From positions 185,001 through 249,000 of the forward strand of contig PUQB01000223.1 in NCBI GenBank assembly GCA_003024785.1: 64,000 bases of DNA, given 5' to 3'. The DNA is from Selaginella tamariscina (taxonomy: Eukaryota > Streptophyta > Lycopodiopsida > Selaginellales > Selaginellaceae). This document shows, in pieces, positions 1-64,000 of this stretch (position 1 is the first letter of the stretch; the number at the start of each line of letters is the position of its first letter). The notes under the pieces were generated by a model that was not told where the DNA came from, made no database searches, and saw only the letters and a program-made list of their open reading frames with translations. A program made the position numbers and the translations under genes.

Positions 1-29
1 TGTTGGTTGTGCGTTTGTTGTTGTCACAG

Positions 30-580
30 CATTTCCCCTCTTCGGGCATTTGCGGGGGAACATTTGTTCGAGGTGTTCAGGGCTGTTTTTGAGGTCTGGC
101 AATACGTTTGATGCTTTCAAGGTGATGAATAGAGGCTGTATGTGCTGGACATGGCGCGGATTTGTTTTTCTTTCCCCAGAAGCAGCAAATACCTCGGTTT
201 GTGAGGTATTTGTGTTTCCCCCTTTGGGCATTTGTGGGGGCATTTGCTTGAAGTGTGTATGCTGTTAATGAGGCTTGGTATGCTGGTATGGGCGTGGTGT
301 TATGGTCTATGCTGGATTTGGTCCCAGGTTTTCATTTTACAGCATTTCCCTCCTTCGGGCATGTGGGGGGGCATGTTGCTTGATGTATAGCGGCTGTTTC
401 AGTGGTCTGGTGGTACTTGTGATGCTTTAAGGTTGTTTATAGGCTTAGTAGGTGCTAGACATGGCCGGTTTATGTTTATTCTTCTCTGGGAACAGTGAAG
501 CATCAGTTTGATGGACGACCGCATTTTCCCCCTTTGGGCATTTGCGGGGAGAGTTTGGCTTCTCGCAAATGCTGCTGTTT
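30..580. repeat. Stem-loop module block 1 (four modules)
   Basis: Modules start near 30, 208, 342 and 521. Each is about 55 nt with the pattern GCATTTCCCYYCTTYGGGCA, then TTTGYGGGGG and a tail related to CATTTGCTTGAAGTGTG. The CCC and GGG tracts can pair around a CTTCGG-type tetraloop. The first module of the five-module series presumably lies left of the window. Confidence 0.65.
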
Positions 581-817
581 CAGAAGTTCGGTTTGGGATT
601 GAGGGTATAGGGATGTATGGTCGTTGCCTGGGCTGGACGTGTGGTGACTTTGGATATGTTTTCGTTCTGAAACAGCATTTGACAGGTCTTTTCGGTGGTT
701 AAGGCCTGTCTTTTGGTTTTTTTTGCTGCGGGCTTCTTTCGCTTTCTGCTACTGGATCTTCCTCCTCCCGTTGTCTTAATCCTCTGATAGTTGCGCACCG
801 TTGATAGGTCCTTCTAA

Positions 818-2808
818 TGGGGGGATGCACTCTTCCGTGAGTTCCTCGGTGAAGGAACCATCGGAAACCGGTATTGACTCATTCTGACTTGTTTATCAGA
901 TGAGCGATTACTTGTGGGTTCTAGAAGTGAGTGTATCATTCAACATGGGTGGACGCACTTAGTGAAAGATAAGGTGGGTTCTGTAGGTTGGGATAAGCGG
1001 CTGTGTTGCCAGTTTGCTGGTTTACACAGGATGATTGAGTTTGCATGGCATTTGTTTTTTTTTGTTTTTTTGCTGCTGTGGTGCTAGTTCGTGTGGGTTA
1101 GACACTTGCTGGTGCTACTGTGGCACGTTTGGTGTGTGGTGTGGTGTGCCAGATGATCATCCATTGGCTTGGCTCATGTGGGTTCGTTTTGGTAGCACAG
1201 GTGGTGTAGGTTTTGAAGGGGTGTTGGTGTGTGGGTTAGGCACCTTTCAATGCTTGTGGAGGAAGGACTTGTGGGCTTCTTGGGGTTGTGTACAGTGCTG
1301 GTGGGTGTGGGTTAGGCATTTGCCGGTACTTTCTTGGTGTGAGGTGTGAGTTGGTCTCATCCTCCTTGGTGATTCTTTTACTTGGTTCACCATCTTGAAG
1401 ATTCTTTGGAGTGGATGAATATTCTTAAGGGATATTCTTGGATATGCTATTGGGAATATGCTGATGGAATATGCTGCTTTATGCAGTATGTTTTGCAGTA
1501 TATACAGGTCTCCAAAAGGTATATACAGGGGCAGGTTCTTTGGGTTGTTTCATCTGGGTTGTTTCTGTATGTGGACTGGTTCGTGGACCGGCATGCAACA
1601 GTATCCCGACAGAGATCGGTAAAGGTCTGAAGCATGACAAAACGGGTATCTGCGAGCTCGAGCTTTCAAGTCCAAGACTCCAAGGTATATGGGATATTCT
1701 TTGAATATTCTTGGGTATCTTGGAGACAGTATATAGTTTAGCATACAGAATATTCTGTATCTTTGTATTTGTTTTCTCGTTTTTTAATACGATTATCGTT
1801 CGAAAGTTGATAGGGGATGCATTCATCAGTGAGTTCCTTGACAAAGGAGCCGCTGGAAACCTGATATTGATTCATTCTAACTCGTTTATCAGATGATCGA
1901 TTGCCAAATGTGGGTTCTGATTGAGTGTATCATTCAACATGGGGCGACAAACTCAACGAAAGATAAGGTGGGTTGGATAAGCGGCTGTGTGGCCAGTTTG
2001 CTGGTTTACGCAGAATGATTGAGTCTGCATGGCAGTTTGTTTTTTTGGTTTTTTGTTGCTGTGGTGTTGGTTCGTGTGGGTTAGACACTTGCTGGTGCTA
2101 CTGTGGCATGTTTGTGTGTGGTGTGGTGTGCCAGATGGTCCATCCATTGGCTTGGCTCTTGTTGGTTTGTTTTCAGTAGCACAAGTGGTGACAGGTTTTG
2201 AACGGGTGTTGGTTGGTGTGGGTTAGGCACTTCTCAATGCTCTGTGGAGGAAGGACTTGTGGGCTTCTTGGGGTTGTGTACAATGCTGGTGGGTGTGGGT
2301 TAGGCATTTACCGGTACTTTCTTGGTGTGATGGTGTGAGTCGGTCTCATCCTCCTTGGTGATATTTTTTACTTGGTTCACCATCTTGAAGATTCTTTGGA
2401 GTTGGATGAATATTCTTAAGGGATATTCTTGGGATATGTTACTGGGAATATGCTAATGGAATATGCTGCTTTATGCAGTATGTTTTTGCAGTATATACAG
2501 GTCTCCAAAAGGTATATACATGGGGCAGGTTCTTTGGGTTGTTTCATCTGGATTGTTTCTGTATGTGGACTGGTTCGTGAACCGGCATGCAACAGTACCC
2601 CGACATTGAAGAGATTGGTAAAGGTCTGAAGCATGACAAAACCGGGTATCGGCGAGCTTGAGCTTTCAAGTCCAAGACTCCAAGGTATATGGGATATTCT
2701 TTGAATATTCTTGGGTATATTGGAGACAGTATATAGTTTAGCATACAGAATATTCTTGTATCTTTGTTTTCTCGTTCTTTAATACGATTATCGTTCGAAA
2801 GTTGATAG
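818..2808. repeat. ~995-bp direct tandem duplication (818-1814 and 1815-2808)
   Basis: Both halves begin near a GGGATGCA motif followed by GTGAGTTCCT. Both contain the same TG-rich stretch and the same double GTATATACAGG segment, and both end at CGAAAGTTGATAGGGG. The third array unit holds this segment only once (4,075-4,840), so the duplication is confined to unit 1. Confidence 0.75.
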
Positions 2809-3193
2809 GGGAGGGTAGCGAACAAGTGAAGGCAGGGACGGACGGAAAAAAGGCGGGGGCGCTTGGAGGCCGCGGCGGACACAAGATGTAGCAATATGGA
2901 GAGTTGCTTAGATCTTAAGATCCCCGACTGATCTGCTACAGCGCAATTTCTGATTTGCTCGCCATGGTATGTGTGCCCCCTTCTGTATCTCACACGCGAT
3001 TGGAGTCCGTGTGTGGGAACGTTTGTGGTTGTACTAGTTATTATTGATTCTCGCACGTGCGCATGTGGGAAGTATTGTGGTAGTACTCTGTGGGTTTTCG
3101 AATGGATTGGAGTTGTGTCTGTGTGGGTCCTCGGGGGCGATGATTACAAGGTTAGTTTGTCGCCGTCGCCAAGACCCTTTTCCTTACTGCTGC

Positions 3194-3820
3194 ATTTACC
3201 TCCTTCGGGCATGTGTTGGGGGCATTTATCCGAAGTATATATGTTGTGTTGGGGTGTCACAGCATTTCCCCTCTTCGGGCATTTGCGGGGGAACATTTGT
3301 TCGAAGTGTTCAGGCTGTTTCTGAGGTCTAGCAATACGTTTGATGCTTTAAAGGTGATGAATAGAGGCTGTATGTGTTGGACATGGATGCAGATTTGGTT
3401 TACTCTTTCCCCAGAAGCAGCAAATACCTCCGATTGTGAGGTATCCGTATTTCCCTCCTTTGGGCATTTGTGGGGGCATTTGCTTGAAGTGTGTATGCTG
3501 TGATTGAAGCTTGGTAGGCTGGTCTGGGCGTGGTGCTTGTGGCCTATGCTGGATTGGACCCATGTTTTTCATTTTGCAGCATTTCCCTCCTTTGGGCATG
3601 TGTGGGGGCATGTTGCTTGAAGTATTGCGGCTGTTTCAATGGTCTGGTGATACTTGTGATGCTTTAAGGTTGTTCTATAGGCTTAGTAGGTGCTAGACAG
3701 GGGCTGGTTTTTGTTTATTCTTCCCTGGGAACAGTGAATTTCACTCAGTTTGATGGACGACCGCATTTCCCCCCTTCAGGCATTTGCGAGGGCAGTTTGA
3801 TTCCCTTGTGAATGCTGCTG
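3194..3820. repeat. Stem-loop module block 2 (five modules)
   Basis: Modules start near 3,194, 3,259, 3,446, 3,578 and 3,760. Each matches the module at the same rank in the other blocks better than its neighbours do, which is the mark of a higher-order repeat: the five modules diverged first and were then duplicated as a set. Confidence 0.65.
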
Positions 3821-5242
3821 TTTCAGTAGTTCGGTCTGGGATTGAGGGTATAAAGATGTATGGTCGTTTCCTAGGCTGGACGTGTGGTGACTCTAGATAT
3901 ATTTTCGTGCTGAAACAGCAACTTGGCTGGTCTTTTCGTTGTTTAAGACCTGTCTTTTCGGTTTTTCTACTGCATGGGCTCTTTTTGTTCCGTTTTTCTC
4001 GCTTGCTGGATCCTCCTCCCCCCGTTGTCTTAATCCTCTGCTAGTTGTGAACCATGGGCAGGTCCTTCTAATGGGGGGATGCATTCATCAGTGAGTTCCT
4101 CGACGAAGGAGCCACTGGAAACCCGGTATTGATTCATTCTGACTCGTTTATCAGATGATCGATTGCCAAATGTGGGTTCTAATTGAGTGTATCATTCAAC
4201 ATGGGGCGACAAACTCAACGAAAGATAAGGTGGGTTCTAAAGGTTGGGATAAGCAGCTGTGTGGCCAGTTTGCTGGTATACGCAGAATGATTAAGTCTGC
4301 ATGGCAGTTTGTTTTTTGGTTTTGTTTTTTGCCGCTGTGGTGTTGGTTCGTGTGGGTTAGACACTTTCTGGTGCTACTGTGGCACGTTTGGGTGTGGTGT
4401 GGTGTGCCAGATGGTCCATCCATTGGCTTGGCTCTTGTTGGTTTGTTTTCGGTAGTACAGGTGGTGACAGGTTTTGAAGGGGTGTTGGTTGGTGTGGGTT
4501 AGGCACTTCTCAATGCTCTGTGGAGGAAGGACTTGTGGGCTTCTTGGGGTTGTGTATAGTGCTGGTGGGTGTGGGTTAGGCATTTACCGGTACTTTCTTG
4601 GTGTGATGGTGTGAGTCGGTCTCATCCTCCTTGGTGATATCTTTTACTTGCTTGAAGATTCTTTGGAGTTGGATGAATATTCTTAAAGGATATTCTTGGG
4701 ATATGTTATTGGGAATATGCTGATGGAATATGCTGCTTTATTTTTGCAGTATATACAGGTCTGCATATAGAATATTCTCGTATCTTTGTATTTTGTTTTC
4801 TCGTTCTTTAATAAGATTATCGTTCGAAAGTTGATAGGGCGGCAGGGCAGCGAACAAGTGAAGGGCAGGGAAGGGCGGAAAAAAGGGAGGGCGCTTGGCG
4901 GCGGGGATGGATACAAGGTGTGGCGATTTGTGGGGAATTGCCTAGATCTTAAGATCCCCGACCGATCTGCAAGAGTAACAGCTCTGATCTGCTCGCCATG
5001 GATTGTATGCCTCCTTCTGTCTCGCACATGCGTCGAGCTAGGGCTTTGTAAGATGCATCTTTTTCTCCGCGTGTGGGAGCTTTTGTGGTGTACTTTGTTG
5101 TTATTCACACATGCGCGTGTGTGGAAGTATTGCGGCATACTCTGTGTTTCAAAATGATTGGAGTGAGTGTTTGAGTAGGTCCTCGGGTGCGGTGATTACA
5201 AGGAGTTGTCTGCACCTGTTGCGAAGCCCCCTTTTCTTACTA

Positions 5243-5938
5243 CTGCATTTACCTCCTTCGGGCATCTGGATAGGGCATTTGTCCGAAGTATAATATGCTG
5301 TGTTTGAAGTCCACTGAGGTATGCCAAAGGGTCCTTGGTTACTCTCAGTGTTGGTTGTGCGTTGGTCTCGTTATCGCAGCATTTCCCCTCCTCGGGCATT
5401 TGTGGGGGATAATTTGTTCGAGGTTTTGTGGTTGCTTCTTAGGTCTGGCAATACGTTTGATCTTTTAAAGGTGATGAATAGAGACTGTATATGCTGGACA
5501 TGGGCTTGGATTTGGTTTTTTCATACCCCAGAAGCAGCAAATACCTCCGTTTTGTGAGGTATCCGTGTTTCCCTCCTTTGGGCATTTGTGGGGGCATTTG
5601 CTTGAAGTGTGTATGCTGTGTTTGAAGCTTGGTAGGCTGGTCTTGGTGTGGTACTTGTGGCCTACGTGGACTGTGTCACAAGTTTTTTCAATTTACGGCA
5701 TTTCCCTCCTTCGGGCATGTGTGGGGGGCATGTTGCTTGAAGTATTGTGGCTGTTCCAATGGTTTGGTGGTACTTCTGATGCTTTGAGGTCTTTATATAT
5801 ATGGAGTAGATGCTAGACATGTGCCGGTTCTTGTTTATTCTTCTCTGGGAATAGTGAAGTCCAGTCAGTTTGATGGACGACCGCATTTCCCCCCTTTGGG
5901 CATTTGCGAGGGCAGTTTGATCTCTCGTGAATGCTGCT
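5243..5938. repeat. Stem-loop module block 3 (five modules)
   Basis: Modules start near 5,243, 5,375, 5,564, 5,694 and 5,880, in the same order as block 2. The last module runs directly into the truncated family K sequence at about 5,943. Confidence 0.65.
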
Positions 5939-5942
5939 TTAT

Positions 5943-7377
5943 CAAAATTGATCTTTATTTTACTCATTTTTATTACATCCAATTTCAGTCGATGAGCTAG
6001 ACTAGTCGATATGAAGTTGAATGTCGCTCCCATGTCAATCATCATTCGGACTTGGTCCCCTCATAATTTTCCTGTCAGATATAGCAAGGGGTCAGTTTTG
6101 TCTTGAATAGCAAATAAGGCAGGTTGTGTTTGACACAACATTACCTCTTCTGACTCGTCTTCTGGATCTTTGAGTGTTTCAGGTTCAACAACCTCCTCTT
6201 CTACCATCGCCTTAAAGTGTCCCGACTGTTGTGATGGGGCCCAACACTCTTTAGCAAAATGACCAGGTCTATTGCAATTGTGACATTTTGGAACTCCGCC
6301 TGCGGACTGCGGAGGAGCAGACTTCGAGACTGGACCCTTGGTCTGCTGAGGCAGTGACAAGGCTAATGGTCTTTGGGACTAGTTGGGTCTTGTGGACGTA
6401 TTTGGAAACTTTGAACTATCGGCAAAGGGACTCGCACTTCGAGCTGATGGTGACTGATTTGGGTGTTTATTGAACCTTCTCTGCCCAAATGTTGGAGGAT
6501 AACTCCACGGTTTAGGTTTCAGTTCATCGCCTTTGTTGTACAAGTCCTCCAACAATATACCATAAGCAACTTTTTGAGCTGCCTCTTGCTAATCCCGATA
6601 GTTGGTCAGCTTGTACCTTAGGATCTCCCTTTGAGTCCTTTCATTCAAGTTAGCCATGAAGCAACTTCGAGCTTTATCATCACTCATATTTGGGACCAAA
6701 TGCCGTACACTCTCGAACCAGTAAACATAGTCCATCGGGTTTCCCCAAAGCCCTTGTCTACAAGTTGACAAATCAGCACGCAATCGCAACCTAAGATCAT
6801 CCGGCATAAACTGCTTTTTGATCTTCCTTTTCATGCGACTCCAGCTGTTTCGGTATCCCCGTTCGCCTTCAACAAGACGCCACCAAGTCTTAGCTTCCCC
6901 TTTGAGAAATTGCTTAGCACACGCAACCTTTTCTGACTTTCTCACGGAAGCGGCTTCAAAGTAACTTTTAATATCATACAACCAGTCATCCAGAACTTTG
7001 TAATCTTTTGAACCCACAAAATCTGGAGGCTTGATTGGCTTGAACTTACTAGGACCACCTCTATCTTCGTCGGCCGAAGAATCTGATTCAGAGGAACTCG
7101 ACTCTGAATCATGCTTCTTCTTTCTTCGTCTATCTAACTGCGGAACATCTGGTACTGCGGTAGCTACAGGGATCTGATCGGCAACATTGCCGATTCGATC
7201 ATTCAATCCCATAACATCTACTCGCAGTTTGTTTAGGGCCTCCATCATTATTTCTTGCCAACCATTTCGTTGTATAACCCTAGGGGGTTGACCTGGGTCA
7301 GCTTCATCCATCTCTTCATTTTGAGCTTCTGCGACAGCCCTCTCTGCCTCAGGCTTTGGCTGCTTTCTCTTGCTCAT
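5943..7377 (-). pseudogene. Family K gag-protease, broken
   Basis: The start codon is at 7,377 (MSKRKQPKPEAE). Residues about 100-130 are a Ser/Asp/Glu-rich linker (SESSSSESDSS). A retrotransposon gag (capsid) domain follows, with the hallmark segment FLKGEAKTWWRLVEGE and PMDYVYWFESV. A zinc knuckle, CHNCNRPGHFAKEC (CX2CX4HX4C), lies near 6,250-6,290, and the start of an aspartic protease, MMIDMGATFNFIS, near 6,015-6,050. The protease active-site triplet is degenerate (DMG instead of DTG or DSG). In-frame stops interrupt the frame near 6,589, 6,379 and 6,061; the first is TAG where a CAG glutamine is likely. Gag would bind the RNA and form the particle, and the protease would process the polyprotein. 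This copy cannot make either intact. Confidence 0.8.
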
Positions 7378-7671
7378 CGTATTGAACCCTAACTTCAATA
7401 CTTGAAGAATATGCTTGGAATATTCCCAACACGAAATTGGAAACACCCTGCACAAGTTATACACCCACACACATTAGCTCAATCTAGCACAAGACTTTAT
7501 GGTCATACCTAAAATCTCACGCCGACTTGCTAAGCAAGTGTTCTCCAAATATTGATAAGTCACAGAATCACAAACTCTCTACACAAAATTCAGACGTTTA
7601 GCAGAAAGTGATAGAGTATCTAAACATTAAAACACTCTATGACTTTAAGCAGTCCTACTTACTGTAGAGAA

Positions 7672-7686
7672 CTTGCTCCGCTACCA
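7672..7686 (-). other. Family K primer-binding site (initiator-Met-tRNA-like)
   Basis: Minus-strand TGGTAGCGGAGCAAG lies two bases inside the 5' LTR. It resembles the complement of the plant initiator-Met tRNA 3' end (TGGTATCAGAGC), with two differences in the first twelve bases. It serves as a contrast to family T, which lacks such a site. Confidence 0.65.
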
Positions 7687-7688
7687 AT

Positions 7689-8667
7689 TGTTAGAGTTTT
7701 TACCTAGTGCCACAAATGCAGCTCGCCAAATGCCAACCCTGGAAACCCCACGGAATCTGGTAAAGTTACCCCTATTAGGAACCCCTCACTTAGGAACTCA
7801 CCCCACAATTGGCCAAGTCCACAGACAATGCTCACCTTGTGAGGCAGGGTGCGTGGGCTAGCCGAGCTGTAAGTACTATTCCTAGTTTGGCGTGGATGAG
7901 GCGGCCGGAGCAAGGCCTCAACCACTAGCTTTGCGGAACATGAACTCAGGCAACGCCTTTCAGGCTTGAGAGCGGGTTATCGAGCGGAAGGAGTTAACTA
8001 ACTCCCTGGTCGCAATGTACCCAGTCTCAAGGGCATAATCCCGCCAACGATAAGGGTAGGTTAACCCGAAGGTGGGACGTACCCCTATCATATGGAAGTT
8101 AGGGCGGCACAACAGAGGGTTGCGCCTTGACAACACAAGCTTAGTTTGCACTAGTAGGAAAATAACGAGCTCTCTCTTGAACCCAGGAATCCTCACTATA
8201 CATACTCTACCTTATTTATGTGACGGAGCCCCCCCCCCCCCCCCTCTTTTCCTAAACGTGTAAGTGGGCTGGCACGGAATGCCAACTCCTTAGTTAAATG
8301 AGACGAGTTTTAGTCTAACCTAACTCCTACCCCTAAACCCTACCCGAGGGGGAGGGGTTTTAGGGCGTGGGGTTAGGTCAACCCTAGGGGTGTTCCTAAC
8401 CCTATTCAACATGCCAAACTCATCTAAGCTTACTAGAAAACTTAATTTGGGCATCAAAATAGGGGGAGAGTTTTCTAAAGGGTAAGTTCTAGCTTCACCT
8501 AGAGTTTCCTGCAAATACCTAATGACACCCGGCCAGACCATCACCAGATACCAAGTGCACTAAGCGGGCCTATTTCCTACTACATCTAGAGCCCGACAAC
8601 ATAGTACAGTAGGTAACAACAATTAACCTCCAAAGTAAGGAGTCGAGTCATAGTAAAAACTATGACA
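7689..8667 (-). repeat. Family K 5' LTR
   Basis: The plus-strand ends are TGTTAGAG at 7,689 and ACTATGACA at 8,667 (TG...CA). The LTR includes a run of 17-18 cytosines near 8,229-8,246. A strongly mutated relative lies at 54,535-55,117. Confidence 0.75.
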
Positions 8668-10090
8668 CAATTGCTAGGAGTTTGTGTTGCCGATGTATAG
8701 CCAAGAGTCAGAATTGTAGAGGTACTGCCAGGAACCGAAGTTGCCAAAGTGCGGCCAGGAGCCAAAGATAAAGCATCCAAGGTGCGGGTTGTCCAATCAA
8801 TCTTTGGATTGAGAGCCTCGAACCAAGGAAAACCAAGAATAACCGAAAAGTTAGGGATTGAGATGACGTTGAAGGAGACCAAGCAGGAGATACTACCGAC
8901 GGTGACCCTAAGGGGCATCGTTTCTTCAGTAATATCACCAGATACCATAGGTCTTCCATTAGCAATTGTCAACCCAATCGGATCAGAATGAGGACGGAGC
9001 TTCAAATCATGTTGCAAAACAAAGTGTTAGTCAATCAAGTTGCCGGTAGCACCACTATCGAGGAGTGCTGCTACATCAACGTGAACACCACCATGTGTCA
9101 AGATCTAGATCTAATGGAGAAAAGGCTTGCTAGTACTTGTTGCCGAAATCGAGGTAAGAAAGTTGTCAAAGATGAAATATTTGGAGCAGGCTTTCGTCGG
9201 TCCAGCCATAGTGCTCCTATTCAGACTAGACCTCCTCATTTCTTGCCTTAGGACCATCCACACCTTAGCTTGAATACATTGATGATTAGGGCATCTAGCA
9301 ATTCGATGCCCCTTGCGTCCACAATACAAACATAGATTCGCTTGAAGACGTTGTTGTCGCTCAGCTCTAGTGAGAGGTCCACGAGATTGGAAAGTATCCA
9401 CTTGCATTGGTTCGACATCTAAAGGTGGACCTGTAGGAGCTACTTGACCTTGAGCAGGAGGTGCTAAAATTCAGAAAAATGTTCGTGCACGTCTCTCTTG
9501 GTAGCGTTCAAAGAGCCGATTATCACAACGGACTGCTTGAGCAATTAGAGAGGTTGGATCTTCCATAGTGAGCAAAAGATCCTTAACATCCTCGAGGAGT
9601 CCTTCCCAAAACTAATCACGGAGAGCAGCATCATCCCAGTTGATGTCACAAGCAAGTAAAAGAAACTCCGAAGCATAATCTGATGCTGAGTGAAATCCTT
9701 GACGTAGTCGTTGAAGCTTCGTGATGGCTATGTGCTCTCGGTCTACATTGTCGAAGGTAGCCTCAAAAGCTTGATAAAACGTATCCCAGGAGTCTAGGGG
9801 TGGAGAATCCTTCTCGAGTAAAGGTGCAAACCACTTCAAAGCTGCACCAGTGAGAAGTGTTCCTAGTAGGCCCACTTGTGTGATGTAGAGTACCGATGTG
9901 AAAGACCAAACTAGACTTAATTCATGAATCCTCGGAATTGAGACCTTGAACCATCAAATTTAGCTAGCAAACTGACTTTTGGTTCCAAAAGACCGGATGT
10001 AGGAACTAATTGTTGCAAAGCCTGATGGAGTTGCTGATTCTCGAGTTGTAACTGTTGGAGTTGCTGAGTGAGTTGCTCCACTGAAGCCAT
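8668..10090 (-). pseudogene. Family G (copy G1) gag-protease, broken
   Basis: Gag begins at 10,090 (MASVEQLTQQLQQLQLENQQ), a Gln/Leu-rich coiled-coil-like N-terminus. The capsid segment GLLGTLLTGAALKWFAPLLE and FYQAFEATFDNVDRE follow at 9,875-9,700. A zinc knuckle, CLYCGRKGHRIARC, lies near 9,290-9,335, and a protease DSGATGNLID motif near 9,035-9,065 in a different frame. Sequence ends at the family K LTR, so RT and integrase are absent. Stops and frameshifts separate the parts. The layout is that of a Ty3/gypsy chromovirus and is distantly related to family T gag (shared FAPLLEKD/VAPLLERD segment), but nucleotide identity with T is low. Confidence 0.75.
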
Positions 10091-10159
10091 GCTGGAAAGC
10101 TTGAAGCCAAAGAGCAAGAAGGGATTCCAATTCAAACAGTCAAGATCCAAGCCACGGAG

Positions 10160-10412
10160 ACAAGAAACAAGAGGCTGAACTAGATTACTAGAGGTAAACA
10201 AGAACAAAACAAGAGGCTTAGCCCTAAACTAATGTTGAACCAGAATGCTTAACCCTAACCCAAGCCGGCTTCTTATAGAGGCCAGCCAATAAGGGCAAGC
10301 CCATAACTGGATGTCGTAACCTTCAAGAAATCCTAAACTGGAACTGGCCAAATCTGTATCTAGATCTGGATCTTGGAATATACTGGTATGGGTGATGAGG
10401 TGGATTGTCACA
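10160..10412 (-). repeat. Family G LTR (between G1 and G2)
   Basis: It contains the GGTAAACAAGAACAAAAC segment and the AAGCCGGCTTCTTATAGAGG segment also seen at 31,653-31,893. The outer end GTCACA (plus strand) corresponds to a TGTGAC start on the minus strand. The inner boundary is approximate. Confidence 0.55.
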
Positions 10413-11117
10413 AAAGTAGAGACACAAATTAGCTTGAAGGCGTTGCTATTTCTTGGCATGAGTGAGAGGACCACGAGGATGAAGCTTATCAACTTGCATT
10501 AGCTTAGCTTCTTGAGAAGAAGTGGTAGCGAAGGAACCTAACTTGTTTAAACTGGAACTCGGAAGACTAGTCGTGATCATTTCTCTTAACATCGTTCAAA
10601 GAGCCGATTGTCACATCGAACCACTGAGCGATGGCGTTCTTGAGGGAGTCAGAGTCGGCGAAGGTAATTAGGAGGTCCTTGACATCATCATGAAGACCTT
10701 CGCGGAATTGATCACGAAGAGCCGCATCATCCCAGCTGATGTCACATGCTAGTTGCTAGAACTCAGATGCATACTTGGAGGCAGAGCAGGAACCTTGGCG
10801 AAGCTTGTTTGTCGCTGTGCGCTCACAATCCATATCACCAAAAGCAGTTTCAAACTCTTGGTAAAAGGCATCCCATGAATCAAGCAACGTTGAGTCCTTC
10901 TCGAGTAAAGGAGCAAACCACTTCAAAGTTGACCCGATGAGAAGGGTTCCCACAAGACCAACTTGTTTAGCAACTGTTGGATACTGATTAGGATGTAGAA
11001 GTAACACCAACTTGACTTGATTCACAAAACCCCGGATTCGAAAGCATTTGCCATCAAACTTCGCTGGTAAGCTAATGGAATCTTTTGGACTGCTTGTTGT
11101 TGTTGAAGTGTTGTAAG
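10413..11117 (-). pseudogene. Family G (copy G2) gag fragment
   Basis: Residues ISLPAKFDGKCFRIRGFVNQ, GLVGTLLIGSTLKWFAPLLE and FYQEFETAFGDMD match G1 gag closely. The fragment runs from the start of gag, cut at 11,117 by the T1 LTR, down to a truncated zinc-knuckle region at 10,413, where it meets an LTR. Its upstream LTR is probably the one at 31,653-31,893, now separated from it by the 20.5-kb T/A/T insertion stack. Confidence 0.75.
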
Positions 11118-11611
11118 TGTCACAACCCGATACAAAATACATGACACGCCTACAGGATACGGGGTACAAGATATGCCTACAGGATATACCCCGATACAGC
11201 ATACAGGACACACCTACAGGATACGGGATACAGGATATGCCTACAGGATATACCTACAGGATATGCCTACAGGATAAGGGACACCATTTTTAGCATCATG
11301 CCTAGATTAGCCCTTGGAGTACCATTTTTTAGCTCATGCCTAGATTAGCCCTTGGAGACCATTTTTAACTCATGCCTAGATTAGCTCTTGGAGTTGTGAG
11401 CATAAAAGCTCCGACCTAATTGTTGTACAATCAGTTATTATCAACACCAGTCATTCTATGATCATTCTTGTCTTGTTCCTTGTTCTTGTCTTGCTCCTTG
11501 TTCTTGTCTTGCTCCTTGCTCTTGTCTTATTCCTTGCTCTTGCCTTGCTCTTGTCTTGCTCTTGAGTCAAACCTCCTTGTTCTTATCCTGCTCTTGGGTC
11601 ATGGCTTGACA
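11118..11611 (+). repeat. Family T LTR (T1 5' LTR)
   Basis: TGTCACAACCCGATAC...GGCTTGACA. An ATAAAAGCTCC box near 11,402 is followed about 30 bp later by CAGTTATTATCAA (11,432-11,444), the predicted transcript start. The 13 bases at 11,614-11,626 just inside the LTR pair with it, counting two G-U pairs. Confidence 0.85.
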
Positions 11612-11705
11612 GTTTGATAGTAATTGCTTTTATAGCTCCCCGATTTTCGGTTACTTTTTTCTTAGTTCTTCTCCCTTGTTTTCCCCCTTCTTTTTTTCAC
11701 ATATC

Positions 11706-12480
11706 ATGGCAGATTTCGAGCAATTTCAATGCGAGCACCAAATGTTACTTCATGAGCTGGCCACTTTGCGTCAAGTGGTCACAGATTTGCAAGGTTCCAC
11801 CAACGCGGTGCATGCAGCTGCTGATGCATCCTCCAAGGCTGCTGCGCAGGCTCTCTCCCATGCGTCAATGGTTTGCTTTACATCGAACTCTTCTTTGGAG
11901 CCAAAGATCAGCATGCCGAAGAAGTTTAGTGGTAATCGCGCCGATTTTCAAGATTTCCTGAATCAGATCAGGCTTCTGATCCGCATGCAACCACGCCCCT
12001 ATTCGACCGATGCACAAAAGGTTGGCCTTTTGGCATCCTTACTAGTCGGATCCCCATGGGCTTGGGTTGCCCCTTTGCTAGAGCATGACGACCCATTGAT
12101 GAAAAACTTTGAAGGATTCATGGCTGCCTTTGAAGCCTGCTTTGGAGATCCCGATAAGTACCATTCCGCATGCACAAAGTTAAGGAAGCTCGCACAAGGA
12201 TTCCGACCAGCTTCCCTTTATGCATCCAAATTTCAGCAACTTTGCATGAACATTCCATGGGACAAGACTGCATTGATCGAACATTTTCGTTTTGGGTTGA
12301 AGGATGACATGAAGGACCTTTTCCTTACGTTACCGGATGCCCAAACCTTAGCAGAGATCATGCAACAAGCCGTTTGCTGCAACAACCGTTTGTTGAAGAT
12401 GCGCATTTGGAACCTGCGACAACCGTTTGTTCGCTGCGACAACCAGTTGACTGCCTTTCGGACTTACAAATGCGAGAGAT
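11706..12480 (+). pseudogene. T1 gag (matrix/capsid part)
   Basis: The start is MADFEQFQCEHQMLLHELAT at 11,706, the same start as T3 gag. Capsid motifs FSGNRADFQDFLNQIRLLIR, GSPWAWVAPLLEHDDPLM and FEACFGDPDKY are present, then ALIEHFRFGLKDDMKDL. The frame stays open past the deletion junction into pol-derived residues ([14 protein letters not shown]), giving a 372-residue gag-pol chimera frame. The nucleocapsid zinc knuckle is lost in the junction. A short duplication of the CAACCGTTTGTT segment precedes it. Confidence 0.8.
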
Positions 12481-12489
12481 GTACAAATC

Positions 12490-14057
12490 CCGCATATGAC
12501 TGTCAAAAGCAAGTGTTGTTGGGTCCTGATCGATTTTGGCTTGTGGCACTACAGGTTCATCAGGCTCCAGCAAATTCAACACTTTTACAAGGCATCTGTT
12601 TGCAATTGGCTACAGACGACTTGGTGAAGAATGTGTTCTCACACATTAGTCCTGACATCGCAAGCTCCTCTTCCTCCAATTCCCGTACAGACTACAAAGC
12701 TATTTGCCATACAGGACGGACTCCTATACCGGGAGGGTCTCATGTACGTTCATGTTGGTGTTTACAGGACTCATGTGGTATAGAATTATTATGATACCCC
12801 AGCTACATGACATTTTGGTGTGGCCAAGATAGTTGAGTTGGTGACTCGCAACTATTGGTGACCTGGGTTGCGAGGTTTTGTGGAAAAGTTTGTACAGAGT
12901 TGTGACACCTGCAATAGGTCGAAGATGCCTCGTCATGCGCCCTCTAGTCTTCTTCGTCCTCTTCCTATTCCCTCTGTTCCTTGGAGATCCATCTCTATGG
13001 ATTTCCTCACATATCTTCCTCCTTGTGGATTTGATGCAGTTCTTGTGGTGGTTGACCGTTTTACCAAATAGGCTTATTTTCTGCCCTATAACAACATGGC
13101 TACAGGCCAGACAACTGTTGAATTAATGATCCGCAAAGTGTTCCGACATCATGGTCTTCCTGAGAGCATTGTTTTTAATCGAGGCCTACAATTCATGTCC
13201 AAATTTTGGCGAGAGCTTCTCCGAAGTTTACAAGTTAAAGCAGATCTTTCTTCAGGATATCATCTGCAAACTAATGGGCAGTCATAATGCACGATTCAGA
13301 CCTTGGAGCAGTATCTTCGTTGCTTCATCAGCTACCAACAGGACAACTAGTTGGACCTTCTTTCTATGGCGGAGTTTGCTTACAACAACTCCGTTCACGC
13401 ATCTACAAGCCAAACACATTTTTTCGCTCTTACAAGCTACCATCCACGTTTTGACTTTGCTCCTCCTTCTTCCGCTCCTGCAATACAGGATCATCTCCAA
13501 CATCTTCGTCAGGTACAAGATGATCTCCGAGTTCATCTTTAGCAGGCACAGGAACGGTACAAGCGTCACATTGATGCTCATTGTTAGCCGGCACCTACAT
13601 ACAAGGTTGGTGATCTCGTGTGGCTTCTTCATCGGCATATCCGCACCAACAGGCCTTCTTCTAAGTTGGATTTTCAACGATTAGGCCCTTACAGGATTGT
13701 GACTAAGGTCAATCCTGTAACTTTTCGACTAGAGCTACCATCTACTATGAAACTTCATCTTGTGTTTCACACCTCTTTGTTGGAGCCGTATCATCCTTCT
13801 TTTCTTCCTAGTTGTACTTCTTCTCCTCCCCTTCTGTGGTCATTGACGATGAACTTGAATACGAAGTTGCAGCCATCCTTGATTCTCGTCTTCATCGCCG
13901 CCAGCTTCAATACTTGGTGAATTGGAAAGGTTACTTGCCTTTTAACCGCACTTGGGAACCTGCATCCAATTTACTCCACGCTTTTTCCAAGGTTGCTACC
14001 TTCCACCAACATTATCCTGCTAAACCAAGTCCCAGGACTCGTGGAACTCGTCCTTAG
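12490..14057 (+). pseudogene. T1 integrase and chromodomain, broken
   Basis: Integrase parts occur in shifting frames. They are the zinc-binding CDTCNRSK segment near 12,905, the first catalytic Asp in SMDFLTYLPP near 13,000, [12 protein letters not shown] near 13,140, the GPYRIVTKVNPVTFRLELPS (GPY/F) segment near 13,690, and the chromodomain [20 protein letters not shown] at about 13,860-14,000. Several TAG/TAA stops and frameshifts interrupt it. The purine tract AGGGAGGAGGTAC follows just before the 3' LTR (polypurine tract). Confidence 0.8.
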
Positions 14058-14068
14058 GGAGGAGGTAC

Positions 14069-14358
14069 TGTCACAACCTGATACAGAATATAGGACACGC
14101 CTATAGAATACGGGATATAGGATATGCCTACAGGATATACCTACAAGATAAGAGACACCATTTTTAGCTCATGCCTAGATTAGCTCTTGGAGTTGTGAGC
14201 ATCAAAGCTCCAACCTAATTGTGTACAATTAGTTGCTATTAACACCAGTCGTTCTACGATCATTCTTCTCTTGCTCTTGTCTTACTCCTTGCTCTTGTCT
14301 TGCTTCTTGTCTCGTCTTGTTCTTTGTTCTTGTCCTACTCTTGGGTCGTGGCCTAACA
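14069..14358 (+). repeat. Family T LTR shared by T1 (3') and T2 (5')
   Basis: TGTCACAACCTGATAC...GGCCTAACA, 290 bp. It is shorter than the other T LTRs, mainly through loss of upstream repeat units. AGTTGCTATTAA (14,231-14,242) in the predicted transcript start pairs with TTGATAGCAACT (14,361-14,372) just inside, with one G-U pair. Confidence 0.8.
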
Positions 14359-14462
14359 ATTTGATAGCAACTCCCTTCATAGCTCCATGATTCCCCGGTT
14401 TTTTTTGACGTCACTTCTTCCCTAGTTCTTCTTCTATGTTTTCCTCATTTCTTTCACAAATC

Positions 14463-14684
14463 ATGGTGGATTTCAAGCAATTCCAACGCAAGCACCAAAT
14501 GTTGCTTCATGAGCTAGCAAAGTTGTGTCAAGTGGTCACAAATCTGCAAGGTTCCACCAACGTGATGCATGTAGCAACTGATGCATCCTCCAAGGTTGCT
14601 GCACATGCCCTCTCCCATGCATCAGTGGTTCCTTCTCCACCGAATTCTTCTTCAGAGCCAAAGATCAGCTTGCCGAAAATCAGT
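14463..14684 (+). pseudogene. T2 gag, 5' fragment
   Basis: It starts MVDFKQFQRKHQMLLHELAK at 14,463 and runs to PKISLPK, then jumps into family A pol (TLLELRNRITECLRTHKEVF). It corresponds to the first ~75 residues of T gag. Confidence 0.8.
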
Positions 14685-14689
14685 TCCAG

Positions 14690-16214
14690 GACGTTGTTGG
14701 AACTCCGAAATCGCATTACCGAGTGCCTGCGAACCCACAAGGAGGTGTTCGCATGGACATATCATGACCTACGGGGCGTGCCACCAGAACTGTGCCAGCA
14801 CCGGATCAGATTGAAGCCCGACACGCAACCTAGTTGACAGCAGCGTTACCGTATGAACCCCAACTACGCACGGAAGGCTAAGCAGGAAATTGACAAGTGA
14901 CTGGAAGCTGGTTTCGTCTACCCCATCAAAATCCCAAATGGTTGTCCCCAATTGTCATCGTGCCGAAGAAGGACGGGCGACTCAGAATCTGCATAGACTA
15001 CAGGCAGTTAAATGCTGCAACGGAGAAGGACCCGTTTCCGATTCCATTCACCGAGGTCATTTTGAAGGACGTAGCAGGGCACGAGATGTACTCCTTCATG
15101 GATGGCTTTAGCGGGTATAATCAAGTCCGGATCGCCAAGGAGGACCAACCAAAGACGGTGTTCATCACCAACTAGGGGGCATTCACCTTCAAGGTGATGC
15201 CCTTCGGACTTTGTAATGCCTCCGCCACGTTCTAGAGACTAGTCCAGCGAGTGTTCCCGGACAACCTGACAGATTCGGTCCAGGCGTTCCTCGACGACTT
15301 CACAGCATACGAACCAGCGGAAGATCATATAACTTGCCTAGAATGGGTCTTTCGGCATTGCCAACACTATGGTATATCCCTTAACCCATCCAAGTGCGTG
15401 TTCGGAATGACTGCAGGGAAGTTGTTGGGGCACATCGTCTCTAAGGAAGGCATCACCGTAGACCCTAGGACGGTACAAGCAATAGCGGACATGCCGCACC
15501 CAAGGAACGTTACGGAGCTTCGACGATTCCTAAGGAAGGCGGGCTTCTACCGCAAGTTCATTAGGCAGTACGCCGGCAGGGCCCAGCCAATGACGGAGCT
15601 TCTCGCGAGAGAGTCCCCGTACAAATGGATTGATGAGCGCCAAAGGGCGTTCAAAGACATCAAGCGCCAGTTGTAGAAGCACCCATTCTCGAACCACCTG
15701 ATTGGGACCGACAGTTCCACCTGCAGACAGACGGATCCAACGTAGCGGCAGGAGCTGTGTTGTCACAGAAAGATGAGATGCGGATGCTTCGGCCAATCGC
15801 GTACGGGAGTCGGCTCATGACACCGGCGGAACGTAACTACTCGGCGACAGACAAGGAGTGTCTGGCAGTAATATATGGGGTATCGAAGTTCCGCCACTAC
15901 CTCTTAGGTAACCACTTTGTGCTAGTGGTGGATCATCATGCACTATTGTACCTCGTCAACAAGCCACAACTGACAGGATGACCTGCTAGATGGATCCTTC
16001 TACTACAGGAATTCGACTTCACGGTGGTCCACAAAGAGGGTAAGCTTCATGTTTCTCCTGACTTGCTATCAAGGATACCTAGCGGCAAACGACCGAAATC
16101 CGCCCCTCTCCTCGACATACCGGATGCAGACATCCAAAGCAGCGGCGGTACACGGGGAACCCCAAGCGCCAACAGCCCACGAGGCGCCGAAGAGTGGCTG
16201 GAGTGGCAGTCGCC
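14690..16214 (+). pseudogene. Family A reverse transcriptase-RNase H, broken by stops
   Basis: RT motifs in order: WLSPIVIVPKKDGRLRICID (14,940-15,000), MDGFSGYNQVRIAKEDQ (15,100), VMPFGLCNASATF (15,195), and the catalytic box FLDDF near 15,290 (the FLDD form of YxDD). The connection follows, then RNase H with DGSNVAAGAVLSQ (15,730) and TDKECLAVIYGVSKFRHYLL (15,850-15,910). TAG codons interrupt at 15,173, about 15,235 and 15,674; the first two stand where Trp and Gln are expected, so they fit single C-to-T or G-to-A changes. The frame runs to the T3 insertion at 16,214. The frame before T3 and the frame after it are in register once T3 and one copy of its target duplication are ignored. Confidence 0.85.
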
Positions 16215-16716
16215 TGTCAAGCCACGATCCAGGAACCAGGAAGCAAGTAGGATTCGAGAACAGGAAGGCTTGACTCAGGAACAGGACCGAGAGCAGGACA
16301 TGAACTAGGAACAGGAACAGGACGGATCCAAGAACAAGACAGGATCCGGGAGCAAGACAGGAGCAGGAGGCAAAGAGTAAGACAAGAACAAGACAAGAAC
16401 AAGGAACAAGAATAATCGTAGAATGACTGGTGTTGATTGTAACTGATTGTACAACAATTAGGTCGGAGCTTTTATGCTCACAACTCCAAGCTAATCTGGT
16501 CATGAGCCTAATCTAGTCACTAGCCAAAATTGGTCATCCTTATCCTATAGGAATATCCTGTAGGAATATCCTGCGGGAATATCCTATGAGAATATCCTGC
16601 GGGAATATCCTGTGGCATATCCTGTGGGAATATCCTGCGGGCCGAAATCCTGTATCGCATATCCTGTAGGCTAAATCCTGTATGTCGTATCTTGTATCCT
16701 GTATCGGGTCGTGACA
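16215..16716 (-). repeat. T3 3' LTR
   Basis: Minus strand TGTCACGACCCGATAC...GGCTTGACA. Seven 12-13 bp units of the type GGAATATCCTGCG (plus strand) lie near 16,550-16,640; the 5' LTR has eight. The polypurine tract TAGGGAGGAGGTGC adjoins at 16,717-16,730. Confidence 0.9.
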
Positions 16717-16727
16717 GCACCTCCTCC

Positions 16728-19229
16728 CTAAGGACGAGTTCCACGAGTCTTGGGACCTGGTTTAGCAAGATAACGCCGATGGAAAGCAGCAACTTTGGAA
16801 GAAGCATGGAGTAAGTTGGATGCAGGTTCCCAAGTGCGATCGGTAGGCAAATAACCTTTCCAATCCACCAAGTATTGAAGTTGACGACGATGAAGACGAG
16901 AATCAAGGATGGCTGCAACTTCGTACTCAGGTTCACCAGCAATGACCACAGGAGGGGGAGGAGAAGAAGCACGACCAGGAAGAGAAGAAGGATGATACGG
17001 CTCCAACAAGGAGGTGTGAAACACAGGATGAAGTTTCACCGTAGGTGGTAACTCGAGTCGGAAAGCTACAGGATTTACCTCCGCCACGATCATGTAAGGG
17101 CCCAATCGTTGAAAATCCAACTTAGAAGAAGGCCTGTTGGTGCGAATGTGTCGACGAAGAAGCCACACGAGATCACCAATCTTGTATGCAGGTGCTGGTT
17201 GACGGTGAGCATCAGCATGATGCTTGTACCGTTCCTGTGCCTGCTGAAGGTGAACCTGGAGATCATCCTGTACCTGCCGAAGATGCTGAAGACGATCCTG
17301 TACTGCAGGAGCGGAAGAAGGAGAAGCAGGAAGAGCAAAGTCAAAACGTGGATGGTGACCTGTAAGAGCAAAGAAAGGTGTCTGGCCTGTAGATGCGTGA
17401 ATGGAGTTGTTGTAGGCAAACTCCGCCATAGGAAGAAGGTCCAACCAATTATCCTGTTGGTAACTGATGAAGCAACGAAGATATTGCTCCAAGGTCTGGA
17501 TTGTGCGTTCTGACTGTCCATCAGTTTGCGGGTGATATCCTGAAGAAAGATCCGCTTTAACCTGTAGACTCCGAAGAAGCTCTCGCCAAAACTTGGACAT
17601 GAATTGTGGACCTCGATCGGAAACAATGCTCTCAGGAAGACCATGATGTCGGAACACCTCACGGATCACCAATTCGGCAGTTGTCTGACCTGTAGCTGTC
17701 TTGTTGCAGGGTAGGAAATGAGCCTGCTTGGTGAAACGGTCAACCACCACAAGAACTGCATCGAATCCACGAGAAGGAGGAAGATCTGTGAGGAAATCCA
17801 TAGAAATGGATCTCCAAGGAGTAGAAGGAACAGGAAGAGGACGAAGAAGACCAGAAGGTGCATGACGAGGCATCTTCGACCTGTTGCAGGTGTCACAACT
17901 CCGTACAAACCTTTCCACAAAACCCCGCAACCCAGGCCACCAATAGTTGCGAGTCACCAACTCAACTGTCTTGGCCACACCAAAATGTCCTGTAGCCGGA
18001 GTATCATGACAATCCTGTACCACACGAGTCCTGCAAACACCAACAGGAACGTACAGGAGACCTTCCCGATACAGGAGTCCATCCTGTATGGTGAACAGGT
18101 TGTAGTCTGGACGGGAACTGGAGGAAGAGGAACTTGCAACGTCAGGATGAATGTGTGAGAACACATTCTTTGCCAAGTCGTCTGTAGCCAACTGCGAACG
18201 GACGTCTTGTAGGAGAGTTGAATTTGCTGGAGCCTGATGGACCTGCAGTGCCGCAAGCCGGAATCGATCAGGACCCAACAACACTTGCCTTTGACAGTCA
18301 AATGCAGGATCGCCCGGGCTTGGTGCAAGGTAGGAGCGCCTAGACAATGCGTCCGCCTTGCCATTCCGAAAACCGGGCCTGTAGACGATGACGAAGTCAA
18401 AACGTGATAGGAACTCCGCCCACCTAGCCTGTCGCCGACTGAGAACTCGAGCCGTTCGAAAGTACTCCAGGTTCTTGTGATCCGTAAGAACTTGTACAGG
18501 ATGTGCAGCACCTTCCAGGAAATGCCGCCACTCCTCAAACGAATCCACAATGGCCTTGAGTTCCTTGTCATGAATCTCGTAATTGATCTCCGCCGACAGG
18601 AATTTACGAGAGTGAAAAGCTACAGGATGAAGCAACTTGTCCTCTCCAACTTGCGATAGGACGGATCCTACTGCAAAATCCGAGGCATCTGCTTCAACGA
18701 AGAAAGGACGAGAAGGATCAGGATGTGCTAAAATCGGAGCTGTCGTGAAGGTGTCCTTGAGTGTTGTGAATGCATGTTCCGCCTTGTCGGACCAAGAGAA
18801 AACCTCTGTGCGCTTGGTGAGTTCCGTGAGTGGAAGTACACGCTTGGAGAAGTCCTGTATGAATCGCCTGTAGAAGTTTGCAAAGCCAAGGAAACATTGT
18901 ACATCTCGTACAGACTTGGGCCTCTCCCACTCCACGATGGTCTTCACCTTGTGCATGTCCATGGAAACGCCAGCAGGAGAGACGATGTAGCCCAAGAACT
19001 CCACAGAATCCCTATCGAAAAAACACTTCTCCAACTTCGCATACAAGCCATGCTCACGAAGCCGCTGTAGAACCAACCGTACATGCTTGTCATGTGCCGC
19101 CTGGTCCTTGGAGAAAATCAAAATGTCGTCAAGGTAGATCACCACAAACTGGTCCAAGAAGTCACGAAAGATGTCGTTCACCATATGTTGGAACACGGCT
19201 GGGGCATTGGTAAGGCCGAAAGGCATCAC
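16728..19229 (-). CDS. T3 pol, 3' part: RT catalytic half, RNase H, integrase, chromodomain (833 aa open frame)
   Basis: This part of the polyprotein copies element RNA into DNA and inserts it. It begins inside RT at [14 protein letters not shown]. The RT catalytic YLDD is at residues 32-35. RNase H starts near residue 175 ([13 protein letters not shown]). The integrase zinc finger includes [10 protein letters not shown] and CDTCNRSK. The D,D,E core is in [19 protein letters not shown] and [15 protein letters not shown] segment ([20 protein letters not shown]) follows. The last ~70 residues are a chromodomain ([29 protein letters not shown]), which in chromoviruses is thought to guide integration to marked chromatin. 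All catalytic residues I can check are present. The true protein would start upstream: a one-base loss near 19,288 separates this frame from the first half of RT. Confidence 0.9.
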
Positions 19230-20720
19230 CGTGTACTCGAAGTGTCCATACCTTGTACGAAAGGCAGTCTTCCACTCATCGCCGGACGAATCCGTACAAG
19301 GTTGTAGGCCCCTCGTAAGTCGATCTTCGTGAACACCTTTGCTCCTCGCAGCCGATCGAGAAGTTCCGGGATCAATGGCAACGGGTACCGATTCCGAATG
19401 GTAGCTTGATTCAAACCCCTGTAGTCCACAACCAAACGTAAGCTCCCATCCTTCTTCTTGACAAAGAAGATTGGCGCTCCTGCAGGGGACTTTGAGTGAC
19501 GAATGAAGCCGGATGCCAAGTTGTCCTCGATGTATTGGCGAAGAACCTCCAACTCTGTGGGTGACAATGCGTAAATCGGTCCGAACGGTGGGGTCTTTCC
19601 TTCTGCAAGATCAATAGGACAGTCGTAGGACCTGTGAACAGGAAGAACTGTAGCCTTGTGCTTGTCAAAAACGTCCTTAAAGTCGTGGTACTTGGATGGT
19701 AGAGAAGAAGGAGGAGAAGGAGAAGGAGTAGGTGAAGGAGATTGAAAAACAGGAGAGTCAGACACAGGAAAGGTAGAAGAGGACGTAGGAGTTACTTGAA
19801 AGGCAAAAAGGTGGAAAGGAGCAGGATCAGTGGTAAGTTCATGCATGGTAGTGGTAAGAACTCGGAGAGGAGCAGGAAGGAGCTGTGATTGAAAAAGAGG
19901 AAGGATCTTGGGGGGTGGAATAGAAAAGAGTAATGAAAAGAAGCAGGATTGGAAGAAACAGATGTGGATGTTGACAAGTGTACAGGATTGGAAGAATCCT
20001 GTACAGAAGTCCGTGGATGCACAGGAGTGAGGAGAGCCTGTGAATGTGCTGATGGATCAACAGGAGGTGGATCCTGTTGAGGAGGAACCTTCGACACTGA
20101 TACAGGATTGGAAGAACCCTGTACAGGACACCGCAAACTTACAGGAGTGGAGAAAGCCTGCGGATGTGCTGAGGAACTGACATGAGGTGAATCCTGTCGA
20201 GCAGGAGTCTTCAACACTGGTACAGGAACAGGCACGGTCAATCCTGTAGCTTGTACTGCCTCAGACACCAAGGATGTATCCTGCACGCAGGAAGGTACAG
20301 GGTTGATCCTGGCTGTTGGAGAGGAAAACGTGAGCGTCCTAGACCTCCAGTCGATCTGCGGATTTGCAACAACGAACCATGGCATGCCAAAAATGATGGG
20401 AGTCGACCGAGTCTTGATCAGTTGAAGGAAATCGAACAGTTGAATGCACCATGATTGCAAGAGAGAGGTGTGGTAGCGTGGGTAACTGCGCCAGAAGCAA
20501 TCAAACGACCATCGGCCACCTCTACAGGAATTGCATGCTTCAACTTCACCACCGGAATGCCATGCTGAGCTGCAAAAGTGTCATCCATGAAACATGCATT
20601 TGCACCAGTGTCTAACAGGGCAAACTCCTTGAGCTCTCGATTATTGAGGCGAATGTGTACAGGAAACTTGAGTGATGGAATGGTATGAGTAGCACCAATG
20701 GAGCCTGCACCTACGTCCAA
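19226..20720 (-). pseudogene. T3 protease, Pro/Ser-rich spacer and N-terminal RT, split by frameshifts
   Basis: The protease, LLDTGANACFMDDTFAAQHG, lies at 20,600-20,660 and has an intact DTG. Its frame ends near 20,418, where T4 has one more T (TTCAACTTGATC against TTCAACTGATC). A ~200-residue Pro/Ser/Thr/Val-rich spacer with repeats of the PPQQDPP and SAHPQA type runs to ~19,800; its frame changes once more near a C-rich run at about 19,910. RT begins near 19,700 ([20 protein letters not shown]) and includes [20 protein letters not shown]. The frame breaks again near 19,288. The long low-complexity spacer between protease and RT is present in all T copies. Confidence 0.8.
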
Positions 20721-21708
20721 CTTCGCGGCTCCTAGACGAAGTGGACATTGAAGTTTTCCGGCTGAACTTCAGCTTCGGCTTCACGCGCCTTGAACTTCCT
20801 GGCTTTATTAGGACATTCCGCCACCTTGTGTCCTGCTGCACCACAATACAAGCATAGGTTCTCACCCCGTCGACGTTGTTCTCAGCAGTTGAAAGTGGGC
20901 CACGCTTGGAATTGTTAACCTCCATAGGAACTGCTCCAGAAGGTGTCGCAGGAACATGTGCTACGGCTACAGGATTGGCTGGCAGGAACTGCTGACGGAA
21001 TTTTTCCTGACGGCGCTCGAACAAACGGTTGTCGCAGCGAACGGCCTGTTGCATGATCTCCGCTAACGTTTGGGCATCCGGTAACGTAAGGAGAAGGTCC
21101 TTCACGTCGTCCTTCAGCCCAAAACGGAAATGTTCGATCAATGCAGTCTCGTCCCATGGAATGTTCGTGCACAATTGCTGGAATTCGGATGCATAAACGG
21201 AAGCTGGTCTGGATCCTTGTGTGAGCCTCCGTAACTTTGTGCATGCAGAACGGTACTTATCAGGATCTCCAAAGCAGGCTTCAAAGGCAGCCACGAAACC
21301 TTCAAAGTCTTCCATCAATGGGTCGTCACGCTCCAGCAAGGGAGCAACCCAAGCTCGTGGAGATCCACTTAGTAAGGATGCCAAAAGGCCAACCTTTTGT
21401 GCATCCGTCGAGTAGCGGCGTGGTTGCATGCGGATCAAGAGCCGGATCTGATTCAGGAAACCTTGGAAATCGGCACGGTTGCCACTGAACTTCTCTGGCA
21501 TGCTGATCTTCGGCTCCGGAGAAAAGTTCGATGAAGAAGGAACCACCGATGCCTGAGAGAGAGCCTGCGCAGCAGCCTTGGAGGATGCATCAGCAGCTGC
21601 ATGTGCCGCATGGGTGGAGCCTTGTAGATCGGTGACCACTTGGCGCAAAGTGGCCAGCTCATGAAGCAACATTTGGTGCTCGCGTTGAAAGTGCTCAAAA
21701 TCAGCCAT
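20641..21708 (-). CDS. T3 gag (355 aa open frame; C-terminus frameshifted)
   Basis: The start is MADFEHFQREHQMLLHELAT at 21,708. It is a particle protein with a helical N-terminus (residues 1-60) and a gag capsid domain at about 75-240 (ISMPEKFSGNRADFQGFLNQ, GSPRAWVAPLLERDDPLMED, FEACFGDPDKYRSACTKLRR). RRQEKFRQQFLPANPV follows. The zinc knuckle CLYCGAAGHKVAEC is encoded near 20,820-20,865 but in another frame, so the last ~70 residues of this open frame are not native. In T4 the knuckle and the protease can be read in one frame, which suggests the family encodes a single gag-pol polyprotein. Confidence 0.85.
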   Translation of the reverse strand: MADFEHFQREHQMLLHELATLRQVVTDLQGSTHAAHAAADASSKAAAQALSQASVVPSSSNFSPEPKISMPEKFSGNRADFQGFLNQIRLLIRMQPRRYSTDAQKVGLLASLLSGSPRAWVAPLLERDDPLMEDFEGFVAAFEACFGDPDKYRSACTKLRRLTQGSRPASVYASEFQQLCTNIPWDETALIEHFRFGLKDDVKDLLLTLPDAQTLAEIMQQAVRCDNRLFERRQEKFRQQFLPANPVAVAHVPATPSGAVPMEVNNSKRGPLSTAENNVDGVRTYACIVVQQDTRWRNVLIKPGSSRRVKPKLKFSRKTSMSTSSRSREVGRRCRLHWCYSYHSITQVSCTHSPQ

Positions 21709-21794
21709 GATCGTATGAAAGAAAGAAAGGAGAAAAACGAAGGAAAAGAATCAAGGAAAAAAAAAGGTAGCTGGGAAACGAAGAGCTATGAAAG

Positions 21795-21807
21795 CAGTTA
21801 CAATCAA
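21795..21807 (-). other. T3 putative self-primer binding site
   Basis: Minus strand TTGATTGTAACTG lies two bases inside the 5' LTR end, where a tRNA primer site is expected. It is a perfect 13-base complement of CAGTTACAATCAA inside the LTR (minus strand, plus coordinates 22,029-22,041 in the 5' LTR and 16,433-16,445 in the 3' LTR), ~30 bp downstream of the ATAAAAG box. No resemblance to the usual TGG-starting tRNA sites is seen. Confidence 0.7.
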
Positions 21808-21809
21808 AC

Positions 21810-22318
21810 TGTCAAGCCACGATCCAGGAACCAGGAAGCAAGTAGGATTCCGAGAACAGGAAGGCTTGACTCAGGAACAGGACCGAGAGCAGGACAGGAA
21901 CTAGGAACAGGAACAGGACGGATCCAAGAACAAGACAGGATCCGGGAGCAAGACAGGAGCAGGAGGCAAAGAGTAAGACAAGAACAAGACAAGAACAAGG
22001 AACAAGAATAATCGTAGAATGACTGGTGTTGATTGTAACTGATTGTACAACAATTAGGTCGGAGCTTTTATGCTCACAACTCCAAGCTAATCTGGTCATG
22101 AGCCTAATCTAGTCACTAGCCAAAATTGGTCATCCTTATCCTATAGGAATATCCTGTAGGAATATCCTGCGGGAATATCCTGCGGGAATATCCTGTGAGA
22201 ATATCCTGCGGGAATATCCTGTGGCATATCCTGTGGGAATATCCTGCGGGCCGAAATCCTGTATCGCATATCCTGTAGGCTAATCCTGTATGTCGTATCC
22301 CTGTATCGGGTCGTGACA
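21810..22318 (-). repeat. T3 5' LTR
   Basis: Boundaries TGTCACGACC and TTGACA (minus strand). It carries the ATAAAAGCTCC promoter box, the predicted transcript start and eight GGAATATCCTGYG units at about 22,145-22,250. Confidence 0.92.
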
Positions 22319-23610
22319 TCGCCAATATGTCAATACCTCAGCGTCGGACCGGGCGGCCCGTCGCGAACGTCCATTACCCAAAGACGAAGTCTCGCACGAA
22401 GGTGCCTACCATTCCAGCTGATTGGCGATCAGCTGTATAAGAGGGGAAGGAACAATGTCCTCCGAAGATGCCCTCAAAGCTGGGAGATCCCCGAAATACT
22501 TAGAGCAGCACACGAGGGACCGGGTGCTAGACATTTTGGGGGGAGAAGACAGCTAGGAAGATCCTGCAGACAGGATTATGGTGGCCAATGATTTTTCGTG
22601 ATGCCACCAGGATGGCTAGGAGCTGCAGCAACTACCAGCGAATCGGACGACCGATGACCCACCAAGGCATCGAATACCACCCATCAGTAGGGATGTTCGC
22701 ATTCGAGAAATGGGGCCTAGACTTCATTGGGCCGATCAACCCGAAGGCCCAAACGACAGGAGCCAGGTATGTAGTAGTAGCAACGGACTATGCTACAAAG
22801 TGGGTAGAAGCGAAGGCGTTGAAAAACGCAACGACGGGGCAGACAGCCAAGTTCATCTATGAAAACATCCTAACAAGGTTTGGCTGTCCGCTGGAGCTGA
22901 TATCAAACCAAGGGAGCCATTTTATCAACGAAACAATTCGTGAACTGGTCAACACCTTCGTAATCAAGCATCACACCTCGACGGCATACTACCCACAAGG
23001 GAATGGACAAGCAGAGTCCACCAACAAAACCCTGGTGACGATCCTGAGGAAAGTCTGCCATAAGGAACCCGGCAATGGGAGGAGGTGCTGCCATCCGTCA
23101 TACTATGGGCCTACCGGACAACCTTCAAGACAGCAACTGGTGCTACGCCTTTCCGATTGGCATACGACCTAGAGGCAATCATGCCTTGGGAGTTCACTAT
23201 CCCGAGTCTGCGGTCAAGCCTGGCAAATAAGATCACGGACGAACCGACGGTCACCCAGCAATGAATGGAGCAGCTAGAACGACTGGACGAGGAACGGTTT
23301 GCAACATAGCTAACAAGGGAAACTCGCCAACAACAGGAGAAGCAGCAAAGGGACAAGACGAAGAAACTTCGCACGTACGTACCAGGCCAATGGGTATGGT
23401 GGTACAAGAAGCCGCAGGAACTCCGAAAGGGCAAGTTCAGACTAGGGTGGAAAAGGCCGTATGAGATCCTGGAGGTCTTTAACAACGGAACGGTGCTACT
23501 GGGCATCAACGGACAACCACTTAAATAGAAGGTCAATGGGAACCATCTGAAGCCGTACATCCACCCCATCAGCGCATCGAACGGGGCAGCCCGACGTGAA
23601 GAAGCGAAGG
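22319..23610 (+). pseudogene. Family A integrase, frameshifted
   Basis: The sequence continues the pol frame interrupted by T3. It includes LIGDQLYKRGRNNVLRRCPQ, AAHEGPGARHFGG and WWP of the zinc-binding region. The core follows: WGLDFIGPINPK (first Asp), RYVVVATDYATKWVEAKALK, CPLELISNQGSHFINE (Asn where the second catalytic Asp is expected) and STAYYPQGNGQAESTNKTL (Glu). The tail runs to about 23,600 in changing frames, with YVPGQWVWWYKKPQEL-type sequence near 23,380-23,430. No chromodomain follows. The lost Asp (TCAAACCAAGG near 22,905) fits a G-to-A change. Confidence 0.8.
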
Positions 23611-23854
23611 CGCAGAGAACACCGAGCGAAGAAATCATAGGCCATACATCAGGACCAACTGCAACAACGAACCACCGCCAGGGACAACAACCTCTAGAAC
23701 TACACGTGTGGCCATCTCACAGGGTCACATGGTTCACGAAGGTGGACCTCGTGCATGAAGCACGTAATACGAGGGTAATGATGGCGGCAGTGCCATCATT
23801 ACTCAATTAAGGCGCAAGGATATGTGCAGGGATCGACGAGCCAGTCATCTCTGA

Positions 23855-23883
23855 TGACGTCACAACACTGCCACCTATAAAAG
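23855..23883 (+). promoter_or_regulatory. Putative internal promoter of the family A 3' ORF
   Basis: A perfect TGACGTCA palindrome (bZIP/CRE-type site, 23,855-23,862) is followed 13 bp later by TATAAAAG (23,876-23,883), then a TCTCTCTCTAC initiator-like tract near 23,910. A strong-context start codon, GCCATGGCC, lies at 23,957. The spacing is that of a normal plant promoter and sits between integrase and the extra ORF. Confidence 0.55.
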
Positions 23884-23956
23884 GACGGGAAAGTGTAGGG
23901 GTTACATTTCTCTCTCTCTACAGCTCTAGCAAGTGCGGAGCGCTTCTACAGTCGCC

Positions 23957-25869
23957 ATGGCCACGGAGAACAGGTCGGTGCTCCTCAAAGCAATTAAGTT
24001 GCAGGCCAAGAAGCAGGAGAGGATGGCCGAGCTCATCTTCCCCAGGTACTCTAAATTCAAGGAGCTAGTGGAGCTGCCGGAGGTGCGACAGATCCGAGAG
24101 CAGATGAGATTAATGGGTTTCTACAACCTTCCGTGGGGGTTAGTCGAAGATCCGGGGTTCATAGAGACATCGAGGCAGTTCATCGAAACTGCCCAGTTGG
24201 AAACAGGCAAAAGTCGGAGGGCCTGGATTATGTTTCATCTTGGAGGAAGTGCCTCGTACTACATGGACATGGACGACATTGCCTCGGCGTTTCAACTTCC
24301 GGGCGGAGGATGGCCGTTGGACGCGCTCTCGGATACACAGTACGACTGGATTCCCACCGGGAAAGACGAGGTATCAATGTCAAAGTTAAGCTTCCAAGAG
24401 GGTGCAGAGGTGGACGAGTTCCTGGCGCTTACAGCCTACCTACTCACTGGCCGAACAGAGAGGAGGATCGCCACAAAACTGGCGAAGGCCCTGTGCTGCG
24501 CCTGGGAGGGCATGAAGTGGATTACGTGGACTGCCTCAAGCACTACATGATTCCGGCGCTAACCCACGGCATCAACGGTGTCAGGAGGGGGACCGGTCGG
24601 AAGTTCTCCACTACGGGGCACGTTGCGGTCATGATCGCTTGGATAACTAGTCGTGTGCCCAACCCCTTACCGGAACAGCTCAAGATGGCCGCACAGGAAC
24701 CCGCCAGGGAGGAAGGACAATCCCCGCAGGGCCGGCTCGAAAAAGGGAAGCAGAAGGTAGTGGTGGAATCCCCGAGGAAGAGGCACCAAAAGAGGATTCC
24801 CAAGAGCATGAACCAACAGGGTTCAGGAAGCCGACCAAGAAGGAGCAAGGGACGAAGACCACCAAATCCATTTTTGCAGTCCCGCTTGCGACAGGTCCTG
24901 AGCTGCCCCCAACCAGCCAACCAACGTCGGCAGAACTGGAGCAGGAGGCTCCACTCCCTGGCAACTATCAGCACTTCAACGCCCATGGAAAATGGGAAAG
25001 CTCGGCGCTTGACAACCTGAACGAGCGCCTTCGAGCACGTCAAGGACGCCATAACGATCTATGGGCGGATGGACCTGCAGTAAATAGCCAAGGAGCACGA
25101 TGCCATCGTGGAAGCACTCACCGCGAAGTACCAGGCTATCCATGCCGAGGCGGAGCAACGCAATGCACAAGTAATCCAGGGGTCCAGCAGTGGGAACGAG
25201 CGAAGATGGAACTGGCCTCTTCCCAGGAGACCTACAAGTTAGTGACCGCAGCCTTGGACAAGCTTCAGAAGAAGTACGACACTCTCTAGGGACAGCACGA
25301 ACAGCTCCAACAAGGTCACGCGCATGCAATGACTGAGAAGACCCGGCACATCAACGAAATAGGGGAGAAGTTGGACCTGACGGAGAGGGAGCTTCAGCAC
25401 TCCAGGAGGATGGGGACAGTCGGAGAAGCTGCGCTACGCCGGAGCAAGGACAAGATCGCAGAACAAGAGCGGGAGTTAACCACTCTTAAGAACAAGTAGT
25501 AGAGATGGAGCGAGAGAAGGCTATGACTCTGGTAGTGGCACCCCAACGGAACGAAGAGCCGGAATGCCTCTGGTGGAGTTGGACCAGCTACGAGGCCAGG
25601 TCTAGGAGCTGGGAGAAAAGACTCGCCTCTAGGAACAGCGCGATCGCGACCAGGAAGAGGTCTCCCAACAGGCGCGTGCCAAGATCGAGGAGCAGGAGGC
25701 ACAACTGGCCCAGGTACGACTGAAGCTCGAAGAGACCATGACAGCATCACAAAGGGCTCTAAAGATTAGGGACACCACCATCGCTGCCCTGGAACTCAAG
25801 TTATCAGCGGTGGAGCAAGAAGTCGCGGTCTACCGCAAGTACGCCAAGGTGGGCACTCGTCCGGGATGA
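23957..25869 (+). pseudogene. Family A additional 3' ORF: N-terminal domain plus coiled coil, frameshifted
   Basis: The start is chosen at 23,957 (MATENRSVLLKAIKLQAKKQ) for its GCCATGG context. Residues 1-200 form a compact domain (MGFYNLPWGLVEDPGFIETS, MDMDDIASAFQLPGGGWP, RRIATKLAKALCCAWEGMKW). The frame shifts near 24,525 and continues with VDYVDCLKHYMIPALTHGI and FSTTGHVAVMIAW. A Lys/Arg/Pro-rich hinge follows, then long helical stretches rich in Glu, Gln and Lys to 25,869 (ELQHSRRMGTVGEAALRRSK, KIEEQEAQLAQVRLKLEETM). Placement after integrase is where some plant gypsy lineages carry an extra or env-like ORF. I see no signal peptide or membrane segment, so an envelope role is not supported. 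The domain resembles plant-retrotransposon accessory proteins only loosely; I assign no function. Confidence 0.6.
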
Positions 25870-26602
25870 GTTGGCCGAGGATGTGCCAACAAGTAAGTCC
25901 AGGCACCTGGTTGATGGCGGTCCGTCACCCTCCCTCGAAGCCCCGCATATGAACGTGCGGGCACTCGGCCCGACGGTTCGTTTCGGACGACCGACCCTCC
26001 GCTTTGACAGATGGCAACTGGTGACAGGCGGCGCTGACAAGGACAGTATCGGGATGTCCGTCTCAACTACCAGTACGCTAATAGCGGCGCGCAGGGGGTA
26101 GTTGACCAGTGTCAAAGTGATGAAAGCGCCCAACTAGCGGAAGCCACCGGGCAGTCCAGTCAGCTGTTCCACCCACTATATAAGCAGGAGGGTCGATGTC
26201 ACAGGGAGTTCCTTCCAGATCCTTTGAGTTCTTCGTCTTGTGCACCTCTCTATTTCTCTTGGGCAAGCACTTCGGCCCTCATCCTCATTCATGTATTCCT
26301 ATCAATCTATGATGCTTTAGTAATCCTTCTCTCTCTCTCTCTCTCTGCGCTGTTACACAACTCCCTGCCCTTCCATATAAGGGGAAGCTCGTATCTACAA
26401 AAGCCATAGGGACAACTACATATGGATCCTCGTGGCGTCTGGGTAAGGCCTTGCACTCACTCACTAGGACCGGAGAAGCAACGACCGAAGAGCCGGCTCG
26501 GTGCCCAGGATTGGACGTACCAACAACGTCCTGGCAACCACCACCAACACATGAGACAGACCACCACACTTGGCCTGCGGAGTCCCCGACGACCACAAGG
26601 AT
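25870..26602 (+). repeat. Family A 3' LTR-like end
   Basis: It is non-coding, with CACTATATAAGCAGG near 26,165 (TATA box), a (TC)n run at 26,327-26,347 and a purine tract GCAGGGGGTAG at 26,091-26,101. The exact LTR start is uncertain and may be near 26,103. A relative with CATTATATAAGCAGG lies at 53,870-54,530. The right edge meets T2 gag at 26,603. Confidence 0.5.
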
Positions 26603-27668
26603 TCTTGAATTAGATCAGGCTTTTGATCCGCATGCAACCACGCCACCTCAACATATGCACAAAGGGTTAACCTTTTAGCATCCTTACTAGTTGGATTTCC
26701 AAGGGCTTGGGTTGCCCCTTTCCTAGAGCGTGATGACCCGTTGATGAAGAACTTTGAAGGTTTCATTATTACTTTTGAAGCCTACTTTGGAGATCCCGAC
26801 AAGTACCATTCTATATGCACGAAGTTAAGGAAGCTCGCACAAGGATTCCGACCAGCTTCCGTCTACGCATCCGAGTTCCAACAACTTTGCATGAACATTC
26901 CATGGGATGAGAATGCATTGATCGAACACTTTTGTTTTGGGTTAAGAGATGACATGAAGGATCTTCTCCTTACATTATCCAATGCCCAAACCTTAGCTGA
27001 GATCATGCAGTAGGCCGTTCGCTGCGACAACCGTTTGTTTGAGCGTCATTAAGAGAAATCTCGTCAACAGTTCCTACAAGTCAACCTTGTAGCAGTTGCA
27101 CACGTTCCTACGACATCTTCTGGAGTAATTCCCATAGAGGTCAACAAATACAAGCGTGGGAAAAGCAACATCGTTGCAATGAAAACTTATGCATGTATTG
27201 TGATGATGTAGGGCACAAGGTGGTAAAGTGTCCTATTAAAGCTAAGAAGTTCAAGACGTGTGAAGTTGAAGTTAACGTTCAATTGGAAAACTGCAATGTC
27301 CACTTTGTCTAGGAGTCGCGAAGTTGGACATAGGCGCAGGCTCCATTGGTGCTACTCACACCATTCCATCTCTTAAGTTTTCTATGCACATTCACCTCAA
27401 TGATCGAGCACTCAAGGAGTTTGCCTTGTTAGACACTAGTGCAAATGCATGCTTCATGGATGACACTTTTGCAGCTTAGCATGACATTCTTGTAGGAAGT
27501 TGAAGCGTGTAGTTCCTGTAGAGGTTGCAGATGGTCGTCTAATTGTTTCTGGCGCAGTTACCGCCTCTCTCTTATACCCATGGCGCATTCAACTATTCGA
27601 TCTCCTTCAACTTGCTCAAGACTCGGACGACTCCCATCGTTTTGGGCATGCCATGGTTCGTGGTGGCA
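26603..27668 (+). pseudogene. T2 gag (remainder), nucleocapsid and protease, broken
   Basis: Gag resumes with QIRLLIRMQPR and includes FEAYFGDPDKYHSICTKLRK and ALIEHFCFGLRDDMKDLLLT. A TAG near 27,011 interrupts AEIMQ-AVRCDNR. A degraded zinc knuckle lies near 27,190-27,235. The protease LLDTSANACFMDDTFAA near 27,430-27,475 has DTS in place of DTG. The sequence ends at GMPWFVVAN, where telomere-like repeats replace about 150 bp. Confidence 0.8.
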
Positions 27669-27699
27669 AACCTTAAACCCTAAACCCTAAACCCTAAAC
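27669..27699. repeat. Interstitial telomeric repeat (CCCTAAA)n
   Basis: About four units of plant-type telomere sequence (AACCTTAAACCCTAAACCCT and on). They sit exactly where ~150 bp of the T spacer region is missing relative to T4 (41,835-41,960), with a few bases of AAACC overlap at the left junction. Confidence 0.85.
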
Positions 27700-30600
27700 A
27701 TGCCTACCCCTGTACTAGTGTTGAAGGTTCCTCCTCGATAGGATTCACCTCCTGTCAGTTCGATAGCACATCCATAGGCTCTCTTCACTCTTGTAAGTTC
27801 ACAGATTTTTGTACAGGGTTCTCCCAATCCTGTACCAATGTTGAAGGTTCCTCCTCGACAGGATCCACCTCCTATTAGTTCCTCAGTATATCCATAGGCT
27901 CTCCCCACTCCTGTGCGTTCATAGACTTCTGTACATGGTTCTCCCAATCCTATACACACATCGACATCAACACAAGCTTCCTTCAATCTTGCCTCTTTTT
28001 ATTACTCTGCTTATGTTCCATCTCCCAAGATCCTTCCTCTTTTCCATTCATAACTCTCTCCTTCTCCTCTCCGAGTTCTTACCACTGTCATGTATGAACT
28101 TGCTACTGATCTTGCTCCTTTTCATCTTTTTTGTTTTTCAAGTAACTCCTACATCCTCTTCTACCTCTCATGTATCTGACTCTCTTGTTTTTTAATCTCC
28201 TTCCCCTACTTCTTCCTTACCATCCAAGTTCACCTTTTTAGAACATTTTTGATAAGCATAAGGCTATTGTTTTTCTTGTTCACAAGTCGTACAATTGCCC
28301 CATCGATCTTGTGGAGGGGAAGACTCCACCATTCGGACCAATTTATGCGCTGTCACCTACAAAATTGGAGGTTCTTCACCAGTGCGTGGAGGATAATTTG
28401 GCATCGGGCTTCATTCGTTACTCCAAGTCCCCTGCAGGAGCACCTATCTTCTTTGTCAAGAAGAAAGATGGGAGTTTGCATTTGGTTGTGGACTACAGGG
28501 GTTTGAATCAAGTCACCATCCAAAACCAGTACCCATTGCCATTGATCCCTGAACTTCTTGATTGGCTACGAGAAGAAAAGGTGTTTACGAAGATCAACTT
28601 ACGAGGGGCCTACAATCTTGTATAAATTCATCCATGCGATGAGTGAAAAACTGTCTTTTGTACAAGGTATGGACACTTTGAGTACACGGTGATGCCCTTC
28701 GAACTTACAAATGCCTCAGCCGTGTTCCAACACATAGTGAGCAACATCTTTCGCGAATTCTTGGATCAGTTTATGGTGATTTACCTCAACGACATCTTGA
28801 TTTTCTCCAAGGACCAGGCGGCACATGACAGGCATGTACAACTGGTTCTACAGAAGCTTCGCGAGCATGGCTTGTATGTGAAGTTGGAGAAGTGTTTTTT
28901 CAACAGGGATATAGTGGAGTTCTTGAGCTACATCGTCTCTCCTACTAGAGTTTCAATGGACATGCACAAGGTGAAGACTATCGTGGAGTGGGAGAGGCCC
29001 AAGTCTATACGAGACGTACAGTGTTTCCTTGGCTTTGCAAACTTTTACAGGCAATTCATACAAGACTTCTCCAAGCTTATACTTTTGCTCACGGAACTCA
29101 CTAAGCGCATAGGGGATTTTTGTTGGTCTGACAAGGCGAAACAGGCATTCACAACACTCAAGGACGCTTTCACGGCACATCTTAATCCTTCTCGCCCCTT
29201 CTTTGTTAAATCAGATGCTTCGGACTTTGCAGTTGGTTTTATCTTATCGCAAGTTGGAGAAGACAAGTTATTCCATCATGTAGCCTTTCACTCTCGTAAG
29301 TTTCTTCTGGCGAAGATCAATTACGAGAACATGACAAGAAACTCAAGGCTATTGTGGATTCATTCGAGGAGTGGTAGCACTTCCTGGAAGGCGCTGCACA
29401 TCCTGTACAAGTTCTTACAAACCACAAGAACCTAGAGTTTCAGTCGACGACAGGCTAGGTGAGCAGAATTCTTGTCATATTTTGACTTTGTCATCGTCTA
29501 CAGGCCTGGTTTCTAGAATGGTAAAGCTGATGCATTGTCTAGGCATTCTTATCTTGCATCGACCTCAGGCAATCCTGCATACAATTATCAAAAGCAAGTG
29601 TTGTTGGGTCCTAATCGATTTCGGCTTGCAGCACTATAGGTTCATCAAGCTCTAGCGGATTTAACACTTCTACAGAGCATCCGTTTGTAGTTGGCTACAT
29701 ACGATTTGGCGAATAATGTGTTCTCACACATTAGTCCTAACTTTGCAAGCTCTACCTCCTCTTTCAATTTCCATACAGACTACAAGCTATTTAACATACA
29801 GGACAGACTCCTGTACCATGAGGGCCTCCTGTACATTCCTATTGGTGTTTATAGGACTCATGTGGTATAGGATTGTCATGATACCCCGGCTACATGACAT
29901 TTTGGTGTGGCTAAGATAGTTGAGTTGGTGACCCAACTATTGGTGGCCTGGGTTGCGAGGTTTTGTGGAAAAGTTTGTACGAAATTGCGACACTGTAATA
30001 AGTCAAAGATGCCTCATCACGCACCCTTTGGTCTTCTCCATCCTCTTTTTGTTCCTTAGAATACATCTCTATAGATTTTCTCATAGATCTTCCTCCCCGC
30101 GAATTTGATGCAGTTCTTATGGTGGTTGATTGTTTCACCAAACATGCTCATTTCCTACCTATAACAAGACGGCTACAGGCCAGATGACTGCTAAGCTGGT
30201 TATCTGTGAAATGTTCCGACATCATGGTCTTACCAAAGCATTGTTTCTGATTAAGGACCACAATTTATGTTTAGATTTTGGCGAGAATTTCTCAATAGTT
30301 TACAAGTCAAAGCAGATCTTTTTTCAAGCCATCATTCGCAAACTGATGGCCAGTCAGAGCGTACGATTCAAACTTTAGAACAGTATCTTCGCTGCTTCAT
30401 TAGTTATCAACATGACAACTAGTTGGACCTTCTTCCTATGGCTGAGTTTGCTTACAACAACTCTGTCCACGCATCTATAAGCCAAACACCTTTCTTCACT
30501 CTTACAGGTTACCATCCACATTTGGCTTTTCTTCTCCTGCTTCTCCTTCTTCCTCTCCTATAGTACAGGATCGCCTCTAGCATCTTCACCAAGTACAGAA

Positions 30601-31140
30601 TGATTTTCGAGTTCATCTTCAGCAAGCACAGAGTGGTACAAGCATCATGCTGATGCTCATCGTCAACCGGCACATGCGTACAAGGTTGGTGATTTCGTGT
30701 GGCTTCTTCCATCAGCATATCCACACCACAGGCCTTCGTTTAAGTTGAACTTTTAATGCTTGGGACCTTACAGGATTACGGCTAAGATCAATCCTGTAGC
30801 TTTTCGACTGAAGCTACCATCTACTTTGAAACTTTATCCTGTGTTTCATACCTCTTTGTTGGAGTCGTATCATTCTTCTTCTCTTCCTAGTCGTGCTTCT
30901 TCTCCTCCTCCTCCTATGCTCATTAATAATGAACATGAGTATAAAGTTGCAGCAATCCTTGATTCTCGTCTTCATCACTACCAGCTTCAATACTTGGTGG
31001 ATGGAGGGGTTATTTGCTTGCCGATCGCACTTGGGAACCAACATCCAATTTACTCTACGCTTCTTTCAATGTTGCTGCTTTTCACCACCACGTTATCCTG
31101 ATAAACCAGGTCCCAAAACTCGTGAAACTCGTCCTTAGAA
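27700..31140 (+). pseudogene. T2 spacer, RT, RNase H, integrase and chromodomain, decayed
   Basis: RT segments [20 protein letters not shown] (28,290-28,350) and [20 protein letters not shown] (28,447) are present. The catalytic box is YLND (near 28,785), so the first catalytic Asp is now Asn. RNase H has [18 protein letters not shown] (29,200). Integrase segments continue to about 30,700 with several frameshifts. GPYRITAKINPVAFRLKLPS lies near 30,765, a chromodomain remnant ([20 protein letters not shown]) near 30,940-31,000, and a final RP before the polypurine tract. Most differences from T3 are transitions. Confidence 0.8.
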
Positions 31141-31149
31141 GGGGGGTGA

Positions 31150-31652
31150 TGTCACGACCTAATATAAAATATAAGACAGAGCTTGGCTTGTATGCCAACA
31201 AGATACAGGACACATAATATAAGATAGAGCCTAGCTTATACGTCGACATGATACAGGACACAGGATATAAGATAGAGCCTAGCTTGTACGCCGACAGGAT
31301 ACAGGATACATGATACAGGACAAGGCTTGGCTTGTACATCTATAGGATATAGGATGATCTATACACTGACATGGGACTTGTTTTAGCCTCTGCATGCATG
31401 CAGCCACTTTTACATGCATGCAACCACTTTTGGCACTCATGCTTAGATTAGCTCTTGGAGTTGTGAGCACAAAAGCTCCGACCTAATTGTGTACAATTAG
31501 TTGCTATTAACACCAGTCATTCTACGATCATTCTTGTCTTGCTCTTGTTTTGCTCCATGCTCTTGTTTGCTCCTTGTTCTTGTTTTGCTCCTTGCTCTCA
31601 TCTTGCTTCTTGTCTCGTCTTGTTCGTCCTGCTCTTGGGTCGTGGCCTGACA
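31150..31652 (+). repeat. T2 3' LTR
   Basis: TGTCACGACCTAATAT...GGCCTGACA, 503 bp. It keeps AGTTGCTATTAA (31,499-31,510), the same variant found in the T2 left LTR and matching the T2 primer site. The right flank is a family G LTR. Confidence 0.85.
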
Positions 31653-31893
31653 GTGGTAAGCAAGAACAGGACAAGAAGGCTTAGCTCTTAAACTAGCGTT
31701 GAATCGAAATGCTTAACCTAGATCCTAGCCACCTTTATATACCATAACAAGATTGGACTTAGGCTATCTTGAACTTGTTCCTTGCTTTTAGCCTAACCCT
31801 GGGTTAAGCCTAAACCTGGGTTTAGCCCTTAATCCTGATTAGACCATATGTGTATCCGTATCCGTACTCGTGTGACGTAGGCAGATCGTCACA
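31653..31893 (-). repeat. Family G LTR (5' of G2, 3' of G3)
   Basis: It contains TTTATATACCATAACAAGATT (TATA on the minus strand) and ends GTCACA at 31,893. Next to it on the minus strand is the purine tract AAAGGAGGGTGGTGG, a good polypurine tract for the G3 pol end to its right. So this LTR joined two tandem G copies before the T stack split it from G2 gag. Confidence 0.6.
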
Positions 31894-31959
31894 CCACCAC
31901 CCTCCTTTGAGAGCAAGCTTGTCCAAGTACTTGCAATGGAACTTGTTGATAGCAGCACG

Positions 31960-32230
31960 GGCATGTTCAAGATGAGCAGCTTGTTCCGAAAGCGTTCACT
32001 TGGCAGGTAACCAACCAGTCAACCAGATAATAGAGGCGCTGTCGAAGGAACTTCAAATCCAAAATCTCGTTCACTTCATACTCCAAGTTGTTGTCGATTG
32101 TAACAGGAGCTGGTGGTAGAGGAGTACGGGCTCAAGAAGAGTTGTGGAAGATCGGATGGATGTGCATCGAGGAGGGAAGCTCCAATCGATAGGCCACATC
32201 GTTGATCTGGGCAGCCATCTCATCTAGCAT
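31960..32230 (-). pseudogene. Family G (copy G3) integrase C-terminus and chromodomain
   Basis: Minus-strand fragments YRLELPSSMHIHPIFHNSS (near 32,140-32,205) and EYEVNEILDLKFLRQRLYYL (near 32,020-32,085) are the end of a chromovirus integrase and its chromodomain. The stretch has an in-frame stop between them and ends just before the polypurine tract and LTR. Only this 3' tip of pol remains. Confidence 0.65.
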
Positions 32231-32288
32231 ATGCCTCAGGGTAGGCGACCCACGCTAGACCTACTATCCCAGCAAGGGTGGCAGACTG

Positions 32289-32432
32289 TTATCTGGTTGT
32301 TGTAGTGGTCTCCTTGACTTTCCTCTTGTTGACTGTTGTAGCAAGTGCCTTAGTGGTGGCTATCTTCTTGACGATGTGAAGGTGCTTGGATGCACACTTG
32401 ACCTTGGCAGTGCTCATCGTGGAAGCTGCCAT
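32289..32432 (-). other. 47-codon Lys/Thr-rich open frame of unknown origin
   Basis: It reads MAASTMSTAKVKCASKHLHI and ends with a TTTTTR tail. A TTTATAACCC box lies about 45 bp upstream on the minus strand (near 32,480). It is basic, lacks recognisable domains, and may be chance or a captured fragment. It falls between G3 pol remains and inverted G LTR pieces. Confidence 0.25.
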
Positions 32433-32569
32433 CTCGCTTGAATGTACTCTACCTTATTAGGGTAACAAGGACCCAAGGGTTATAAAGGACGTGTTTTTAA
32501 AAAGACGTTCTCTTGCTCATGCATTGCTCTTCTCAATCCACCACATCGACATGGTTCACAACCAATTCT

Positions 32570-33125
32570 ATGATGATCCACCTACGTCACACGAGTACGG
32601 ATATGGATATGCATACAGTCTAATCAGGGTTAAAGGAACAAGTCCAAGATAGCCTAAGTCCAATCTTGGCATCCTTTTATGGTATATAAGGGAGGCTAGG
32701 ATCTAGGTTAAGCATTCTGATTCAAACTATTAAGAACCAAGCTGCAGAGATGAGAAACAAGCTAAACTGGATTACTAGAGGTAAACAAGAACAAAACAAG
32801 AGGCTTAACTCCTAGATTGACGTTGAGGAGGTGATGTGAGGAACACACATACCATGTCTGGAGCTTGATCAGTTGTCGTCTTGATCAATGTGGCCTTTTC
32901 GATTCAGATGCATGCCTACTACTCCAGAGGTCGGGAGTTCATTACCCGTAGGATACCTAGGTCAACCAAGGCCTAGGCAACCCAATAGGGTTGGCCTCCT
33001 TTTATGATATATAAGGGAGGCTAGGATCTAGGTTAAGTAGTCTAAGGGTAAGCCTTTTGTTCTATTCTTGTTACCTATGGTGATCCAGTTTAGTCTTGTT
33101 TCTTGTCTCTGCGGTTTGGTTCCAT
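32570..33125 (+). repeat. Two inverted family G LTR fragments (32,570-32,830 and 32,985-33,125)
   Basis: CACACGAGTACGGATATGG and TGGTATATAAGGGAGGCTAG (32,590-32,700) are the reverse complement of the LTR at 31,653-31,893. A second partial copy with GATATATAAGGGAGGCTAGG is at 33,008. The two LTR orientations face each other within about 1 kb. Confidence 0.65.
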
Positions 33126-33259
33126 CTTTAGCAAATGCCTCTCAGCAAATGGTTCCTGACATCTTCAGCAAATGCAACTCCAAACTTTTTATCTAGTACT
33201 TATCGGTCAAACACCGTCTTGGTCAGGCTGGTTACCCACACCTCTCCTCAGCATATCTC

Positions 33260-35398
33260 TCATGTTCTTCCTTCGGTGGACGACGTATGTGATCTGCAAC
33301 CCATTACCATCATTGACTTGCATATAAGATCATGTCGAAGTTCAGAACTCAATCCCAGTATAAATTCCGGATGTCCGGTCTTGGCTGTCGTCCTCCTCAA
33401 CCTCGTCTGAGGCTTCATGCCAGCAGCCGCACAACGTCGATGGTACCACAGATCACACAAGTCGCACTGGATCCAATCACTGTCAACAGCCTTATTATGG
33501 CACTCCCAGCAAAGAACCTGGATGCAAGCAAAAAATCGAAAAGAGAAGAACAAATACCAAGACTTTACCTCCTTATTCAGGTCCTCAATGCCTTCAATCT
33601 ATCATCACCTTTGCAAGCTGACTAGATAGGCACCTGAAAGGCATGGTAACATAATAGTAGTTGCCTCCGCTGGTGTTGTACGAGCACCAATCGTCCGTAT
33701 CAATAACCCAGAGCAACACTTTCTCCCTCTTCTCACCATCAAATACCTCTTCAGCCTTCTCAACTGTCTTGTCGTGATGCTCTTCCGCATTTCTTTGGAT
33801 TGATATTTGCACAGCCATAAGGAACTTGCGATCTCTGTAATAAACGTCAATACCAGCATGACAACAACTCCTTGGTACGAATAATGTTCCTCCTTCGGTT
33901 TCTTCCGGTTCAGCCTCCAAAGTGGACCTGAACATTTGGCCTTCAAAACTCAGCACACGCCTTACATCGAGTTGGACACATTTGTCTGTTTCATAATAAA
34001 CGTTGCATGTGAAGAACTTCATCGCCAAAATAGCCGCCATTTCAGCATTCAGGCCAATGCGAGACCTGAGCTCATATCTGAAAATTGGTTGCATCCATAC
34101 TGCAAGCTCTTTGCACTTTGAACCAAGGTCCTGAAGTTCCAACATCTCTGTTATCCTGGCCTTAGCATATTGCAATAATCCGGGAGTCAGCATTCGAGCA
34201 ATCCATCCTGACCTCTGTAGAAGCACCTGGACTCGAGGAAGGGATGAGTCTCTCCACCTGGAAGGACCCGCCAACTCGCCACGCAAGCGTTCTGCGTCCG
34301 GGCCCTGTAAAACCTTCACCAAGAACTGGTTGATGCTGCCTTGCAACTGCTTCATCCTGTCCTTAAAAAGAGCACCGTCTGTCGCACCATAGTCTCTGAT
34401 TAACCTCGGTACGGTTCCAGTCTCACGAAGATTGGTCCTAGTGATATCAAAACGTTTTTAAGAAACAAGCCAACTCCTCCCCTGCGACCAACAAACAAAA
34501 TCGAGATGTTCAAAGACAACATGAAGAAACTTACGTTGAGTCCCCCACAACCAGTTCAGTCCATAGCTTTGGGGTGCCGCATCACGTCTATCCACTCCGA
34601 CGACACAGAGGCACAGAAGATTACTGGGCAGTACTTGCGAAGCAGAGACAGTAGATTGTGTGCATCGCCACGACGCTTGATTTTGTTGCCATCGTCGACC
34701 ACAACGATCAAATGTTCCTTACTCGCGGTCATAAAATCTTCTAGTGCATCGCGCGTCACTGTCTGCATGGATTCGAGTTCGCTCAGTGCAGCCTCGTATC
34801 TGAGTATGACTGGAACAAAGCCCTCCTGAGCACAGCCATGGGCGATATCTCAAAGTCTTCGCCTTTGAGAAACAGGATGCGATGCATCCGGCTTGTACCT
34901 CCCTTAGCCCTCTCTGCAAACTTGCCGTAAAGGTAGAGTACACTTGCCCGAAGGCTCCAGGTTTTACCAGCGCCAGGGGTGCCTGTGATGAAACTGAAGC
35001 CATACTCATCGTCTGAATAAAATAATCCAACGGGGCCTTAACATCTTCTGCAATGACTAAATCTTGGGGATAGGCAATCCTGTACAATATAAACCCACCA
35101 AAGAGATAACTGAGGAGACTGCTACCAAAAACAACTGAGTACCTATGCCTCGGTCCTTGGAGATGAAATCGATAAGACGTTTGGTGAGGGCGCGTCCCAT
35201 GTGAACAGATCGACCTGGCCTGTCCATTCTAGGAATCCAAGTCACATGCTTCGGCTCCGAAAGCTTTCGAGAGTAAGCGCCCTGTAATACTGCATGAGCT
35301 CCACATGCCGCTCCTTTGCGCCGGTTAACTTCATCCGCTTCGCACCTGCAGCCATGGAACACTCTAAATGACTGCACGAGCACACTAGGGCTGACCAT
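33260..35398 (-). pseudogene. Crinkler/RHS-like P-loop ATPase with REase-like domain and C-terminal PHD-like finger, frames broken
   Basis: It reads from 35,398 (MVSPSVLVQSFRVFHGCRCE). A 63-nt GT-AG intron lies at 35,080-35,142. Walker A GTPGAGKT is at 34,960-34,983, followed by LYLYGKFAERAKGG; Walker B LIVVVDDGNKI lies near 34,680-34,710. From 34,355 a 253-residue open frame carries AGIDVYYRDRKFLMAVQISI, which fits the Asp...Gln form of restriction-endonuclease-like folds in Crinkler/RHS proteins. After a probable 54-nt intron (33,518-33,571) comes CWECHNKAVDSDWIQCDLCD and WYHRRC, a Cys4-His-Cys PHD-type pattern. Crinkler/RHS proteins are known as oomycete effectors and trypanosome RHS proteins, with relatives in some early land plants. 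Frame breaks occur near 35,030, 34,850, 34,400 and 33,600, so it is a pseudogene or contains sequencing indels. It lies head-to-head with the MFP1-like gene, about 120 bp apart. Confidence 0.6.
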
Positions 35399-35517
35399 GC
35401 CTTGGTTATGGCGACTTCAGCGAGATGATCTAATCAGCTCTGATCGTGGGAGATTACGGTAAGCAATTGCGCTTATAGCCGCAGGAACAAGCAGTAGTAG
35501 ACATTGAGGAGGAAGAT

Positions 35518-38388
35518 ATGGCCGGGGCCTTGTCAGCCCCTCATTCCTGCCTCTGTTCTGCTGCGGATGTCAGAATTCAGGAAGGATTTCGAGATGCAAA
35601 GCCTGGGGTCATACAGCAGATCAAAGTCTCCTAGAGGAGGGAAATTGTTCAGCAGCGTTTCAGCTAAAAGCAAGACGAATGTCAGAAGAAATGCCAAGCA
35701 GGAAGACGGCAGTGGGTTCTCAATCTTGTTGCATTGGCTTCCCCAGCATTGCTCATCTCAGGTGCAAAATCCGATGTTATGCAACCCATTGAAGGTTCTT
35801 ATGAAATGTTTCATTTTCTTTTTTGCAGAATCAGAAAGAATGCGTCTGGAGATGCTGCAATCGATCGAGAAGAAACTATGGAATCGTCGATTGATACTTC
35901 AGCCAGGATACAGAATCCTTCCGGCACCGTTGCTCCAGCTCTCAGAGATGAACGACGAACTGCTTCAAATGCAACGGAGGAAGTTCCGCAAACAGTCTCG
36001 CTTCTTCATCACCGGAGGAGGAACACCGGAGGACGTTTCTTCAGTACAACCCGTAGCAATTGCTCCTTCCTTTCTCAGTCGGATGCAAAACTTGTGGAGG
36101 CAACTGCTGCAAGCTTGGAGGTGATTTACTATTCGTTTCTGAATTGTTTTGGACTTATCTGAAGTTTATCTGTGGAAACTTTCAGCCTAGATTCCCTTGG
36201 ATTTTGAACGGTTTCGGATTTCTTGGTTCGGGAATTCTTGGAGCTCTGTACTGGCTGGAAGGTTGAGCCAAAACTGCTTCAAAGGTCGCATTGAAAGAGG
36301 TATTGCCATGTTTTGCATTTCATTCATCCGTTCATGCATTTTTCGTTTGTAGGTGAACACAAAACTTGATCAGTCACAAGCTGCCATGGTTTCGATGAAG
36401 GAAAAGCTTGAAACTGAGTTGATTGATCAGAAGTCCCAGTCGCTGAAGCAGCGACTGAAGTCGGAGCAAGAGCGTGCAGTATTAGCAGACGAGGTGATGT
36501 TTGAAGTCAGATGCAAAGAGTTGCAGCTGCAACTGGACAGCCAGAAGAACGTCAACCAGAACTTGGATAAGAAGGTGAAGAACTATCAATCAATTATCAG
36601 GACACTGGAGAAGAAGGTGCAAAGTCTAGAAGACAAGCTTGTGCACGAAGAACAGAGACGGCAGGCTCTAGAAGCTGAAGTCAGGATTGCGGGCGTAAAC
36701 ATACGGGAGCAGGATGAAAAGATTGTTGCCTTGGAGGCCACCATCAAGAAACAGGAAAGAGTTGCGAGCGGAGTCTTTCAAAACAAAGAATGCACTTGAA
36801 GAAGCTGAAGATCGGATACAGAACCTTGTGAAGGAGTTGATCGTAACGCAGTCAAGCCTGGAAGAGCGAGGTGATACAGTGCATGATCTGGAGAGAGCGT
36901 TGGCTGATGCCATGGCAAAAGCCGAAGAGACGCATCAGAATCTGGTTGCTGTGCGGAAGGAGATGAGCGACCTGGAGGAATCAACACGGGAGAGCTTGCA
37001 GACTGTGAATGCAGCTCTATCTTGCAAGGAGAATGAGGTGCGTGAAGTGAACTCAGAGCTTGAAGCTGCTCGAGGTGAAGCAGAAAAGTCTGTTCAGAAC
37101 GTTGTAAAGTTTCAACAGGAAGTTCAGCAGCTGGAAGCGAATCTGACTCGGGAACAAGAGGCTGTGCAGAAGCTGACGGAGAAGTTCAACTCTGCGTTCC
37201 AAAACCTGCAAGAGAAACGAGGGAGGCTGCATCACTGGGTGATGAACTGAAAGTTTCGCAGGGAGGAACTGGAGGTGATACGGAAGCAGAAAATCGAAAG
37301 CAAAGAGATTGCAGAGACGAAGCTGAAATCTCTCCGAGAGTCCTTGCAAGCAGAACAGGTGATGTCAAGTCAGATGAAGCACGAGCTAGTCTGCAAGTTT
37401 CCGCGATGGAGGTGAAGTCTTTGAGTGACAAGCTGAACGAGACAGTGATGGTGAACAAGATGATCAGGAGGAGCTTAACAAGGTACGTCAAGCATCAGAT
37501 AACACAGCAGCGAGTCTGAACGAGGAGAAGAAGAAGGTGGCTTGGCCGAGAAACAGTTCATCGAAACGCAGAAAGCTTTGGCAAGGGAGGAGATTCTTGT
37601 GAAAAGCTTGCGCTCAGAGTTTTCCAAGGCGATGGACGCTATGAACGATCTGCGGAAGTGAGAAGAAAGCAACGAGGAAGTTCAAGGAGAAGGCGGCTTA
37701 TGCAGAAGAGGAGCTGACGAAGCTCGTTCATGAGAAGGAAGGATCGATTTCAAAGGCCCGGAAGCTGGAGGATGAGGTTTCCGCAGCGGAATCGGAGATG
37801 GGAAACCTCAAGGAACAGATGATGGTGATGGGAAGCGTGATTGATTCTGCAGAAACGAGGATGGGAAGCATCCAACAGGTAAACTCGGGATGTTACTTCG
37901 CTGGTTAGGAAACTTGAGAACACTACTTCATCTAAGTGGAACAGAAGCAAACAATATGCAAGCGTCAGGTTCGTTGCTGCGACAAGGACTCATGAAGTCT
38001 GATGAATTGTTCTTTTTGTTTTTTTTTGCTGATGCAGATGGATCGGTTGAAACAGCAATCAAAGGCAGCTTCAGAGATAACCAAGGAGCTGAAGAACATG
38101 AAGAACCTTTTGTCTCATTTCCAGCAGGTAAGAATGCTAGAAGCAGATTTCATTTCCGAGAGGGCTGTTTTGTCTGTGCAGAATTTGGATGAAGCTGAGC
38201 TAGATCGCGTTGAAGCTGAAGCCGCAGTACAAGCTGCTGCTAAACGCACTAGCGAAGATCAGAGCAGTAGCTCCAGCTGCATTGCCGAATTCAACTTAAG
38301 AAACACCTCGAAAAAATTTGTGAATACTTACTTATACATATTATTATATTCTAACTCTAATTTAATTTGTATATATCAAAAGCCCTAG
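35518..38388 (+). pseudogene. MFP1-like (MAR-binding filament-like protein 1) long coiled-coil protein, frames broken
   Basis: MFP1 is a plastid coiled-coil protein attached to thylakoids and nucleoids. A Ser/Arg-rich, transit-peptide-like stretch lies at 35,590-35,700 (SLGSYSRSKSPRGGKLFSSV), then WVLNLVALASPALLISGAKS. The membrane segment WILNGFGFLGSGILGALYWL (36,200-36,265) strongly recalls the MFP1 LLNGVGVFGSG-type segment. From 36,354 a long coiled coil begins (KLDQSQAAMVSMKEKLETEL, NLDKKVKNYQSIIRTLEKKV) and continues with breaks to ~38,270. GT-AG introns are 53 nt (35,776-35,828), 65 nt (36,121-36,185), 53 nt (36,300-36,352), 159 nt (37,879-38,037) and 54 nt (38,128-38,181). Breaks include a TGA just after the membrane segment (~36,263) and frameshifts near 35,700, 36,770, 37,225, 37,260-37,460 and 37,660. 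Family assignment is from memory of the motif, not a search. Confidence 0.6.
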
Positions 38389-38427
38389 TTTTGGACAAGG
38401 AGTAGGGTTTAGCGATCGTCTACGACA

Positions 38428-39012
38428 ATGTCGGATTCTCCAGTTTCTTTAGCGGCGGACGGTAAGTGCTTTGGCTGGAAATGATAGAGCGATTCCCTCT
38501 GCAGACTTCTCTGCGTTCAAGAACGCTTTGCGGCGCGGGGCGAGATAATGTGCTCCTGAGATTTCGAGAAGCGAATGTGTATGTTAGGAAGTGCTACGAC
38601 GCGTCTGTTTGATGACATTTTGGATCTAGTGTCTCTCGGCTTCACCTTCATCCACATCTCGGGAACCCCTGGCATCGGCAAGTCTTGCTTCTTGTGGTAC
38701 GTTCGACCAGGCTCCTGAACGAGGAACAGGGCAAGGCCGTCATAGTTCAACTTGTGGAGAAACTGCAAATAAGGACTTACGTCTTCACGCCCGAAGGAAC
38801 AGTTGAGCCAGTCGCCTCGCGGAGATGTCGAATCATTATGGACAAGACGGGCCTGGCTTTCACAGATCAGAAGTACGTCGGCAGTCGTGCGCGGAAGGGG
38901 CGACTGTGCTGTTTGCATCTCCCAAGGTTGAGAACTGGGACGAAGCCAGGCGGATTTTTGAACGAGAGCAAATTCAAGCGGCTTTTATCGGCCTTGGTCT
39001 ATCAAAGAGCTA
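38428..39012 (+). pseudogene. Second Crinkler/RHS-like ATPase, N-terminal fragment
   Basis: ATG at 38,428 (MSDSPVSLAAD), then a 44-nt GT-AG intron (38,461-38,504), then FSAFKNALRRGARDNVLLRF in two frames. The Walker A region ISGTPGIGKSCFLWYF lies near 38,655-38,700 and is typical of Crinkler/RHS ATPases. It continues with LLNEEQGKAVIVQLVEK, DKTGLAFTDQKYVGSRARKG and VENWDEARRIFEREQIQAAF. At least three one-base frame changes are needed to read it. It stops at 39,012, next to an ambiguous base (39,013) and the start of the AT-rich inverted repeat, so Walker B and everything after are missing. It is clearly a different subfamily from the 33-35 kb copy (GIGKS against GAGKT). Confidence 0.65.
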
Positions 39013-39013
39013 G

Positions 39014-39963
39014 NATTAAGAAGAATGTGTGTACAACATATAACAAAACATGAGATTATATAAAAATGAATTTTTTAACATTATATATCTTCAATAATAT
39101 ATAAAGTACGATTTCTTTTAAGATCTCAATTTGCATATCAATTGACAAATTCAACAAAGAAGAAATGTTTTGTGATGAAAATGTTAAGAAAAGTGGTAAA
39201 TCTAATGAGAAGAGTGCAATTTGGAGAACTTGGAGGAAACTGGGTTCATTTTGATTCTGTGCATAGTGTAAAGAATGGGGTGTTCATTTAAGGTTCGTAT
39301 ATTATCATAGTTTAGACAAACATCTAAAATAAAATTGTATTCTTAGATTGAGACCATAGTTACTTACAAATTTAAAATTGAAGATGTTGTCACATAGTCA
39401 CTATTCTAGACCATACTAAACAACATAGTTGAGAGAGCTTCATTTCACACATTGTTTCCAAGGATTTATGCTCATGCTATCATAGTTTTCTACTTTCACT
39501 TTGCATAACCTCTAACCTTACACTTATAACATGATTGGAGAACAATTAGGGTGTAAACATAAAAGTATTTACCTAAGTAAAATTTACTCTAGCCCTAATA
39601 ACCTAAACCCAACCCCTCAGTTTGTAAGTGCATTCAAGAGATCCACTCACTATAAAACCTATCCCCTTAGGGAAGTCTTAGATGTACCGATAGTTATGGC
39701 TTAGGGTTAGTCCTTAGTCCAAATGAATAACATTTGGCATGGAGATTATGTGCCAACCCACTTTCCTAATCCTTAAAAATAGGGGGTATTGACATTATAA
39801 CTATAGTATAGTGTAGCATTTTGAGTTAAAAATTAAAAGTGTTACACAACATTCCTTGGGACACCATTGAAATATCAATTCAATGTGTTTAAACACTAGT
39901 TCTATTGACTCTTGTTACTTATTTTTATACATGGAATATCATGTAACATGGGGTATGTTCACA
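39014..39963 (+). repeat. Left arm of a ~0.95-kb inverted repeat
   Basis: AT-rich, non-coding. It matches the reverse complement of 55,869-56,804 over its length at high but imperfect identity, for example the CATAGTTTAGACAAACATC and CTAACCTTACACTTATAACA segments. One arm begins at the ambiguous base. The copy of family T at 40,005 lies just beyond its other end. Confidence 0.8.
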
Positions 39964-40004
39964 ACTAAGCATTAAGCTAACCCTTAACCTTAGATTTTGT
40001 TAAG

Positions 40005-40409
40005 TGTCACGACCCAATACAGGATGCAGGATACAGGATACGGGTTACAAGATATGCCTATAAGATATACCTACATGATATGCATGCAAGATATTCCTAC
40101 AGGATATACTTACAAATATTCCTATAGGATATGCCTATAGGATATACTACAGGATATGCCTAGAGGATAAGGGTCACTATTTTTAGCTCATGACCAGATT
40201 AGCTTGGAGTTGTGAGTATAAAAGCTCCGACTAATTGTTATACAATCAGTTACTATCAACACTAGTCTTTTACGATCAATCTTGTTTTGTCTTGCTCCTT
40301 GCCTCCTGCTCGTCTTGTTCTGGTTCCTAATTCCTGTCCTGCTTCTGAGTCAAGCTTCCTTATTCTCGAAATCCTGCTCATTTCCTTGTTCCTGGATCGT
40401 GGCTTGACA
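40005..40409 (+). repeat. T4 5' LTR
   Basis: TGTCACGACCCAATAC...GGCTTGACA. TATAAAAG at 40,217-40,224 and, 30 bp on, CAGTTACTATCAA (40,247-40,259). Confidence 0.88.
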
Positions 40410-40411
40410 GT

Positions 40412-40424
40412 TTGATAGTAACTG
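40412..40424 (+). other. T4 putative self-primer binding site
   Basis: TTGATAGTAACTG is a perfect 13-base complement of CAGTTACTATCAA at 40,247-40,259. The T/A difference from T3 in the LTR (CTATC against CAATC) is matched by the A/T difference in the primer site (GATAG against GATTG). Confidence 0.7.
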
Positions 40425-40502
40425 CTTTCAAGCTTTCCGTTTTCAGCTACTTTTTTCCTTGATTCTTCTCCTTCGTTTTCCTCCTTTTTTCTTTCATAGA
40501 TC

Positions 40503-41700
40503 ATGGCCAATTTTAGCAATTTCAACGCGAGCACCAAATATTGCTTCATGAGCTGGCCACTTTGCGCCAAGTGGTCACAGATCTGCAAGGTTCCACCAAC
40601 GCGGCGCATGCAGCTGCTGATGCATCCTCCAAGGCTGTTGTGCAGGCTCTTCTCTCAAGCATCCGTGGTTTCCTCTCATCGAACACTTCTTCGAGCCGAA
40701 GATTAGCATGCCGAAAAAGTTCAATGGCAATCGTGTGATTTCAAGGGTTCCTGAATCAGATCAGGCTTTTGATCCGCATGCAAACGCGCTACTCGACTGA
40801 TGCACAAAAGGTTGGCCTTTTGGCATCCCTACTAGTTGGATCTCCACGGGCTTGGGTTGCCCCTTTGCTGGAGCGTGACGACCCATTGATGGAAGACTTT
40901 GAAGGTTTTCGTGGCTGCCTTTGAAGCTTGCTTTGGAGATCCCGATAAGTACCTTCCGCATGCACGAAGTTACGAAAGCTCACACAAGGATCTCGACCAG
41001 CTTCCGTCTACATCCGAATTTCAGCAACTTTGCACGAACATTCCATGGGACGAGACTGCATTGATTGAACACTTCCGTTTTGGGTTGAGGGACGATGTGA
41101 AGGACCTTCTCCTTACGTTACCGGATGCCCAAACATTAGCGGAGATCATGCAACAGCCGTTCGCTGCGACAACCGTTTTTCGAGCGTCGTCAGGAAAAAT
41201 CCCGTCAGCAGTTCCTGCAAACCAATCCTGCAGCTGTGGTACATACTCCTGCGACACCTTCTGGAGTAGTTCCTATGGAGGTTGAGAAATACAAGCGTGG
41301 TTCACTTTCCGCTGCTGAGAAGCAATCGCTGCAGTGAGAATCTATGTTTGTATTGTGGTGAAGCAGGACACAAGGCGGGGAATGTCCTATTAAAGCCAGG
41401 AAGTTCAAGATGCGTGAAGTTGAAGCTGAAGTTCAGTCAAAAACTTCAATGTTCACTTGTTTAGGAGCCACAAAGTTGGACGTAGGTGCAGGCTCCATTG
41501 GTGCTGCTCATACCATTCCATCACTCAAGTTTCCTGTACACATTCATCTCAATAATCGAGAGCTCAAGGAGTTTGCCCTGTTAGACACTGGTGCAAATGC
41601 ATGCTTCATGGATGACACTTTTGCAACTCAACATGGCATTCCGGTGGTGAAGTTGAAGCGTGCAGTTCCTGTAGAGGTGGCCGATGGTCGTTGATTGCTT
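40503..41700 (+). pseudogene. T4 gag and protease, frameshifted
   Basis: Start codon at 40,503; the native frame (LLHELATLRQVVTDLQGSTN) is entered after a shift near 40,515. Capsid pieces (FQQLCTNIPWDETALIEHFR, DVKDLLLTLPDAQTLAEIMQ) follow, with the knuckle near 41,345-41,385. The protease frame at 41,410-41,694 reads GAGSIGAAHTIPSLKFPVHI and LLDTGANACFMDDTFATQHG with DTG intact. The knuckle and protease are in the same frame after ignoring one extra G near 41,380. Confidence 0.8.
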
Positions 41701-44700
41701 CTGGCGCAGTTACCCATGCTACCAAACCTCTCTCTTGCAGTCATGGCGCATTCAACTGTTCGATTTCCTTCAACTTGATCAAGACTCGGTCGACTCCCAT
41801 CATTTTGGGCATGCCATGGTTCGTTGTTGCAAATCCTCAGATCGACTGGAGGTCTAGGACGCTCACGTTTTCCTCTCCACAACTAGGATCAATCCTGTAC
41901 CTTCCTGTGTGCAGGATACATCCTTAGTGTCTGAGGCAGTACAAGCTACAGGATTGACCGTGCCTGTTCCTGTATCAGTGTTGAAGACTCCTCCTCGACA
42001 GGATTCACCTCATGTCAGTTCCTCAGCACATCCGCAGGCTCTCTCCACTCCTGTAAGTTTGGATTCCTGTACAGGGTTCTTCCAATCCTGTATCAGTGTC
42101 GAAGGTTCCTCCTCAACAGAATCCACTTCCTATTGGTCGTCAGCACACTCACAGCTCTCCTCACTCCTGTGCATCCACGGACTTCTGTACAGGATTCTTC
42201 CAATCCTGTACACTTGTCAACATCCACACATGTTTCTCCCAATCCTGCCTCTTTTCATTACTCTTCTTCTGTTCCACCCCCCAAGATCCTTCCTCTTTTT
42301 CAATCACAGCTCCCTCCTTCTCCTCTCGAGTTCTTACCACTACCATGCATGAACTTGCCACTGATCCTGCTCCTTTTCATCTTTTTGCCTTCCAAGTAAC
42401 TCCTACGTCCTCTTCTACCTTTCCTGTATCTGACTCCCTGTTTTTCAATCTCCTTCTCCTGTTCCTTCTTCTCCTCCTTCTTCCCTGCCATCCAAGTATC
42501 ACTCCTTTCAGACGTTTTTGACAAGCACAAGGCTGCAGTTCTTCCTGTTCACAGGTCCTACGACTGTCCTATCGATCTTGTGGAAGGAAAGACTCCACCG
42601 TTCGGACCGATTTATGCACTGTCACCTACAGAATTGGAGGTTCTTCGTCAGTACATCGAGGAAAACTTGGCATCCGGCTTCATTCGTCACTCAAAGTCCC
42701 CTGCAGGAGCACCTATCTTCTTTGTCAAGAAGAAAGATGGGAGTTTACGTTTGGTTGTGGACTACAGAGGTTTGAATCAAGTCACCATTCGGAACCGGTA
42801 CCCGTTGCCATTGATCCCGGAACTTCTCGATCGGCTGCAAGGAGCAAAGGTGTTCACGAAGATCGACTTACGAGGGGCTTACAATTGTGAGCAATGGTGG
42901 GACTGCCTTTTACAAGTATGGACACTTCGAGTACACGGTGATGCCTTTCGGACTTACCAATGCCCCAGCCGTGTTCCAACACATTTCTTTGGACCAGTTT
43001 GTGGTAATCTACCTCGATGACATTTTGATTTTCTCCAAGGACCAGGCGGCTCATGACAAGCATGTACGACTAGTCTACAGAGGCTTCGCGAGCATGGCCT
43101 GTATGCGAAGTTGGAGAAGTGTTTCTTCGACAGGGATACTGTGGAGTTCTTGGGCTACATCGTCCTTGCTGCTGGCTTTCCATGGACATGCACAAGGTGA
43201 AGACTATCGGAGGGAGAGGCCCAAGTCTGTACGAGACGTACAATGTTTCCTTGGCTTTGCAAACTTCTACAGGCGTTTCATACAGGACTTCTCCAAGCGT
43301 GTACTTCCACTCACGGAACTCACCAAGCGCACAGGAGTGTTCTCTTGGTCCGACAAGGCGGAACATGCATTCACACTCAAGGACGCCTTCACGACAGCTC
43401 CGATTTTAGCACATCCTGATCCTTCTCGTCCCTTTTCGTTGAAGCAGATGCCTCGGATTTTGCAGTAGGATCTTCTATCACAAGTTGGAGAAGACAAGTT
43501 GCTTCATCCTGTAGCTTTTCACTCTCGTAAGTTCCTTTCGGCGGAGATCAATTACGAGATTCATGACAAGGAACTCAAGGCCATTGTGGATTCGTTCGAG
43601 GAGTGGCGGCATTTCCTGGAAGGTGCTGCGCATCCTGTACAAGTTCTTACGGATCACAAGAACCTGGAGTATTTTCAAACGGCTCGAGTTCTCAGTCGGC
43701 GACAGGCTAGTGGGCGAGTTCCTATCACGTTTTGATTTCGTCATCATCTACAGGCCTTTTTCGAAATGGCAAGGCGGATGCATTGTCTAGGCGCTCTTAC
43801 CTTGCACCGACCCGGGCGATCCTGCATATGACTGTCAAAAGCAAGTGTTGTTGGGTCCTGATCGACTTCGGCTTGCAGCACTACAAGTTCATCAGGCTCC
43901 AGCAGATTCCACACTCCTACAGGACATCCGTTTGCAGTTGGCTACAGACGACTTGGCAAGGAATGTGTTTTCACACATTAGTCCTGACATCGCAAGTTCC
44001 TCTTCCTCCAGTTCCCGTACAGACTACAAGTTGTTTGCCATACAGGACGGACTCCTGTACCGGGAAGGTCTCCTGTACGTTCCTGTTGGTGTTTGCAGGA
44101 CTCGTGTGGTACAGGATTGTCATGATACCCGGCTACAGACATTTTGGTGTGGCCAAGACAGTTGAGTTGGTGACTCGCAACTATTGGTGGCCTGGGTTGC
44201 GAGGTTTTGTGGACAAGTTTGTACGGAGTTGTGACACCTGCAATAGGTCGAAGATGCCTCGTCACGCCTCTGGTCTTCTTCGTCCTCTTCCTGTTCCTTC
44301 TGCTCCTTGGAGATCCATTTCTATGGATTTCCTCACAGATCTTCCTCCTTCTCGTGGATTTGATGCAGTTCTTGTGGTGGTTGACCGTTTCACCAAAAGG
44401 CTCATTTCTACCATGTCACAAGACTGCTACAGGCCAGACAACGCTGAGTTGGTGATCCGCGAAGTATTCCGACACCATGGTCTTCCTGAGAGCATTGTTT
44501 CTGATCGAGGCCCACAATTCATGTCCAAGTTTTGGCGAGAACTTCTCGGAGTCTACAGGTTAAAGCGGACCTTTCTTCAGGATACCATCCACAAACTGAT
44601 GGGCAGTCAGAACGCACGATTCAGACCTTGGAGCAATATCTTGCTGCTTCATCAGTTACCAACAGGACAACTGGTTGGACCTTCTTCCAATGGCGGAGTT

Positions 44701-45388
44701 TGCCTACAACAACTCCGTTCACGCATCTACAGGCCAGACACCTTTCTTTGCTCTTTACAGGCTACCATCCACGTTTTGACTTTGCTCTCCTGCTTCTCCT
44801 TCTTCCGCTCCTGCAGTACAGGATCGTCTCAGCATCTTCGTCAGGTACATGAGGATCTCGGGTTCATCTTCAGCAGGCACAGGAATGGTACAAGCGTCAT
44901 GCTGATGCTCATCGTCAACCGGCACCTGCATACAAGATTGGTGATCTCGTGTGGCTTCTTCGTCGGCATATTCGCACCAACAGGCCTTCTTCTAAGTTGG
45001 ATTTTCAACGATTGGGCCCTTACAGGATTGTGGCTGAGGTCAATCCTGTAGCTTTCCGACTCGAGTTACCATCTACGGTGAAACTTCATCCTGTGTTTCA
45101 CACCTCTTTGTTGGAGCCGTATCATCCTTCTTCTCTTCTGGTCGTGCTTCTTCTCCTCCCCCTCCTGTGGTCATTGACGGTGAACCTGAGTACGAAGTTG
45201 CAGCCATCCTTGATTCTCGTCTTCATCACCGCCAACTTCAATACTTGGTGGATTGGAAAGGTTATTTGCCTACCGATCGCACTTGGGAACCTGCATCCAA
45301 CTTACTCCATGCTTCTTCCAAAGTTGCTGCTTTCCATCGGCGTTATCCTGCTAAACCAGGTCCCAAGACTCGTGGAACTCGTCCTTAG
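41700..45388 (+). pseudogene. T4 spacer, RT, RNase H, integrase and chromodomain, frameshifted
   Basis: The Pro/Ser-rich spacer lies at 41,850-42,480. RT has [20 protein letters not shown] (42,560) and [20 protein letters not shown]. The catalytic YLDD near 43,010 is intact, but about 27 bp before it (VNDIFRDF) are deleted. RNase H is at 43,400-43,750. Integrase pieces include [20 protein letters not shown] (44,185-44,250), [20 protein letters not shown] and [13 protein letters not shown] (44,500). [20 protein letters not shown] lies near 45,020 and the complete chromodomain at 45,167-45,388 ([20 protein letters not shown]). About ten frame changes are needed. Confidence 0.82.
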
Positions 45389-45399
45389 GGAGGAGGTGC

Positions 45400-45820
45400 T
45401 GTCACGACCCGATACAGATGCAGGATACAGGATACGGTTACAGATATGCCTATAGGATATACCTACAGGATATGCCTGCAGATATTCCTACAGGATATAC
45501 CTATAGGATATTCCTATAGGATATGCTATAGGATATACTACAGGATATGCTTAGAGGATAAGGGTCATTTTTAACTCATGACCAGATTAGCTTGGAGTTG
45601 TGAGTATAAAAGCTCCGACTAATTGTTGTACAATTAGTTATTATCATTATCAACACCAGTCTTTTACGATCAATCTTGTCTTGTTTTGTTCTTGTCTTGT
45701 CTTGTTCCTGGTTCCTAATTCTTGTCCTGCTCCATGTCCTGCTCCTTGCTGCTTCTGAGTCAAGCTTTCTTGTTCTTGGAATCCTGCTCACTTCTTTGTT
45801 CCTGGATCATGGCTAGACTA
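45400..45820 (+). repeat. T4 3' LTR
   Basis: It starts TGTCACGACCCGATACAG and keeps TATAAAAGCTCC near 45,606. The predicted start region now reads AGTTATTATCATTATCAAC, that is, with a small insertion. Confidence 0.82.
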
Positions 45821-46494
45821 TAACACATAGTTGGGTGCAGCTTCATGTCCCAAACAATTTAGTAGCCAATGCCTTTTCTATGGCCTCCTTAGCTACACCA
45901 CACTAAGGATTGGTGCTCGAGCATATGCCCACTCATGAACGTGTATGTATGTTCTTGAGAGTGGGTATTAAGAGTTAGACCTTAGGGGTTTGTTGGATGG
46001 CATGAATTATCAAATTCAGTTTCTTATTCCATTTGACATGGGCTTTCATAGGAAAGCAAATCAAACAACCTATTTTCTCACATATGTGCTTACTTGGTGA
46101 CACTCCAGGTGGCACCATGTGACAATGATAACTTTGCACAAGGGTCTCAAATAATTAACAATGTCGCTAGGGCAGTTGATGTTCAAATTCCTGAATGGAA
46201 AGTGAAAGTAACTTAATAATATTAAACATGACGGATTTGACTTTGTCTTTGGAGTTTTATCATCGATTTGTATAAAGATGTACAATTGAGGGGATAAACG
46301 AATTGTACTTATTAGAGAAATGCCAAGAGCAATTACACTATGAATACGCACCATAATGCAAAAGTGTTACAATCCGATGTATATGACAGTAGAACAAATG
46401 AAACATGCAATAAGATTTTTTTTTGTGAAAATTCATGTTGGTAGACAAGTTCTTGAAGCAATTCACAAGTTACTGTAGTGAAAAAAGGTTTTTT

Positions 46495-47250
46495 TAAAGA
46501 TCTTCCTCCTTAGTTGCCACCACAATGGAACATTGATCATCGCATTGAAATCGTACCAAGGTCATCTTTCTTTGCACGTGCATTGTATCGACTAATCCCA
46601 AACGAGTTGGTGGAGATAAAGCGTCAACTTGTGAAGTTGATAAGGAGAGGGCATATTCAACCAAGTTGATCTCCATATAAGGTACCAATTTTGTTGTGTT
46701 CAAGAACGATGACACAATGAGGATGTGTAGATTATCGAGCTTTGAACAAGATTATTATAAAAAATAAGTACATGCTCCCATGAATTGACAATTTGTTTGA
46801 TAGGTGCACAAAAGCTCAATATTTTATTCATATCGATTTGAGATTGAGTTACTATCAAATTCGGGTAGCAAATGAGGACACTGAAAAGACTGCATTTCAA
46901 ACCCGTTATGGATCTTATGAGTTTTGGTCATGCCGTTCAAGTTATGTAAGGCTCTAATAACTTTTTACATAATGATGAATGATGTATTTAGAGACTTTCT
47001 TGATGAGTTCGTAGTGGTGTACAATGATGACATCTGAAAAGTAGAAATTATAACACTTGCACATTGGAATGTAGAATTAGCTAGAGAATGAGAAGTCATG
47101 TGTTTTTCATTTCGAATGATTAAATGGTCCAACAAAAGTCGAGGCAGAACATTGTTTTTTAGGAATTTAAAAACATCATGCATTGGGAAAGAAGGTCAAG
47201 TTCCTTGAACTGAAAGTACCTAGGCTTGTGGTTGTCACGGTAGCATGCAA
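46495..47250 (+). pseudogene. Decayed Ty3/gypsy reverse transcriptase of another family
   Basis: Fragments in sequence: ARALYRLIPNELVEIKRQL (46,575-46,630), CVDYRALNKIIIKNKYMLP (46,725-46,780), FIHIDLRLSYYQIRVANEDT (46,825-46,885), TAFQTRYGSYEFW (46,890-46,925), MMNDVFRDFLDEFVVVYNDD (46,975-47,033). The catalytic box is YNDD, an off-form of YxDD. Stops occur throughout and C/G content is low, which fits long-term transition decay. No LTR or other domain can be seen. Confidence 0.7.
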
Positions 47251-48170
47251 GAGCTTATAGAAGGAAAAAAACTTTATACATAAGGTAAATAACAATTTCT
47301 AATTTAATTACAACATTCTTTAAGACTTATTAAATTTATGTAGGGAAAAATGTCATGGAAGCTGCTTAGATCTAAAAAACAAACTATGCAAAAATGAAAC
47401 ATAACAACTATTTGGTTGCAAGAGGTTATAAGTCCCACAATATTTTTTATGGTGCTTGTTGTGATGATTACAAAGGCACTTCTACAAAACACTCGGTACT
47501 AGGATTTTCAAGATGACAAGTCAATGCCACAAGGACCAACAATCATTGACTTGATGTCCAGCATATGTAGTACACTTCAAATAAGAGACAAGATATCATG
47601 GTTCTTACCTAATGGAATCACTTGCCTCAAGTACATCATGATCACTTGGTTAAATAGCAAAAGCCCTCTTTGTAACACTCCCCTTAACTATAAAAAAATA
47701 ACATCTAATTAGATGCTATAACACTTGGTAGCGGAGGTGATTTGAATTTGATTCTTATTAAGGACAAACTTATGTAACTCATACACCAAGTGAGTGGGTT
47801 AATCCTCATCGAACAAAACCAATATAACGAGATCTACCACAATGATGCTGTTTCTCATTACTTATGAGTAAGTCTTCTATGCTTTACATATCCCACATAT
47901 TCCACAATCTTTACTCAGGTCGTGTTATATCTCATATATTTCACAATCTTTATCACTACTTCCCTTCTCTATCGGGTGGCACATCGATAGAAAAAAAGCA
48001 CATGCTATTTGGTGGCATAGCAATAGAGAAGCCCTACCCATTATCGTTGGTGTGATAAATCCCCTATGGATTCTAACTCCACTACTTCCTCTTCTTTATC
48101 AGGTGGCGCACATGAGGCCTTATCCACTATTGCCAGTGTAATAGATCTTGTTACCCAACGACATGGCTTG
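47251..48170. other. AT-rich stretch without a recognisable gene
   Basis: Short open frames only. A segment near 47,670-47,760 (TAACACTCCCC, TTGGTAGCGG) looks like decayed retroelement leader DNA. Two partial copies of a GGTGGCAYA-TATCAG/ATAGAG segment lie at 47,970-48,160. Confidence 0.5.
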
Positions 48171-49624
48171 GTTTAGAGTTCGGTTTAACACCTCCTCACA
48201 CATCCTGTTAAACAAAAGCAAAGTGGGCTTTAACTCTCCCTAATTACACATAAGAGCTGATTAATGAGGTGTAATTAACCACGTTGGGTTTAACCCCGTA
48301 CTCGGACATCTTATCAAATACGTCCTTTGCCTCGTCAAGTTTCCCTTCACGCCCTAGTGACTGTATTCATATGGTGTACGTGTGTGCGTCTAGTTTGATA
48401 CCGGACTTTATCATCTCCTTGTATATTTGCATGGCTCTGTCGAACTCCCGGGTTTTTACTAGCATGTCTATTATCGTTGTACATGTCCTTGCATTTGGCC
48501 ATACCTATTAATCATAAGTTAGTGTGTGTATGAAGCGAGCGAGAGAGAGAGAGATGCAATAATACCTTGAGGTCCCTCATCCAGTAGAACATCCTCATAA
48601 CCAGCAAGCGTGTAAATAAGCGAGTTCATGGTGAGAATCCCAACGTCCACGTCGGAATTCTGAAGCTTAATCAGCAGCTCATCACTGCTCCCAAGTAGAC
48701 TTATCATCTTCGTATATACGAAACTGTCGTGTTTGTAACCCGGTTGCTTCTCCACCCAGCAGAAAAACTTAAGTACATCCTTTATACTAAAAAGAACAAA
48801 AATGATTAGAACACACACACACACACACACTAAAACAACGGAAGATATTACCCTCTTAGCACCTTCCAAGGATCCCATCGGAAGTTGGCAGACTCTAAAG
48901 CAGCCACAGTTTGAGGGAATTCAGCAATCAAAATGTGCGTGTGCGCCTGCGTCCGCGTGTCCGTGAGAGCGCATATGTTTCACTTTGTAACACAACGCAT
49001 GAGTATTATATATCAAATACACACATTTCAGTGTGGATTTCCTGTATGGTTTGATCTTTTGATGCAGTTGGATCTTTTATCGTGGTCCTTGATTCTTGTT
49101 CATTCTCTGCAATGAGCTTCTCCATGTCCTTGAGCAACTCACTAACTTCTTCAACCTTGTTAGACTTCTTTAGTAAATCCAGCACTTCAAAATACATCTT
49201 GCTGTTCGGCTTTTGATTAGCCGCCTGCATGCCTTGATAAAACTAAAAGTTGTTTAGGATATGTATACATATACTCCTGTATACTTATGTGACATGGAGA
49301 ACAGAGAATACATATACATGTTTATGCATAAACGTGTCTGAGTGGTATACAATTGTAAATATGTGCACACCACACGCACACACACCTACACACACCTTGA
49401 AAGGGCTTGTTTAGAAGCTCCAAGTCACCGGTAGCAGCTGCAGAGCTCATTAAAACTCGAAAAGTAGCTGCTGCTGGAGAAGCTTTTAAACTGTCTGGCT
49501 TCTCAAACACGAGTAGAGCAGCATCAAGATTTCCTATAGATATCAGCACTGTATAAGTTCTCGCATCCTGCTGAAATCATGTCCTTGAACATCTCCCCGA
49601 CTTTGTCATATCTTCCCATCTTGT
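48171..49624 (-). pseudogene. PPR-protein gene copy P1
   Basis: Pentatricopeptide-repeat proteins bind organelle RNA. Exons on the minus strand: 49,624-49,396 (MGRYDKVGEMFKDMISAGCE, SPAAATFRVLMSSAAATGDL); 49,232 to about 49,030 (QAANQKPNSKMYFEVLDLLK, VSELLKDMEKLIAEN); about 48,920-48,852 (AALESANFRWDPWKVL); about 48,787-48,568 (LKFFCWVEKQPGYKHDSFVY, AGYEDVLLDEGPQG); and about 48,507-48,171 (TTIIDMLVKTREFDRAMQIY, KMSEYGVKPNVVNYTSLISS). Junctions such as CAAG/GTGTG and TCAAG/GCATG are GT-AG. Compared with copy P2 it has lost ~115 bp before the ANFRW exon, and in-frame stops follow HTYTI and SSYV. A relic, or a gene with missing exons. Confidence 0.65.
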
Positions 49625-49960
49625 CTAGATGAAAAAGAAAGAATACAAAAGAAAAAAGAGCATCTCCACAAATCCATATTAAGGAAAAGTTGTTTATGTA
49701 GCACTTGAGATAGAGGAGATAGGTTTCTTTTGTGAGTAAATCTCCTCTACATCAAAGGACTATTGTCATAACTTTTACCACGATTGTTTTTTTACTTTGG
49801 AGGTGGACTGTTATTATTTACCAAGTTGTAGTAGAAAATATACTTACTTATGGAGTTGTGTATCTAATAATAATCTGGCTGGGTATTGTTATGTATATTT
49901 AAGAAATTTTAAATGAAAATAAAACTTACCTTCTAAAAAATTCTCCCCTTGTTATTCATG

Positions 49961-50199
49961 TCCTAATTAAATTCTTGGTTGGGTCCAATGAATTAGACAT
50001 GTTGAATATAATTAAAAACACCCTAGGATTGACCTAGTCCTAGGGTTGTCTTAACCCCTAGGGGTAGGGTTTATTGATAGTCCTAATTAAATTCTTGGTT
50101 GGGTCCAATGAATTAAACATGTCGAATATAATTAAAAACACCCATAGCATTGACTTAGTCCTAGGGTTGTCTTAACTCCTAGGGTAGGGTTATTGATAG
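49961..50199. repeat. 120-bp direct tandem duplication
   Basis: Both copies start TCCTAATTAAATTCTTGGTT (49,961 and 50,081) and end TTATTGATAG. They differ at several positions, mainly G/A and T/C. Confidence 0.85.
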
Positions 50200-53113
50200 G
50201 TGGATGACCATGATGACATGCTCAAATGGGAAGAGATCTAGTCGAGAATCTCCTGCACACAAATGTCAAAAAGAAGAACATAAGTGTTACCCCTCCTCTT
50301 ATGGTAATACTTGAGTAGCAAAGGACGAATTAAAGTTAATAACAATTGACAAGCCCTAAAAAAATACTATAGTCAAGAGTTGGATACTTTATGGGGGGCC
50401 ATAGTTGCTTACATGAAGTCGTTCCAATTATTCATGATGGATTGCGAGCCCATCCACGAGGATTTAATTGACAAGCTTGAGTGTGCAAGCACATACACTA
50501 AAGGGATTATTTTTTATTGTTTACTAACAACACCGATAATTTCACAATCAACTTTGTTAAAAACGATAAATGCTACATGATTGGATATTATGTGATCCTA
50601 GAATTATTGTTAGGAACACACCAAATAACTTTAACCTTTTAAATGAGTGGCAAGGCATCTGCTTTCACTTGAATGGGCATGTAGTGTCTCTAGCACCACC
50701 AATCAAAGGGAACATCACAAGTTCGATTGCACCCAGTATCTTAAACCTAATCAAGGGTCCCTGACTATTGTACACCAAAGGCTCGGTGCTGAAGAAGTGT
50801 TACATTCGAAAAACATGTGTGTTTGCCATTTATATAAATAAGACAGTAGTTGATGACTTATAGACATGGATACAACAAAGAACTATCTAATTTAAGAGTA
50901 TATGAGGATATATCTTTTTGAGAATGATGATAATTTAGACTCTTAATGAACATTGTCTTTCAAAGATGAAGATGAAGTCAATAAAGAAGTCAATAAAGAA
51001 GATGTCACAGAGAATAAATAATGACAACCACAAAAACATTGTCCTCCAAAGAATCATCATGAAGAAAAAGTAGCAATAACAAACATTCTCCCGAATGACA
51101 AAGACTATCTTTAAGCTAAATTGAATGTAACAAAGCAGAAGATAATTAAAAGAGAGTCAAATATAGTTGTAAATGAGTATAAAATAAGACAATTTTTACT
51201 GTGTATATTTTGTACGAAAATAAATTTTCAAGGGCTATAATGTAGACTTTAATTCAACTTGTGTCACACTTTATCAAGGTAATAATATATTACCTTAATA
51301 ATTTTAATGATAGCTCATTATAGAGACGACATAACAATGTAGAGTGAAGATTTTTATTAGCCACACAAGGTAAGATAAGGGTACGGTGAAAATTTGTTGT
51401 GTCACATAACAAGATGACAAAGTTCATGTAGGACTTCAACATCAACAACACTTAAAGACATTATTTAGGACTTCCTCAAATGCGGTTCTTTCTAGATGCA
51501 TACTTAGAGTGATTTGCCATATACTCATGCTCTTATGCAGTTTATAAACCTTAATCTTCTTGGCTAAGTGAGGAAGAAAATGAGATGAAAATGTAGATTA
51601 TCATTTGGAGGGATTTATTGCGCCTTGACTTCCCCTAAAGAAAATAACAATTTCCTTGAGATCCAAGACTCTAAGAAGAAGACTAAGTTGATATTCAAGA
51701 GTAGCAATAATCTAGTGGTAATTTCAAATGAGGCCATGAACGGTGGAAATGAACCAAATTAAACCTTTAACAACAATAATGTCAGAAGAAATTAAAGTAA
51801 GAAAGAAAAGAAACTCCATCTCAAACAAATACACTACCCATGATAATTCTAGCAAGAAATGCTTAGAATACAAAAAGTAGTGAATGCCATGTGCGAGAAG
51901 AAGAGGAGCTTATGCCCAATGTTCAACTAGGTACACAAACTAGCATTGATGAGGTCATACTAACAAAGACAACAAAACTATTAACACGATGATTGCTGCC
52001 TTGCCACTTCAGTCATTAGACTAGGGATGAATTATCATTTACATTTATTCCTAGCAATTTTTCAAGAGTAATGTACACATCACCAAATTCACAAGAAACT
52101 TTCCTTGTTGCAAGTTACTCATTACCACCTTGTTTTCCTTAATCTTAATGGCATACTTTTCCACTAACGAAAACCTGAATAAAGACACATAAAGATTAAA
52201 CAAGAGATCATGTGTGATCCTCTTGTGCTTTGGTTTGACAAACTTAAAAGAATGAATGTGATTGTGGGCCTTTGGTCATACACAATGAGCCACAACATAG
52301 AAGTGTTCCTTTATAAGCTTTACATTCATAATGCAACAATGTACGTAGTGATTAACAAGGAATTCATTTGGGATGTTGCAAGGATGCATTTGCAAATCAC
52401 TTTCAATTCTTGTCTAAGAACATTAAAGACAAATCGGTCTTCTTTAAAAACAGAATATTGCAAAGGTCAACCATTTACAAGATGCTCATAAAATAACCTT
52501 CAAATTTTATTGATTAATGATACTCCTCAAAAGGTAATGCTTATTACAATGGCCATACATCCTACCACATTCAACTCATATGAAGAAATCGATAGAATAG
52601 ATGCTTTAGTAAGTTACTTGAACATTTGCCTTTGTAAAAAAGATTTGCATAGATTTTGTAGAAAAAATCCACTTCACTTGCTTTTCCTAAATGCTTTTTC
52701 ATCTTGTGAGGCTGCATTTGCTTCACTCAAGAAAACAAACTAGCAGTTTACAATTTTGTTCACAATGAGTTAGAAAAGTAGGACAAGACACTTATAACGA
52801 TAAAACAACATTTAAAGCAAAAGCTAAAATTATGAAAATAAGGGCTAACATATGGCAACATGTGGTTACTAAGTGGACATTTAAAATCAACACCAATGTG
52901 CGAGCAATACTAATTCTTTCAAAACAACCTTGAAAGTCTAACTCAAATGCCCAAATATGCATAAGATTTAAGGTTCTACTTTAAGTCTCATATAATGACT
53001 ATCCGATAATCCGAGTAGACTTTAGGATCTTACCCTAAAAGACCTAGACAAGATCATGCCCTAACGCCGCTAAGGAGACATGTCTTACAAATATCTTTGT
53101 GACAGAGCCAATG

Positions 53114-53231
53114 CATTGTGACTTATCCCTTAAGAAATCACCCTCATCGGAAGTACAACCCCTTTAGGGTGACATTGTGACTTATCCTTGAGAAATCACC
53201 TTCATCGGAAGTACAACCCCTTTTGATGACA
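53114..53231. repeat. 59-bp direct tandem duplication
   Basis: CATTGTGACTTATCC starts at 53,114 and 53,173. Both copies end with CATCGGAAGTACAACCCC. Confidence 0.75.
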
Positions 53232-53869
53232 TGGGTACCCTAAACCATAATTAACCCTTAAGAGTTTGAATAGCCAAGTCTTATCCTAGACTTAGGGCTA
53301 ATACTTAATAAGGACATAAGTGTGCACCGCAAGTGTGCCTTTTAAGCACTCAAAACATTATACACATTCGTATACACTACGTATATCATGCATATAGAGA
53401 GCCACATCTCTCTCTCTTAGAATGACATAAGTGTTTTATTAAGTAAATTCCATAAGGTTAGGTTTGGACAACCCTACCTTGTAAATGCTTCACAAAAGGG
53501 CTTTTGCTAATAAGTTTAGGTTGTTTAACTGTTGGATTCCAAGAAGAACACCCCATAATCAAGTGTGCCAATAACAACCCAGTTATGAGACTTAACCTCT
53601 CGATGCACAAGGCTTAACACCTTGATGCAAGCACAAACATGCATGCTTGCTAAAGCCTCAACTTTAAGCCCATGAGACAACCCCAAAGGGTGTGCCTCGG
53701 GTATATTGTGTGTCATCTAAATAGTCACATCTTCATGTGACATTGTTTCCCAAGATGTGTGTTGTCTCACCATAGCCCCTCAAATTCATAAACGTGGTTC
53801 ATAAATACCAACTCTAGAACCCCTTTGTGAATCCTTAAGAACTTGGTAAAGAGAACCTCCCATGCCCAC

Positions 53870-54530
53870 AATTGAACAAGGATACTGGCTGACAGTGGTT
53901 TGACCACCATCAAACTTCGAACGAGCGACAGGATGGAGTGGCCAAGAGGGGAAGGTATAACATGTACGCGCTGACGATAACAACTGTCAGTTGGCACTTA
54001 ACCCAAACGTAGATTGATCAACTACCAAGGTACTCAGGAGATCACATGTGAGGGAGGCACATAAATGCTACATGTAGGACTTTGTCACAGGGCAGCAAAC
54101 CAATGGAATGTATCTAGGGTCTAGCACTAGCTGACCCATTATATAAGCAGGAAGGCTTGTAGTGGGTCGGGGTTCCTTCTAGTCCATCTTCTTCTTTTGT
54201 ATCTTAAGGGATGCAATATATATACATTTTTCTTCTATCCACCACCTCTTCCGTTTACTCTCCTCTTGCCCCGCTCCTAGTCCAACAATATACCAAAGGA
54301 AGAAAGTGGAAGCACTACACCTAGGAGAACTCCTCCTCACCTATACACAGACCCTCGCGGCGTCCAGGTAGAGACCATCTCAGCACCTTCTAGTGCTCCC
54401 GAGGTAAGTCCAGCTGATTGACATGGACCCTTGGGACTTGACGCTACCCATAGCGTCCTGGCGACCACTAAGACTTTATAACAACACTACATCTAGCTTG
54501 AGAAGTCCCCAAACCATATATGAATGTGCC
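53870..54530 (+). repeat. Decayed family A-type LTR
   Basis: CATTATATAAGCAGG near 54,137 and the later segments CCTCGCGGCGTCCAGGTA and GCGTCCTGGCGACCAC follow the same order and spacing as the family A end at 26,165-26,600. No coding sequence is attached. Confidence 0.5.
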
Positions 54531-54534
54531 TTAC

Positions 54535-55117
54535 TTAATTATAAGTGCTACTCTTTTTTGACGTGGAGGAAAGCTAAAGACTTGCCTCAACCTCTAACCC
54601 TTAGAACATCCAGTTTGACAAAACCTCCTAAGTATGGATTCGTCAGCGTTAAGGGTAGGCTACTTCTAAGGTGAGACGTATCCTTATTGTTTAAAAGTTG
54701 AGGTAGCACAATAAAGGATTGTGCCTAATGACACAAGCTTATTGGTAAAAGAATAACAAGTTCAATTATGAATTAAAAAACTTTCATTACACATACACTA
54801 CTTTATTTATGTGATGGGGCACCCCCTCTTTTTTTATTTGTGTAAGTGGGCCTTTGTTAATAAGATGAGCTTAACTCATCTGAACTAACTGAAAAACTTA
54901 ATTGGGATGTCAAAATTAAGTGAGAAGTAAATTTTAATTTTGCTTAAAGTTTTTTACAAATATCTAATGACACTCGACTGAACCATCATTAAATACTCAA
55001 ATGCACTAAGCAAGAGCATGTTTCTTATTATATTTAGGGCATGTCAACATAGTACAATAGGTGATAATAATTAATTTTCAAAAGTAAAAAGTCAATTCAT
55101 AATAAAAATTATGATAA
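54535..55117 (-). repeat. Decayed family K LTR fragment
   Basis: It aligns by eye with 7,868-8,667 in the same orientation, for example ACACAAGCTTA, TACTTTATTTATGTGA, GTGTAAGTGGGC, CAACATAGTACAATAGG. Differences are overwhelmingly C-to-T and G-to-A. The outer end is TATGATA against TATGACA. The inner ~180 bp of the LTR and all internal sequence are absent. Confidence 0.75.
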
Positions 55118-55868
55118 AAATGATGACTCCCAAATGCATCTAAAACATTGTACAACATTTACTTTCAAGGTCGAGATTGATGATCACATGTTTATTTTCG
55201 AACATATAACAATATTAAAAATATAAAGAATTTTCTTTGTATGCGAATTGGGCATATAAAATAAATGGAATTTGTGATAAAAAATTGTAAATTAAATATT
55301 AATTAAAGATATATTATTTAATACCATAGATATCTAGCCAGCAGGATTTTTAGTGAAATATTGTATATTAAGCCCACTTTCCACTAAGGCCTCCACCAAT
55401 CAAGTTTTAACAAATTATTTATTTTACTAGCAATTTATTTTTCAGTTGGCTATTTAAAATTCAATATTTACATGGCACCTACGTGGTTGCTATATGGCTT
55501 TTTTAGTACAACCGGGCAATTTTGCCTAATTATAAGGTTATCATGCATAAAATAGTAACATGTGTATAATTTAACATGTGGATTATTAGGCTTTGTTTTT
55601 TTCCCCTTAAATCATTAAAATGGATCCAACATTTATGGATGTGCATGAGCCAATGAAGACTTCTTCAGGGTTATAGATTGCAAGGTGCCACGGCCTATGG
55701 CGATTGCTAGTCAATGTCTTATTATTAATGAATTCGATATGTAAATGCTCTCTTTTTAATTTTAATTACCTTTTTTTATTAATTATATTCCATGACATCC
55801 AAAAAGAAGACATTAAGAAAAGATGTAATAAGCTTCCCAATGCTAAAGGAGGGTTCAACAAGGCAAAA
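55118..55868. other. AT-rich stretch, nothing recognised
   Basis: About 75% A+T by eye. Short open frames only. Confidence 0.4.
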
Positions 55869-56804
55869 AGGATCACATACCTCATGCTATATGATATTCC
55901 ATATATAAAAATAAATAACAAGAGTTAATAGAACTAGTGTGTAAACACATTGAATTGATATTTCAATAGTGTCCCAAGGGATGTTGTGTAACACCTTTAA
56001 TTTTTAACTCAAATATTATAGTTATAATGTTAATACCCTCTATTTTTAAGGATTAGGCAAGTGGGTTGGCACATAATTTCCATGCCAAATGTTATTCACT
56101 TGCACTAAGGACTAACCCTAAGCCATAACTATCGGTACGTCTAAGATGAGATAGGTTTTAGTGAGTGAGTACTCTTCAATGCACTTATAAATTGAGGGGT
56201 TGGGTCTAGGTTATTAGGGCTAGAGTAAATTTTACTTAGGTAAATACTTTATGTTTATTATACCCTAATTGTTCCCCAGTCGTGTTATAAGTGTAAGGTT
56301 AGAGGTTATGCAAAGTGAAAGTAGAAACTATGACAGTATAAACATAAATCTTTGGAACAAATGTGTGAAATGAAACTTCTTAACTATGTTGTTTAGTATG
56401 GTCTAGAATAGCGACTATGTGACAACATCTTCAATTTTAAATTTACAAGTAGCTATAGTCTCAATTTAAGAATACAATTTTATTTTAGATGTTTGTTTAA
56501 ACTATGATAATATACAAACCTTAGATAAACACCCCATTCTTTACACTATGCATGGAATCAAAATGAACCCAAGTTTCCTCCAAGTTTTCCAAATTGCACT
56601 CTTATCATTAGATTTACTGCTTTTCTTAACATTTTCATCACAAAACATTTCTTCTTTGTTGAATTTGTTAGTTGATATGCAAATCGAGATCTTAAAAGAA
56701 ATTGTACTTTATATATTATTGAAGATATATAATGTTGAAAAATTCATTTTTCATATAATCTCATGTTTTGTTAAATGTTGTACACATATCTTCTTAATTT
56801 GCAA
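55869..56804 (-). repeat. Right arm of the ~0.95-kb inverted repeat
   Basis: Reverse complement of 39,014-39,963, with scattered substitutions and small indels. Nothing coding. The match ends near the ACACATATCTTCTTAATT segment, which faces the ambiguous base at 39,013 in the other arm. Confidence 0.8.
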
Positions 56805-57520
56805 GAGATCACAATTATATTGAGATATACTACTCAAGTTTGTGTTGTATTAATTTGTGTTTTTTAATATGATGAATAGTATTATAATCTTCACTCACGA
56901 GCTCGAGTAATACCAATCGATACTACTCGAGAACTCAAAGTAGTATCTTTTAACACAACTATGTTATTATTAATAAGTGGTTTTAATTCGTCCAACATAC
57001 TAAATAATCTTTATGTTGTTAATGAATTTTATTGGAATTGTTAAACATTTTGATTTCACCATATTCTTCATTTTAAATAAATTTTGGTCCTTTTAATTTT
57101 AATTGGTTAGCCTTCTCCTCCACCATTTTACGTACTTCTATTTTTACTTTGCACAACACAACCAGAATGCCTGTGGATAGAATATTTTATAACAAGTCTA
57201 CTTAGCCTAACATCGTGAGGTTTAGCATAATACATAGTACTGAAATATAACTCAACACAGATTGATTGACTATGGCAATGTAAGCATTTGAGTATTTCAT
57301 GTTCCCTGCACACTCCTCCTCTTTGCAATGGTGGTTTAAGCATTCCAATGGGTTTGATTCTCATTTTTTGTCATTAGCACATGTGGATACAATATATTTT
57401 CACAACATAAAATTTAACACAAACTAATCTATCATGAGGCATATATCGTTGTACACACACACATGTATGTATGTATGTATGTACATATGTATGTATATAT
57501 TATGTGTGTGCCAGAGAGAC
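56805..57520. other. AT-rich stretch, nothing recognised; (TATG)n run
   Basis: A TATG-type microsatellite lies at 57,463-57,482. No domain is seen. Confidence 0.4.
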
Positions 57521-59215
57521 AGGTTTTTACAACAGTGATTGTAGTGAAATGGAGAAGGCTATTAAAATGTGCAATCAAATGACCAAAGTTGGATGCCAAT
57601 CTAACGTGGTTACATACACTATAACAGTGAACTTGCTAAGCAAGGTACACCCATAAACTATATACATGTATGCATACATATTCTAAATTAAATATAATAA
57701 ATAATAATGGGTTCCCATAATTTATTATCTTTCCATCTCTCTCTCTCGTCCGCCGTGTACAAGCACGCATGCAACACACATTTATCCAATAGCTGTGACG
57801 CTTTTTTGTACCTGATTGTATTCTATTTGAACTGTGCCCACATATATAGAACATTCTACATATTGTGCAGGTACTTACGTATATACATAATACACGTATG
57901 TCTTTTATGCATTAGCTTTTGACAAGGCGGGGAGATGTTCAAGGACATGATTTCAGCAGGATGCGAACTTATACAGTGCCGATATCTACAGGAAATCCTG
58001 ATGCTGCTCTATTCGTGTTTGAGAAGCTAGACAGTTTAAAAGCTTCTCCAGCAGCAGCTACTTTTCGAGTTTTAATGAGCTCTGCAGCTGCTACCGGTGA
58101 CTTGGAGCTTCTAAACAAGCTCTTTCAAGGTGTGTGTGCGTGTGATGTGCACATATTTACAAATGTATACCACTCAGACACGTTTATGCATAAACATGTA
58201 TATGTATTCTCTGTTCTCCATGTCACATAAGTATACAGGCGTATATGTATACATATCCTAAACAACTTTTAGTTTTATAAGGCATGCAGGCGGCTAATCA
58301 AAAGCCGAACAGCAAGATGTATTTTGAAGTGCTGGATTTACTAAAGAAGTCTAACAAGGGTGAAGAAGTTAGTGAGTTGCTCAAGGACATGGAGAAGCTC
58401 ATTGCAGAGAATGAACAAGAATCAAGGACCACGATAAAAGATCCAACTGAATCAAAAGATCAAAACATACAGGAAATCCACACTGAAATGTGTGTATTTG
58501 ATTCATGCGTTGTGTTAACATATGCGCTCTCACGGACACACAGACGCAGACGCAGGCGCACACGCACATTTTGATTGCTGAATTGTGTATGTTTAGCACA
58601 CGAGGCTTCGCCACCGCTACAGGACGTGGAGGTTATGGAGGGGTTAGACAGGCCATTGGTTGATATGAAAGCCTTTTCAACACTTATTTTACATTGGGGC
58701 CCTCAAACTGTGGCTGCTTTAGAGTCTGCCAACTTCCGATGGAGCTAAGAGGTAATATCTTCCGTTGTTTTAGTGCGAGTGTGTGTGGTGTGTGTGTGTG
58801 TTTGTTCTAATCATTTTTGTTCTTTTTAGTATAAAGGATGTAAATTCTGCACTTAAGTTTTCTATTGGGTGGAGAAGCAACCGGGTTACAAACACGACAG
58901 TTCGGTACATACGAAGATGATAAGTCTACTTGGGCAATCCCACCACTTTGCAGCCGTGGATGAGCTGCTGATTAAGCTTCAGAATTCCGACGTTCTCACC
59001 ATGAACTCACGCTTGCCGTCGCTAACAAACCCCAGCTGGTTATGAGGATGTTTACTGGATGAGGGACCTCAAGGTATTATTGCATCTCTCTCTCTCTCTT
59101 CATACACACACTAACTTATGATTAATAGGTATGGCCAAATGCAAGGACATATACAACGATAATAGACATGCTAGTAAAAACCCGGGAGTTCGACAGAGCC
59201 ATGCAAATATACAAG
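57521..59215 (+). pseudogene. PPR-protein gene copy P2
   Basis: The exon at 57,527-57,643 (MEKAIKMCNQMTKVGCQSNV) ends in CAAG/GTACAC. The exon at about 57,918-58,131 (MFKDMISAGCE region, then NPDAALFVFEKLDSLKASPA) ends in CAAG/GTGTGT. The exon from 58,284 (QAANQKPNSKMYFEVLDLLK) runs to ~58,488. The exon from about 58,599 (HEASPPLQDVEVMEGLDRPL, LHWGPQTVAALESANFRW) follows, then the exon near 58,840-59,070 (VNSALKF, GWRSNRVTNT) with a frameshift (KF-SIGW for KFFYWV). The frame breaks at 57,960-57,990 and 58,860. The PPR part stops near 59,215, where antisense F-box sequence begins. It is not a full-length gene as it stands. Confidence 0.65.
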
Positions 59216-59229
59216 TAGATGGTATAAAA

Positions 59230-59350
59230 TTTTGTCAAACAAGAACTATACCTGTCCACCAAATTCATTACCACAAAGCACCAGACCTTGTGTGCATCAA
59301 TGACATCCTTCCATGATTTGCATATGCTCCTAGAACATGCCATCTGTTCC
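59230..59350 (-). pseudogene. Antisense fragment of the F-box gene inside the PPR array
   Basis: The minus strand encodes RSICKSWKDVIDAHKVWCFV and MNLVDRYSSCLT, identical to F-box gene residues encoded at 62,073-62,190. It is flanked by PPR sequence on both sides. Confidence 0.85.
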
Positions 59351-60290
59351 GGAGAAGCTCATTGCAGAGAATGAACAAGAATCAAGGACCACGATAAAAG
59401 ATCCAACTGCATCAAAAGATGAAAACATACAGGAAATCCACACTGAAATGTGTGTATTTGACTCATGCGTTGTGTTAACATATGCGCTCTCATGGACACG
59501 CAGACGCAGGCGCAGGCGCAGGCGCACACGCACATTTTGATTGTTTTAGTGCGAGTGTGTGTGTGTGTGTTTGTTCTAATCATTTTTGTTCTTTTTAGTA
59601 TAAAGGATGTAAATTCTGCACTTAAGTTTTTCTACTGGGTGGAGAAGCAACCGGGTTACAACACGACAGTTCGGTACATACGAAGATGATAAGTCTACTT
59701 GGGCAATCCCACCACTTTGCAGCCGTGGATGAGCGGCTGATTAAGCTTCAGAATTCCGACGTTCTCACCATGAACTCACGCTTGCCTTCGCTAACAAACC
59801 CCAGCTGGTTACGAGGATGTTCTACTGGATGAGGGACCTCAAGGTATTATTGCTTCTCTCTCTCTCTCTCTTCATACACACACTAACTTATGATTAATAG
59901 GTATGGCCAAATGCAAGGACATATACAACGATAATAGACATGCTAGTAAAAACCCGGGAGTTCGACGGAGCCATGCAAATATACAAGGGGAAACTTGACG
60001 AGGCAGAGGACGTATTTAATAAGATGTCCAAGTACGGGGTTAAACCCAACGTGGTTAATTACACCTCATTAATCAGCTCTTATGTGTAATTAGGGAGAGT
60101 TAAAGCCCACTTTGCTTTTGTTTAACAGGATGTGTGAGGAAGGTGTTAAACCGAATTCTATAACTTACTCGATTATTTTCAAGGGGTTGAGACAGCGAAT
60201 ATGTTTCATGAGCTTGTTGAAGTTGAGAAGAAGATGGGTGGAATTGATTTCTGGAAAGGGTTAAATGTCAAATCTGGTATACACGATACT
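59351..60290 (+). pseudogene. PPR-protein gene copy P3
   Basis: It resumes at GGAGAAGCTCATTGCAGAGA, exactly 960 bp after the same sequence in P2 (58,391). Relative to P2 it lacks about 190 bp (58,576-58,765), removing the HWGPQTVAALESANFRW exon. It retains VNSALKFFYWVEKQPGY near 59,610-59,660, NSDVLTMNS near 59,752, TTIIDMLVKTREFDGAMQIY near 59,930-59,985, KLDEAEDVFNKMSKYGVKPN near 59,992-60,050 and CEEGVKPNSITYSIIFKGL near 60,133-60,190. Stops follow SSYV and the SIIFKGL stretch. Like P1 it lacks the MIKSGIKLDAHTYTI repeat, so the P3 end joins YK directly to GKLDEAED. Confidence 0.65.
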
Positions 60291-61389
60291 ATTTTGAAGT
60301 GCTTGCTGAAAGGTAATAAGGGTATAAAGTGCTATGGGGAAAAGTTGATGATATACTGTATAGGAGCTTAAATGATACATACATCTCTTGTCCAGTGTAC
60401 GTGCGTAACTCTCTATCTGTGCGCGCGGGTGTATTAGTTAATTCTGGGTATATGTATGTATATATAATGTATATACCCAAATATACTACATTGTAATTGA
60501 AAGAAAAGGAGAAATTTGTACACGAATATTGTAGCACATAAATCTTCTGTTTAACATTAACATGGTTAAATATTATGTTCTGCTAGGGAGTAACATCTCC
60601 GTGGGAAAGGCAAAAGAATGCGGCTTTGCTGGAGCTTGAAAAATACATTTAGTTTGATTGACTATAATATTAAAGTGTTCAAAGTTAAGTTCATCTTAAC
60701 GATATTAGTATACCCTCCGTCTTCATTTATAGATGTTAGAAACCTCATTGTTCCTCTGTCATGTGACACACATAAACACGTGGCACTAACAGAATATGGC
60801 AAGAGAATCCCCTGGAAAAAAAATCTAATATATTCGAATCAATTAGAAACTAAGAGTATATTTTTACATATACTCTTTTGTTTTTGCATGTATATATTGT
60901 GCGAAAGCAATATATGTATAGAGGTTGTCTTGTTGTACATTGTGATGAATCTGGTGCATGAGAAATGTACGTGTGAATAGAATGATGTGTATGAGAGAAA
61001 GTGCCTGAGTGTGTGTTTGTGAAGGAGAGAGACCATTTTTGTTAATAAAAGTTTTGTGTGCAGTGTACGTGTGTGTACATGTTAATGAAGTTATATGTAT
61101 TAAAGAGAAAGAAGTGTGTGAGAGAGGGAGATCACGCATGCATGTGTACTACAGTAATTATGTCTCTTAAGAAAAGTCTCGTGTAAGAAAAGATGAGCAT
61201 GCTATGTGTTAATAAAAGTCCGCGTGTGGATTTAATCACAATAAAAAGTGTGCGGGTGTGCCTGTTTTTAATTATATATACATATTTAAGTGTAAGCTCA
61301 TTCCAGTGATTAAAATTTATTTTTTTAATAAAAAATCCGACGTGGAATCATATTTAATGCACATAGTGCCACGTCATCGGTGGACTTCC
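60291..61389. other. F-box gene upstream region, no gene seen
   Basis: TG/CA-rich stretches. A ~600-bp part (60,790-61,380) is related to 63,396-63,735 upstream of the second F-box promoter. Confidence 0.5.
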
Positions 61390-61395
61390 CTAGAG

Positions 61396-61502
61396 TATAA
61401 AAATGGTTAGATGAGTAGGTTTTTCTCACACGGCGGCCACTTAGGAATTTTGTCCCTGTTTTGTTTCTGTTCGATTGTGACTGTGGGAGTGCTTAATATT
61501 GG
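61396..61502 (+). promoter_or_regulatory. F-box gene TATA box and 5'-UTR exon
   Basis: TATAAAAA lies at 61,396-61,403. A leader of about 75-80 nt ends at the donor GG/GTAAGC (61,503). The same TATA, leader and donor recur at 63,742-63,817. Confidence 0.6.
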
Positions 61503-61955
61503 GTAAGCTCTATATTTATAAATTCTGATCAAGATTTATAATTTTCTGTTTTCTTTTCTATTTCTTTATTTTTGGTGTGTTTTTATATAAATTGTGTTGA
61601 AATTTTACAGTTTTTGATTTTTCTTTTATTGTTTAATATCTTATTTTCTTTATTTATTTGATGTATGTTTTATATATTTTTATTAATTCTTTAATTTTCT
61701 TTTTTTCTATTTTGCTACTTTGATATATGTGTTTTTAATGTAAATACATAAATTATATATAATTAAGCTCCCTATCTTTTCATAAATACCAGATGTTCTG
61801 TTATGATTTTTTTAAATTTCTTTTGTAAATTCTATATTAATTTAGATTTTATATATTATTTTTAAATGTTTTAAAAATCGTTGTACATAGTTCTAGCATA
61901 GAAACATCCATTTTGTTTATAATATTATGTCAACTTACGCCTTTGTTTGTACTAG
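61503..61955 (+). other. 5'-UTR intron of the F-box gene
   Basis: GTAAGC...TTTGTACTAG, 453 nt and very T-rich. Splicing would place the first ATG of exon 2 at 61,960, so the upstream in-frame ATG at 61,927 is probably intronic. Confidence 0.55.
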
Positions 61956-61959
61956 TGGC

Positions 61960-63097
61960 ATGAGGAACTTGCGGGTGAGAAGACAGAAGGAGGATTATGG
62001 ATTTCATGAGTCTAAGTTCTTGCTACTCCCACCTGATTTACAGTGGGAAATCTTGAGCAAGCTTTCTCCGGAACAGATGGCACGTTCTAGGAGCATATGC
62101 AAATCATGGAAGGATGTCATTGATGCACACAAGGTCTGGTGCTTTGTGGTAATGAATTTGGTGGACAGGTATAGTTCTTGTTTGACAACTACTCAGCTTG
62201 GTCTGTATGATATCGCCTCTAACAACTGGTACAAGACAAGGGAGCTGTGGTTTTGTGGCTATGACAACATGCAACTTCTAGCGAGTGATGGTGATTATCT
62301 CCTCTTCACTAAATGGTCTAACAGTTTCAAGATCAATTTCATTGTTGTCAACATACGCACTAGAGAGGATTTCAGGTTGAGGACATCTCCATATAGCAAC
62401 ATATTGGCTGCCCATGTAATAAGAAAGAACTCAACTGGGAATTATACAGTGGTGTGCCTTGTTTCTAACAAGATGAAGGAGAATGTCAAAGAGACGGACA
62501 CCATTATTGCCATAGTCTACAACTCTTCTACACAGGTATGGGAGGAGAAGTCTTCCATAGTACACCTCTATCCCAAGGATACGTGCCTTTGCACTACAGC
62601 ATTTTGGAACAGAAGTATCTGGATGTGTGTCCATGGGCATGCATCTATTTTTGCAGTACAATGTGGATAACAATAGCTTTGTTACACACAATGCTGGAAT
62701 AGGTAGGGGCGGATCTCTTGTTGTGTGTGATGATGCCTTGTACGTGGTTATGTCAAGACCAATAGGTATAAAGAAGTTTAGACTGGATGGTTCTCGATTG
62801 TTAAACAATGATCCACCACTTCATCCAGTTCCAATTCGTCTGGATCAGCTAGAGGTGCAGTATTTATCATTGCGGGGAGTATGCAGTGATGGTGTGCGAT
62901 ATATATGGATGAATTTTGTAACTCCTTGCTATCGAGAGTTCTTTCTTAGGTACGATGTCGCTCTCAATACTTGGATCGCGTTGAAACCCCCACCCCATGC
63001 ACTTGGAAGAGTTGGCAGAATTGGTAAATCTCCATTTATAACATTCTCACGTATTCAAGGTTTTAATATCGGATGGATTGAGAAGAAGGATTTTTAG
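61960..63097 (+). CDS. F-box protein with C-terminal kelch/F-box-associated-type region (one frame change)
   Basis: F-box proteins are the substrate-binding subunits of SCF ubiquitin ligases. The start MRNLRVRRQKEDYGFHESKF is chosen because it follows the intron acceptor. The F-box is at residues ~25-60 (LPPDLQWEILSKLSPEQMAR, SICKSWKDVI). The ~310 residues after it have beta-propeller-like strands (LGLYDIASNNWYKTRELWF, SGDYLLF-type, VVNIRTREDFRL, AIVYNSSTQVWEEKSS). The frame changes by one base near 62,640-62,660 (HGHASIFAVQ against LFLQYNVDNN), after which it runs VCDDALYVVMSRPIGIKKFR and RYDVALNTWIALKPPPHAL to a TAG at 63,095. AATAAA follows near 63,144. The single break may be a sequencing error or a real defect. 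The target is unknown. Confidence 0.75.
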
Positions 63098-63395
63098 GAA
63101 TTGATTTCAAGTTGTTTTTCCAATTATTTTGGTTTGTGTCTAAATAAACTTTTTTAATTTAAGTTTCAAAGTTTACTTGTGTAATAGAGTGATAATGGGC
63201 ATTTATTCCAGAATGAGAGCTCATATGATGAGAACATTGCTTATCGTTTCTAGTGCATAACATTGTGAGAACTCTCTCCTACATACTCATTTTGGTGTAC
63301 ACGCAACCATCGTGATGTTGTAAATAGTGTTTTGATAGTTTTGGAGCTCTCTCTCCAGCTATCCTTCTCTTATGAAAAAAAAAAAGTTTACTTAT

Positions 63396-64000
63396 ATATT
63401 TCATGAAGGAGAATACGACAGAAGAATCCCCTAATAAAGTCTAATATATTGGAGTCATGTTTATAGTGCTTTCTTATTCTTACACATACTCTCTTGCATT
63501 TGCGTAGACATATTGTGCCCAAAAGTGTGTACATGTGTATGTGCTAACTAAAGTACAAGTGTAAGTGTGTGTAGACTTAACCACAATAAAAATGGCTTGT
63601 AAATTGAATACTTGTAAGAACTGAAATTATAAGTCTGTTTTTAATTATAGATGCATGTTTAAGTATAAACTCATATACATGTTTTAAGTATAAACTCAAT
63701 CATTAACTAAAGCTTATTTTCTTTGGTGGCAGTCCCTCAAGTATAAAAAGGTTTTCTCATTGGGAAGACCCTAGAGATTTTGTCCTTCTGTTATTGTGGG
63801 GAGTATGTACTATTTAGTAAGCTTAATAATTTATATTCTGGTCAAGATTTATAATTTTCGTTTTTCTTTTTTAATTCTTTATCTTAATCTGTTTTTATAT
63901 AAATTGTGTAAAAAATTTAAAGTTTACAACTTTTTTTATTCCTTTAATTTTAATGTTTTCTATTTTCTTTATTTTATTTAATGCAAATTAAATGCAAGTT
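63396..64000 (+). other. Start of a tandem second F-box gene copy (promoter, leader, intron start), cut by window end
   Basis: TATAAAAAG at 63,742-63,750, leader with GATTTTGTCCTTCTGTTATT, donor GTAAGC at 63,817, and the same T-rich intron beginning (CAAGATTTATAATTTTC) match 61,396-61,560. The coding part would lie beyond 64,000. Confidence 0.65.

Follow-up and report, generated by a model that had tools for sequence, protein, structure and literature searches.

A Tcn1-like chromodomain retrotransposon of Selaginella tamariscina with probable self-priming by the 5′ end of its own mRNA

Family T, a retrotransposon family with long terminal repeats (LTRs), was analysed in a stretch of 64,000 nucleotides of Selaginella tamariscina (contig PUQB01000223.1, positions 185,001–249,000 of the forward strand; hereafter the window), and is very probably a Tcn1-like (Tf1/Sushi-type) chromodomain retrotransposon whose reverse transcription is self-primed. 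Priming by the mRNA 5′ end had been proposed in a preliminary description of this DNA and is supported by the position and boundaries of the complementary segments, by compensating changes, by the lack of a tRNA 3′-end site and by a mutation hotspot at the binding site; the novelty implied there was overstated, because Neumann et al. (2019), in the passages available, had already predicted self-priming for the plant Tcn1 clade (PMC6317226).

Structure and copies of family T

Family T is a chromodomain Ty3/gypsy element. Along pol of copy T3 the domains run RVT_1, RT_RNaseH, Integrase_H2C2, rve, SH3_Tf2-1 and Chromo, and the chromodomain is thus C-terminal to reverse transcriptase, RNase H and integrase, the arrangement that defines chromoviruses. 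Judged by eye, it retains all three cage aromatics, Y, W and Y (YEV.., DWKGY), and is of group I. Group I chromodomains are described in the available text of one survey for Tcn1 elements of mosses and lycophytes, and also for two Selaginella Galadriel-type elements, so that they are not unique to Tcn1 (PMC3350952).

The LTR pair of T3 differs at 2 of 495 aligned positions, and that of T4, an old copy, at 27 of 389 (coordinates in Table 1). The upstream portion of T3 pol falls in other frames, and T3 is therefore not an intact element. T1 is decayed and forms with T2 a tandem unit (LTR-internal-LTR-internal, window 11118–14686) in which the T2 site pairs with the middle LTR; for T5, no 5′ LTR was found within the window. 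Upstream of the TATA box, the LTRs carry arrays of a 13-bp unit in variable copy number (22137–22250, 40046–40169 and 45426–45560). Among the protein matches listed, the one named by organism was from the fern Ceratopteris richardii for gag (40%) and a chytrid protein for pol (54%, among 120 listed); scans of viral contigs gave no relatives.

Table 1. Features of family T copies (window positions; PBS, primer-binding site)
Feature	Position	Strand	Remarks
T1 5′ LTR	11118..11611	+	
T1 primer AGTTATTATCAA	11433..11444	+	decayed
T1 PBS TTGATAGTAATT	11614..11625	+	
LTR between T1 and T2	14069..14358	+	
T2 primer AGTTGCTATTAA	14231..14242	+	
T2 PBS TTGATAGCAACT	14361..14372	+	
T3 3′ LTR	16215..16716	-	502 bp
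T3 pol ORF, part	16728..19229	-	RT, RNase H, integrase, SH3, chromodomain
T3 gag ORF	20641..21708	-	Retrotrans_gag, DUF4939, Ty3_capsid
T3 PBS TTGATTGTAACT	21796..21807	-	2 nt past LTR end
T3 5′ LTR	21810..22318	-	509 bp, TG..CA
T3 self-primer AGTTACAATCAA	22029..22040	-	predicted mRNA +1 to +12
T3 target-site duplication GGCGA	22319..22323	-	partner 16210–16214
T5 3′ LTR primer copy AGTTGCTATTAA	31499..31510	+	
T4 5′ LTR	40005..40409	+	
T4 TATA box TATAAAAG	40217..40224	+	
T4 self-primer AGTTACTATCAA	40248..40259	+	
T4 predicted second helix	5′ strand 40264..40278; 3′ strand 40394–40409 (LTR end)	+	48/1000 shuffles as low
T4 PBS TTGATAGTAACT	40412..40423	+	
T4 3′ LTR	45400..45818	+	end approximate

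Pairing of primer and site

All eight stretches of T1–T4 quoted in the preliminary description lay where it had placed them. Pairing was complete in T4 and T3 (13 of 13), and the pairs outside the Watson–Crick type were G-U, as had been proposed: T2 has 11 Watson–Crick pairs and one G-U of 12, T1 has 11 and two G-U of 13. Two positions covary between copies, again in agreement with that description, namely +7/PBS6 (T-A in T4, A-T in T3) and +5/PBS8 (A-T in T4, G-C in T2). The T1 site pairs slightly better with the T4 primer than with its own. The TATA motif TATAAAAG, which had been given for the transcript start, occurs in the 5′ LTR of T4 only, T1 and T3 having CATAAAAG and T2 CATCAAAG.

In T1–T4 the site begins two bases past the terminal CA of the LTR, and the first primer base lies 31–33 nt after the TATA-like box, a distance from which the primer 5′ base is predicted to be the mRNA start. 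The primer is better described as 12 nt long with A as its first base than as 13 nt long, since base −1 often has no partner in PBS13. In three sets of copies, base −1 was paired in 28 of 32 (set A), in 11 of 30 plus five G-U (set B) and in 40 of 53 plus four G-U (set C); the weakest position from +1 to +12 had 25 + 1 (at +7), 23 + 4 and 45 + 5, respectively, so that base −1 is not the worst-pairing position in set A, in which at least one row was misplaced by the flank rule. Sets B and C together with T2 and two fern-type loci described below (L001 and L002) favour a primer start at A.

For each of ten elements, the pairing score was compared with those of 500 Markov-simulated LTRs; one simulation equalled the observed score in T1, in L002 and in L005, and none did so in the remaining seven. 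A chance origin of the pairing was rejected on this basis and on that of the permutation of primers and sites given below.

Search for a tRNA-type primer site

TGG, which a tRNA 3′-end site needs, is absent between the LTR and the gag ATG in T1–T4; past the LTR, TGG first occurs at position 95–106, inside the start of gag, so no tRNA 3′ end fits, and such a primer was rejected. The few tRNA-site strings tried, including the initiator-Met type, had no match in the window. In the accessible part of PMC6317226, the Tcn1 clade is delimited by a self-primer of at least 10 bp that starts 0–5 bp past the LTR, with no tRNA site; family T has this arrangement, its tRNA part being judged by the absence of TGG alone.

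Covariation in genomic copies

Searching the genome with the leaders of T3 and T2 gave 2853 and 1277 candidates, of which 40 each were scored. A site-free pattern (LTR end, 8–20 free bases, leader; flanks exact) occurred at 547 places, and its reversed control at none. Among 100 of these 547 that were listed, the site measured 13 nt in 92, 12 nt in five, and 10, 11 and 15 nt in one each. From these 100 copies, 80 were fetched; both parts could be placed in 58, and the site was 13 nt long in 53 of these. Covariation at +7/PBS6 extended to these 53 copies, with T-A in 46, A-T in five, A.A in two and T.T in none (Fisher 7e-6, the copies being related). A joint count over the whole genome, limited to exact flanks with 190–220 bases between them, gave A7 primers with T6 sites 41 times and with A6 sites 11 times, the latter a mismatch in some young copies. 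Old copies had one-sided changes that resemble C-to-T decay.

From 160 copies, 32 were dropped, their flanks being unlocated (10 of 40 in set B, 22 of 80 in set C), as was L138 with its 15-nt site. In an earlier extraction, the dropped rows of set B included compensated T-A pairs at +6/PBS7 (L057, L061 and L070) and C.A mismatches at the same pair (L072 and L097).

Base 13 after the LTR spacer, which follows the 12-nt site, varies between T copies and can be any of G, C, A and T; a C there might derive from copying of the mRNA cap.

Fern-type relatives and compensating changes

A scan of genome contigs for relatives returned ten loci, of which eight had been binned with an uncultured Trichormus metagenome-assembled genome (MAG), and a search of the Trichormus MAG added further loci. 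The fern Azolla harbours Trichormus azollae as its cyanobiont, and the chromovirus contigs in this bin are therefore probably fern (Azolla) DNA. A limited literature search found no report of a Tcn1 retrotransposon in Azolla.

Six loci (L001, L002, L005, L011, L013 and L016) carry a perfect complement of 11–12 nt two bases past the LTR, and their first primer base lies 32–33 nt after the start of the TATA box. The fern-type primers ACTCTTGATCAA, AAGGCGAACAA and AAGGTGAACAA each match their own site, with the layout kept. Primers vary among the families, yet all share the flank CACCAGT, which reads CACAAGT in L002 and L005, and an LTR that ends in ..ACA. Among seven distinct primer/site sets, both sides had changed at seven of 11 pair positions, and 2 of 5040 permutations, counting the observed one, paired the seven sets equally well in fixed register.

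At the 5′ end of L004 there was no complement of at least 9 nt in the self-primer layout, and in the remaining loci of both searches no LTR-leader stretch with TATA box and self-primer was recognised; scattered matches of 9–12 nt there were taken as chance. L007 (1–330) and L008 represent a gypsy element in two bacterial MAG bins. The LTRs of L007 measure 181 bp, and a 9-nt LTR complement stands two bases past the LTR, its LTR match lying about 44 nt after a TATA box; this may be another self-primer or chance.

A mutation hotspot at the binding site

In 40 near-identical T3-type copies, of which 39 cover the primer, the 12-nt LTR primer had no changes and the 13-nt site was changed in 16. No copy was changed in the 25 nt that follow the site, and three were changed in the 30 nt before it; the median over 1348 windows along these copies was 1. 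Equally variable windows comprised one poly-T tract and two short stretches in which 34–35 copies differ from T3, the latter read as private changes of T3; with a shorter reference, a repetitive LTR tract was highly variable as well. The changes were found at site positions 5–6 (T>A in five, deletion of one T in four, deletion of TT in one) and 12–13 (G>C in three, deletions in three), with deletions in eight of the 40 copies. Position 6 distinguishes the T3 site from the T4 site, and positions 12–13 correspond to the 5′ end of the primer.

This pattern matches what primer copying with a heteroduplex would be expected to leave if the site were rebuilt from a copy of the primer. Independence of the changes is partly shown, since resolution is poor in the tree of 30 copies: on it T>A and G>C need three changes each, of which well-supported branches force one and two, respectively. 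In the wider set, length changes affected 8 of 100 listed sites and 4 of 100 listed LTR primer slots (the latter judged from coordinates), a modest genome-wide excess, and the hotspot therefore rests on the young copies.

We tentatively propose, at a level that falls somewhat short of an even chance, that each cycle rewrites the site from the primer used, which would sometimes be RNA of a sister subfamily, and that in one fern-type group a hairpin with a U3 arm stops the primer copy of the 3′ LTR from competing. Rewriting from the primer used would account for young copies being changed at the primer 5′ end and at the subfamily-specific base. The site mutations might instead reflect gene conversion between subfamilies or assembly error, which bears on the rewriting step only and is rather unlikely: five of the 16 changed copies do have the site state of the other subfamily, TTGATAGTAACT, but the other 11 have other changes at positions 5–6 and 12–13, and none of the 40 copies is altered in the 25 nt that follow the site, with independence partly shown on the poorly resolved tree.

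Second helix and upstream hairpin

In all ten elements, folding energies allow a helix between the LTR end and the bases that follow the primer. The energy was reached by fewer than 5% of 1000 shuffles in eight of the ten and was not significant in T2 (173/1000) and L016 (205/1000). Some cross-family energies were as good as those within a family, which makes the second helix weaker evidence.

An arm just upstream of the primer forms a strong hairpin with it in L002, L005, L011, L013, L016 and the 3′ end of L004, a stability equalled by 0–1 of 1000 shuffles of the upstream sequence; in L011, arm and primer have changed together. No significant hairpin was present in T1–T5 or L001, and it was dropped from the model of family T. 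As a guess from folding, the hairpin, which would be confined to the 3′ LTR copy of the RNA, could mask the primer of that copy.

Proposed mechanism and alternatives

Transcription of family T would start at the A located about 31–32 nt after the TATA-like box, and the first 12 nt of the RNA would pair with the 12-nt site two bases inside the 5′ LTR. This pairing may be held by a predicted second helix that joins the R bases following the primer (AGTY..) to the terminus of the LTR (..GACA). The element's RNase H would then cut after ..CAA and free the primer 3′ end for minus-strand synthesis; plus-strand synthesis would copy the primer back into the site.

The inverted repeat of LTR and leader could alternatively be an RNA structure for packaging, dimerisation or translation, with another primer in use. 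Folding and compensation by themselves show pairing and not priming, and the second helix suggests an extended stem. We nevertheless regard this as very unlikely, since the paired segments are bounded by the expected start of the mRNA and by a point two bases from the LTR end, the place of a primer site, no tRNA 3′-end site is present there, and young copies are hypermutable at the site but not in its flanks or in the LTR primer. An internal segment of a host tRNA as the partner of the site, with an incidental LTR match, is more improbable still: half-tRNA priming is known in plant LTR elements, some copia elements among them (PMC6317226, available part), but each of four site types (T, L001, L002 and L011) has its complement in its own LTR, at a constant position downstream of the TATA-like box, and a tRNA would not track LTR changes. 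Self-priming by the mRNA 5′ end remains the preferred reading of family T.

Relation to known and predicted self-priming elements

The Tf1 primer comprises 11 nt, compared with 12 nt in family T. Like Tf1 of Schizosaccharomyces pombe and Tj1 of S. japonicus, family T has beside the 5′ LTR a site complementary to the mRNA 5′ end, which in family T is a predicted one; it differs from Tf1 in primer sequence and in being known from sequence alone, whereas experimental proof is stated to exist for Tf1 (PMC4600332). Hairpin priming of chromoviruses is mentioned in the portion available of a further source (PMC3601003). In plants, self-priming is also predicted for the TAR lineage (Houba, Osr-1), which is Ty1/copia, whereas family T is Ty3/gypsy (PMC6317226, relevant passages).

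With the Tcn1 clade, family T shares the three cage aromatics, the 5-bp target duplication, a T-rich leader, the lack of a tRNA site, predicted self-priming and a short element (6.1 kb in family T against 5.7 kb). It differs from Selaginella SM-Tcn1, for which Novikova et al. (2010), in the text available, reported no self-priming evidence (PMC2864245), and its relatives are probably from a fern. A limited literature search on self-priming retrotransposons of Selaginella found the studies of Neumann et al. and Novikova et al. only. A clear case in an apparent relative of SM-Tcn1 is useful despite the earlier prediction, because of that negative report, and self-priming of plant gypsy elements in the cited literature, as far as the available passages go, is a prediction from sequence. 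What the present analysis adds is the evidence of compensating changes, the members probably from a fern, the footprint at the site and the upstream hairpin in one fern-type group. Compensating changes and a footprint confined to the site make the mechanism testable from genome sequence, and the group is probably extended to ferns. Rewriting in trans, if true, would link subfamilies with common primers.

Other open reading frames in the window

A protein search with the 253-aa open reading frame at 33594–34355 returned no homologue at E 0.001. The open reading frame at 61897–62667 has an F-box domain and is probably a host gene.
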